Positions 1-64,000 of a stretch of 64,000 nt of DNA are shown piece by piece. Source of the DNA: Pholiota molesta (lineage: Eukaryota; Basidiomycota; Agaricomycetes; Agaricales; Strophariaceae). Made by a program: the position numbers and the translations under genes. Within the stretch, counting starts at the first letter, position 1. The number at the start of each line of letters is the position of its first letter. The DNA is taken from the NCBI GenBank assembly GCA_014925825.1, contig JACGCK010000014.1, positions 496,001 through 560,000 of the forward strand, written 5' to 3'. The notes beneath the pieces were generated by a model. The model did not search any database, was not told where the DNA came from, and was given only the letters and a program-made list of their open reading frames with translations.

Positions 1-1
1 G

Positions 2-699
2 TTTCATGATTGTCTGACCTACCGCCGATGTGAAGTCTTTGCAGTGCTATATTATTTACCACCTCAAGTCTCTGAATCGGCGTTCAGCTTCCACTCTCCA
101 TTGACATCAAGCGTGGTCACAATTTCAATTGCGACATGCATGAACTTCATCCGTGCTTCACTGATTACGGGACGACTACTTTATCATCAGGAAACGATGC
201 GAAAGATTATGGGAAAGCAATATGGATCACCATATTCAGAATCATCGTTATGGTCGGGGAATCCTGCTTTCTGATAATTGTGACTGGTGCATTATATCTG
301 ATACTTGTCAAGTGGGCCAGCATAAACACCTTCAATGGGGGCATCATTCCCCTCCTCCTATTCCCCCATGTTTGCGTGAGTCGTGAAGTCCTCGCCAGAG
401 AAATTCTAGCTCATTTCCAGCATTACTTAGGTCGCATCGCCCTTATTAATTGTATATCAAGTAGCCGAGGACGCGCATTTACGACCTTGAGGCCCTCGGA
501 CATAGCTACTCCGAATATTGCTGGGATGCACGAGGACCGCCTGGGTTCTATTCAGTTCCAGCGCCCAATTACCACCGTCCTCGATGCAGGGAACAATTCG
601 AGCACATCCCAAGACTTGGACTTCGACCGCAGACCTGGTAATAAATCGGAAAAACTGCCCGACAGACCTCATGATATTCCGCCAGTATCGTCTGTATAA
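2..699 (+). CDS. Partial multi-pass membrane protein, 3' part, with a frame break
   Basis: The frame is open from base 2 and encodes hydrophobic segments ending in LITGRLLYHQ and GKQYGSPYS. The next hydrophobic segment (IIVMVGESCFLIIV, then GGIIPLLLFPHVC) lies in another frame from about base 240 and runs to a stop at 699. That order matches the C-terminal helices of a large unnamed Agaricomycete family of seven-TM-like proteins, where a GRLLYH-type motif is followed by two more helices and a polar tail. I place a one-base loss near 239 between the two parts; no GT-AG intron reconciles them. The 5' end lies outside the window. It could be a pseudogene or a base-level sequence error. The family match is from memory of the motif pattern and the function is unknown. 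Confidence 0.5.
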
Positions 700-1315
700 A
701 TTAAATTAAGATAGATCGGTTAGCTTTCTCTCTGCCCGGAGTCCCTAATGCAAATCTAGACTTTTTATTTGCTTTTTATTCAACTTTTACTGAGAGGCCG
801 CTTGCTGTGTACAAGCTGTGTAAGAAGATCTTTCTGTCTGAATCTGCGAGCCATGTTTGTTCACATCTTCTGAAGTAGAAACTACTGAGTGCTACGTGCG
901 CAAGTATTCGGACATAGCATCCAATCCGCATTCAATCAACATCCAATAGGCGCGCTCGAGGCGCGCAGCAGCGCGCAGCCTGCGCGCAGCGCTCATGAAG
1001 GTGTCCGTCAAGGGAATTCCCGTCAACCGGCCCGGAGCACGTGGTATTGAATCACCAACGAACCTGAGCGTCGTGGCAAACGTTTGCCCGCTCCTGCGCG
1101 ACGACGTCGACGTTCTTCTTCCGTTCTCCTTCCATTCTCCGTGCCACTGTTCTATTGTACGATATTCTATCTCTAATCTCTCTGGGAAACGCGGACATTC
1201 CACTCTGTGTACGACCTACAACGCATCGTTGGTGTATATCATCCAAGTGCAAGGAAGGCAAATACTGGAAAACCAATAACTAGCGCCGGAGCAGTAACCC
1301 GAAGGAGAGACAACC
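700..1315. other. Intergenic region upstream of GET1
   Basis: No convincing gene. A short GC-rich patch at about 955-995 repeats GCGCGCAGC-like words. The minus-strand open frame at 892-1203 has no family signature and overlaps the GET1 promoter region. The last 300 bases presumably hold the GET1 promoter; no clear TATA box was seen. Confidence 0.5.
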
Positions 1316-2267
1316 ATGTCGATACTCTTGACGATATTTCTTCTCGTATTTATTGGACAATTGGTAACATGGGTCGGCAAGACCGTTCTATTAGACCTTG
1401 TACGTCCAAAACCTATCTTTTCACGCATCCATTGAAAGATATTCCTTGTGACTCAACTCATCCTTATCAATGATTTTCTGATGCACCGCTTGATAGACAT
1501 ATACTACATATCTTCGCGTCACACGCTCGCCTTTAGCAGCACGCCAGCGGCAGCTCAAAACCGAGCTTCTGCGGAATAAAGCGGATCTAATGAAGACAAG
1601 TGCGCAAGATCAATTCGCCAAGTGGGCTAAACTACGGCGAAGTGTAGACAAAGGCCTAGGAGACCTGGAGAAACTGAGTGCGTACATGTTTTTCTGTGAT
1701 CTCTTGACATGTCTCACATTACAATCTCTCAACAGACTCAGAAATCGCGTCAGCAAAGTCTGGCTTCGCGATGAAGTTCAACTCATTGTTGTGGCTTCTA
1801 ACCACGGGTCTGCAATTCGTCGTTGGCTGGTGGTACAGGAGACAAGCTGTTTTCTACCTTCCCGAAGGATGGTTTGGACCTTTGGGCTGGTGGCTTTCTT
1901 TGCCATTTGCTCCCGCGGGTACGGATTTTACTCGGGTTCAATTCTTACTGGTTCTGACGATCTTAATGTACAGGTTCTGTCAGCGTTGGTGTATGGCAGA
2001 TGGCGTGCAGACGTGTAATCCTGATTGGTGAACGGGTTGTGAAAGATCTCGCAGGTGAATACGCTTTCTATTGACTATTTCAACTCGCGCCCTTTCTTTT
2101 CTATCATTTGCTTCCAAAATTATTATGGGAACGGACGCTAATACGCCATGCCTTTTATAGCTTCACAGTCTTCAACAGAGCCTGCTAATGAAAAGGCTGG
2201 TGTCTCGGGTATGGCGCCCACACCATATAACACGCCTCAGAAGGAGTCAGAGAAGAAGGATTCTTAA
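1316..2267 (+). CDS. GET1: Get1/WRB, tail-anchored protein insertion receptor
   Basis: Get1 is the ER-membrane receptor subunit that, with Get2, accepts tail-anchored proteins from the Get3 ATPase. Five exons join in frame: 1316-1399, 1497-1677, 1736-1918, 1974-2054 and 2161-2267, giving 211 residues, the usual size for fungal Get1. The N-terminal helix ([20 protein letters not shown]) is followed by a basic coiled coil containing [16 protein letters not shown], the family's most conserved stretch and the Get3-binding region. Two more membrane segments follow ([17 protein letters not shown] and the GVWQMACRR region). The polar tail ends EKKDS. All introns are GT-AG, and the third joins the AP-A-G motif in phase. 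The start is the first ATG giving the hydrophobic N-terminus. Confidence 0.93.
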
Positions 2268-3226
2268 AGGCCTCCAGGTTTGCAACTAGGTTTATTTATT
2301 TGTCTGGATTTCGTTAGGATCCGACATTCGCTGTGCTTTTTATTTTTGCCAATTATCTGTGTTAATGTGAACTGGCGAGGCCGGTATCGTTGAGGGCCAG
2401 CCGCAATGGAAAACATCCTCACCAAGAACGCTCTATTGGCCCAATATACAGCTGTCAGAATACCACATAATGATGGAACATGCCTTTCGACATATCCAAT
2501 GTCCTCAACCCTGATCAATTGTCTGCGAATACATCCACAAAGGATAAACTTCAGGACTGAGAACACCAGTCTCGATATCCATAGGTATCGTTGTTTTGCG
2601 GTTTCAAGATATGGAGCGAATTTAGTCCTGGATTTATTGATTCTGCAGTATCGCCTCGTCAGAGTTAGCTCTCGATTTCGAACGATTCATCATTCCTCAA
2701 AGAATAACCTCACGAAGTAAGTCATCCTCTCGATTGCTCAATGTATATGCAAAGCCTACAATGAATGCTTGGGCTCAAAAGCTGTGGGCATTTCAACACA
2801 AACAATTCGGGATGCCTTCCATGAGCGCCGCTTGCTTACCCATACTATGAAGCCGGCGTCTATTCTATGAACTAAGCGCGAGTCTGACGGTTGTCTTCAC
2901 ATTATGACAGGCCGGCGTTCTCGAAGTATGGACTCATGGTATCTGGCATTGCGTTAAGAATCGCTGAGGAACCCCTGCGGGTGGCCAAAAAAAAAATTCG
3001 TTGCAAGGAAAGTTGAATAAACATACAAACACAGAATAAGAGAAATAAAATCGCAGAGACCCAAATAACGGACAGGAAGGTATGATATATGTACATAAGT
3101 CTAGGATGGTACAAAGGCGAAGAAATCCAGTGTATAGCAACAACAGAGCAATTGATGAAAGGGATAAGTACACATGCAATGAAAACGAGGATATAATGGT
3201 GGAGTGGCACATGGAATCATTTAAGA
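2268..3226. other. Intergenic, between GET1 and adenylate cyclase 3' ends
   Basis: The two genes converge here, so this holds both 3' ends. Small open frames on both strands (2406-2720, 2902-3210) have no domain signature and look like chance. No repeats were recognised. Confidence 0.5.
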
Positions 3227-6200
3227 TCAGTCTAATTTAGTGGCAATGTAGCGCAAAGTCTCTTCGTCAAGAAAGCCATCGTTCAGAAGGGCAGCCATCA
3301 AAGTGTCCTTGGTGATAGCGGGGACAGCAGGCTCAGTGGGTGCCACTTGGTACTGTTCGCAAACAGTGTTGATGGCGTTGGCAATTCGCAAAGAAAGGGA
3401 GTCGAGAACACGCATGAGCTCTGCGTCGGTTGAATTATAATTGATGGGAGGAAGGAGGAGATTGGGATCAGAATAAAAAATGTGCGAATTGTCGACACTC
3501 CCTTCGAACTCAACATTCGATTGAGTGCTATTCTTGCGTTCGGGGAGAGGTTTGAACAAGCGTCTTGTAGAGAGGGCTTCGATTCGCAGGCAAAGCATTC
3601 CGAGCTCCTGTATCTGGGGCACGCTGAACTGGATCCGCGAAGCGGACGCTGTCGGGTCAACCGGGGCATCCTTTAAATCGTGACGTCCTTCCAAGCCAGA
3701 GGGATATATGATCGATAGAATTTCAGGCAATTCAATGCCCTTGAGCTTGACTTCGCCGACAGGAATGATCACAAGGCCTATATCGCGGATACCTTCGATG
3801 GCGTTGGGATTTTGGAGCTTCGAGTATTCGGTTTCTTCTTCGGTCTCCGAGACCCTTGCGTTGATCTCTCGGATGATATCATTGCTGCAGGATATTTGTC
3901 CACCCAGCGCATTGCTTTCGATACGAGCAGATCGATTGACCATTGGCCCAAAGTAATCCATTCGGTGGGTGATTAAATCTGGCTCACATAGAGGCATTCC
4001 ACTGTGAATTCCCATCCGAACGGAGAGGCCGCAGGCGATGAGACGCCCTTCGGGATCGTAGATAGGCTTTCCGTCCTCGCATTCGAGAATCTCCAGAGGC
4101 CAAGGCTCGTTGAGAAGCTGGACCTGCACTGTTAAGCACCACCATACCGCAGCAAGCGTAGTGGGGAAGGAGCACATGAAGGAATCTCCTTCAGTCTTCA
4201 CTTCGTACCCACCACATAATCGGAGCTGTCGCCGAAGAAGGGTGTTATGGAGTCGCATAGCAGTCGGCATACCGGGATTGGCTTCCCAAAGATGCGTAGA
4301 ATTTCGGATATCCGTGAAGACGAGCGTGACGTGGCCAGTAGGCGCAGGAATCTCGTAGTCGAGGAATTTGAAACCCGGGCGTTGATCTTCCGGCCTCCTC
4401 CTTCGATAGCTTTGGTCGAGAATGGGATCCAGCGTCGGCTGGCGTGAACGTGATGGTGTATTGAAAAGGTCCGCAACCCACACAACCATGATCATGACAC
4501 TGCCATCCGCCCCGTAACTGATGGCGAAGTCGCGCAGCTTTTGAGCAGCGAGCATAGGATCTGGCCGATCGGTTCTGATGACGCTACGGGCGATATCGAC
4601 AGCGGTTTGATAAGGCACAAAGTCCCAAAGGCCGGAGTTCGCAATTATGATAAATTCGTCCATGTCCGACAAGTCATAGATAAGAATATCCGGTCGAGCG
4701 TTGATGGCAGGGAATAGGTGATAGTAGCCAAAACTGCGCGATACTTTCGCCTCAGCATCGTCGTTAACCAGGCCAGACGGTGATATCGAGCCCTCAGCGC
4801 TTCGGATACGGATGGTTTCATTGCGGTCGAAGGGATCGTGTTTCCGGGATATTTCATGATATACACCTTGTCGCGAGCCTATCGCTAGAGCGTTACCGAC
4901 ATTCGCTGCATAAAGGGTTCTGTCGAAGAAATATACCGCGACGCAGGAGACACCCGTGCGCGAGTAGGCGCTTTCGATCGTGTGTGGCTTGTTTAGAGAT
5001 ACTTGCGAGTTCTTCCGTGTCGTCTGCAGAACCTCCCATAAATCCTGATTGAGTTTCAGGAAAGTCCACACTAGCGCTTTGGGTATGCCCTCCTTTCGCT
5101 GATGATGCGGAACGCCCTCTTTCTCCTGTTTGTTGTTGACTGCAGCAAGCTGGGTCTTGAAAACACTGACGAAGTTATCGTGCAGATATTTGGTCAGGCG
5201 ATTAGGACTCGCTCCTTGTGGAAGGTGTTTTGGGGGATGCGTCCGTCCAAACATGGCGAAGAGCGCTTCGTCTTGTCGACCATGAAACTCATGCACCAGA
5301 TCGACCATCGTCAACGTATCGTGTTTGCCCATGGAGTCCGCAATACCATAGCCCATGCCGCATACTGTTGAGAGCGACGTTCGCACGCGACGATCGATGT
5401 TCTCGTCAGGTATATCAACCGTTGCGTCTTGCGATGTATTGGTAATGGTGACGTCCATGAGGCCTAAGACCTTGAGTTGCTGTAGGCTGGTGAACCCAGA
5501 AAGCATCGGTGTGGTGGATACATGAGAGTGCTTGCCCGTCCGGACCGACGAAGGAGACGATTCAGCCTTGATCTGGAGACGCTTGTTTCCGGAGAGATTG
5601 AGATACTTGAGATTGGTGTTGAAATTCCTAAAAGGAAACATGGATCAACGGATAGAACGACGACGGAGGCAAAAGCCAAATACCAATTCCAGTCGAACTC
5701 CCAATTGTTGATATTGTACTTCAGGTAATTGCTCCCCACATCCAACACCGTCAAGTTCGCGACCTTGCCCAATTCCTGCGGTAGCGACACCAGCCGATTC
5801 CCATTCAAAAATATCGTCGCCAGCTTCGTCAGGCGAGGAAAGTCCTCGCTAGGGATGCTCGTCAGCTTATTGCCGCTGAGGTAGAGCTCCTCGAGGAGCG
5901 TCATGCTGCGGAAGAAATTCGGGGGCAAGTCTTGAATTTCGTTAAACGACATATTAAGGACTTTCAACTCCTTGAAAATCATGAGTGGCACCACAGAGTT
6001 GTCTGTTAGCAAATTTTCGCCGATGTAGAGCTTCTCCAGGGAGTGGACGAGCGCAGGCAGGCTCCGCACCGAGCTGATGGAGGCCACCGAGCCCTTCCGT
6101 GGTGGAGCGCCGGGCGCAGCCAGGCTACCATCGACGATATACATCTCCTTGGCAACGATTGGGGGCTCTGGCCAACTGCTCAAGAAGTTCGACGTCAGGT

Positions 6201-9200
6201 TAATTTTCGATAGCTTTGAACATTCCCATATCGTCTGCGGTAGCTCATTGAGGTTGTTATTATGGGCATCCAGGGTCGTGAGTTCCTGTAGGCGGCCAAT
6301 GGAATTGGGAAGATAGTCGAGTTTGTTGTCCGTGCATGACAGGTTTTCTAGCCACTTGAGATCGCCAAGACTGTCGGGTAGAGAGCGGAAGGAGTTGTGG
6401 TCGAGCTTGAGAACACGTAGGGAGGAGAGGTGGCTAACGGCCAGATCGTCGAGTGATGAAAGTTTGGCGCAGGAGAGATCGAGGGTGGTCAATGCGTACG
6501 GAGGTCTACCCATCGGACCCGGCGAGATAGTAAGCTGCGTGATATCGTTCTGCGATACAACGAGCGTCTTCAGTCGCGGGCCAAGCGAGAGATCGAGTGC
6601 ATGCACGGCGTTGTGGTCTGCGCTTAGCGTATGCAAGCTCGGCAAATTACATACCAGCGCCAGATCCGAGAACTGGTTTCGCCGGATGTCGAGGACTTGC
6701 AGCATGACGAGGTCGACGATCTGGTCTGGGAATTTCGACACCTGGTTGCCAACGAGGGTCAGGCGCTCGAGCGCTGTAAGGGCCCCAATTTGGTCGGGCA
6801 ACTCTGTAATCATGTTAAATGAAACATCGAGGTCGCGAAGAGTTGTGATCTGGGTGAGAACCTGGGGAAATGTGCGGAATTTATTATTGGAGATGTTGAG
6901 TGTCGTGAGGGTTTTGAGGCGAGCAAAATGCCATGGCAGGTTCTCTAAGCGATTGTTCTGTGCATGAATTGTGTAAAGCTGGGGAATAGGGTCGAGAATA
7001 GCATCTTCAAGGTCGCGAATAGAATTACAAGAGATATCCAGGCGATGCAGACTTGTTGAATGTCGTATGTTTTGCGGCACTTTCTTCATCGACATATAGG
7101 ACATACGAAGGTCACGCAGCACTGTACATGACTGGATGAAGTCGAGAGGGATTTCAATCATGGGATTACGGTCAAGCTTGAGGAAGACGATTTGGTCGGC
7201 GTTTTTGTACAATCCTAGCGGGATCACACGCAAACCTTGACCTGTTAAATCCACAACTTCGTAGCTGGAGAGATTAATTTGCTCTTCCTATAAAATGATG
7301 CTAATGATTAGTATCAGTCGAGGAAAAATGACAAACAATAACGTACGCCAGCCAGGAGTTGAGCTTTATAAACGAACTTCAATAAAATGTTGAGATTCTC
7401 TATTCCAAGCAAATGTTGGCCATCTTCGTAATCATAACCCGCCTGTTCCATACGAAGTTTAACGATGGCAGCCGGCCGTTCGTGTGGACCTAATATCCGT
7501 TCTATAGGCGATATTTTTTTTAGCAAACCCATAGCAGGAAAAATAAAATATCGAGTCACACCTCGACCCTGCTCCTTCAAATACAAATACACCCTCCCGT
7601 TCTTCGTCTGCGGCATCTTCTTACTTAGCTTGGCCGTAAGACTCGCCACCGTTATGTCCAAATCAATCGCAATAACATGATACGCAGAGTTCGGCGTATA
7701 CATCCGCATCCGGTACGTCGCACCCGGCGGGGGCTGGCTTCTCAGCCGCGACAGCGTCCCCGTCCCCAGTGCGCTCGACGACGCCATCGACGACAACGAC
7801 ACCGACCCCACATTCCGCGCGCGCCTGCGCGGGCGGTCCTCGGTCCGCGACTTCCCAGCGCCGTTGCTCAAAGGCCCCATCGTCGCGTTTCCGTCGTCGG
7901 AATCCGAGTTGTAGCCTTCTGACAGCTCCGGGATGGTGTAGTAGTCGCCCGTGCCTTTGTCCACCGCCCAGCTGTCAGGCGCGGCCCACGACGGGCTACC
8001 AGGGCCATCAGTTGGGCTGGTGGCCAACCCTTGGGCGTGGAGGAAGCCATGCGGCGGTGGGGGGTTAGGGTATTTTGGTAATGGTTTCCAAGGTTCGGGC
8101 GACGATATCATTCCTTTTCGTTTATCTTGGGGTGATGTTGTTGAGAAAGGATCGCTGAATTCGGTTTGAGGGAGGAAGTATTGGTGAGGGTAGGTGCTGT
8201 GATCGGAGTGGCTTTGCGCGGAATCGAACCCGCTGCTGGGTGAATTTGGATCGCGCATGCCGGCGAAGCCGTGGCTCGCTGATGACGAGGAGTAGAGCCC
8301 GCCGGCGGCGATGCTGAAGTCCACGATGCCTTCCAGCTGGTCTGGAGAGAAGTCGACGACACCCATTTTACTGGCGAGATCCAGACTATCTTGAGAAGCT
8401 ATCGACGCGTCTTTTGCGGGTGGAGGCGGCGGCATTTTGCTCCCCAACCTTTTCTTCCCTTTGTCCCGCTTCCCTTTCGAAGTAACGGAGGATGGTATTG
8501 AAACTATGGTTGGTGTCGAGCTATTGGAAGAGATACTGCTGAACAGAGGGTTCGGATATCGTTGCTGGGGGATAGGTGGTATCGGAGGCCGCAAAGACGG
8601 ATGAGATGGATGCTCAGAGTCCTCGGACTCTGATCGCAGGTGGGTTTTGCTCGGCCGTGATTTCAGCTTTGAGAAAAGGTTATACGACGATTTCGACTTG
8701 TGCATCTCGCCGGAATTGGTGGATGAGCCACTATAGAATAGCCCTCTGGAAGACTCGCTGTCATCAGCTGAACGGCGCTTGCGCTCTGGTACCGTAAGCG
8801 TAATCTGCGTCTCCGAGGAGCGTATGCTCGAGCCGCCGTTTGAGCGATACACGCTGCTCGAGCTGTTCTGCCGCAGTGACACCAGTGAAACAAGTGAATT
8901 CTTGGAGGGGAAACCAAAGCCGCGCGAAACCGATGATGGATTTTGAAGTGGGCCTATGGGATACTGCTTCGGAGGTGGTGTTGGCTGCAACAGTAGGTTA
9001 GCATGTCCAACGAGTTCCCCGACATGGTCGAAGGGAAACATCGGTTGATAGCTATGAAATCCTCACAGGTGGATCCTGCTCTATCCACGGCGCAATCGAT
9101 GCATCCTCCTTCGCTGGCGTGCCCCAGTCGACGTCCGCGAACCGAGCCTGCCCATTCTGATCTACAAGTTCATCCGAAAGCTGAAAGGCGGCCGATACCC

Positions 9201-9210
9201 GGCGTTCCAT
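3227..9210 (-). CDS. CYR1: Adenylate cyclase (RA-LRR-PP2C-cyclase)
   Basis: Makes cAMP from ATP for the Ras/G-alpha-PKA pathway and is peripheral to the plasma membrane. Four exons: 9210-9067, 8984-7347, 7287-5684 and 5627-3227, giving 1928 residues. The first intron ends with a textbook branch point (TGCTAAC) and CAG. Order of domains: Ser/Pro-rich N-terminus with a WAAPDSWAV-type G-alpha-binding segment; Ras-association domain (about 470-560); roughly 20 leucine-rich repeats (about 600-1180); PP2C-like domain (about 1215-1520); class III cyclase domain (about 1560-1775), with metal aspartates in FTDIRNST (D1568) and EGDSF (D1610) and the DYFGPMVNRSARIE motif. A C-terminal tail of about 150 residues follows, where Cap1/Srv2 binds in yeast. 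The LRR end motif NLSGNKRLQIK bridges exons 3 and 4 correctly. The start in exon 1 (MERRVSAAFQ) is the only uncertain part. Confidence 0.95.
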
Positions 9211-10208
9211 GAGCGGGGTCGTACGTGCGGCCAGTATTCAGAATACTGCACGCGAGGCGCGTAGCCTGGAGGTGGGTGGGGCGTGATGGGTGGTGGCAGA
9301 ACAAGAGCTCGTCGAGCCGCCCAGTCTGCTGCCAAATGCCCGATTTGCCTCCGAATTCCCACAGACAGGAATGTCGACCTCGCGGAAACGATGCGGCGTC
9401 TATGACAGTTTGGGCAGCGGTCAGGCAGCAGTTCACTTTGGCTTTTGAGCGCTGTTAATTTTGAGCCTCACGATGTCGATGAAGGGTTGAACGTTGAAGG
9501 GTTGAAGGGAACGGGGATTCAATCTAACATATACTTGACGTTCTAGAATCTAGATCATAGCGGCCCAAGATTAAAAGATTAATTCATCACTTACCCAAGG
9601 AATCTAATCAGTGCGAAAGCCGGCAAAAAGCTATAAGAAAAAAAAAATGGGGATCGGCAGAGATGGTAGATCCTACTGAACGTTGGCGTAGTACATGTGC
9701 AAACATACGATTCAGAGGTCTGTCGCTGTTTGACTGATAGAAAAAAAAATTGGACTGAGGTCTTTCCCCAAGTTGTCATATCTATATGCATCTAGGATGA
9801 ATGATTATCATGACCTTCAACAACCCTAGAGTGAAATCACTCGAATTGGTTTCCACGAACCATACATATTCTTAGAAATCCAGTCAAAATTCGGTAAAGC
9901 ATATAGACTTGACACAATACTTGACATATGATATGTATTACATGCACGTATAATAAGAAACACAGAGTCGTTGCAGAGTCGTTCGAGTTCACCGAGCCTT
10001 CACGTCCAATTGCCACTACTATATTTGTACTGTGGAAGCGCCGAGATACAGAACCGCAACGTGTAGCAGTCACATCCAGGAAATTACTCATATTCAAGCA
10101 AGTACATACTCGTCGAGTCTCGGAATATCCAATATACTTGTTACATACAACACAATCCATCCCTGATTATACATACATACAGATTTCAATGGGTAATGAT
10201 ACAAAATA
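9211..10208. other. Intergenic, adenylate cyclase upstream region
   Basis: This lies 5' of the adenylate cyclase and 3' of the first F-box gene. It is AT-rich after about 9480 with poly-A/T runs. No gene, RNA or repeat was recognised. The cyclase could have further 5' exons between 9211 and 9440, where other frames are open. Confidence 0.45.
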
Positions 10209-12373
10209 TTAGGAATACGACATGAACGTCGGCCAGAAGATGGAATGCAACGGCATTTCATCTTGGAGTCCATAGATAATGTCCAGAGCGTCACCAGATG
10301 TTCGAATATCTTCAAGGAACAATAATCAGTTAACCGATACTACCACAAGGGAGTAAAGCCCCGCACCATCGTTCGTAGGAACATATCCAACGCAAAGCGA
10401 GCCTTTGAACGCCCAGTGACGATGTGGGAGGTCTTCAAGAAAGAGAGGATGCCACTTCTCGAGGATGTCCTTGGCGCGTTTGCACAATCTGCTTTCTTCC
10501 GAGTTAGGTGCGTAGCGCATTTGACTGAAGTCGTGCAGGGTATAATGTATGCCCGCAGCCTATTTATGACGGCAAAAAAAAATCAGTAACAAATAACCTA
10601 GAGAATAAATAAGTATACGAACATAGATGTTCACTGGATCTTCAATGACCGTACTATCGATATCCTTTAGCAAGGTACTAACCCGCTCCAGACCCTTCTT
10701 GCTGAGCGGCTTTTCGCGTGCACCAAGTTTCGCAACCCCGCCCTGCGCGAGGTTAGGGATCTCTATGATTAGCTGAGCCTTAAATACGCCCATCTGCATG
10801 GAAACAGCACTCGAACTCCAGCCTTCGAGCTCTGCTTGCTGGCGCTGCAGCTGAACCGCGGCATCGAAGTAAATACACAAGTGCTTCAGCGGCCGAATTT
10901 CGCCAGGGACGAGAGTTACGTCCGTCGTGGTATCGCCTTCGATTTCCAACTCACAGCGAAGAGCTGCGAGCTCGTTCAAAGCCTGCGACGTTTCCGCGCT
11001 GATGGAACTTTCGACGTAGAATTTACACGTCTCCAGTAAGGTACCAGTGGGGGAGAGCGTCCTCTATACGCGAGACTGGCGATGTCGATGAAGTTGTTGG
11101 TCCTTGTGATCGTGGTATCCAGGCTGCGGAGCTCGGGAGTCAACCTGAGCAACGATGATAGATCACCTGGCTCGATGAACCCAGTCCGTACGGAGAGCGT
11201 CTTCAATGGACAAGGGCTCCTGGACCGGCCTATTAAGGTAGTCAAACGGGCGATCAGATTTCCAACCGCCGAAACTGCTTTGATGTCTTCAATGGCCGGG
11301 AGTGTGAATTTGTCAAAAGCATTCCCCATTGCTTCATGTTGGAATTTGATTTGAAGTTTGATGAGATGAGGAAGAGTGACCGAGGGAAAATCGGCTTGAT
11401 CAGACAGCTCGAGGACGGTCAGCGATTGTAGGAGGGAAGATGAGAGGACTTGATTCATCAAGTTCGAAGAAATGCGGCGCTCCTTGTAGTGCACGAGCTG
11501 AGAGAAAGGCAGCTTCACCTCTCCAGCAAATGGACCGCTGACGGAGACCTTCTGGAGTTGCGGAGCAACTTCGAACGTGTCGAGCGCCACTGGTGGCCCA
11601 TCAAAAAATCTGTGCCAGGGCGTCTGTAACGCTAAGCACTTCAGTGATGATAGCCGGCCTTTTGCAGCACCGAAACCAGATATGAGTATCGGCGTGGCTT
11701 CGACTGTAAGGGTTTGCCATCTTTCAGAATGGGATATGAGGGTATCAAGTATAGGATGTGTTTTGTTGTCGTAGTAAGGGGAATGGACGTAGATGTCGAG
11801 CGGCGCTTTTCCAGAGCGCCGTAGGAGTTCTGTGAGGTATCCCATTTGGTGCCTTGTTGCTGCTCGGGATTTCTTCAGCTGAAGCGTTGGCAGGAAGCTC
11901 CAAAGAGTCGAAACAGAAAGTGCACTGGCCCTCCAGGTCTGGCATACCTGCGAGAGACGCCATGGGAGCTCTGAAACGGTCCGGTAACGACTATGAGTCC
12001 GAACATGCAAGGTGGCCCATGCGAATATTTCCTGGATGAGTTCTATAGGAAGTCGTCGTATGGACGAGATGATGCCCTCATGCTGGTTTATAAAGCGCGT
12101 GGCCTGCCCAATTTTATGCCTTGTCACCGTTTCCCAGCCGCGATTCGTCTGGCCTGCCTCGATCCTGGTAGCCAGCTTCTGCTTGAGATTGGACACCGTA
12201 TTCCCCGCATCCGCAATGGTTTTCTTGATGAGGTCGCGTTCGGAGTCAGAAGGTGGTAGATTCGAACGAAGGAGATGGGGTACAGGTGGCTGGGGAAGTT
12301 TCAGCTTCGACACGCCTGGGAGGGAAGGTATGATGATATCTTTGGCTATTCGAGCTGCTTTCCGCTTCGACAT
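10209..12373 (-). CDS. F-box protein A (tandem paralogue), one frame break
   Basis: Likely substrate adaptor of an SCF ubiquitin ligase; the substrate is unknown. Exons 12373-10623, 10559-10367 and 10309-10209 give about 681 residues if one missing base is allowed. An F-box-like motif (RRLPIELIQEIFAWATL) lies near residue 95, followed by degenerate leucine-rich repeats. The C-terminus ends with SGDALDIIYGL. The neighbour at 13045-15315 has the same architecture, intron positions and motifs (PVPHLL, WRLSQVCQTWRASAL against WLLSYVSKAWRNAAI). Alignment to it shows that one base is lost around 11038-11041: LVP continues as LETCKF in another frame where the paralogue has LVPLLQTCRF. The start MSKRKAARIA was chosen because it matches the paralogue's N-terminal length; the frame is open further upstream. 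Confidence 0.75.
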
Positions 12374-13044
12374 TCGGGCCTTGTCCCTCGCTTTGGTGAC
12401 CTTCTTCCGCCATCGTCCCTTCCCTACACCGACCACTTGTCTGAGAGTAAGTTTTACAGAGAAAATCCTGAGTCTCAGACTCAACAACTTCAACTGTGCG
12501 ACGTCGACATGAATTTCGCCTGCAATGAAGGTCAAAGAGAATAGCTCACCTCGAACCAAATATGCATATTATGGGTATCAACAGTTGAGATGTGTTCTTC
12601 GTTGCTTCAGAATAACTGAAACCTTTAGAGAAGGCAGTGGCAAGCCGCCTTATACCAACATGGTATACTGGTTTCGAAGCAATTGAGAGCTTGGAGAGTT
12701 GCAATTTAGCCGAACTTGGCGACGTTGCTTGGCGTGAGCCTGAGAAACGCTTGTCCGAAATTATCATCAGATAAGACCAAGATAAGATGATCTCTGCCTC
12801 AGTGCTCAATAAGTACTATGCAGGTCATTGAATTCCTGTATCTGTCGACTGAGATAGAGAGAAAATAGATCGTTGACATGTGGCCGAGATCAGAGTGAGC
12901 GATGAGTTGGCAGTAGAGAGTCTGGTCGGGCCAGGCCCGACAAGGTGTTCGTTAGGTTTCCTCAATGCTAAACATATCGAAATAATACTTGATATCTATA
13001 CCGGCCACATGCACACCGTGGCAAATGGAACCGCATATATTTTA
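12374..13044. other. Spacer between tandem F-box genes
   Basis: Promoter side of F-box gene A and 3' flank of F-box gene B. Open reading in the F-box A frame reaches 12559, so a short first exon (candidate MHIWFE, just upstream of a GTGAGC donor at about 12550) is possible. No other feature was seen. Confidence 0.35.
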
Positions 13045-15315
13045 TTAAATCGTCGATGAAAAATATCCTACTTTATGGGGCCAATAAATAGAGATACCAT
13101 AAGTTCCCAGATATGAAGGCCACCGGGCATCATCAACGCCCATCCCATCTATGAGCCCATAAATAATGTCCAATGCGTTGGAGGAAGTCCTGAGCGCTAA
13201 ATCGACCCGTTTAATTACCTTGAATAGTACGATAAAGAAACTAGAAAATAATACCGTCATTGTTAGGAATATAAGTAACTGATCTCATCCCATCACAGGT
13301 CCAATGAATGTCGCCGAGAAGGGGGAGGAGTAGCGAGTCCCATTTTGCCAGAAGGGCCTTTATACGTTCATTGAAGTCAGAGCTGAAATTCGTGGCACTG
13401 TCGACGTCGCACATGTGCTTGAGTCTGACATGAATGCCAGAGATCTGGAAAAAAAGAATTCAAAATATCATCAAATACATTGAAGCATACTTACATAGAT
13501 ATCTTGCGGATTGTCGATTTGTATACTATCGATGTTGTTGAAGTCACCCATCAATTTATTAAGCTTCCTTGTACTGTATGCGTGTCGGAATAGTTTGTCA
13601 ATTGACTGACTAAATCTGATCAACTGCATCGCGGTAGGGCTCTGCTTCCAGTCCTCTAATTGAGATTGCTTGAATTGACTTCAGGGAACGTCGTGCACAT
13701 TGGAGGACATAGAATAAACTGTAAGCTTCATCGGAGAGTTTTCTTGAGCCTCACAACGAGACAAAGCGAGGCGATTTAAAGCAGCCCGGGTTCTTGGGTC
13801 CAGGAAAGAGTCGACCACAGTTTCAAACATGAATCTACAGGTCTGCAGAAGAGGGACAATAGCCAGCCTTCCCTGGGGCGTTGTGGCCGCGAGGTTCTCG
13901 ATATCGGTATGCGGTGGGCAAGTGGTGTCCAACATAATAAGCGCCGGGGTTAATTTGAGCAGCATCATCAGTTGTCCAGGCCAAAGCGTGCCTGGGCAGA
14001 TGCGCAGAGTCCGTAATAGACTCGGAGAGGGGCCGGTATTCGAGACCATGCGAATAAGGCTGGGAACGATGCTCGGCGAGTAGAACGGAAATGCTACTGT
14101 GAGCTCCTCAAGCGCTGGGAGCTTAAGGGCATCGAAGCAACTTAGTATGTCCACATCCCGCGCCGGCGTGTCCGTAACGAATTCCAGCTTCTTCAGATAC
14201 TTCAGAGTAGCGGCAGGAAAGGATATAGGATACGACTTTTGGCTGATCATAAGAGATTCGAGGGTGGAATAATTAACGACCTGATTTAGGTGTCCCTGGG
14301 TGATGCACAAGTGCTTGTAATGCGTTAATTGAGAAATGGGCAATTTGAGACGTGGGGGTACGGAGCCGCTGATATGGACACGGCGAAGCAGCGGCGCAAT
14401 TTCAAACATATCCAAGGGCATCGGTGTAGATTCGTATCCAAGTCGCAAGTGTAACGCCAACGTCTGCAGAAGCGGAAGACGACCCCGGATGCGGTGGAGG
14501 CTTTCCATGGCCACAGTCGGCACGGAGATGGACGCCGTCTGCCATCGATCGCTATGCCTCGCCAGCAGACTCAACGCAGGGTAGAGAGTTTTATTCCGGT
14601 TATGTTGGTAGAACGTTTTGTGCCGGGAACCTTCTGAATCCTCGATGGTGACCACCAGAGGTTTGTTCCCGGAGCGCCGAAGGACTTCTGTGAGGCGCTC
14701 CATTTGCAGTCGCGCCCGCTCAGAGCTGCCCTGCCCTTCATGGTCAAGCTTTACAGTGGGCAGGTGCGCCCAGAGGACAGAGAGCGATATGGCGGCATTT
14801 CTCCATGCTTTAGAGACGTAGGAGAGTAGCCATCGCAATTTTTCGACCTCGCTGATAGGCTCGCCAGTGACGCTCCAGAGAATGATTTCTTGCCATATCT
14901 CTGCGGGTATGCGGCGGATTACGGAAAGGATGGCGCGGTGACGTCGGACAAATAGAATGGCTTTGGAGTCTGCGTCTTCAAGGTGGGTGTGTCCTTTTGT
15001 GTTCTGCGGTATACTCGCTTCGATTTGAGCGATAGCACGATGGATCAAAGCCGTTTCTGCCTCCGAAGGGGGTGTGTTCGAGGCTAGAAGATGTGGTACA
15101 GGAGACCATGGTAGATGCGTTGAGTGTTCCTTGAACACCTCGTCTTTAGGCCGTGCTATCAACTGAAACTTTCCAGTAGCAAGTTTCGTCCAAGCGGCTC
15201 TGAAAACAGCGTGGTCAGTCAACCGATGGCAGTCAACTAGTCACTGTCCGATCAACTTCCACCCGGACCCTGCAACAACTCTGCATAGAAGGACTCACTT
15301 CTTGAATACGTTCAT
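13045..15315 (-). pseudogene. F-box protein B (tandem paralogue) with in-frame TGA
   Basis: Paralogue of the adjacent F-box A gene. Exons 15315-15299, 15199-13495, 13444-13255 and 13196-13045 close to 688 codons. Codon 512 (13683-13681) is TGA. After it the same frame continues with clear similarity to F-box A: ED/EGW, the DIDS/NIDS segment, PQDIY before the intron, GIHVRLKHM against GIHYTLHDF, VTYIPNND against VGYVPTND, and NALDIIYGL against DALDIIYGL. The F-box-like motif is RRIPAEIWQEIILWSVT. The first exon is only 17 nt (MNVFK plus two bases), with a good GTGAGT donor. Either this allele makes a 511-residue truncated protein, or the stop is a base error. Role as for F-box A: probable SCF adaptor, target unknown. 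Confidence 0.72.
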
Positions 15316-15716
15316 AGTACAGGCAAGAACTGCAGCCTTGATTGGGTAGGCTGGCTAACACGCACATGAGTAAGTAAGTATTGAGTGTGAATCATGTAAG
15401 TAACACAGTTGTCAAATCAAGTTATTTCCAACGCGTTCCCTGGGCATTCGATGTTGGATCGTTCATCATGCGAATGAATCATAATCTTATCAGATAAGTC
15501 CGTAACACCAACCAGAATTGATGTCCATTGCAACACAAGTCCAACATCTATCCAACTTTCAATCATTCGATATATACAGAGAAGGTATATATACACATAA
15601 GCAGCTGCAAAAAAAGCACGCATCATTTCACGATCTGGCCGTATCAAAAACTACACCACCCTAACAGGCTCCTCACGGCGACACGGACACTTATCCAAGG
15701 GATGTTTCCTGGTGGC
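15316..15716. other. Intergenic spacer
   Basis: Upstream of F-box B and downstream of the next minus-strand gene. No gene, repeat or RNA was recognised. Confidence 0.5.
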
Positions 15717-16633
15717 TCAAGCGCCCATGCCGGATGGAGGGAAAATAGTCTCCCATGCCTCCACTTCCGATAGAGGGCGAAAGTATCCACATCTCACATT
15801 TTCCATCGCTTTCTGAAAGAGGTCATTAATTATACTAGAAAGATAGCCTGAGAGGGAAACATACGTACTTCCAATAAATTCACTGCTGAAGGCAAAGTTA
15901 AGACTTCACTTTCTTTCGCTAATTTGAGTGCTTCATGAATGCCTTCATCCGTCGGTAATACATGGTCGTACCATTCCCTTAGTTTTTGTCCGATCGTCAC
16001 AAGGTAAAAGCAGGCGATGACCAGGAGTACCTCTCTCATCACTGGAAAATGTAGCATGTTGGGTTCTTCAGGATTCTCCAGGCCTTGACTAACTGCAATC
16101 CAAACGTAGTCCGGATGTTCCTGTAGTCCAAGCTTTATTGTTGAAATCGATAGGAATGTCGTGGTCAACCGGTAATTGGAAGGTGCCACCATGTGCGTGA
16201 GAGCGACGGCTTCGTCCAGAATACCACATTTGAGAAATTCACCCAGCAAGTATCCCCATATCTCTTGGAGCGGCTTCGTCGTGGGGCCGCCGTAGAAGAT
16301 CCAGGTCTGCGGCAGCGCGACGTGCAGCGTGTCGAAGTCGGGCATGCCATTCCGCACCAAGGCGAGAGCGCGGGCGATCATCACCCCGTCTTTTGGACGC
16401 TCTCGTACCCTGTTCACAGCGTAGGATATCAGGGCCTCGACGCAAACAAAGCTTGCGTATTGTCGAACCATTTCTATCGCCTTTGCAGCAATGCATTCTG
16501 GAGCTGCCATTATTGGGTCAGCATCTGTCGATGGCGGTGAAGGATAGAAGATATCTGGGTATTGAATATATATGCTGTGGTATTGGAGCGAATCTTCGTC
16601 ATCGTCAACTGGATTGAATTTGTGTCTTTGCAT
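15717..16633 (-). CDS. Hypothetical protein, two exons
   Basis: Exons 16633-15869 and 15812-15717 join in phase (GT-AG, 56-nt intron) to give 286 residues ending PPSGMGA. The protein is mostly helical with acidic and aromatic patches. There is no signal peptide; one weak hydrophobic segment (VMREVLLVIACFYLVTI) near residue 200 could be buried or membrane-associated. No family was recognised. The N-terminus (MQRHKFNPVDDDEDSL) may not be the true start; the next Met, in MAAPECIAAKA, is 41 residues later. Neighbours give no functional hint. Confidence 0.6.
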
Positions 16634-17337
16634 CGTAAAAGGCAGAGCGCGGGCTCCTTTGGGTGATCGGTGATGCGGGTGTGCGCGGTTGACAATTCCG
16701 CGACAGAATGGTGTTGAAAATACGCCGAAGAGTTAAGAATGGGAAGTCCAACTCACTCACGGAAATATATGCATACCAACAATACACGGGAATCTCCGCG
16801 AGCTTTCCAGGTAGAATGATAGATGACGGAAATGGGCTGATATTGATAGTGCCCACAAGATAGGGCGTCCATCATGGAGGGCGTAACGGAAAAAGCCATG
16901 CCACATCTGCATCATCTCCTTGTTGTTCTTTACACAGATGGAGCTTCATATCAAGATATTAAGACTGAGCGCTGAGCGCCCGATGCATTGACGCTATCTC
17001 AGAAAGCTATCCGACTAATCCGATACTTGAGCTGCCGCTACACCAATCACCACCCCCTCAAACACACAGAAAAACGAAAAAGAGAAATATAATGCGCATT
17101 TACTTAGGAGTCGTATGTATGTAGTACCGAGAAACTAATGAGGAACTATGATCGAGGGCGGGGGTGGGGTGGGGTTGGGGGAGGGTATATCGAATATCGA
17201 AGGTGTCTGTCTGTCTGTGTCTGTCATTAAAGTACTTAGCGGAGCGGGATGCGTGCAGGTGGCTGATGAGGGTGTGTGTGTGAGGAAGAGCAGAGGCGGG
17301 TGCGGGTGGTGGTGAGGATGGGAATGCAGATGCGGAA

Positions 17338-17412
17338 AGGAGGAGGGACGAGAGTAGGAAGGAGCGAAGGAAGGAAGTGAGGAAGGAAGGAAGGAAGGAA
17401 AGGAAGGGAAGG
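17338..17412. repeat. GGAA-rich purine tract
   Basis: Near-continuous purine run built on GAAGG/GGAAGGAA words on the plus strand. A simple-sequence tract with no coding signal. Confidence 0.8.
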
Positions 17413-17640
17413 ACGATAATCGAATAGTAGCAGGCCAGAGAAAACGAGCTGACGCGATAAAGGAGGGAATAAAGAACAGCGAAGGTAAGCACCAAGGAAC
17501 GCAGCCTGAACACGAAGCGAGAAAGAGAGGGACCAGATAAATAATTGTCCAAGAAAATCCCCCAGCCCTCCCTACAGCCTCTGCAGCACGCCCTTCGCCT
17601 CCCACACGCCAATCCCTGCCCAACCGCCTCAAATCCCGCC

Positions 17641-17720
17641 TCACATCCCAGCCAACCGCCTCACATCCCAGCCAACCGCCTCACATCCCAGCCAACCGCC
17701 TCACATCCCAGCCAACCGCC
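17641..17720. repeat. 20-bp minisatellite, four perfect copies
   Basis: The unit TCACATCCCAGCCAACCGCC is repeated four times without mismatch, preceded by a diverged partial unit from about 17621. It lies about 45 bp beyond the stop codon of the glycosyltransferase, so it may fall in its 3' UTR. Confidence 0.95.
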
Positions 17721-17763
17721 CAAAAACCTGTCAAACTCCCACCTTCCAAACAACCAAACCCCA

Positions 17764-19886
17764 CTACCGCGCATACCCAACCTGCATCTCCACCTCATCC
17801 TCCCCGGGCCGCCTCCTCGCCTGGCTCACACTCGCCTTCCTCCCCGTACTCCTTGTCGCATACCCCTCCGGCCCCGGGCCAGGCGACGGGTAATCCCTGT
17901 ACGGCGACGGCGACGCCCCTCCATCATCATCCGTAAACGGCGACGGCGCCGGCTGCTGTTGTTGATGTTGGAGTTGGTAAGAGGCAGGCGCGGCGGCGTG
18001 GCCGTGATTATGTGAGTGGTTGCGGTCGTACTGCGCCGTGTCCTTCTCGTCCTGCTGCTGCTTGTCCTGCGCCGCGAGCGCCGCGGTCGCCGCGGACGCA
18101 TCGCCGATGCCCGCGCGCGTGCCCCATCCGGTCTGCATAACGAAACGAAAACGTGCAGGATCAGCATCAGAATTTTTGAAAGATGAAGAAGGAAAGGGAG
18201 ATGGGGAGCGTTTGGAGATGGCCGCAGGACCGTCAGTAGCGGGCGGGGATTATCGCCGAGGGTGCACCACATGACATGCCCGCACACGCCGATAACGGCA
18301 CCAAGAACGCAAGAACGCAAGAACGCAAAAAAGAAGAGAGAAAAACAGAGAAACAAGGCACGGACCTCGTGAAGCGTGCACAGCGCATAGATCTTCATGA
18401 TCGCAAAGTAGTACCCAAACAGGATGAACGCCGGCACGTAGATGACATGCTCCGGCTGGTGCCACAGGTGCGGCATCAGCTTCAGCGTCCGCGTCGCGAA
18501 CAGCCAGACGAAGTACGAGCAGAGGATGTTCCTGCACGCGAAAGGAAAAAGGCAGGAAGTCAGCATCGTCACAGGGGCGCCATCAATACGCGATTATGCA
18601 ACGTCGTCGTCGTCGCAACTCGCAACTGAAGGTCGAACAGAAAGAGGGGACTTACCACCATGGCAAATGGTAACCGCCTTGTGCGATGGGGATGGTGCTT
18701 TTGTACATGAGATACGAGACGAGACATGGGCCGACGAGCAGCGTGAGAGGATTGAAGAGTTTGTCCACCTAGACGCCGGAAAAACCCAGTCAGCGCACTA
18801 TTCCAAGCCAGAGTCGGACAGACGCCAAGGGCTTACCATAGTATACGCAACGTAAGGATGTGACGTCCAAATGTATCTTTCCATGAACAGGCTGCGCAGA
18901 TCCGAGCGCCACGTATTCCTCGTCCAGCGGAGCACCTGCTTGAGAAAGCGCCAGTTGGGCTTCATCGTCGAGAGCAGCTCCGCCTCCTTGCAGCACTGGA
19001 CGTACGTGTTCCACCCGTGGCTCACCATCCAGCGCGTCAAAAACTTGTCGTCGCCCGAGTTGAGCTGGTACTTGCCCAGCCAGTAGTCGTGCGTGAAGCC
19101 GTGCAGGAACTCGGGGTCCTTGAGGATGACGGTGCGGTACGCGGCGGTGCGCCCGGAGAGGCACGGCAGGCCGCCGTCGATGTGCGTCGAGGAGGCGATC
19201 TCGATGTTGCGGATGGTGAGGCGGAAGGCGGCGAGGACCTCCCAGACGGTCATGCGGTTCCCGACCTGCTGCACGCGCTGGGAGGTGCCGACGCCGCCGA
19301 CCTTCTGGTCCTCGAAGCACGCGAGCACGTAGGGCAGGAGCGTGGGCGGCCAGATGGCGTCGTCGTCGGCGAAGACGATGATGTCGGTGGTGGTGTTCTT
19401 GATGCCGTGGCTCATCTGGAGGCGCTTGTTGGCGAAGGGGACGGTGAGGACGCGGATGCGCTCCGGGTCGACCTGGTTGGCGAGGTCCTGGAGGGGGCCG
19501 AGCATTTTTTCCTCGGTGATGATGAGGATTTCCTTGGGCTTGCCAACGAGCCAGCTATTGGCGGCTTCCTTGAACTCCTCGCCGGCATCGATGGTGGGCA
19601 CGATAATGGTGACGTCCTCCGAGGCGATATAGGTGGGGTTTTCGGGCAGGGGGATGGGGCGGTACGTCGCGGCTGCCGCCAGACGAATCATGTACCATAG
19701 GTAGCGGTAGAATCTGCAGAAAAAGGGCACGCCCGTCAGCACTCCCGCCTTTTCTCAATGGTTCGCTGGCGTGCTTACCCGATGACTCCAAACGGCACGA
19801 CTGGGGGAGAGGGGTTAGCTCGCTGGCTGACGACAGGTGGAGGCAGACATACATATTGGGAAATCATCAGAGGTAAGGTAGAGCAT
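17764..19886 (-). CDS. Membrane glycosyltransferase family 2 (Cps1/hyaluronan-synthase-like)
   Basis: Processive polysaccharide synthase-type enzyme using a UDP-sugar, probably at the plasma membrane. Exons 19886-19853, 19800-19779, 19713-18837, 18768-18656, 18531-18366 and 18132-17764 give 526 residues. The N-terminal helix is followed by VTIIVPTIDAGEEF (nucleotide-binding start of the GT-A fold), VFADDDAIWP (DxD-type acidic cluster), CLSGRTAAYR and DDKFLTRWM, then QVLRWTRNTWRSD. This last is the Q/RxxRW motif of processive GT2 enzymes. Three or four further helices follow, and TGWGTR near residue 405. The C-terminal tail is Gln/Pro-rich. Closest known relative by motif is basidiomycete Cps1, reported to act in capsule or wall glycan synthesis. 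The product here is unknown. Coding GC is high compared with the flanks. Confidence 0.88.
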
Positions 19887-20888
19887 TTGGGCTTTGGTTG
19901 GGTGCTATAAAGGAGTGAATTACGACGCCAGAGAGACGAAGAAGATCTATGCGTCCCGTCACGGCGGGATACACAGAAAAGGACCCAATTTACAGAAACG
20001 AGGAGGAGGAACGCAGAACATCTCCCACCGCCAGCCCTTCCCAGGCGGAGTTTCAATTCACTCTCCCCGCACTCACGCCCCCCGTGTCACCACTCCCTTG
20101 TATTCGGTTCCTGTATATTCGGCCCTGCCAACACCTGCTACTTTCGCTGCCACCACCGCCGTCCACACCAGCCACCATGCCCCGAGCGCACGGCATGCGC
20201 AGCGGCAGCGTTCCTACGTGAACGGTGACCCATGGCAGCCTCGTATCCATCGCCATCCTTCGTCTTAAAATTAGCTCGCTCTTCTCACTACATATCACTG
20301 ATTTTTCGCCCCGACTAGCACAGCTAGATAACCTACACCCAAACGGCACTACATACTTCATTCTGTCGTCATCGGCATCCCATCACCGACAGCGGCCACG
20401 GCCGCCATCTGTGCAGCGCACGACCGCCGAACCAATCATGCAGCGCAAATGCAGTGGCATATCTTCCGACGGCATATTTTCGGCCTGTGTCCCATGCTTA
20501 TGCTTGACTTCCTTATGATATCCACCACACACTGTACTGCTCGAATCGAAGTATGTATTCGAACAACAACATATGCAGACTCCCGGAACCCGATCCGGGG
20601 AATAATCAGCCGCTTGCGCCCGTCACGGGTCGCTCTTCAGGCCGCCCCGACGCCTTCAGCGGATCGCGACCAGCTGGATCGTGTTTGTACCAAGTATGTA
20701 CGTAGCGCCATTTCCAAAAAACCGCTTTGCGCAGCAGGCACTTCGTACCTCAAGCAGACGGCGCGCCCGCCATCCGCGCCTCGGAGCCGCAGCTACTTTT
20801 TGTCAAGTGCTGACGAGCGGCCTGGGATGCCCGTTTCGTGTACCTTGGAATAGCGTAAAGAGTGGTATTAATAAACCTCTAGATCTGG
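19887..20888. other. Upstream region of the glycosyltransferase
   Basis: Pyrimidine-rich stretches around 20030-20160 probably include promoter and 5' UTR. Overlapping open frames on both strands lack any domain. No RNA gene was recognised. Confidence 0.45.
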
Positions 20889-21676
20889 CAGGACCCCTGA
20901 AAGCTCACCAAAATGGCTGATGCCAAAAAAAAGAAAAAATGCGATTTTTATCCAAACCAAATTTGCCAAAATTTATCCGATTTTTGCACCAGGGAGCGCC
21001 AGAATGCAAAATTTATCCAAATTTCGGCTCAGGCATCCAAAATAGCGGGCAAGGTTCAAATTTTCGTTTTTTGGGCCTGCGGCCCCATTTTACAGCATAT
21101 AGACTTGTAAAATAAGCTTAGCATAATGAAATAGTCTTCAAATTCTAAATTAAGAGATGAAGAACAGAGTATAGAAGGCTTATTCACATCTTCACCCTCA
21201 TCGTCTGATCCAACTTGAGCAGAAGTCATTTTTGTTCGTTTCTGCAGTGTTTTCATTGCTTCTTGGGCCGAGATCTGAGCAAGAGTTTCCAAGAGTTTCT
21301 GTATTTTTGGAATTCTGTTGACGTGACGATGAGTGACAAGGCCCTAAGCTACCCTAAGGAATATTTTGAATGAATTTGGATATTGGTTTCATTATATAAA
21401 TTAGGACCAGGGCCTTGTAGCATAACTGTTTGAAGGTTGCAACATATTTTGGAGTACCGATGTTTAAATCCCCCCAAAGGCCAATTTCTATCCAAACCCA
21501 CGCTTATGCCTCGGTCTCATGGCCAAAAATTATCCAACTTTCTGATGTGGCATTTCGGTCAAAAAACCAAATTCCTATCCGATATTTTCAAAATAGCCCT
21601 GAGGCATTCTGCAAAAATTTCTCAGATTTTATCCGATTTTGGGATCAGTGGGTTTGGTGTACTTTCAGGGGTCCTG
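20889..21676. mobile_element. 788-bp non-autonomous TIR transposon
   Basis: The ends are inverted copies: left CAGGACCCCTGAAAG then CTCACCAAA, right the reverse complement with TACACCAAA. A 6-bp direct repeat ATCTGG abuts both ends (20883-20888 and 21677-21682), as expected of a target-site duplication. The inside is AT-rich with recurring TTTATCCGATTTT-like words near both ends and no coding region, so it is non-autonomous. Ends of the form CAGG...CCTG suggest hAT-like ancestry, but hAT usually duplicates 8 bp, so the superfamily is unsure. Confidence 0.82.
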
Positions 21677-23156
21677 ATCTGGCCTTATTTTTATCGACAA
21701 TCCCGTAACCACCTATTCTTGACCTCACCAGCCCTGTGCCTAGGCCTAACCCCAGCCGCCCAACACCCACTGCGAGGTCCCCAGGCCATCCCTGGGGCAA
21801 TCACCCACCCGATACACGTTCGAAGCGCAGTATTCGATGGTACGAAGGCAGGCGTTGATTCTTGATGCAAGATCGACTGTAACTGCGGTATGTATGTAAA
21901 TATGGACCTATTATAAAAATAGGGAAAAACGTATTCTTATGTACAAGCGGTACATGAATAAGGGTCTATAGCCTAGGGTCTATGCTGGTCTATGTGTGTA
22001 CTATGTACTTAAGACTATGTAGCACCGCAGTAAGGGTCTCCCCTTATCCTTCCCCAAATTAAATGCAGCACGCACAGTGACCCATGGCCACACGTTTGCG
22101 TACGGCGCAAGCCCCAGGCAAAACCGCGAGGACCTACTTTCCTGATCCAAAGATCCACATCCTTCCACATCTCCGACTTGACTGTTGCTGATGTCGCCCA
22201 ACATAAGATCGGATGTCGAGCCTCGGCGCCCGGCGTAAGTTGATCATGATAATGCCACTGATCTCACTGATCCCATCAGCGCAACGTGTCGGCCGTCGTC
22301 GAACAGACAATTTGTCTGATGCCGGCATGCCGGGATCAAGCCAGAGTGCGCGTCGGCCTCAGCGCATGAAGTGCGCCTAAAGTGCGCGCTTTAGTTTTGC
22401 ATGGACACAGACAATCGAGCAAACTCAGTGTTATTTCACTAAGTGCGCATTGGCGCACTCTCTCTCATGCGCGGGATACTGAGAAACTCCCGGCACTCTT
22501 ATTATTTATAGATAATATTCCCGAAGCATCTGCGCAGACTGCGCTTCAGATGCTTGAACTTGAACCAGTGAGCTCGCCCATGGAAATTAGCGCTCACTCA
22601 AAAGTTAACGGCGCGCGGCGGCTGCGCTGCACCATTGAACACTTGTGGCTTAAGCTCTGACCTTTCTGTGCCCCCAGCGCTAATATTCACGAAACTTTGG
22701 CGGCTAAGAAAGACATCTAAAACGGATAGGCCTTCGCGCGGGACTAGGGTAGCAATGCCATGATTCTTCCAATTTTTTAGAGACAGTGCGATATCTGCGA
22801 TTAACGCGACTTCACGGAACCAGCGAATACGGCGAACTCTACTTCCTGCTCGCCTTGCTTTGGGATCCTTCATACCCGACCACGGAAGGCGTCGTGCACC
22901 AGCTCCATGGCGGGCTTTATTACACCAGGGCAGAGAGCGCTCAAAGGCGGGACGAGCTAGGAAAGGGACCACCAGAGTAAGCGGCGTGCAACTGGTAATT
23001 GGGCCGATCTCGAGGATATGATGGACTTACCATGAAAGACTGGTTGAAGGAGGAATATGAGTGATACCTCAATAATTCTTGCCATAGGAAGGCTCAAATT
23101 TGGTGGATGCGCCGAACTTAAACGTTTAGAGAGAGTGACGCATCGGACCTGTGATT
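21677..23156. other. Intergenic region, no supported gene
   Basis: Contains TATG/GTCTATG-like low-complexity sequence around 21960-22020 and GTGCGC-rich sequence at 22350-22460. The minus-strand frame 22598-22972 shows no domain. It is the 3' flank of the NAPE-PLD-like gene. Confidence 0.45.
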
Positions 23157-24581
23157 CTATACTGGTATGAATACAGTCTCGCCAACATCGATAGCGCCGA
23201 ACCCTTCTTCTCTCCATACCGTAGTCCCTTTCGCTATCCAAGGCGATGTTTCCTTCTGCAGCTCCTCTCGGAGGAGAACCAACGGCTCCATCGCCTCGTC
23301 CTCGCTCCCACAGAACGTCCCGTAATGCATCGCAATAGCGTGCTTTGCTTGGATGTCCTTTGCGAGCATGAGCGCATCCGACGGCGAGGCATGGAGGGTA
23401 GAAAGAAGAGTTTCTGTCGCTTCGGGCTTCAGCTAGTGGTCATTTTAGTCAGACATGTCGCAATAAGGAGAAAGTAGATGAACGTACTCTCAAGCCCATA
23501 CGACCGAGAATAGAAAGCGAAGCTCCCCTCCAGATTGGAATCATAGCGAGATCAAAAGGGCCATATTTCTCCCCTATCTCCTTGAAGGCAGGACATGGAC
23601 CTGAGGCGGTCGAGTATCCAGTATCCCTAAACAATATATATAAGAACAGCGAAGGAACGGGTATAGCGAATGTACAAACCCCGCAAAGTAAATCGAAGTG
23701 GTAGGTGGCGATCCAACTGACGGCAATTGGCGCACGACCCAACTTGCCCAAAGTGATTTGGACTGATCTAGTATCCCTCTCCCTACAAGAAAAACCAATC
23801 AGCATTGACGATCGGTAAGCGAATATGTGTGGACTTGCCGCTATTATGCTGCGCAGGCGTACAGACGAATTCAACGACTGCATCTGCGATTGGAAACGAG
23901 ATCCGGTCCCACCAATCCATCTCCTGTATTTTCCCGTCATCTACTTTGATTTCGTCCGTTATTGTCCTCTTTACGCCAAGTAGAACCAGAAAATGGACCT
24001 CTGGCCAGTGTGCATGAATTTGGCGTAGGCATTCGATATCGAGATGATCATAACTAGTGGGAATAGTGAGATCAAATATTTCAGTTTGAGCATTGGGATT
24101 GAGACATACTGGTTGTGTGATATCACTACGAAATCAACGCCTGGAAGATCCGTAACCTCGCATGGTGTGGGAAGATACCGTCGAGGTCCTATCCATGTCG
24201 AGGGAGACGCACGTTCAGCAAAGATTGGATCAAAAACAATACGAGTGGGTTGGGATGTAGATGCTTTGGACCAAGGTAACTCGATATAGAATCCCTAAAA
24301 TTCGGCAGAGATGATAGAGTTCAAGTTTTCTGTTTACGAAGAAAGAAAAAATGACGTACAGCATGCCCGAGCCACGTCGCACCGACAAAATATGATCCAT
24401 CCAGTTCCTGAGGAGAGTTGAAGTTGCAGGACACTGTTTTGGCAGGCTCCACAGGTATGTCGAACGATCGAGCCCTGCTGAGAGGTATTCGCAAGACCGT
24501 CGCGAGGGATTCGAGGAGAGTAGCTTTAGGCGGCCATGGGTTCTGAAAGCCCCCACGTTTTAGATGGTGTGCGAGTGTCAT
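23157..24581 (-). CDS. NAPE-PLD-like metallo-beta-lactamase-fold hydrolase
   Basis: Family enzymes cleave N-acyl-phosphatidylethanolamine to N-acylethanolamine and phosphatidate, using a binuclear zinc site. Exons 24581-24360, 24294-24110, 24053-23839, 23782-23680, 23626-23488 and 23432-23157 give 379 residues. Diagnostic segments: GGFQNPWP at the N-terminus, ATWLGHA, the zinc motif SHNHYDHLD (spanning exons 2-3), PAQHNSGRGILDQSKSLWAS, YFAGDTGY (bridging ligand Asp) and AMHYGTFCGSEDEA (last His ligand). The third intron (23838-23783) begins GCAAGT rather than GT; only this GC-AG boundary keeps the conserved HNSGRG segment in frame. Start chosen at the first ATG before AHHLKRGGF, close to the usual family start. 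Substrate inferred from family. Confidence 0.92.
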
Positions 24582-25386
24582 CAATATATATAGAAAGCCG
24601 TTAAAGGAGGGTATCGAGCGTGGGCGCTTGGGTTGATGTCGCCAATTCTCTACAACTTCGAGATTGATGCAACGTCAAAATCAGTCTCATAAATAAGTAA
24701 GTAGGTGTATAAGCTCACGTTATTTCAGGAGAGAAGGTTTGAAGTTCGAAAACGTTGACGGACAAGGGCACAGATTTGAGCTCCTGGAATACAGCGAATG
24801 ATGCAATCTTAAGTAGCGCTCCCATCGTGCGCACTTTTTCGTTGCTATGAGTCTTCCAACATCAGTCGAACTTGTCAAGCCAGAGAAGCATGGTATGAAG
24901 GTCCGTCAAATGCTACATGATATTGTTTGGAGTGTATCTTTCAGTGGGCATGCGAGTAGATAAGAAGGAAAGCTGGTGAAAGTTATGAACAAGGGCCGTT
25001 TCGTATCTTTGCGGCAGTGAGCTCGCCGACTTCACACCGGCGGCATGGATGCTGGGCCGGCAATTTACAGGCAACTTAATTCCAACTATGAAGCTAGGGT
25101 ATGTTGAATATCAGTTTGCATCCACATTCACAATGGGATTCTGGTTGGATGCATTCAACCTACAGTTTTGGTTAGTTTCCCAACCTATTTATTCAACGAA
25201 TTTTCGGCTTGAAGATGACGGCATTATTTTTGGTTGAGAACTTGAAATTCAAGGTTCTGTCATGGTACGTATTGGCAACACTCACAGTCAAAGTTAAACG
25301 TTAATTCTGGATGGACTGATATATATACGTCGCCAAAGCTGTATAGTTAAGGTTTACTTTTATCTGCGGTACACAGTCTGCTATAG
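24582..25386. other. Divergent intergenic region
   Basis: Lies between the minus-strand NAPE-PLD-like gene and a plus-strand membrane protein, so it probably carries both promoters. No repeat or RNA was recognised. Small open frames such as 25049-25237 lack support. Confidence 0.45.
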
Positions 25387-26953
25387 ATGCCCAGGAATTC
25401 TGCATCTCTGGAAGTCCGTGTGAGCGGACTTGGACAGGCTGGAGAGGGTTGTTCTCAGCCTTCACCTTCAGTGTACATCATCCCAGACACACCTCCACTT
25501 CAGTCCCAATTTCCGCCGCCCAAGATTCGGGACTATGGCGATGTCGACGAACACACCTCTGATCATCTTCAACTTCCTTCACCGCATGAGAGATCTCATG
25601 CAGCACAATCTTCTAGCACCTTAAACGGCGGCCAAACAAACATCCTTGGGGCACTATCTATAGGCGTATGTCGTTAATTCAGCATTCAGTACTTGCGAAC
25701 TAACAGATATCCGACAACTACTATACAGGCTCCTCTGATCGCATCAGTCGTCTCATCATGCACCAGTGCCATCTGCGCTGATCTCACTGCCATTTTAGGC
25801 ACCGATCCCCTGAATAGGCCAGCGCGCGCTTCAGCTATAGTCGCACTGCTCTGGTGTGCATTAGTCACTGGGTGACATTCCACAACGATATCTTGAATTA
25901 TAATTCAAGTGTCACCTCAAGCGACGTCAATCGGAGTTCGAATCGCGAATATTTGGATTTCCCTGGATTTCCACAACGTTCACAATAGTTAATTTGAAGT
26001 CAATATCTTGAATCCAGTGAGGGAGATCGTTGAAAGGCCCTCTAGTCCCCCTCTCATGAGTTATATACTCCTTAAAATTAGGCAAAACACTATATTACAT
26101 GTAGGTGAGGCTCTAGATAAGGTAATACAATATAATCTCCAAGTCTGCAGAGCTCACACTTTGTCTGCTGCCTACAATCGGAGCACCAAGTGCGAAGCTT
26201 GGCAAGGGCACTCGATAATTATGCCGGGATGCCGCTCATCCAAGGCTAACGGAAAAGGAAAGAAAGGGTCCAATATGGCAACGGTTGACAGTTTTTGACA
26301 TTCAAATTTTTGGAAGGGGGGTCGAGAGGCCTCCTCCAAATTCGAGATTTAGACCTGTCAACTTGAAAGTCAGTTGACAGCTCGGAGGTTATGCCATCAG
26401 CGGCACCTCGGCGAAGGACCCTTGTTACCATGTATTTAGAGTTAGATATTCAAGTTAGCATTGTGGAATGTCACCCACTAGCCTCGGCGCGACGATGACC
26501 GCCGTAGCGGGGCTTGCTATGAGCGCCGGATACCATGATCACCATGTCGGGGTGACCAAGAAAATCATGCGATTTTTGCGTCAGTGGCATGCCAATCGTC
26601 GTCAATCTCGAGCTTCTTTCGCTGAAATGAGAGAGCATGAGATAAGGGTACCATCCCCTGCGCTAAGCGTTATAACGGACACGCACAAAAGCCAACATGC
26701 TATGGCGTCCTTCCGCGCTGCTGTTGTATCTGCTCGTGTATGTTCACATTCTTCTTAATTGACACAAAATGAACTGATAAAACTGCTTCAGCTGCTAGGA
26801 TTATCAGTTGCGCTGTTGGCAATAGCTTTGGCTCTGTATCTGTTCTTGCTCTACCCACTTTCCGTTGCAGTTTCCACGTTGGCCGTCGGTATTCTTACTG
26901 CTGCAACCGCAGCAGTCCCTCTCTTGCCAATTATATGGCCAGGTTCAAGCTGA
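25387..26953 (+). CDS. Small multi-pass membrane protein interrupted by a TIR element
   Basis: Four coding blocks: 25387-25665, 25729-25869, 26480-26737 and 26792-26953. Introns at 25666-25728 and 26738-26791 are GT-AG and in phase. The second and third blocks are one exon split by the 607-bp element plus one 3-bp duplicate; joined, all blocks give exactly 280 codons. The N-terminus is polar and Pro/Ser-rich. Hydrophobic stretches follow: ILGALSIGAPLIASVV, IVALLWCALVT joined to SLGATMTAVAGLAM, and a long C-terminal one (LLGLSVALLAIALALYLFLL onward). It resembles unnamed Agaricomycete four-TM proteins; the function is unknown. The element sits in the second hydrophobic segment, so unless it is spliced out the protein stops just after residue 140 (VTG then TGA). 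Confidence 0.65.
25870..26476. mobile_element. 607-bp TIR element (MITE-like), possibly spliced
   Basis: Left end GGGTGACATTCCACAA, right end its exact reverse complement, with weaker inverted similarity continuing for about 15 bp. Target duplication ACT flanks it (25867-25869 and 26477-26479). It has no transposase. Ends starting GGG and a 3-bp duplication resemble PIF/Harbinger-type MITEs, though ACT is not the usual TWA target. Its first 365 bp recur at 40266. A GT two bases inside the left end and an AG just past the right end (26480-26481) would allow it to be spliced in frame. Confidence 0.87.
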
Positions 26954-27075
26954 TGAAATTGTCACCCTTTTCCGTAGTATGTATTCCTTGTAATCGCACA
27001 TATATAACACTAATCTGCTGATCCAAAATTACATGACTATTATCGCTACAATATATGTTTGAGTGCTACATGGCT

Positions 27076-27980
27076 TCATTTCGAATCCCTCTTATCTTCA
27101 AATATCTTCCAAAAATCTTTACCCCAAAGAGACCCTCGATTCCAATATTCACCATGCTCTTTTGTCGAGCGAGTTTCCACTAGTCGTTTATCTTTTATCT
27201 TGGTTTCCATGCCGCGTGGTATAGGCGGCTCATCGTCCTCTACTCGAACATAAATGACCACAAGCAGCTCTAGCTTCGGACATTCACGAAGTAGATCCTG
27301 GACGAACCCCGCATCGGGCTGCCCAGTCAGAGCGAGATGGGTTAACTTAGGAAGCGTCGCGATCTGCTCGAGCTTGGTCCACGTATACATGCAAAAGTTG
27401 ACCAGGTCAAGGTGCGTGACGTCCAAAGTCAATGGGCGACTGGAGTGATCGGGGTTCCCGTTGAGGAATATGAAATCCATCGTGTCCATCGACAGATTTC
27501 GAAGAACTGGGAGCATCTCCAGGACGGGCACGAGCGGGGCAGTCGAGCCGTCGACAAGCCACAGCGCCAGGTTCTCGATGTTGGGGCAGTGATCCAATAT
27601 CTTTTGGACCGTTTTATGCGAACGTTGTTGGATAACGAGGTGTCGGACGTGCGTCCCTAGGCGCTTCAAGCGGGAGGTATCTAGGGTGCTATGTTTGCCT
27701 CCGGCTTTGATGTAGAAAGGAGGGTAGGATTGCTTGGCTTGAGTGAGAATAAAAACGTCGTAAATAATAGGTTCGATCCTGAACAGTGAAGACCAGTGAT
27801 AATTTTTTGGATGTCAGAAACAGTCAATACGACGGAAAATAATCTCACATACCACAGCCGTACCCTACGAGCGACGAGAGTCAACTTCGCAGCAGTCGGG
27901 AGTGATTGATACGCTGCAATTTCGAATATGTAGCGCTCCAGTTCTGGTGGTAGGATTTGAGCCTGAGTGGAAATTGCCAT
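27076..27980 (-). CDS. F-box-like/LRR-type protein, two exons
   Basis: Exons 27980-27853 and 27778-27076 (GTATGT donor, CAG acceptor) give 276 residues. The N-terminus ILPPELERYIFEIAAYQSL is an F-box-like helix pair; VARRVRLW ends exon 1. The rest carries leucine-rich segments (LPVLRNLSMD, LPKLTHLALTGQP, CPKLELLVVIYV). The gene at 50475-51555 has the same exon split after R-L/I-W and the same order of motifs (VRHLVIQQ against VRHILLQN), so they are dispersed paralogues of an Agaricomycete-expanded family. Probably ubiquitin-ligase adaptors; targets unknown. Confidence 0.82.
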
Positions 27981-28144
27981 CTCAGAATCGTTTGAGCAGG
28001 AATAGCGCGGCGTAGAAGCTCTGTACTACATGTGAGGCGTTGCTTTTATACGTATCTCGCACATCTAAATGCCTCCATCGGCTGAGTCGCCTCGAGGCAG
28101 CACCTGAGCAAAACATGCAGCACCAAAGATGTTCGACATTGTTC

Positions 28145-29782
28145 CGTAACCAGGTAGACTTTGTTTAAACCTCGCCTTACCCATAGAATTTTGTTCAAAC
28201 GTGTTCACACTGTTCAAACATGTTTAAACACAACAATTTTTAATCAGTCTTTTACTGTTAGATACTGTTCAAACCCGTTTAAACATGTCTAAACCAATAA
28301 ATCTTGTTCAAACGAAAAGGCTTGTTCAAACAGATTATATATTCCAGTATTCAATTTGAGTACATAATGTAATACTAGTGTGACTCTACGGTAGTTCTAA
28401 CAAACCTACTATATTGTTCACCCCCGCTGTCATGTCGGCTTTCTTGCTCGCTATCATGTCCGCTGTCTGGCGGCGCATGTATGGGCTGCTTGTCATGGTT
28501 ATTGGGCCATAGTTTGCCTCCAGCGCCGTACATTGCCGCCCACTGCGATTCCGTGAAAGGAATTGAGGCGGACGGCATCAGCAGGAGACAACAACGAGTG
28601 GGATGGCCCGTCATTGCCCTCGGCGGTTGCACGAAGCCGTGGGTGGGCGGCGATGGCAAATGGGATGGCGGGGGCGAATGGGCACAACCGTGGATAGTGG
28701 CAGCAGAGATAATGGGGAGATGTGAGGCAGGCGCGCTCGTCGTCGCGCTCGGCAGGGCGCAAGGAGCTCAAAGGTGGAGGGTGTCAGATGGGGGCTGGTT
28801 GAAACGGCGGGCCACGCACCTTCGGGATCTCCCTCTCGTCGGGTCTTCCCTCAGTTCTTCATCCCCGGGCATTCATAACTATGGAGGGCGGATCTTGATG
28901 GGCGTAGGCGAGTGGCGAGGGGCTGAAGTGGTGGTGGAGGACTCGAGGAGGTGGTGGTAGGATGATGGCAGAACGCTAAGTTCAATGTCGAACAATCAAC
29001 AAAGAATTCAAGCTCCGCATCGGCAAGCGGAGCTTTAATTCTTTGTTGATTGTTCGAATGCTCACCAACACCCTAAGCATGTACTTCACCTCTGCCTACC
29101 CGCCCAGCTGCTCTCGTCAACAACCGCAACAGCTGTGCTCGACAACGACACCCACGCTCGACATAGAAGGATATGCAAGCACGATGAGGGCGACGCGGCT
29201 GGTCAGCGCCAAGTTAGCGCGTAGGGGTGAGCCACCCGCTCTGATACTCGCTTCAGTCACGTTCAGTGGGCATCTCAGTGGGTGGACCGTGGTGCGAGCA
29301 CAACAGAGATGACGACGGCGACGAGCTCAGGGAACCCAGGTGCGTAGGGGTGCGGCCACGACGACCTCGGTGAACACGACATGTTTAAGCAAACTTCGTT
29401 TGAACAGCGAAGTTCGTTTAAACAGTTGTTTAAACAAGAACTTCGTTTGAACAGCGAAGTTTGTTTAAACAGTTGTTTAAACAAGAACTTCGTTTGAACA
29501 GCGAGCTTGTTTAAACAGTTGTTTGAACGATGTTCGTTTGTTTAAACAAGTTCATTTAAACAACATTAGTTTAAACGAATGTTATGTTGTATATCTAGAT
29601 CTTAAATAAAGAAATTCTGATTGAACGGGTGACCATTATGTTTGAACAAGCGTTAATCATGTTTGAACGTAAATGAAGGCCTTGAGGTAAGGAAGTCTGT
29701 TTAACAAAGGCTTCGTTCAAACACTGTTCAAACAAAATTCTATGGGTAAGGTGAGGTTTAAACAAAGTCTACCTAGTTTCAT
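28145..29782. mobile_element. hAT-like non-autonomous transposon, 1.64 kb
   Basis: Inverted ends: AGGTAGACTTTGTTTAAACC from 28152 matches the reverse complement ending at 29774, and similarity runs about 50 bp with a few mismatches. An 8-bp direct repeat CATTGTTC flanks it (28137-28144 and 29783-29790), the size typical of hAT insertions; the outermost 7-8 bp of the ends match only partly. Both subterminal zones (28160-28340, 29380-29760) are crowded with GTTTAAAC/GTTCAAAC octamers, and the right one has a roughly 60-bp tandem unit repeated about three times (29393-29520). The GC-rich core has overlapping open frames but no transposase. A strong hairpin lies at 28988-29057. Confidence 0.78.
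28988..29057. repeat. 70-bp hairpin within the hAT-like element
   Basis: Left arm TCGAACAATCAACAAAGAAT, right arm its reverse complement, with a second inner stem AAGCTCCGC/GCGGAGCTT around an 8-nt loop. Almost perfectly self-complementary along its whole length. It may be a nested fold-back element. Confidence 0.92.
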
Positions 29783-30228
29783 CATTGTTCTCGATGAAGG
29801 AGGTGAAGCATAAGCGACTGTTATCGCTAATTGTTTTCGACTTTTCCCCCTTAGGTAATCTCCTAAAGAGGCATGTTCTGTGTTATCCTCGTCCTAAGAT
29901 GGAACAAAGGATGTCAGGCGCCAAAATGCCTTGTGGCTTTTTGTCCAATGAAATGTAAGAAGGCGGACTTACTAGTCGGATTCTTCAATTAAAACAGACC
30001 CTTGATTCCCAAATACGAAGAGTGGCATTGTGCCCAACCAGATCTAATTCACATCTACTTATGCCGCAGCTTTGGGTTCTAATATGAAGTTGCCAAGAAG
30101 TAGCTCACAAGTTATTGACATGACCCAAAAAACATTCGAAAAGGGTTCCATTGGTATTTCTCGATCAAGAAAATCTAGTAATATAGACAAAGATAATGCA
30201 CATATGGACAAAATACGGAAAAGATACC
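29783..30228. other. Intergenic, 3' flank of SQS1
   Basis: No gene, RNA or repeat was recognised between the hAT-like element and the SQS1 stop codon. Confidence 0.5.
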
Positions 30229-33200
30229 TCACTTATTCGCTCCCAAGCCCAGCTTCGTGTTCTTGATAATCGCGGTCAACGGTGCATCGAGCCCACCGGC
30301 AAATCCAATGCGAGAACCCTCCGACCAGCCCATCAGCGCAAGCATACGGAAACCAACGTTAGACTCGTTGATCTTCGGCGCAGCCTATTGTCACGAAAAG
30401 AGAAAATATGAGCACATGCACACAGCCAGATGGGCAAAATTCCAAAACGCACCTTTCCAACTTCATCACCTTCTCTATGCCGAGGCATCGAAGTCGGCGG
30501 GCCTCTGCCCTTGCCCCCATAAATGAACGAATCCCCACGAGCGCCCATCCCCCCACTCCTCCTCACGATCTTCGCAACCTTCGCCTCGTTCACATTTATC
30601 CCGCTCCTCGTCGTCTTTTCCAGCGTCGTATACCTCGCATCACCCTTGCCCTTACTCACACTCTTTAGATTAAATGCCACCGCCATCTCATGGATGTTTT
30701 TCCGCGTCTCCTTGTTCGTCGGCGGGAGCGACATCGATGAGGGTCCGCCCACGTCCGCGATGAAGCGCCGGATCTGCTGCACGAGCGTGGTCATGTCGAT
30801 GATGCGGTTCGGGATGACGGTGATGGTTGGATCGAGCTTGGCGGCAGCGAGCATGGCCTTGCGGCCTTTTTTGCCTCCCTTCTTTTGGGACATGGGGTCG
30901 GCGGCGGCCTCGAGACGAGCCTGTTCTCGCGCTTTTTTGTAGTCTGCCTTCTTTTTGCGGTCCTTTTCCCACTGAGCTTGGAGGTCAGGCGGGAGGTCCT
31001 TGTGCTTGTCCTTCGAACGTTCTGTGAAACAAAACAAAAAATATGAGCGAGAGAAAATGTGCGGATTGGATGATACTCGCTGGCTGGACTGAGTTCCGGT
31101 TCAACGAAATCTCCGTCACGAATGGCACGGAAGAGTGCTTTCTTTGCCTTTCTGTCCGTTCCTGTCAAGATTTCAGGGTGTTCATCCAGTATATCCTATA
31201 CACCAATGATAGTGAGAATTTCCGATGCACGTCTATGAGAGACTGAAAACAAACCTGGATCCCCTGCCTGAAGTCGTCGTCCTTCTCGGCCCAAGTCATA
31301 TTCCTCTGCAAGAAATCATTCCGATCTTCATCGCTGTCGTCCTCCATGTCCTCCATAGAAGTATCCGCGTGTTTGTGTGACCGCGATCTCTCCCTGAGCC
31401 ATTCCAACCGCGTCTCGAAACTTGTCCTGGGGGTCTGGTCATCGTCGTCATCCGAGTCGTCCGAGTCGTCATCGCTATCCTCGGGTTTGTTGTCATCGAA
31501 CTCAAGTGATTCAGAGATGAGCATGGCCTCTTCCGCTGCCATGACGTTTTCTTCTGACTCATCCTCGCTCGTCTCGCCCTCGCTTTCGCCGCTGTTGTCG
31601 TCCGCTTCCTCGTCTTCCTGCCTTATCCGCTCAGCGTCGTGTATATCGTCCATCGTCACATGTTCCCCAGCCCTGTGTCCCAGCAGACCGCCTACGAAGC
31701 TCTTCATCGCCTCCAGGTCATACTCGCCGTCGACGTCCATCCCAGTTCCATCAGCGGCGTCTTCAGCCTTCTCTTTGCCTTTCCCTTTGTCAACCGCCCC
31801 CACCTTCTTTTCTCCCCCCTGCGCCACCCCACTCGCCGCCAGCAACTGCGCCAGGCCCTCTTCCACTTCATCTGCCTGATGGAAGTCCTCATCGTCCGTA
31901 TCCCCCCACTCCAGATCCGAGTCGCCCCTCCGCCGCTCGCTGTACCGCGCGTCATAGCGGTGCATCTCCACCTCCTCGCGCATCGCCCCAAAGGCGCCGA
32001 ACGACGCCTTCAGCGCCCGCTTTTTCTTGCTCTGCACCGCGCGCTTGCGGTTCCACGCCTTCGCCTGGCGCGGGGTGGAGAGCGGGGGGACTTGGAGGCG
32101 CGATGCGGGGCCTCGTGGTGTTTCTGGGAACGAGAATGAGAAGGAAGAGAGGGGAGCTGGAGAGGTGATGGCGGGTGCAAGCGTGGAGGAAGATGCCAGG
32201 GCAGCGGGAAGCGCTGCGGCGCTGACGTATTCCGTGAAACGGGAGGTGTCAGGCTCGTTTGAAGAGGGAATTTCGTCTAGTTGGATTTCATTTGCATTGG
32301 AAGATGAGTTGCGTGGATGAGGCGCGACATAGACGATAACGTCGTCGTCGTCATCATCTCGGAGGACGGAGGGTATGTGGTCTGATGAAGGAGCCATTTC
32401 CGTCGGTACAGGTGTTGGCTGTACATCCACAACAAATAGCTCTTCTTGAACAGATGTTTCCTCAGATTGTAGAAGGCCAGTAGTTTGAACATCTTCTGTA
32501 CGCTCGTCGGCAGCAGATAGTGTCTCGTCCATCATCTTGGCCAGATCGTCAACATCTGTCGACGATGACTCTTTGATGATAGGTGTCGAGGGTTTAGGAT
32601 CGATGTAGAATCCCATAAATTGTTCTTCGGGGATGGTGTGCGAGTCACCGAGTTTGCTCTTTCGAATGGTCGTCTTTGCTGTAGTCGCAGAAGAATCGAA
32701 TAGTTTTCCGACTTCGTCAAAATCTACTTCTTCTATTTCTTCTTCCTCCTCTTCTTCGTCTTCCGATTCGGATTCCATGCGAGGGATATTGCCTCCACTA
32801 AATACGCGAGAAACGCGATCGGCAGTAGGAACATGACTCTGTTCCGTGTCATCTGAGAATAATATCAGTCGAATAAGTCTATCCAGACGAAAAAAAATTA
32901 CTGACCGACGTCCTCAACTCCCGGTTTGATAAGCTCTTCTTCTTGTTCGAATAGTCGTTTGGTCAGAACAGACGGAACAAACACGATGGGACGAAGTAGC
33001 GGTCTTTCTTGATACAAAAGACCAGATAATGATGTAGGTTTGGCGAATGCTGCAGAACCACCTCGTCCTCTCCCTCTTGGTGATGCTCCGATGCCCCAAT
33101 CACCGCGTCTGGGAGTACCGGAATCTTGCCCTCGTCCGCGGCCGCGAGGCGAATCGTAACCACCACGACCCCGCCCTCGATTGGGCGTTGCGATCCCAGA

Positions 33201-33468
33201 GTTGAAAGCTCCTCCCCGGCCCCCTCGCCCTCGCCCTCTAGGTGTATTATTTCCTCCAGAAGATGGTGCTGAAATCACGATGAAATTATAGAAGTCAACT
33301 TCATCCAGGACACGCACCATCGGCATACATCTGGACGTTGAAGTCCAGCTCGTTCTCGATAAAGCTCGATCCAGATATCCCGTTCGCTTTGCCGCCGCGA
33401 TGACCCCCTCTTCCTCGTCCTCTACCCTGTCCGGGATTTCCGCGACCTCGTCCTTTTCCCCTTGCCAT
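30229..33468 (-). CDS. SQS1: Sqs1-like R3H and G-patch protein
   Basis: Sqs1 (Pfa1) activates the DEAH helicase Prp43 in spliceosome disassembly and ribosome assembly. Exons 33468-33318, 33268-32906, 32852-31255, 31195-31090, 31021-30453 and 30384-30229 give 980 residues. N-terminus MARGKGRGRGNPGQGRG is an RGG-type region continuing through exon 2. A long acidic, low-complexity middle follows (ESEDEEEEEEEIEEVDFDE; DDDSDDSDDDDD). Near the C-terminus DLPPDLQAQWEKDR leads to an R3H domain (IDMTTLVQQIRRFIAD to DARYTTLEKTTRS), then a C-terminal G-patch (VGFRMLALMGWSEGSRIGFA). The fourth intron's donor is unsure: A|GTCCAG at 31090 closes the frame, whereas the better-looking GTATCA at 31077 does not. 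Confidence 0.9.
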
Positions 33469-33886
33469 TTCTGATGCTAGTTTTAGGTGTGGTAACTGAA
33501 TACGATTTTGAGAGATCTTATAATTCGGTTACTTCTAGTGTGAGTTCGACACGGTCAGAGATGCTATTGAGCACCTTCAATTTTATGTGATGTTTAGAGA
33601 AGAAAATGACTGGAGAATGACGTTGGAAACTTGTTGGAAAGGTTGGAAAAGGTTGGAAAAGGTTGGAAAGGTTGGAAAAGGTTGGAAACCGAAAACAACT
33701 CAAGTATGGAATTATCTAATCACACCGGAGCCGGAATCCCGGCGTTCTTGACTCTTCCAAATTTGCTTGAAATTTGCCACAACTTGTCGCAAACTTGACG
33801 AACACGATGCATTCAGGTGTATGAGCCAAAATGTCGACGCCATCCTCGATTAAGCATCGATAAACCTCCACGACATTGTACGCTCA
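33469..33886. other. SQS1 upstream region
   Basis: Holds the presumed SQS1 promoter and a short minisatellite (separate entry), then AT-rich sequence up to the MULE-like element. No gene was recognised. Confidence 0.5.
33621..33687. repeat. GGTTGGAAA(A) minisatellite upstream of SQS1
   Basis: Seven near-perfect 9-10 bp units of GTTGGAAA with an optional extra A or G, starting about 150 bp upstream of the SQS1 start codon. Confidence 0.9.
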
Positions 33887-33890
33887 GGCG

Positions 33891-33992
33891 TACCGGACAT
33901 CTCGATATATCAACCCTTGCTATAGCAAGAGCGGGTTGATATATCAGAACTTGTACTAGAGGAGGGTGATCTTTGATATATCACCCTCCTCT
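33891..33992 (+). repeat. Left 102-bp TIR with nested palindromes
   Basis: Contains three TGATATATCA-type palindromes (the first degenerate), the perfect palindrome CTTGCTATAGCAAG, and a 13-bp-arm hairpin (33958-33970 with 33980-33992, arms AGAGGAGGGTGAT). Confidence 0.92.
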
Positions 33993-36062
33993 CGCGGGCC
34001 GTGGTTATCCCTTCCCCATGTCTTATCCCTACGGAATTATCCGCGCGTCAGCGCGGGAATTTTTTTGGCGAAAGCGCTTCTATGGCGCGCGATCCTTAGT
34101 CATCCCGCCATCATCTGAAGAAAGGTTATCCCGGCCCTATGATCGATCAATCTCACGGAACCTATTTTTCGTTCCTGATCTCGCATCCTTTAGCGTGCGC
34201 CTCCACCCTCGCCACCGCCATTGCAGCCGCCGCCGCTCCCTCGCGCACTTGCAGCCACGCTTGCAGCGCTCTATCCATCTCGGGCTGTCAGCCATTGCGC
34301 CATTGATTTTGCATCGTTACGCGCACCCGTCCGCTGCCTCGCCGCTGCTCCCTCGCGCTCTCCAGCGGCGTCCAGCCCCGCTTGCCGCCCTCCAGTACTC
34401 GCGCTTTTTTCGTCTCGGGTAGGGCTGCCCGCCCTCATTCCATTTCGATATCCCATCATTGCCAAGGGTGAGGCCGATAGATGCCGCGCCAATTAGCGCC
34501 CATGGCCGCCGCCTGCTCCCTCGCGCTTCCTTCCCCGCATACTTTTGTGGCATCCGCACTGCTTCCATCGCATAGATCTCAGCACCCTCTACTGTAGCTT
34601 GGTATATCTCATGTGGTCTAAGCAATAGATGTGCAGTCATTGAGTGCCTGCCGCAGTCGCTTTCTTGCACATCCATCCACCTCCGGCGCTTGACATATTT
34701 TAATTTACTTGCGAGTCTGCGACTGCAGGCCGCTGCTTTGCACTGCAATACAAGTCCTTCTCTACTTTTTTTTTGTGTCTTTCTATGTATGTTTCAGTTG
34801 TAATTAGCAAAATAGTAAATACCCAAACTTTATCTACTTTTAATATTCTAATTTAAGTACTCTAACTGATCAGCCTGCATGTGGGTGAGCGAGCAAGGAG
34901 AGGGCAAGTGGGCGGTGTGCGGCTTGGCTGAGTTACGGCGGCAAGCACTGGTGTCACTGCGCAGTGCGGCGGCGTCGGGCTGGGCCTTCGCGCGCCGCGG
35001 GTGCTTGCCGACGTCACATCGGGCTGGGCCTGCGTGCACGGTGGCGGCGCAGGGGGCCTTTCCCACCTGACAGGGCGTACGCTGCGCAGATGATGGCGTA
35101 GCGCTGTGGGGGTGTGCTAGTGCGATTGGCAGGCCAATGCACCTGGGGTGCCGTGCTCGGCGGCATCGGGCTGGGCCTTCGTGCGCCGCAGGAGCGTCCC
35201 GACGCTGGGCCTGCGTGGACCGCGGGTATGGCTGGACGGACGGTGAAGTGTCGCTGTGGAGGTGGGTTAGCGTGATTGGAGGGGAGCAGCAGCGCACGTA
35301 CCTGGGGCGCCGTGCTCGAGTCTCGACGGCGCCTCTATGTCCTACTGCGGCTCTTGTGGGTGCGGTCCTTGCTCTCCTTGCCCTCCCTCGCCGTCCTTGC
35401 CTTCCACGGTCTTCCCTCTTCTGCGGTGCTCGCTTGCCCACTCGCACAGGCGGTGTTTCGTGGTGCGCAGTTGGGCGCCGGGCCTTGCGGCGCTTCGCTG
35501 TCGCGGGTGCTCCGTTAGTTGCTGGGTGGGTGGTCTGCGCGTTCGCGCTTGTCGTCGGTCGGTGGTGACGTGGCCCGCACGGTTTGGCTGCTGGGGGCGA
35601 TGCACATCCTAGGTGGTTCTCGGCGGGTGCTGGTTGGCGTGCCCAACGGCCACCATGGTCGGTGGATGCAGATTTGCAGGTACTTACCGATGAAGAAATG
35701 GCGGGGCAATGTATTTGATGCCATCATTAGCGCCAAATTAGCGCTGAGGTTTGAGATATGTTTGCGATTGTCAGTTCATTGTGGTAGAACTATGTTGGTG
35801 TCCACTTAGAGAAGCATATATTCTGAAACTAGAAGATTATCTCTATTTAATAAGATACATTCATTTTTTTTGATCAGGACAAGTTCCAGGATCTTCGGTA
35901 GGGTTTCTATATGATACCTCAATGATATGCATTAAATACTGGTGCATTCACTCTTCCCAAACTTGTATCAATCAGATAATTTCAGATCTGTATCATCTAC
36001 TGAACATGTACATCTTTTTTGGGCCCCAATAGCGCAAGTATTACAGCGTAGAACAGCAGAGT

Positions 36063-36115
36063 ATCACAAACTTATCGCAAACATGTGCCATTGATGTTTG
36101 CGATAGGTTTGTGAT
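36063..36115. repeat. 22-bp-stem hairpin inside the MULE-like element
   Basis: Arms ATCACAAACTTATCGCAAAC plus two bases on each side of a 9-nt loop, with a single mismatch. Confidence 0.92.
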
Positions 36116-36589
36116 CAAGATAATATAGCGTTGTGAATACAATGCTTCATGCTCGGAGAACTTGAGCTTGAATAGTAGACGTCATCTCCTCATCAGAATC
36201 TAACTTGCAAACGGCAGAATGAGTCCTCTTTTCTTTTGGGACCCTTTTGCTGAAGAATTTATGGACCAATATTTTAGACACATTAAGCAACAATTTATAT
36301 TCAAACATCATATCTACACTAGATACAAATAATCTATCTTATTCATGAACATCTAATCTGCATGGCTAAGCGCGCATGCTGAAATGGGATAATGCGCGGC
36401 GCTTGCTCCTCACCAATTCCTTCCGGGTGCTCGCATTCACCCATGCCACCTGACGCCCGCTTGGGGCTTGCCTGGTCCCCGCTTTGCGCCTCCCACCAAC
36501 CACAGCTGGTCCAATCCGCAACGGCGGGCAGTGCCCGTACTCGTGCGCATGCCTGCCTACCCACACCCTGCAGCAGCGGGTGAAGAGGT

Positions 36590-36633
36590 GACAATGAGCG
36601 ATGGCGACCTTCGTGTCGCCATTGCTCGTTGTC
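36590..36633. repeat. 19-bp-stem hairpin inside the MULE-like element
   Basis: Arms GACAATGAGCGATGGCGAC and GTCGCCATTGCTCGTTGTC around a 6-nt loop. Two positions deviate from perfect complementarity, both able to wobble-pair in RNA. Confidence 0.9.
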
Positions 36634-37271
36634 TCCCCATGCAGCCCCTGCGCTAACCTAGCACCACCGCATGCGGTGATGCAGCAACAGCCAGGCCAGC
36701 CCCGCCATTCAGCCGGCGGACTGCGCTCGTTGTACGTACGCCGTCGCTGGGTGGACGAGCCTCAGAGGCATGGGCATGGGCACGGACGGGCGTCCGGTGG
36801 GCTCGGGAAACGGAAGGGTAGGGAGAAGGTCGCGGGTGGGAGGCGAGCGGCACTGGGGTCGCTGGGTTCGTGCATGCCGCCTCGTCGCGACGATCTGGCA
36901 GCGCGCGCGGACCAGGCGGGCTGCAGCGAGGCGGGCGTGGGGTGCGGTGGCTGTGGCCACGCGATGGCATGGAGAAGGGAGAACGGGGGCGGTGGCCGCG
37001 TCCCTCGTCGCCGTGAGCGGATACTGTGGGGACGTGGATGTGTGTGAGTGGGTAGGCAAGGTGGGCGGCGCGATGGGCGCACCTGCTGGGTCTCCCGCTC
37101 TCGGGTCTCCCCTGTGTTCCTTCTCCCTTTCGTCCGTCGGTGTTTCCCAAAGCGAGAGCCCACATCCCTGTCGCAGGGGAGGGGCTTGAGCGGGGGTATG
37201 GTGGTGGTACGAGGAAGAAGTCATCCGTGGATTAACACAGTTGATGGGGATTTCGGCAAACACCGAAACGC

Positions 37272-37298
37272 GAGCGCGTCGTCGAACACGACGCGCTC
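37272..37298. repeat. 11-bp perfect GC-rich hairpin
   Basis: GAGCGCGTCGT, five-base loop, ACGACGCGCTC. Inside the MULE-like element. Confidence 0.9.
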
Positions 37299-37950
37299 AG
37301 CACTTTTGGCTCATCCTTCTGGCCGAACTTTTATTGGAGACTATTTTTTAATTCATTTGGTGAGTTCTTCCCTTCTCCTCTCGCGCATTATTGACCACGC
37401 CGTAGCACATCTGATTCTTCAAGGTCGACGGGACAGTACGGCCCTACGGGAGAGGGCACCGCACGACGGCGCATAGGATTAGGAGAGGCGGCGAGGCGCG
37501 ATTCGTCGTACGATTAGGAGGGGTAGATTTTATCAATTGAAATCAATTTTTTTTGCTACAAAATGCTCGAAAAAAATCAATTCACACTCAATACATGGCG
37601 TACACTACAAGAACTATCGGTAAGTGTAACGTGAACAGGAAGGACGGAAGAGCGTAGCCGTGAGGGCGCGCCAGAGGTTGGGACGAGGGCGCGCGCGCAG
37701 CTGCTGCCAGCCGCTAGCGCAGGCGTTCGCCCGATCCGATATAGGTGCGATCGCGTGCGGGGAGCGTGCCTGAATTATTGCGCCCGAGCCCCATTTTGGA
37801 CGGGGGCGCGCCGCCAAGGTGCCCTAGGGCCGCTGTCTTTCAAATCGGATTGGGCGGAGGGCGCGCCGCCAGGCAAAGGCGGCACCCAGACCAGAGGAGA
37901 ATGATATATCAGAGGCTACCCAGAGGGTACCCTCCTCTATATACAAGCTC

Positions 37951-38052
37951 AGAGGAGGGTGATATATCAATGATCACCCTCCTCTAGTACAGGTTCTGAT
38001 ATATCAACCTGCTCTTGCTATAGCAAGGGTTGATATATCAACATGTCCGGTA
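37951..38052 (-). repeat. Right 102-bp TIR with nested palindromes
   Basis: Inverted copy of 33891-33992, preserving the CTTGCTATAGCAAG palindrome, the TGATATATCA units and the AGAGGAGGGTGAT hairpin. Just inside it (37901-37938) another TGATATATCA and a further GAGGGTACCCTC palindrome occur. Confidence 0.92.
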
Positions 38053-38058
38053 CAGGTG

Positions 38059-38569
38059 GTACGCTCATCTAACAACCTTGCAATATGTTCCTTCTTCCGG
38101 CACTGATGCCTCAGCTGAGCTTGAGCTGAGCTAGTACAGAAACTCACCATGGTACCGGATTCCTTTCAAACCCTCATTTTCATGGGAGCTAAAAACACTC
38201 GCGGTGGTTTAGGCGCCGAATGTAGTTCAGACTTCGACATCGCGACGTTTGAAAACTCAGTTTCACTATAATTTGCGCAAATTAAGGGGATCTCCTTGAC
38301 GGAATCAAGGTGAGATTCAAACCATATGTACTTTGTAAGCAGTCTGTAGATTACATTGACCAGTAGTATGTGCAAAGATAATCCAATGTATTCCAGGCGC
38401 TAGTATTTCTTGAATCATATGCATATAACTAGAGTAAATCTGCGGCCGTAAAGAAGAAACATTCGTTCAAAGGCTAGAAGCTTTCGAGAAGAAATGAGAA
38501 AACGCAGGAAGTTTATTTCAGCGAAGAAAAATATTATTCTGAGAAAGAACCCTCTGATGATCATGGTAT
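38059..38569. other. Intergenic between MULE-like element and unknown gene
   Basis: No gene was recognised; short open frames on the minus strand lack support. The first 9 bp are the right copy of the flanking repeat. Confidence 0.45.
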
Positions 38570-39298
38570 TTACTCTTCTGTTCCATTATTTCCATTGGGC
38601 CAGCCATCATTCCCCGAGTCTAAGTAATTGTTCCTGTCATTCGTCCAGAACTTTTGACTCGCCGTCGTTGATTCAAGAAGCATTGGAGACTCGGATGACG
38701 AAGCGGACGGGTCACCAATATGCTGAACATAATAGTCAAAGTTCAAGTTTTGATACCACAGTTGGGCAGACGCTTCATCGACGTAGTCGAAATATTGAAC
38801 GTTGTGGGCGACAACAAGTTCTTCCTCAGATATTCCGGTCTGTAGCCCCTGGCTTTCCGACGGCTGAAGCCGCTCATCGTCTTCTTTTGACAGTTGATTG
38901 AGGTAATTGCCTTCAGAAAAATTGATGGTCTAAATCTTTTCCAAAATTCGTCAAGTTAAACTTACCTGTATTCACGGGGGGCTCTGCTTCTGCACGAGAA
39001 TTGTGCATAGAGCTATGATCCAAATGTAAACCAGTGGACTTGCTGGGGTCTGTGTCTCCGGGAGCCATAGACGGCTGTGATATTGGGTCTATGGGAAGTG
39101 GCACGACATCCGCCGGGGTTACTTTTGGGCCCGGAGGCGGAGTCGATGGTCGAACACGACCAAAACTATGATTAAAATGCTATGACGATGAATATCAACA
39201 TGTCAGTACAGTAGCCTTAGATGCTGTAGAAGAAATGGACTCACTTGTCGCGGAATTCCCACCAAGCGCTTGGAAACATGGCGTCGGTTGCCAGACAT
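38570..39298 (-). CDS. Hypothetical acidic protein, three exons
   Basis: Exons 39298-39245, 39179-38966 and 38910-38570 join in phase (all GT-AG; introns 65 and 55 nt) to 202 residues. The basic N-terminus (MSGNRRHVSKRLVGIPRQHF) is followed by a Pro/Ser/Thr-rich part (GRVRPSTPPPGPKV) and an acidic, aromatic C-terminal half with QYFDYVDEASAQLWYQN. No domain, signal peptide or membrane segment. No family was recognised. Composition is compatible with a disordered or transcription-related regulator, but that is only a guess. Clean phase closure across two introns is the main support for a real gene. Confidence 0.6.
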
Positions 39299-40265
39299 CT
39301 TTTCGCTAGGTCGAGAATATAAAAAGCTGGCGAAGTGAGAGTACTATTTGAAACCACCTACCCTTATAAACATATGGACAATTAAAAACTCTCGGAGAGA
39401 TATGAAGAGAAGCTCGATCGGAGACACCCTCTCGGCATAGCGGACGGAAGTGGGACGAAAGACCGAAAGTTCAAGTTTTCCGGCTGGTCCTTGTGGGCGC
39501 CTTTGATACCTAAATAAGCATAGGACCGTCGGCGCAGCTGTATAAAGTTTCCATAATGTATCTGTTGCGCATGTCATATGCAACCATAGTCTTCTTTAAC
39601 AATACAACTTTCGCACAAATCTCAATTAAATAACCATCTTGTAGTAAACAAATAGATGGTACTGGTGCGGATGTTCTGTATGCAAAACTCTATTAGGAAG
39701 AATGTTGCTCGGCTAGCTTTTTCACTTCAATAAAAATTCCTGAACTCAGAAAGCTTCCCAGGCAACGAGTCATGGGGAGCGATGGGACTCCACCAGGGGG
39801 ACGGCCTCTTCCTACTTGAGTAACTCTCTAAACGCTTATGGCAATTTCTAAAGATAGACTTTCTTGCCCAAGCGAATTACTTAACTCAGATTTGACGGCA
39901 AAATCATAGAAATCATAATAAAATCGGTCGCAGATGCGAAATAAATGGTTTGATAATCACAGGCTGACCATTGACCACCTAATTTATCGTTTCTGGCATG
40001 CATATCTCGGCATTGGGGGCAGAAAATCAGGCTATCGCTTTTGGCATTTTTTTCCTTACTGTGTCAGCATTCAATATCGATGTTCGGCTATGAGTATAGT
40101 TATGCACCTGACTATGCGGGTGACATATCAATGTTTCTCACTGAAGCGCTCCTGCCACTTCTCCGGTGAATCCCACTAATGACCATGGTCAACCGAAAGT
40201 AACAATCACTTCATCTGATTCGGACCCCTTTTTAGCATGTCCGTCGGCAAATTTAGGTCCATATT

Positions 40266-40626
40266 GGGTGACATTCTACAACGATATCTTGAATTATAAT
40301 TCAAGTGTCACCTCAAGCGACGTCAGTTGGAGTTCGAATTGCGAATATTTGGATTTCCCTGGATTTCCATAACGTTCACAATGGTTAATTTGAAGTCAAT
40401 ATCTTGAATCCAGTGAGGGAGATCCTTGTGAGGCCCTCTAGTCTCTCTTGAATGAGTTATATTCTCCTTAAAATTAGGCAAAACACTATATTACGTGCAG
40501 GTGAGGCTCTAGATAAGGTCATACGATATAATCTCCGAGTCTGCAGAGCTCACTCTTTGTCTTATGCCTACAATCGGAGCACCAAGTGCGGAGGCTTGGC
40601 AAGGGTACTTGATAATCATGCCGGGA
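40266..40626 (+). mobile_element. Second, 3'-incomplete copy of the 607-bp TIR element
   Basis: Begins GGGTGACATTCTACAACGAT and follows 25870-26236 closely (scattered substitutions, few indels) to GCCGGGA, then diverges. The right half and right TIR of the first copy are absent. No clear target duplication can be set without the right end. Confidence 0.88.
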
Positions 40627-40631
40627 AAACC

Positions 40632-40810
40632 GAACGGAAATGAATTACAAGCGCCGAGAATAATACAATATCTTTCATGGGGCATGTCACCTAACCAGCT
40701 AAAATTATCTCGGCCTCGGAAATTTGAACGGAAATCAAAGGCGAGCGCCGAGAATGATACAGCATCTTTTGTGGGGCATGTCAGCTAACAACCTAACAAT
40801 ATCTCGTGGG
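40632..40810. repeat. Two-copy tandem repeat of about 90 bp
   Basis: GAACGGAAAT...GCGCCGAGAAT...GGGGCATGTCA...ATATCTCG occurs at 40632-40725 and again at 40726-40810 with substitutions. It directly follows the truncated element copy. Confidence 0.8.
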
Positions 40811-41704
40811 GAAGGCTACCTACTAATTACTTAGAAATCCATGGACAACACAGCAACTTGAATGCAGAGAGTGCATTGAAATTTGGTGTACATCATTGAA
40901 CTGTCAGCGTTTAATTGGTCACTTGTCACTGACCCCCACCTCACCGTTCGGAGATTATTTGGATGTCAACATTCAATACAATTGAGAAAAATCTAGACCA
41001 ATACCCGTTATTAGCTCACGGGGAGCTTGAATTAGTTATGGAACAATCCTGAAACATGGAAAGAATGTTCTAAACTTCTCATACACTGCTTTTTACAGCA
41101 GCAGTTCCCTCGAAAATCGCGATTCGGTACAATTCAGACCAATGCAGACCCTAAAACTCTAGAGGCGGCCTAGAATATTTTAAGAAGAGTTCCTAGAAGG
41201 CGAAAGTAATTACGGATCTATTCAAATTTTGTCCCAAAGAATTACTAAGAAATGTGACGATATCGATAAGTTGCCCGGTCAGATTCCCGAACTAGAAGTT
41301 GTGCGAGAAAAATATACTCGCTGAGCCCAAATTAGCAGCCTAAGCTTCAAGCAACGGTGTTTGTTTTTATGATTCTTCGTGTCAGCCCAAACGTTCGAAA
41401 TCCATCTACCCGTATAATAAGTATCAGAACTTTGGCCTGGAAAATTGGAGACTTCCAATTTAGTATAACTACGATATAACGCCTGAGCTCGTGAGCAGCT
41501 AGCAACTTGTGAGGCAGCTCCTGCGATGGAGCTTTGATTCCTGAAGCTTTAGGCGCCGGAGGGTATTCCGGCCCGCAATATTTGGATCGGGAATCTATGC
41601 CAAACAGCGCATGTCGGTTCCACGACACAGCTCCGCCAAAGCCCCGCACACGACTTCCACGACTTTACGACTCGCATTCAACTCTATCTATCTTTATTAC
41701 TATA

Positions 41705-42769
41705 ATGGAATATGAAAATACTTTTCAACATGACGAGATTAACCTAGTGCGGCTGGTACGAAGAATAGGGAAGTCTGTGGCCTTGAAAGACGACTGGAAG
41801 CCAACACCGGCGGAACCAGAAGAGCAAGTATGGCTAAGGGCGCAGAAAGCACTGCAGGTGAGTAGAATGAAAACATTTAGATAATTGACTAAAGATAATG
41901 CTTTCAGAATGTCAAATATGCAAGAAGATTGGTGAAAAACATTGAGGTCGACGACTTTGAACCCTCACCGTATGTTCTGGTCACTTTTATGGCTAAATAT
42001 TGACGTCTTGCTTTAGAAAGCGTATAAACTATCTTAATGATATAAAGATAACGCTGGACCGTGCTGAAGCTTTTCTGAAGGATGTTGAGACGGTGCGTCA
42101 TTCCCAAACCTCCAGATGGATCTAGTTCTGAGGACCCTGAAGTCGTCAAAACCTAAATCCCAGCGACCTGCACCGATTCTTCCACTGCTGCCGATCCCAG
42201 AACCTACACCCTCTCACTCGCATACTTCTATGCCAGCCAGAGATGAGTCTCAAGACAGGTCACTCAGTCCTCCAGCGTATACCGAAGCCACAGAGAAGGG
42301 ACCATCACCTCGAATAGCCACTCAAGGCCTATTCATCTCACCACCCGATGAGGACGAGATTTCCCCCACTCTGATAACATCAACACTACCATCTCTTCTT
42401 CCTCCCAGCTCTGCTGAGACGTCCAGCACGACAGCGTTTACCCGGTTCGGTTCGACAGCGACCTCGCGTATAGGCGGAACACAAACGTCTACTGCAATCC
42501 ATGAGCAACTTTCCGCACAGCTTGAAACTATGGCGCAGCAGCTGAAACGGAATGCCGTCCATTTCTCCAATTCGTTGGAGAAAGACAAGGCAGTGGTCGA
42601 GGACGCTCAGATCAAGCTGGAGGGCAATTATGATGTCATGCAGAAGGAGCGTGTTCGCCTTAGAGATCATAGTGGCAAGAGTAGGGGGACAACGTGCATG
42701 ATTCTGGGGATTGTGCTACTTGTGTTGCTCGTATTTATGATGATGGTTTCTGTCATCCGATTCTCCTGA
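41705..42769 (+). CDS. USE1: Use1-like ER SNARE
   Basis: Use1 is the ER Q-SNARE acting in retrograde Golgi-to-ER fusion with Ufe1, Sec20 and Sec22. Exons 41705-41857, 41908-41969, 42017-42092 and 42143-42769 give 305 residues. N-terminal helices (EINLVRLVRRIGKSVALKDDW; WLRAQKALQNVKYARRLVKNI) are followed by a Pro/Ser-rich linker. A SNARE-like helix comes next (IHEQLSAQLETMAQQLKRNA, then HFSNSLEKDKAVVEDAQIKL), then a basic stretch and the C-terminal tail anchor (MILGIVLLVLLVFMMMVSVI). The third intron was placed with acceptor at 42142 (50 nt) rather than the nearer AG at 42115, which would make a 23-nt intron. As a tail-anchored protein it would be a client of the Get pathway whose Get1 is also in this window. 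Confidence 0.88.
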
Positions 42770-43808
42770 GGTCTCGAGCACTTCTTGTGGTACGAGGTTC
42801 GTAACTACGTTCTTTTTATCGCTATGGTCGTTTTATCAATATCATGTTTAGGGAATATGAATGGCCATGCGGGTATTTTTTGGATGACCTTTTCAAGCCT
42901 CGCCTCCTTCTGAGGTACTAATTTATCGTCACGGACGCTACTTGTAATGATTTCGCCATTGTTCAAAACTTGTCTACTTCTCTCAGGACGAAGCAGCCTC
43001 AACATTTATTTGCCACGCTCTTCCTGGAGGAAAAGAATTAAGATTGAATGGAAGGAGAACATATAAGTCGAGGTACTATATGTATCCAGACGCGGATAAC
43101 GAAACGTTCGCTTCTTGGCAGTGCTGCTCCACTACATGACCAGTGTCACTGCCTTGTAGCGATTACAAGGATACCAAATTTCTACTGAGCTTCTCAGATG
43201 GTATCCATTGGAGTACAGTCTTGTTCCATTCATCTAAACGGCTCAGTTGTTAACATCTTCGACGTTGTAGAGATATTTATCAACGAAACTGGAATCAGAG
43301 TTGAGAGGAGTTGAGCTTCGGCGTACACTCTATTATTTAAATCTATTTGGTTGGTGCAAAGTGCACCATCTCTATAGGGGAAATGATCAACGTCAAAAGT
43401 TAAAAGTCGACATAAGATCAGCTCTGATATGATAAGTACTTTTGGGTTGCTGTTGGGTGCAAGTTGGGTGAGTCTTCGTTGTCAATGTTGGGATCAAAAT
43501 CTCACACAACGGACCACGGTAGCGCCATCGCGGGCTGCGCACGCTGTGTTGTTTTTATAGGCGGTAGTACATTTACCGGTGCCCAAGCCAGCGAAGAGGC
43601 CAAAAGAACATTTATTCGCCTGATTTGTTGCCCATCCCGGATATACAATCTTGTGAGGTTCAGCGCTCATCACTGAAAGGCTTTGATGGTGTACGTGATG
43701 TTTATTTTGGTCTTTAATATGAAGGAAGTACCCCATTCGCTCGTTCAGTTCCTCATAAATGCTGCCCAGGAATTGCAAAGGGATGCTAACTTCTTCAGCG
43801 CAACCAAC
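42770..43808. other. Intergenic between USE1 and P450
   Basis: No supported gene. The P450 frame is open upstream to 43683 without a better start. Presumed P450 promoter at 43400-43800; no motif stands out. Confidence 0.45.
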
Positions 43809-45755
43809 ATGGCTTGTACCTGGACTGCGTCCAGCTTTAATTTCTTCAACTTCTCGCTCCTTGTCACATTCATTATAACCGGCTTTTTCTTTTTACTGAT
43901 CGGCTTTTTATTCACCGTTACTTCCCTGAAAGCAAGGAGAGAACATGGCATACTTCCCAAGTCGCTGCCGTGGTCTGGGCGATATAACCAGCTATTTGCC
44001 TCCATTCGCGCCAACTTCAGAGGCGTAACCGAATCCGCGAAACTCTTTTCGGAAGGATACTACAAGGTTCGTCCTGACATGTAAACCGAGATCTGTCCAC
44101 TTCACTTATGATTGCCTCCCTACAGTACTCGAAGGAAGGCAAGATTTATGTTGTCCCGACTTGGACCAAAGGCCCTCAAGTCATCGTCCCTCCCTCGATG
44201 ATCAACTGGCTCGCCCACCAACCTAGCGACATCCTAAACGCAAAGGATTGCACATTCGAGAACATGCAGTTCAAATACACCGTCCACCACCCGGAAATCA
44301 CCCACAACGACATGCTCGACCTTCTCATCAAACGGGATCTCACTCGCACCATCGGCACGTTGAACGATGATATTTCGGAAGAGCTTGCGTTGGGGATGGA
44401 AGATCTCTTTGGCAATGACACTGAGGCTTGGAGGGAGGTCGGTGTCTGGGATTCCATGATCACCACCGTAGCAAGGACCGCGAATAGGATATTCGTTGGG
44501 GCAGAGCTTTGTGCGTTTCGTACTTTCTATCCTTCAGAGGTACGAATTTCTTACCATTGCCATGATGGCAGGCCGCAACCCGGAATATCTGAAGAGCTGT
44601 GCGGATTGGACTCGAGATATCCAAGTCAGCGGCGCCATCTTACACATGATTCCCAAGTTCATGAAGTCGTAAGTTTGCCTTTGACGTAGAGGGAAAATGT
44701 CAAGCAACTGAATTGACTTGCTCTTTCGCAGGACTCTTTCTTGGTTTGCGACAATTCCTAACCGCCGCGATACGCGAATCAACATGAAGCATACCGTCCC
44801 CCTCGTCGCGCAACGTATTCAAGATATGACCGAGAAAGTCAACAACCCAATTTCCCAATACGAAGAGCCTGTAAGTCCATTTCTCCTCAGTAGTGTGTGA
44901 TATTATTTAAATCCATACTACTGCTATCTAGAACGACCTCCTCTCATGGATGGTCCGCGAATCATTCAAGCGCACATCCGCCTCCGAGCGCACCCCCGAA
45001 GCGCTCGCCTACCGCCTGCTCCTGCTCAACTTCGCCTCCGTCTCCACCTCCACCATCGGCGCGACCAACGCCGTGCTCGACATCATCAGCGCGCCCGACG
45101 CCCCGCAGATCATCGCCTCCCTCCGCGAGGAGGCGCAGCGCGTGCTCGCGGAGCACGGCGGCGTGTGGACCAAGGCCGCGGTGGCGAAGCTGTACCGCAC
45201 CGACAGCGTCCTGCGCGAGAGCGCGCGCGTGTCGGGCGTCGGCGGCACGGGCCTGGCGCGGCGCGTGCGCCCGGAGAACGGGATCGTGCTCCAGGACGGG
45301 ACGTGGGTGCCGAAGGGCGCCACGGTCGGCGTGGCGCAGGGCGGGATCCACTTCGACGAGGCGTACTATGACCACCCGAATGTGTTCGATGCGTTCAGGT
45401 TTTCGCGCGCCCGGGAGGAGAAATTGGTGGGTGTCAGTGCGGGGTCGGAGACGGCGAAGAACGAGGATTTGGTTACTACTTCCGCGCATTTCCTCGCATT
45501 CTCGCATGGCCTGCATGCATGGTAAGCTATCATTATCCTTCCTTTCTTCGTGGTCGATTGCTGATGGCTTATGGGAATTCTAGCCCCGGACGCTTCTTCG
45601 CAGCCAACCAGCTCAAAATGCTACTGGCGCACTTGGTTCTCAATTACGAAATTCAACCGCTGCCTTTCAGACCCGCGAACACCCCCTTGGGAGACGTTAT
45701 GATCCCTCCGGTCAAAGTGACTATGCGCATCCGAAAGAGGGCGGCGAAAGCTTGA
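43809..45755 (+). CDS. Cytochrome P450 monooxygenase
   Basis: Haem-thiolate oxidase anchored in the ER, substrate unknown. Exons 43809-44066, 44126-44510, 44572-44668, 44732-44870, 44932-45521 and 45584-45755 give 546 residues. A strong N-terminal membrane anchor (FNFFNFSLLVTFIITGFFFL) is followed by the Pro-rich hinge (LPWSG), the ExxR helix LRESAR, and the haem loop FSHGLHACPGRFFAA with ligand Cys490, whose codon is split by the last intron. In the I-helix the usual acid-Thr pair is replaced by FASVSTST, seen in some fungal clans with unusual chemistry. Motifs resemble fungal P450s related to ent-kaurene oxidase-like clans. Exon 5 is markedly GC-rich (third positions mostly G/C) compared with the other exons. 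Confidence 0.92.
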
Positions 45756-45980
45756 AAGTCGAGCATGAACCTAGATGGAAAACGGAAGTCATAGATTAAT
45801 TTATTAAATTCCGTAGATTTAGCCCCTGAGAGATCTTGCTGCGCAAGCTTTGCCGTAGTTGTATCAAATATAACCAGTCCAATCTTCATAATTCTACACC
45901 GCCAAATCGAAAGATGTTATTAGCAGGTAGTGTGATAACAAATACAAGGACTAGAAGGATGTAATGTACAATGGAAGCAC

Positions 45981-47151
45981 TCAACGGACGGGAACGTAGA
46001 GACCCTCAACAGCAACATTTGCCTGCCACCGTCCAACCCTTCTCACTATTCGAAGCACGGCGGGTGCTGGTAGAACCAGAACAATAGCAGGCAGCGCCAA
46101 AACGACAATGCCAACGGTAATGAGCAGGGTGATGGCGGGTTTCACCACGATGAAGTAGAAAAGCGCTTGGTACGATGTCGGGTCGGTGAACTACACACAC
46201 GGATTGTTGTCGGTATACACAGAACCAAGCATAAGGGAGACGCACCATAGCATATGTATTTTTGTAAAACGAGCGCTCCAAAACCAGACCATTACGTGTG
46301 ATGCGAGCACGCCCGGACTCGATTTCGTCGGTGGTTGCGGGGCGATAGCGCCTGAAGATCGGGCGTTGGGGATATAGAGGCGCATGCGTGAGCGGGCCAT
46401 GGAAACGTGCTTGCAGGGCGAGCTCGCCTCGGGAGAACACCCTAGCCCCCAACAAGTCAAAGAAACAGAGCAACGCTCCTAGTGGAAGCGCAACAAGCAA
46501 TATTGTCCCAGTCTTGTGAAAGATAAGGACTCAGATGAAGGCTCATATGAAACAGAATAGACGCACCACTGTGAATACAAAGAGGTACACCCACGCCAGC
46601 AGTCCATACGGGAAGTTGACCAACAGGAGGTGAAATAGCGCCCGATAATACGCCCAGATGCCCAGCGGACGAAAATACCGTCTCCACGCTGCACGCGAGA
46701 ATACACCTGTCCCCCGCTGCGTCGACAGCACCGACACACGATCGTCTCCCAGGATGATATCGCTCCCATCTTCATCCTCGTCCAAAAACAGCGATATCAC
46801 GGTCTGCGTCAGCGACGGCGCAGCCGAGAGCGTGCTCGTGTGCGAGTACGCCCGCGGACGGCCCCCGGGGTGGCGGGGGGCGAGGAGCGGCGTGGTTTCG
46901 TTCGGCGGCCGCGCGTCGTCGTCGATGAGGACAGTCGCAGTGTCCGTGTCGAGATACGAGTCGCCCGAGCCGCTGTGGGTGTTGAGCGACGCTGTGGTTG
47001 GGGTATACACCCGTGCATTCGCTCCACGGTGCGTGCGGCCTGTCCGTGGCCGCCGTTCCCTCGCTGGATAGGGTGGTGGAGGGTCTGTGATGTTTGGGTC
47101 TTCTAGGCCGCCGGTAGGTGAGGGTATTGAAGGTGGTTCTGGGATGGCCAT
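45981..47151 (-). CDS. Four-TM membrane protein with sensor-like domain
   Basis: Exons 47151-46567, 46512-46246 and 46190-45981 give 353 residues, all phase 0. A disordered Pro/Thr-rich cytosolic N-terminus (residues 1-140) includes NETTPLLAP, a PLL-type motif. After it come two hydrophobic hairpins: NFPYGLLAWVYLFVFTV with TGTILLVALPLGALLCFFDL, and SYQALFYFIVVKPAITLLIT with VGIVVLALPAIVLVLPAPAV, separated by a polar loop with FRRYRPATTDEI. The order (helix pair, R-rich turn, loop, Dxx-SYQALFY, helix pair) resembles the membrane 'Sensor' domain found in bacterial signalling proteins (Pfam PF13796), from memory. No enzymatic domain is attached. The gene converges on the P450 with only 225 bp between stop codons. 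Confidence 0.78.
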
Positions 47152-49107
47152 GAAGGAGGGAAGCAAGAGACAAATAACGGGTAATGTTAATGATCTCTAT
47201 TTGGTTTACGTATCAATTCCACAGCGCTTCTTTCTAGATTCTAGACAGGCAACTTAAGCTAAACTTAGACTACGAATTCGGCAGGGTGTTGGGTATCTTC
47301 TCAGAAAATGTAGGTATTTCTAAAGACTACCAAATACACGAATAAGCCACGCTCCTTTGCGTGTATCCCATGTGTTCAGTCTATTGTAGAGGTTTGCATC
47401 GATCAAATTGCGATAAAGTTTCAATTCGTAAAAATAGAGAGAAGAGAATGCATTACACCGAGGAACTGTACTTCATCGATAAGAATGTTAAGCCATTTAC
47501 GCTCATTGAATATCCGGAAAAGCTGTTTAGGAGAAATCGATGCTGTAAAAAATTATGTAGCGCTCACTGCTCAGCAAGATACATACTCGGTTTGTCATCG
47601 GTCCACTGACGCTTCATATGCGCTGAATGATGGAATTGACGCTGAATAAATCTCTCGACTGAGAACGAGGGAGTAAGCGCATAGCATGACTTGAGGTGTA
47701 GAGTCGACCGTGGCGTGAAATGTCAAAGGCCATATTTGATGAAACAGTTGTATCTGCTGTAAACGAGTCAATTTTTCCTCAACATACCGCCTCAACGCTG
47801 GGTAAGGGTATCAGCGGCTGAGCGCTGAACCTATATTTGCCTTGACAGATAGGTGACAAGGTGTGGGGCATCCAGAGTCATCGTAAGATGGCGATGATAT
47901 GTACGTATCTAATATCAATAACAAGTCCCAGAAAGACGAGGAAATCATAATAAGGCGTATAGTGTCATGGTATAGTTCAAAGTTCTTGACGCTGGATAAA
48001 TCTCTCGACTAACAAAGAAAGGAGTAAGTGCATAGCACGCCTTGAGGTGTAGGGTTGACCGTCGCGCGAATATCAAAGGCCATGAATCTCCATGATCAAT
48101 GAAATATTTCTTCGGTGGACGAGTAAATTTTGGTCAATATGCCGCCTCAAAAAGTCGGGTAAAGGGTATTCAGCGGCTGAGCGCTGAACCTATATTTGCC
48201 TTGACAGACAGGTGACAAGGTGTGGGCGATGGTATGCACGTATCTGATATCAACAATAAGTCCCAGAAAGACGAGGAAACCCTGATAAGGTGCTAGTTTG
48301 AAGTTCTAGCGTTCAAGGAACCCATGGAATAATTAGGGCTGTAGTTTCGATTCTGTGTAGCAAAGCCCAAGTGAGGTCCCGAGTTCGAGGTAAGTTTACT
48401 ATCTGTTGGGAAAAGATGATCCATCGTTTTCATAGGAATGCAAAGATAATCATCCAGGCTCGAAGATAATAGTGATGAAAACGTCAAGCAGAAGTTCATT
48501 CTCCGGTCGAGAGTGGTTGTTTCTCCTCATGATCAGAGACATGATGACATCCGAAGGAATCTGATGTCTAGAAAAATTCTAGGACAGAGCTGGTGGCTGA
48601 CTCGATTCGTGTGCACCATTTAAAGTTGCATAGTAATAGAAAAGCATAGGAATAAGCAATGACACACCAAACATAGCCTCTTCGAATCCAGAACCCGAAA
48701 CGTGTCCGAGTCGTCGTGGGCATTGAGTTGAACATGAGAAATTATTGCGACTCGTCGGACGTCCCATCAAATTGCGCGCAGTCTTGAGTCAAAAACCTGC
48801 CAGGTCTAGGACTAGTTTTGCAGAGAGTCTGCTAGGATTGGAAGAAATGTTTTGAAATGTTTCGATTCCAATCAGCTGCGTGACATCCGACCGCAGCGGG
48901 CAACAGATCGGAGTCCGAAACCTACGCCATTACATTACGGGCAGTGCTGCGGTTCTGTCTTGCACACCATTGACACGATTTATCCTACTTAGCAAACCAT
49001 CCATACCATCCATACAGTGAGCAAGCAAGTCCTCTGTATACCTCCAGAAAACCTCTGAACCTTCCCAAGAACTTATCCCAGTCACCAAGAAACTAATAGA
49101 CATTCAG
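47152..49107. other. Intergenic region with a tandem duplication
   Basis: No gene was recognised. Holds the promoter of the sensor-like gene, the roughly 350-bp duplication, and at 48960-49107 pyrimidine-rich sequence that is probably the 5' UTR of the next gene. Confidence 0.45.
47636..48309. repeat. Tandem duplication, unit about 350 bp
   Basis: Copy 1 (47636-47985) and copy 2 (47986-48309) share TTGACGCTG-ATAAATCTCTCG at the start, CAGCGGCTGAGCGCTGAACC in the middle and AAGTCCCAGAAAGACGAGG near the end, with small indels. Copy 2 lacks about 25 bp around the CATCCAGAGTCATCGTAAG segment. Non-coding. Confidence 0.92.
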
Positions 49108-50081
49108 ATGAGGTTGTCGGCGTTAACAGCCCTTGTAGCTGGTGCGGGGATCGGTGAGCACCAATACCCCGTCCTTCACCCTTGCTTTCTAATGGAATTG
49201 CACTCCAAGTGGCCGCCGTGCCCATCCGAGTGATCGTCGTATCCAGCAACGTTCAGGATAGCCACCCTCTGGACCATGCTCGCTTCGGACACTCCGTTTC
49301 GCCGCCACCAGCCGTCGCCAGGATCACGATGGCGACCCCTTCAGGCGGCATGCGGCGCCCGTGCAGCGGACGCATGAGCCGCTTCCGCCAGAAGAGCATC
49401 GAGATCTCGAATGTCTTCCGGGGCGCCCTTGGCTTGCCTCTCATCGACCCCAACGCCCATCTCGCACCACACCACAAGCATAACGGCAAGCTTAGGATCC
49501 TTCCCACCAACCCCGACGAGCTTCAGTTCCTCAAGCCCACTGAGCCCAAGCCTAGTGACGAGTACCGGGTGGTGAGTTTCAAGCAACCCGTCAAGGAGGA
49601 CATGAAGCACAAATGGGGCCACACCGAGGCCGTGAAATGGCTGAAGGTGCCCGAAGGCAGCATGAACAACGAATGGGTCGACGCCGAAGAGGACGTATCC
49701 CATCATCACGGCGGCCCCCACCACCACGGCGCGCACCACAGGGTGCACATCCAGCGCGGCCACCGCGGCTTCGTGCAGCGCCTGCACCACTCCCTCATGA
49801 ACCTCGGCCTGTGGGAGGGCCGCGCGGTCGCCTTCGTGCTCGGCTGCGGCATCGGCGTCCTGCTGCGCATGTTCTGGGTGCTCGCCGTCGTCGCGTACCG
49901 CGTCGTCAAGCGCCGTCCCGCGGAGGAGGAGGATGAGTACACCCACATCACCATCTTCGAGGAGGTCGAGGTCGAGGCGCCGCCGCACTACACCTACCCT
50001 GTTGACGAGAAGGCCGCTGTCGAGCCTGAGACCAAGGCCGCCGAACCCGCTGTCGCTGCTGCCAGTGAAGAGTCCAAGTAG
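49108..50081 (+). CDS. Signal-peptide, single-TM protein with His-rich loop
   Basis: Exons 49108-49153 and 49210-50081 give 305 residues. The short first exon supplies an N-terminal signal-like segment (MRLSALTALVAGAGIVAAVP). The middle is polar, with SRFRQKSIEISNVFRGALGL and a His-rich patch (HHHGGPHHHGAHH) that could bind metal. A membrane segment near residue 225 (AVAFVLGCGIGVLLRMFWVL) is followed by a basic stop-transfer run (KRRPAEEE) and an acidic/Ala-rich tail. Consistent with a type I membrane protein with a cytosolic acidic tail. It looks like a conserved basidiomycete protein without known function. Exon phase closure and strongly biased GC-ending codons support it. Confidence 0.8.
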
Positions 50082-50474
50082 GGCTCTCACACATTCAATA
50101 GGTACCTTTCTTTGACCTCCGTTTATCTTGATTCCAAGTCCCAAGTCGCTCCTTATCATACGAAAAATTGTAAAAAAAAACACATGGACACAGTAGTTTC
50201 GATCTCATTTAGTATCCTGTAGTATCTCCAGACCTAGTGTTGATTGGACAAATAGCAATCCCATTCGCAGGTCGATAGGTTGCTGAAATACACGAGGATT
50301 TTCGTACAAATAGCTATCGTTAGAAAGACATGAACCACGGCTGAGAGTAAAAGTCCAGAATCCTAACAGAAGTCTCCCTAGAAAGAGAAAATAACGACCG
50401 GACAACACATCCTTTGGGTAATTCAGAAATAGAAGGGTATCTTGGGGTATCGTCATGAGGAAATCCTTCGAAAG
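50082..50474. other. Convergent 3' intergenic region
   Basis: Between the stop codons of the plus-strand membrane protein and the minus-strand F-box-like gene. AT-rich with one poly-A run; nothing else was recognised. Confidence 0.5.
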
Positions 50475-51555
50475 TCAATAATCATCATCATAACTGTCTT
50501 CAAGAGCAAGCGACATTCTCATCTTCTCCCCTTCGGCAACCCGACGCTCCGCCGTAACCCAAAAGTCAACTCCTCCCCTCGCCCCAACCTCCCAATGCTC
50601 CAGATGGTCCACCACCGAGCGCAACAACACAACACGACGGTCCTTCTGCACGAAACTGACATTCTCCCCGAGCGAATACAGATCCAGGTAAAACATCACG
50701 ACCACCTCCAGCAGGGCGCACTCCTGGAGGATCCGGTCGATGAAGTGCTGGTCGGCGACGTTCGCGAGCGCCAGGTGCGTCAGGCGCGGCAGCAGCGCGA
50801 GCTGGCGCCACTTCGCCCACGACGACGACACGTTGATGATCTCGAGGTGCGTGAGGTTGCGGAACATCGGCTGCGCGAACGCGATGCTGAAGTCGTCCGC
50901 CGCGCCGCCGCCGCCGCCGCCGCCGCCGCTAGTAGGGACGCTGACGAAGAACGCCGTCGGGTCGAACGAGAGGCGGCGCAGCGCGGGGAGGCGCTCGAGC
51001 GTGCCGATCAGTGGGGTGCACGCGCCGTGCACGATCCACAGCGCGAGGTCCGCGACGTGCGGGCAGGCGTCGAGCACCTGCTGGATCTCGTGCGCGGGGC
51101 GGTTCTGCAGCAGGATGTGCCGGACCCAGGGCCCGAAGTGCTGGAGGCGGTCGAGCCGCAGCGCCGACTCCTCCTTGGGCGGCACTTTCAGCTTGAGGAG
51201 CTGTAGGACGGGCGTGCGCCGGCGGTGGTCGTGATAGAGCGGCGGTATGACTTTGCCCTCGCCTGATCGTATGATGCGATAGAGTTCCGGCTCATACCTA
51301 CACAGAGTAAAGCCGTTGAATTGTTGGCCTGATCAGTGGAACGGACTTGAAAACGGGTCGGGGGAAAAGGCGGTGAACGCACCATATGCGGAAGCGACGA
51401 GCGAGCAGGACGAAGGAGGGAATGCATTGTGGTGCTTCAGAAACTGCTATGTCAAAGATTTCCCTTTCAAGTTCGGCAGGGAGGCGGCTGATAGTAATAG
51501 GAAAGCGGTGGTCGGGGTTTTGAGCGATAGGCTCAGGGTTGATCTTGATAGCCAT
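50475..51555 (-). CDS. F-box-like/LRR-type protein, paralogue of the 27-kb gene
   Basis: Exons 51555-51383 and 51297-50475 give 331 residues. F-box-like start (ISRLPAELEREIFDIAVSEA), exon 1 ends within FRIW as in the paralogue. The body carries leucine-rich segments (LPALRRLSFDP, LPRLTHLALANVA, CALLEVVVMFYL) and WVRHILLQNRP. A GCC/GGC trinucleotide repeat (about 50899-50925) encodes a run of eight glycines that the 27-kb paralogue lacks. The second exon is GC-rich. Probably a ubiquitin-ligase adaptor; target unknown. Confidence 0.82.
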
Positions 51556-54500
51556 TCTAGAGGTGTGGAAAAAGACCAGCTTGTAGTTGTAGCACGGTGA
51601 ACGATGAGTGTAGTTAAAACGTGGTCAGTGGGGAAATACATGGGTCGATCAAGCAGCATCTATTTATAAACTACACAGGGGCTTTAGTACTTGGCTGCAT
51701 TAATTGCTATTAATTGGTGTTAGTCCCAAGTTAGTCCAAAGCCAGTGCGCACCACAATTAATTTACATGCACTCTGGCTTGTAGAGCACAATCTATTTTT
51801 TCCAAAAATTTGCGCATCAATCCTAGAACGAAGTTGCATACTGCGTCGGCGTGTGAGTAACTAGCATGATATTATATTGGCTCGAGGCAAAGAAAATATT
51901 AATGCCTCAGCTGTTAGCATAGCATATAGTGGGGTGGGCTTTCTCGTAGATTCTAATTACTACGACCAAATTGACGGACAACTGGATTTTGTTTTTTGCG
52001 GAGTACTAAGTAGGCGCACTGGGCATCAGATGCTCGCTCTATTAGTGCATATGCCACACTACTTACCAGTACACATCTGCTGGTCCATTATTGAGCTGTA
52101 CATTCGGTCAATACAGAGTACAGTTCAGAATCTTACCTGATTTTCTCTCAGGAAGCTTCAAGCACTGAGCGCTCATCATTGCAGTTCCAAAGCATAAAGG
52201 AAGTTATCATATTCACAACTTTCTTGATCTACTTCGGCTGTTAGGTAGCTTCAGCATCTATATCGGTACTAAACTAACGATCGCTCATAAATTATCAAGT
52301 GGACAATTGAAAGCAACGCACTTGAGCCCCGTTAATATGCTGACCAGCAGCTTCAAAGGGGAGAGAATGGCAAAGTGCTGTCGTGGGTGTTCGACCGATG
52401 CATTCTGTTCTACTGGTTTTACATTGACTCTTCGGCTTGCAGACGCAGATCGTCTGGTTGCGCTGACTTAGCGCCTCGGAAAGGTTGAGTGGTGCTGTAC
52501 AAACCTGACGCCTAGCATTTATGCAAAGTCGAAATTCAAATCTGTTCGACCGTAGTTACTAAGTAGTTACTAGTACCAGGGTAACAACTTTTCCACATCA
52601 AAGGAATCCGAGATTATCTATGCGAGTTATACTCATCTTTTTTTCTTTGAATCCCACACTGAAAATTTCTGAGGATATCCCGAGAGACGAGAACACGTCC
52701 GGATTTCAACTTGCAGCACGTTGTCAGCTGTTGTCAGTGACTGAGTGAATCCGCAAAATGCCGTCGGTAACTCAGTCGAAGGCCTGGTTTTCCACAAAGA
52801 AAACTTGCAAAGTTATCGATCTGACTAAACAACCGCACGGACTGATATGTAGTAGAACCGGATATTTAGCGACCGCGTAGGGTAATTTTGAACGTCGCGC
52901 CCAGCGGCCTGATCCTTTGAAAGAAGTTTAGATCGCAACTTTACCTGGTAAAGATGGCAAGAACATCGCATTGTATATGGTCAATCCCTTGCCGATCGGT
53001 GTAGAATCGCATCTACAGGAGAATCGCTAAATATAATGCTACACTCCAGTCTCGCACGGTAGGTTAATTGCATGGGAAAGGCGTTGAGTATCTGTGTAAG
53101 ATCCATGAATTGTCAATGTGGTCAGCGGAATGGCGTCAGTCTGAAGCCAATCGTCAGCAAGCCACCGTAAATCCTCAAGGCCTCGTTTGTTGCCCAGGCA
53201 TGGCTAGCTTGCAGATTGCAGAGGATGATAGAACCAGATGTTATTGATAACGGCTAGGCCTTATCGACAACTATTTAAAAGGGATGGTGGCATAGAGTCG
53301 AGATTCGAAACGTGGAGAACTTCATGATAGCAAATGTACACATGATAGAACGCAGTCGACCATTGTGGTGTGGGCTTTTCCATCGGATGTCCAGGTGCTA
53401 ATAGTCATATATATAATTCTAACCTATGCAGCAAGACACTTAGAGATACTTAGTCGCACCAATGTCAATCCGACTCAAGGATCAAAAATTCCTGTCAGTT
53501 GGCACTCAGAATAGAGCTCCACGTCATTTACGATTCACCCCATGTAACGTAACTGATAAGGCCCAGGAGCGAGTTCCATGAGATGAATTATCGACATATG
53601 TACAATAAAAAATATGAAGTTATCCTGTTTTGCAACTCGAATGCGCCACACAAGACAAATTTTCTTATGAAGAACAGCTCATTTCACTGAGGCGCTTTAA
53701 TAAAGTTGATACACTTCAGCCTATAAATGTTACCAGGGTCCTGAAAGCGGTTATAAGACAAGAAAGCGACAGCCCGTCTCTAGCCGCGATCTCCAATGCA
53801 CGAATGCGAAGTTTAATCATGCGTCACAGATAATTTCCAGGCAGCTCGGATCTGCTCGGATGTGCGGGAAAGCATAGTGCAAGGTTTTACCGAGTGCCAT
53901 CGCCGCCGACTGCCCATCGTTTCCCCTCGTTTCCCATGGCCAGAAAACGCAACGGAAATTTCAAGGTACGGTGTCAATGTGTCTTTGGTTAGCCTGGGCT
54001 TTGATTTGAGCCTGTGTGCGCTTTCCCGCCGTTTTCACATTCGTGCTCCATCGCTTGCGTCTATGTGCTGAATTTAAGTCCCAGAGGCGCCATAGCTGCC
54101 AGGCTTTGCACAGATTATTGAACATGATACAATAAGGCCTCTATGATCATCATTGAACAAGTTCTAAATCCTGATCTTCATCGATATATCAGTGATCCTA
54201 ACACCGATCGTTCACCGATCGTGATGTTTTCAGGCTCAAGTTAGAGTTTTGTTATCTTCTACGTAGGTAGAGAATCACTCAAAGAAGTCATAGCAGTTGT
54301 AAGTATATCCCTGACATATACAGCTGATCAACCTGATCGAGACTTGATCATGAATGTCTCCTATCGACAGTGATTCTGTGAAATGGTCTTCTTAACAGGG
54401 AAGGGATGCCACCAATTACGACAGGGAACTATTACGGGCAAGATAATAAGGCACCCCAGAAATATCATACATAGGGGGAGGTTCCAACGCTGAGAGTGAG

Positions 54501-55647
54501 CCTTGCGAACGTTCTAAATGCGCCTCGGAACCTGTACTCAACACGCGTATGCGGCGCTGTGCGGCGTCGCGCGTCCTATTTTACACCTGTGCACACCGGA
54601 ATGCAGGACCTCCATAATCATGATCATATGTGCCCTAAATGTAGAGTCACCCTCTATAGAACAAAATGGATTACATCTATGAATGATATTCAGCCTGGAA
54701 TCGAGGTACACCATACAATTGACTCCGCTGCGTTTGGGGCCAGACATCGTTGTCGGTATACTTGAAAAGCTCCTAGTGCCGCCTTCGCCACCATTGTCAT
54801 ACATTCTTAAGCTCGCACAATTCAATTCAGATACGGAGAGGACTATATTAACTTGTTTATTTATTCATGTCATTTGGAGACCTATGTATATATACATTTC
54901 GAATTCTACGTTTTTAGTATCGGGACATGGCCATAAAGGCCACTTTCCGGACAGATTAATTAGGAGTGAAAAGAATGTGGGGTATATAAATACGGTTATA
55001 TAGATAGTGTTGACGGTGTTGCGCGTTCTTCTAATGGGACAATATGGCGCCAAGATTATAGATGGTGTTGAGATGCGAGAAAGGATGAAACATGGAAGAA
55101 TCAGATGTCGAGTTATGATAGGGAGCGATGATCGAGTTGGTCGAGAAGTTGGTTCCCATTGATGTCACTGTCGAGTGGTCCGATGCTGCACATGGTCATG
55201 GGCGAGCAGCATGCAGTTAGGGAGGAAAAACGCGCGGGGACGATGAAGAAGAAGATGGACTGCAAGAAAACAAGGGGAGGAATTAAAAGAGCGTGGTATA
55301 GGAAAAGAAGTATCTATAGTGGTGATATACCGCAACTGAGGCAGCAGAATAAAAATGGTAAAGAGAATAAATATATACACAATTCAAACCCGATGAGACC
55401 AATGGTGTGTAGTAGAAAGCGTGAATACAAGAAGAAATCACATAGTACATCAAAAAAAGCACAGCAGGAGAGCAACATATTGGCATATAATGGAAAAATG
55501 AAAAAGGTAAAATTCGACACACAGTAATCGCAGCGAGAAGAATACACAGTCCTGAAAATCCAGAAGAGAAAAAAGGAAAGGGATAGAGAAATAGGGGGCG
55601 AGATCAAGAAGTCTTGAAAGAAGCATCAACGTCAACTGTTCGAGGAC
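51556..55647. other. 4.1-kb region with no supported gene
   Basis: AT-rich, only short open frames, none with domain signals. No TIR pairs, long tandem repeats or tRNA were recognised. Poly-A/T and simple A/G-rich stretches occur around 55160-55600. It could hold decayed elements that are no longer recognisable by eye. Confidence 0.4.
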
Positions 55648-58048
55648 TTACAAGACAACTCCGCCATCTTTTACGGGGTGGCCTTCTAGACCGGCAACGT
55701 TCAGCAATCTCTTCCACCCACCCCATGCAACCCCCAGCACACCAGTACTGCGGCCTCGTTCATGTTCCAGGTCGGCGTCATCTGGAGACATAGGATCCGC
55801 AGGTGGTTCGCCGAGTCCTTCAACGGAGGCGAAGCTGACGTATCCTTCGATGGCGCGGCATCGGGCAGATGCTTTTCGAGCATTGAACTGCGGGTGGCGG
55901 TCACGGTGCCGTGCAATGTGGGAGTCCAGCGCGTCCCCAATGTCTCCTTGGATGTCTGCAGACCGAGAGCGCTGACGATACGCGTATGCGGACGACGTAT
56001 TCGATGCGGGAAACGAGGCTTGCGAATTATGCGAGGATGACGACATGGAATCTTGCTCGTGCTCGTGGTCCGATCCAGAAGATGTTGGCCTATCCATAGG
56101 CGCATTGCGCGGTCTCCTTGGGGCTCCATATGTTAATCCAGCCTTCGGGGGTGCTCGACTTGGAAGTGGCTTCATAGGAGAAAACGCCCGTTTATAGGGG
56201 CTTGGGCAATAGCTATCGGTGCCTGTCGTTTGGCCTGGTGCCCCAGAAGTCGAGAAATTGCGTGCGGTGAACGGCGGTGTAGGTGGTGGCGTGAGGAGTC
56301 TCATTTCACCGTCTTCAGCGTCCTCCCCATCAGCGTCTTCTCCTCGCACAAGTGGTGGTGTCGTACCTGTCCTTGGAATCAAGGATGGCGGCACTGAGCT
56401 CTTGCGCCTGGGAATACGGGACGGGTTGGGTGCTGTCGAACTTCGTCTAGGAGAGGGTGCAGGTGAAGCGCGCGCAGGGCCCAGTGAGGAAGGCAGTGGA
56501 GGCGAAATAGGGTCTGTCTTTGACCTAGTACGGCTGTGGGACACTGCTCGGACTGTCGACGAGACTCTTGATGTTGGAATCATACCGTGCTCGAATTGGT
56601 TCTGTGATTGACTGCTGCTGCTACCACTGTTATTTGAAGGGGCGGAATATAAGGGGCTTGGAGTTAACTGGAGATGAAACTATATACTTCAGCGATTCTA
56701 TGAAAATCGACATGACCATGACTCACCGATTCAATGGGAACCTCCTCCTCTCCCCTTTCGTGCCACGGCCACCCACCCTCCTCATCTCTGACCTCATTCT
56801 CACGACTCATGCTCCGCTGCGCCGTCCTTCTCCTTTGTTTCTCACGTTCTCCGCGCTCCACTACTCTCCCGACCGACAACACCCTTTCCAAACGCGCCCT
56901 GAGGACTTGCTCATGCGGGTCATGACTAGGGGTTCCCGACAGACGCATGTCCCTGTCTGCTGCGCGGCCGCCTATCGGGACTTTCTGAAACGCTACTGTG
57001 AGAGGCGGTGGTATTGTGCCGCTTAAGCCCGCTGGACTTGGAACGGGCACCGGTGCCGAGCCTTCAAGAGGCAAAGGCGCGGGACGCCTTCGAAGGGGCG
57101 AGGGTGAATGCGATGTGCTCCGTGGACTGTCCGCCAAAGGCGAGTGGGCCTGGGCTTGGAAGTAGGAGACTGCTGGTATGAGACTGACTGGGAGTGATGA
57201 TGTCTATGCCGGCGCATGGTTGGCGAACCTTCTGCATCACCGCCATAATATCCGAGACTTGGGTGCGCAGGCATCGCAGGCGTGGGTGATGGTGATCGGG
57301 GGTTATTCATGGCGGTGCGGAACAGGAAGGTGCCTCGTGTATATTCGTCTCGCTCTGGTGAGGACGACGCCAGAGAACTGGAAAACGTGGATGCGGGCAC
57401 ATGGGAGTGCCTTCTCCTATGGCCTTTGGGAGACGGTGGGCTCATACCGGCGTTCTCGTAAGTATCGGTGAGCGGAGCAGCAAGCGTGGGGTTGCGCTCA
57501 ATTTCGTCGCGTATGAGGGTGTCGCGCAGTAGGCGTTCCGAACGGCTGGACGAGCGCGGGCCTGTAGAAACGGTAGGTGATGGTGGTTGTGATGGTGGTT
57601 GGGCAAGAGCCATAGGCGTCTTGCAAGTGGTGGGGGTTGTGGGATTTGAAACAGGGGCGACTTTCGCAAAGGGCTGGAGTAGGCGGAAGAGAGGGCTGGG
57701 GCGTCCTTTAGCTGTTGTAGCACTGCGCAGAGGAGTACGAGGCGTGCGAGGGCGTGGCAGTGGTATGATGAATCTGATGAAAACGAGGATATGGATGACG
57801 AGGTGAGTGGTGTCGAAGAACTTGACGTGGACGCCCAGGAGATCGAGTGAACGGAAGTGAATGATGGAATGGGGCTGAGCAGACCGAGACTCTGTGTGTG
57901 CGATGAAGCGCGCCTATTCTCGTCTTCGACACGCTGGTCAAAGCTAAGCAATGGTCATGAACGGAGGAAAGGTAAGAAGGCAAATAATGGACCGACCTTG
58001 TTTTGCGGATGAAGGAGGAGATGTTGAGGGGTGGGCTGCGAAAGACAT
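55648..58048 (-). CDS. Ser/Pro-rich disordered protein with frame breaks
   Basis: Model: exons 58048-57997, 57943-56727, 56667-55648. The last exon is solid (340 codons, ending LEGHPVKDGGVVL) and joins exon 2 in phase at ESLTPSP. Exon 2 is Ser/Pro/Arg-rich (RSERLLRDTLIRDEIERNP; HSPSPLRRRPAPLPLEG), but the plausible frame changes near 57765 and near 57152-57154 (a G run on this window's plus strand). The exon 1 junction also fits only if one base is missing. The three shifts cancel, so total length stays divisible by three. No known domain; the repeated SxxR and PSP motifs suggest a phosphorylated, disordered scaffold. Pseudogene, sequence errors or unusual structure are all possible. Confidence 0.5.
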
Positions 58049-61000
58049 TTCGAAATTCGCAGTGGGTAAATGAATGGCAAATGACTTCTAATTGCGGTAA
58101 TCCTCCCAATCTGCAATCGAACCGGATTCTGGATGCGTGGCTGAGAAATGGGCTGATCGAGATGGTTATTTTTCTTCTTCACCTTCCTCTCTCGGAAGGG
58201 TCTTATGACCACGATCCAACCCAGAATCTAAGATTCCACTAGTCACACAAATCACACACTATAAGTGTAAGTCCCGGTCTTTGGGGAACACGCTGCAAAC
58301 GTACCTTAGCCTGAAAAATCAACCCCGCGACCACGGAAGACGGATGATGTCCGCGTACCACTTGTGCTGTTACTCAAACCCCACAGAATCAGCGGAGGCA
58401 GCCTGGCTGAAATCAGGTCGCTTGTCACACGGAATCTACAAGATGTGCACGTTGTAGACACGAGGCTTGTCGTACGTTTCGAACGGCACGGAAGTCGGAT
58501 GACGCGGACGGAGTCCGACGGACTATGCGACGGGTGGCGAATCTACAAGTCTTTCGATAAGACGAGATGGGATGTGAGGGGCAACGAGGAGGGCCACGAC
58601 GACTTTAAATTCCGGAACTTATAAAAAAAGTAAGAAACCCTGGTACGCCTGGTATGTTGCGGTCGCAGGTTGCCGGTAAATGGCCGCGGCCGTCGCGGTG
58701 GGTTGAGGGAGAGCGCTGAAGAGCGCTGAAGAGCGCAATAGATGGTGGTGGTAGTAAGAGAAAAAGTTAAGGGAAAGATATGTCTCACGGACAACAACCT
58801 TCAAGCCGTCCACGGCCCATGGCGACTAGCATGTTTTACCTTGACATTAATGGAATCTACTCAAATAAGTAAAAACTACCAAACAACTGAGGAAACCAAA
58901 CCGACGGGAATCGGTGGTTACGCGGCGTCTATTGGTATCATGAAGCCGAAATATCCTCCAATAAACTTCCTCGCTTTTTTCTGTGGCACAAGTCCTTGTG
59001 TGGGGCTGCCCGAAATCCGCTGATTTTGCAAGTATAATTGAAAATATTCTCAGGCAATTCCCATGCGCATATCCCTAATTGGGGTGCGCCGTCTGTTGAG
59101 CGCCCAACCCCTCCCCCATCACATCACCCTTCACAACACACATCAAAAGTAGAATATCCACGGAGGTGGCAACTTATAAATCAGATATTTCGGGCATAAA
59201 AATCTGCTCGAGTTTATGGCCCTACCGGCTCGGCCAGATGAGATCAATAATTTGTTTTGACCTAAGTAGTTTTGACTGTGAAATTTGGGTCGATGCCAGG
59301 CTATGCCGGGCTATGCCAGGTAAGTACGTATGTTGGTTTGTTATTTTTCATTCATAAAAAATCATCTACTCAGGTTGATCCACATGTCCACATTATCAAG
59401 ACAGGACAAGCGGCGGTGGCGGACTGCCCTCCGCTGCGCCTATGCGTATATATTCGTGAGTTCCTCGGAATATCGGAGATCTGCAACCACATACCTGATC
59501 ATGATGGCCAATGACGCGTGCGTGTGTGTGTAGATCTTCGGATTTTGGAATCACAGACCACTTGGTTTGTTGCTTGATTTTGCCGTATTCCGGGATATCA
59601 TCCAAGAGAGTACAAGAGACTGACTACATCAATTCAGTATGAGCCCGGGCCTGAGTAGCTGTGGTAGAACAATGCGACGTGCGTTACCTGTTACACTTAT
59701 TTTTTAATAAATGTGCGTTTTTTGCGAGTCCATGTGGATACACGGCACATTCAGAGGCCAGAGCCTGCTAGAGCTGGGATCAATTAGGATCACGGCAAAG
59801 GGCGCGATTCAGACATAGCCATGACCAAGGAAGGTCATCTCAAGGTCATCTCGCTTTCTGTGCGGACAACGCACGGATGCATAGTCTCCATGCCTGATAC
59901 CATTCCCACACCTGTCTAGCCATGTTTCCCCAGCCTCAGATTACACAAGATGCAAAGTACATTAATCTCGGAGATTCCGAAGGTATACTTATCGTCAAAA
60001 TAATGACATCCGCGCGGACGCGCGTGATGCGATTTTTGTGTAGGAAACGCGCCGCGCGGGAGCTTTGAAGCTCAGTGAAAAAGCTAATGTCAATGAAGAC
60101 TCTGCGCCATACAGGCTACTGAATGTATACTTCTAAGATATGATCTTGTCAGTGTAGCTCGCGAATTGAATTGAAATCCATGTAGAATCCTGCTTATCAC
60201 TAGCTCGAGAACAACTCTAAATGTTAATGTCAGCCTTTGAACATCATCTGAATTCAGCTACAACTATTTATGCATACATGCATGAGGTGACTGCGGTACA
60301 GAATTTGCCCAATGTGAAAATGTGCCGTGGTGTCGTGATATGGTCATCCTCAGCGCGGACATGAATCGCTGATGTAGAAAAGCGCGCAAGCCGCTTTCCA
60401 CGCACGTATCATGCAGTCATCAATGACCTATGAACTTGGGAGTGACGTCGAAATTGAACAAGGGTAGCTCCAAGAGTCTGATCATCGGTATATTTTCTAG
60501 GATGTTATCGGTAAGTCATTGCCATTGACATGGAACCCATGATAGATAAATGTCTTATTTTATGCATCTAATATGGCACTCTTTACAATTAATGGCAATA
60601 TCGTCGAACACTGTAATCTAGTAGAATAATACGTGGACATATAGCATCAGATAGCATCCCACGAAATCCCAAGAATTCCTGAGAAGCTATTTACGCGCTT
60701 CAATAGTTGGTGCGTTGATTTGAGACTAGAAATTGCCGAAGTCAGAAGGACAGGCTGCGGTAAATCGCCACTGGTCAAGGACATCGCTCATAAATTCTTC
60801 TGTTCTCAAAAATTGGAGCACTTTGAATTTTAAGGTCGGATCTCAACCGCGAAACGTTCATACTCATTCACGTAAATTTTTTCTTGGTTACTTCAATTCG
60901 ATTGTGTCATTACTATCGAGGCGCAATACATAAGTTGTTACCATCAATCGCATTCACATAATATTAATCGTTGTACGCCCGCGCGCGCCGCCGCGCACGC

Positions 61001-63146
61001 CCCACAGGCGCGAGTCTCACGTGGCATGCACATGTAAGTCTGCCACTGATGCGGCGGGCCGGATCTTCAAGTTTCCTTCTCAACTGCCAACTTCGATGCT
61101 GCTTCCAAGCTGCTTCGGCGCCATACTTGCTGCTCCTAGCCAACTCCTAGCTTCCTAATGGCTGTTTGATTCTGCCGACGGACTCAGGTACTTAAAGGTG
61201 CTCCAGGGTTGTCGTAGGTTCTGCGCAAAGTCAGATGCAGGATTGTTTTCGCTAAAGAACGTGCGGCCCAGTGTACTCACTGTACTACAATTCCCCCTTG
61301 TAAGTACCCTCTTTTCTCTTGTCTCAACGCCTAAAAACGCCTCGGATTGCATTCTGTACGACAACTGCACCCGAAATTTTTTCTGAAAGCTGTTACTTGA
61401 ATGGAACCTACAGGTAATTTTGTATCGTAGATTCGTACGAAATGAGACGAAATGGACTCACGCCTGCAGATCCGACGAGGCTGGTCGATGACAGGGAAGC
61501 TGGAAAAGGTGTGCGCTTGCACGGCTTTCCTTTCACCAGTGATTTGGTAATGGGAGTTATCAACGGGTCATTCAACCTTTTGCCATGGACAATTTCTGCT
61601 TGAAATCCACGACCAAATAAGTGCTGCTAGTTCTCGAACCGGCTGTTTTAATTCGAGTTTGAGCATTTCTTCTTGACCGGTGCCATCTTGTCTGACTCTG
61701 ATGTGATTTTTCTTCGCCAACCAGTATTATACCTGGACATACCTTCTATATGGCCACCTGGCAAAGGTTAAATCCTCTCAGTCTTGCTCTTATTTCTGAA
61801 GTTAATAGCTGAACTACCAAGATTTGTATCCGTTCGTATTTATGCCCTTCTGTGGATTTTCTGGCAGTTTTCTCATGAAAGGTACGTTAAACTCAAAGGC
61901 GGGATCCCAATACTGCACAGTACTTTGGATAGATCTCTCACAATTGTATTCAGGGCACTTGCGCAATTTGCTCTGGTCCCTTGATATCCATTGTGAGATC
62001 AGGCTTTCTCTCGGACCGCTCACACTGTCCGACTGAGTTCGATTCTTCCCAAGAAATCCGGTCACAAGAGGGCCGGTTACTACTTTTGAGCCGCTCTAGA
62101 CTGCTTGTTGAATCACATCAACAGTTTATCTGGAATGGCCGAAGCCTTTATCTTTCAGATTACGATTCCGATGTACCTGTATGCGCCACAGCATGCTGCC
62201 TTAAATCCTAGATTGTGGCTGAAATAAATTTGTGTTCTCTTTATCAGCTGTGTCACTATTTTGCACGCTTCCCATCGGTCAATTCTGAACCACTGACTGA
62301 ACTAATGAATGTAGGAGCTCTTCTGAGTATCCATTGCTGCGCATATATCACACTCCCTTCTTTATCTAGAAGCCATCTCAGGGTTAAATAAACTCTGAGA
62401 ATTTGAAGGCTATGTCCCAGTGAGCCTTCTCAACTGACAGATTTTTCATACACGTGTTGTTGCGTGCAGGCAAGGTTTGAGTCACGACAGCATCAGCTGT
62501 TAATTTGTCAGATTGAAGGTCCGGGCTATCTCAATGCTTGTGCTTACTGCACTTATACATAGGCTCTGCTCTTCGATTTCTGGGGATGTTAATTGCTGTC
62601 AAACGCTTGACAGGCTCTCATTTAATGATTATCCTGTCGCCCCGCATGTGCCTCAAGTTCTTCCATATTTTGGGGTCTGAGTCTTGGGCCTTATCCGAGT
62701 CTTGCAGTATGCAGGGAGGGCGGATTTGGGAAAGAGATAAACAAAATAACTACACTAAATACAATCAGTTAGCACGAGACTCGTATTCATTTCTCACCTG
62801 ATATATTTCAATTGTGCGGCGACGACCACTAACGGGCAGTGGATCGGATTGACATCCATGGGCCACCTACAACCAGCCAGGTTTACAGACCCTGCAAGTT
62901 CTATACATAAATCACTCCGATTAGTGTCCAGGATTAGCATCTATATGCCGATTCGATAAGCGCCCAATAAAACTATGCTTGATAAGGCAAGTTTAATTAT
63001 GAGATCACGTGTGCAGATAATCTTGTAATGTGACTCGAAAGAAATTTCTGGGATCTTATCTAGTTTTCGACTTCTCCCTGGACCACGACGTCGGTATGCA
63101 CCCAGCACCGTGCTAATGCTGTCCATATCTCATCTAATCTGTAGAA
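58049..63146. other. 5.1-kb region with no supported gene
   Basis: Only short open frames without domain signals. A small GCCAGGCTATGCCGGGCTAT repeat occurs at about 59295. The last few hundred bases should include the FGAM synthase promoter. No tRNA, TIR element or long repeat was recognised by eye. Confidence 0.4.
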
Positions 63147-64000
63147 ATGCTCCTCCTTACGGGCACATCTTCCCTGTCGAAAGCAAAGCTCGAGGCACTC
63201 TTACGCGACGTTCAACATGAGTGCCCGCGTATCGCGTCTATTGATGCAGTTTGGGTGCATTTGATACAGTGCAAGACGAGGAGCTGGAAGCCGAGTTGAA
63301 AATGTCGACTCTCCGTTCAGGATAGTGTTGGATCGACTTTTGGACTATGGCGACCACAATGCGTTAGAGAGCACACCAACAGCGATCGCAACAGGAACCA
63401 ACACGGTTTACATTCTACCAAGACCAGGATCGGTTTCTCCATGGTCGAGCAAAGCGACAGACATTGGCGCGCTATGCAAACTTGGAGACCACGTCGAAAG
63501 AATTGAACGCGGCACAGTGTTCGTTTTCACAACCACCGATGGACGACCTATCACCGAAGGAGACATCGCGACGTTCTCACATCTCATTCACGATCGCATG
63601 ACACAAGTTGTGAAGCTGTCACCACCCCAGGAGACGGAGATCTTCTTCCATGACACTGCCAAACCCCTCCGCCATGTCGATCTCCTTGCTACAAACGATG
63701 CGAAAGCAAAGCTGGTATCTGCAAACGTCGAGCTAGGGCTCGCACTCGCTCCTGACGAAATCAACTACCTCATCGATGCTTACGTCTCCGGCCAAACTGC
63801 CATAGGTCGCAACCCCACAGATGCGGAATTGTTCATGTTCGCACAGGTCAACTCAGAGCATTGCCGCCACAAAATCTTCAACGCGGCATGGACGATCGAT
63901 GGTGAAGCTCAAACCACCTCCCTCTTCAACATGATTCGCAATACCGAGAAGATCAGCGGTAAGGGGACCATTTCAGCATACTCTGATAACGCGGCTGTCC
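63147..64000 (+). CDS. ADE6: Phosphoribosylformylglycinamidine (FGAM) synthase, N-terminal part
   Basis: Converts FGAR and glutamine to FGAM, step 4 of purine synthesis, in the cytosol. Only the 5' part is in the window. Diagnostic segments: [20 protein letters not shown] at the N-terminus, [32 protein letters not shown], and the family hallmark [15 protein letters not shown], followed by [11 protein letters not shown]. Frames before and after 63260-63320 differ. A 52-nt intron 63269-63320 (GTGCAA...TTCAG) closes the frame exactly; alternatively two single-base losses in T runs would do so. Start chosen at the first ATG before the conserved N-terminal strand. The gene continues past the right edge. 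Confidence 0.93.

Follow-up and report, generated by a model that had tools for sequence, protein, structure and literature searches.

A Pangu-type MITE in exon 2 of a conserved membrane-protein gene of Pholiota molesta: probable loss of one allele at a site modelled as an intron

One apparent haplotype of the mushroom Pholiota molesta (Agaricales) carries a 607-bp non-autonomous transposon (MITE) in exon 2 of a membrane-protein gene that is conserved among Agaricomycetes, and our analysis suggests that this is probably an ordinary MITE whose recent insertion into the exon disables that haplotype's allele, with splicing of the element as a minority possibility. The locus suits a common question, namely whether a transposon that lands in an exon kills the gene or turns into an intron at once, and it illustrates how a transposon can be masked as an intron in a public gene model. 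The window, a stretch of 64,000 nucleotides to which all coordinates refer unless another contig is named, is part of contig C46 (660,119 bp) in an assembly of 65.6 Mb and 625 contigs.

The element, its host gene and the empty copy

The presence of the element at 25870-26476 is certain. Its left terminal inverted repeat (TIR) of 16 bp, GGGTGACATTCCACAA (25870-25885, plus strand), has a perfect counterpart in the right TIR (26461-26476, minus strand, 16 bp), which is the exact reverse complement, and the element is flanked by two copies of a target-site duplication (TSD), ACT, at 25867-25869 and 26477-26479. An earlier note, made from the letters of the window, had described these inverted ends and this duplication, and both proved exact on re-reading the sequence. 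The wider arms of the element (25869-25898 and 26448-26477) are 90% complementary across 30 nt. Reading the insertion as a DNA transposon, as the note did, is confirmed and accords with the TIRs, the ACT duplication, an exact empty site and the recurrence of near-full copies elsewhere in the genome. As judged from sequence comparison the insertion in exon 2 is recent, because the closest other copies are 99.0% and 97.7% identical to it.

The host gene encodes 279 aa (280 codons with the stop) and lies on the plus strand, with exon 1 at 25387-25665 (placed by translation and the deposited protein), an intron 1 of 63 nt at 25666-25728, an intron 2 of 54 nt at 26738-26791 (both from the gene model) and exon 3, running through the stop codon, at 26792-26953 (by translation). 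The translated parts of exon 2 on either side of the putative splice are 25729-25871, whose final two bases (GG) are derived from the element, and 26482-26737. Deleting the element with one ACT yields a 279-aa frame reading VTSLGAT at the join, and deleting 25872-26481 also yields a 279-aa frame, reading VTGLGAT. An uninterrupted empty copy of the gene is present on contig C206 (13452-14434), where one flank runs into the other through just one ACT and the gene codes, in an open frame, for an intact protein of 279 aa. The exon-2 position, the model of 280 codons with two other introns and the predicted single-ACT join, all put forward in the earlier note, are thus confirmed by the 279-aa frame and by the open empty copy. 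A protein search with the C206 product (21 proteins returned) gave as best match BJ912DRAFT_955664, a hypothetical protein of Pholiota molesta of 279 aa.

Premature stop or 610-nt intron

Our favoured reading is that a non-autonomous PHIS/Pangu transposon (3-bp ANT duplication, GG ends), served by transposase in trans, inserted recently into exon 2 of the conserved membrane-protein gene in one apparent Pholiota molesta haplotype. If the element is retained, translation runs through ACT GGG into an in-frame TGA within the left TIR (25873-25875, plus strand). We infer that most transcripts of the C46 allele would retain the element, read ACT GGG TGA and end after residue 141, and that the C46 allele would be mostly null, the intact allele providing the protein. 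The implied intron would probably be a gene-modelling program's detour round the insertion, and low-level true splicing is conceivable, at the cost of changing Ser141 to Gly. Inactivation of the allele by a recent insertion had been the earlier note's alternative to an intron, and it is the more likely option.

True splicing of the element, as a U2-type join of 25871 to 26482 that creates a new 610-nt intron and a Ser141Gly change, is unlikely in our judgement, though well short of negligible. The predicted intron (25872-26481, plus strand) would take its donor GG/GTGACA from the TIR (GT at 25872-25873) and its acceptor CACCCACTAG/ from exon bases just past the duplication (AG at 26480-26481; slashes mark the splice points). 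The deposited BJ912DRAFT_955664 equals, letter for letter, the product that had been predicted for this join, and the depositors' model may rest on transcripts; the identity is nevertheless no proof of splicing. Homology-guided gene prediction could yield such a model without any transcript.

The geometry of the join also speaks for splicing to some degree. Seven GT-AG pairs near the element (donors 25835-25879, acceptors 26300-26559) keep an open frame, and 25872/26481 is the only one among them that preserves the length of the protein. Insertions simulated in seven coding sequences, with ANT as the target, gave an in-frame join of the TIR donor to an AG no more than 12 nt past the site in 178 of 565 cases and an exactly length-preserving join in 14 of 571, so that the fit seen here is no more than mildly unexpected; within BJ912DRAFT_955664 alone an in-frame fit within 5 nt occurred at 20 of 38 sites. 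The exons 3' of the insertion on C46 are free of frameshift or stop, and this undamaged coding sequence would be in keeping with splicing, while the insertion may also be too young to show decay. Residues 174, 202 and 276, which lie 3' of the insertion and are clearly polarised by homologues, are changed on C206 and not on C46; at residues 107 and 118, 5' of the insertion, the homologues make a change on C46 more likely.

The splice signals themselves point the other way, and the reservation expressed earlier, that the donor was only fair and a good branch point wanting, holds. In a noisy test, GTGACA occurred upstream of branch and acceptor motifs 2 times against 4.0 expected (rank 206 of 256), a lack of enrichment in keeping with a poor donor. 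No CTRAY branch motif occurs in the last 110 nt before the acceptor, the sole yTnAy is 104 nt away from it and is followed sooner by other AGs, GTTAC, at 54 nt, likewise has other AGs nearer to it, and GTCAC is just 8 nt away; a fitting consensus branch point was not found near the acceptor. In the predicted RNA fold the ends of the element form a stem that holds the donor (z = -5.47, 20 shuffles); such a stem could bring the splice sites together, which would favour splicing, yet it would also bury the donor. The intron would be about ten times longer than introns 1 and 2 of the gene, which are at most 71 nt long on either contig, and would alter a residue that is Ser in all 14 aligned homologues.

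A precedent for such an intron is the maize Ds1 element (Dennis 1988; Wessler 1991; titles cited in PMC3260210). Like Ds1 in Adh1-Fm335, the Pholiota element would be a lone DNA-transposon insertion acting as an intron, but splicing of Ds1 is a stated result, going by title in PMC3260210, whereas in Pholiota it is implied by a deposited protein. The fuller proposition, that a newborn intron is present in one haplotype and absent from the other within a single mushroom strain, is slightly more doubtful than splicing as such. If it were true, the left TIR would have become the donor and the insertion site the acceptor, with length kept and one residue changed, which would make it the first case of a basidiomycete intron formed by a TIR/TSD element in the literature searched. 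Because the element-bearing and empty copies in this one assembly differ at 33 of 279 codons, they are far enough apart for allele-specific measurement of RNA.

Two apparent haplotypes

The favoured reading of an inactivated allele takes the C46 and C206 copies as alleles, and they are apparently two haplotypes of one dikaryon, since C206, compared with the window over all of its 51.3 kb, is collinear over 42.1 kb (14 pieces >400 bp) at a mean identity of 93.1%. With the element and one ACT omitted, the 33 codon differences between the gene copies comprise 19 silent and 14 changing ones; both ordinary introns vary in length (intron 1, 63 nt on C46 and 71 nt on C206; intron 2, 54 and 63 nt), and the exons are equal in length. 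Searches of the genome with each flank gave one other match among the matches listed; both of these matches are on C206, and their identities are 91% and 96%. It is very improbable that C206 is instead a paralogue, or the insertion junction an assembly error, with no real empty allele. A single assembly underlies the comparison and 93% identity is a high divergence between alleles, both of which leave some room for this; against it stand the collinearity, which is broken by indels alone, and the one other match per flank among those listed. A chimaeric junction is unlikely, as at least eight near-full copies of the element occur with matching duplications.

The empty state is ancestral, to judge by homologues, because residue 141 is Ser in 14 of the 14 proteins from other species that were aligned, Gly occurring in the deposited C46 protein. 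This alignment used 14 of the 20 homologues found besides the deposited protein; P0008 and P0017-P0021 were omitted.

Two further differences between C46 and C206 lie downstream in the window. A 1.64-kb insertion on C46 (28145-29782), missing from C206, is flanked by the 8-bp duplication CATTGTTC and has inverted repeats just within its ends, with 47-bp tandem repeats in the interior; going by the 8-bp duplication alone, it is perhaps a hAT-type element. About 4.7 kb on C46 (33518-38175) are mostly missing from C206 and bear 103-bp inverted repeats (95%) near both ends.

The element family and its other sites

The 607-bp family has at least eight near-full copies in the genome, with 93-100% identity, at 7 sites (the copies L006 and L008 share the same flanks on two contigs), and families related to it, whose ends (GGGTGACTTTCCATAAC and GGGTGACTTTCCGTAAG) deviate slightly, include short and longer copies; all counts from the genome DNA searches are lower bounds. 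ANT duplications match at all 28 distinct intact sites that have both ends and usable flanks (ACT at 9, AGT at 9, ATT at 6 and AAT at 4). Eight of the 28 sites were paired by requiring equal flanks, and no two-ended locus there failed the pairing; the N pattern was not required. Matching ANT duplications were also found at L008, L015 and C227, which were left out of the 28 for, respectively, sharing the flanks of L006 on another contig, having a left flank of 28 bp and holding a 10.9-kb element. Also left out were L017 (a single end), L026 (decayed, with unmatched flanks), the fragments L027-L028, 13 loci with one end or none (L049-L061) and 7 lone end matches with two mismatches.

Two long relatives have similar ends. 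The copy on C15 is 4681 bp long with an ACT duplication, and its ends align with those of the 607-bp element at 69% over 143 columns and 79% over 188; two adjoining frames match DDE_Tnp_4 at 3.3e-14 (above the cut-off) and 7e-4 (below it), and the opposite-strand frames gave no Pfam match. The copy on C511 (4362 bp, AGT duplication) has a layout like that of C15 by eye and matches the C15 transposase at 58% at the protein level. C333 holds a third, partial transposase match. Among the matches listed in the genome search, no long pair bore the TIR of the 607-bp family at one mismatch or fewer.

From its duplications, ends and long relatives, we assign the family to the non-autonomous transposons of the PHIS superfamily, Pangu type. 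The Pangu group of PHIS is described as having 5'-ANT-3' duplications and short TIRs starting with GG, and its members, reported from three basidiomycetes with a mean length of about 3.5 kb, as encoding a DDE transposase and a second ORF without known motif (PMC4482050, 2015). The Pholiota elements resemble these in their 3-bp ANT duplications (28/28 sites), in a 16-bp perfect TIR starting GGG, where a length of 11-40 bp and, usually, a start of AG or GG are expected, and in related, putatively autonomous copies (C15 and C511) with a DDE transposase and a second ORF. They differ from Pangu as described there (PMC4482050) in forming a 607-bp non-autonomous family and in having long relatives of 4.4-4.7 kb, as against the mean of about 3.5 kb.

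That the element multiplies by creating introns across the genome, as an introner family, is extremely improbable, although its anatomy would permit it (GG/GT at both ends, and the AGT duplication of 9 of the 28 sites would give a CAG/T acceptor): by a reading-frame test, which is blind to insertions in existing introns, none of the other 27 sites is demonstrable as an intron, and the introner-like transposon envisaged in the earlier note found no support there. Several similar copies serving as introns in different genes, the mark of an introner, were thus not seen by reading frame. Frames across the joined flanks of the 28 sites are shorter than random (median 73.5 aa, against 104 aa at 2000 random ANT sites in the window; p = 0.001), the opposite of a bias toward genes, and suggest, with one window as the control, that the insertions which have survived are those away from coding sequence. 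A test of codon usage in the flanks did not recover BJ912DRAFT_955664, its positive control, and its result was not used.

Five of the 28 sites have a joined frame of at least 130 aa, namely the element at 25870-26476 (L001), L047, L014, L004 and L048. L047 is likely to be coding, with matches to five TPR families (best 4.7e-5, below Pfam cut-offs). At this site (L047/L066, C555 329087-329818) a related 732-bp element has entered the final codons of a TPR-like gene and ends the frame by the TIR's own GGG TGA, substituting the last few residues; it was rejected as an intron, and this only other likely coding-exon insertion among the 28 truncates its gene, cutting off the end. L014 (joined frame of 203 aa) was rejected as a second exonic case, none of its 57 word-sharing candidates reaching E <= 0.001 and no Pfam match being found, and the frames of L004 (130 aa) and L048 (132 aa) had no Pfam match.

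Introner families number from 5 to more than 2,000 copies per genome, and the fungal introners described are from Pezizomycotina and are without TSDs and TIRs (Gozashti et al. 2022, PMC9860276). Like the TIR/TSD introners of that survey, the Pholiota element lies in an exon and would use one splice site of its own and one flanking, with length kept; unlike them (5 to >2,000 copies, PMC9860276), it is a single putative candidate in Pholiota molesta.

The window holds a second, decayed copy of the element (L026; 40266-40692), 92% identical over the first 360 bp and with unmatched flanks (ATT/AAC), and C206 carries different sequence there. The 10.9-kb element on C227 (28394-39295; L010/L036/L011) has TIRs of the superfamily and matching ATT duplications at its borders; it showed no match to the C15 transposase, and a minus-strand ORF within it, with no Pfam match, resembles TET/JBP-like dioxygenases by eye only. 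Elsewhere in the window, three long frames on the minus strand (3230-9062) contain RA-like, leucine-rich repeat, PP2C and adenylate/guanylate cyclase domains and, going by domain order, are what we take to be a fungal adenylate cyclase gene.
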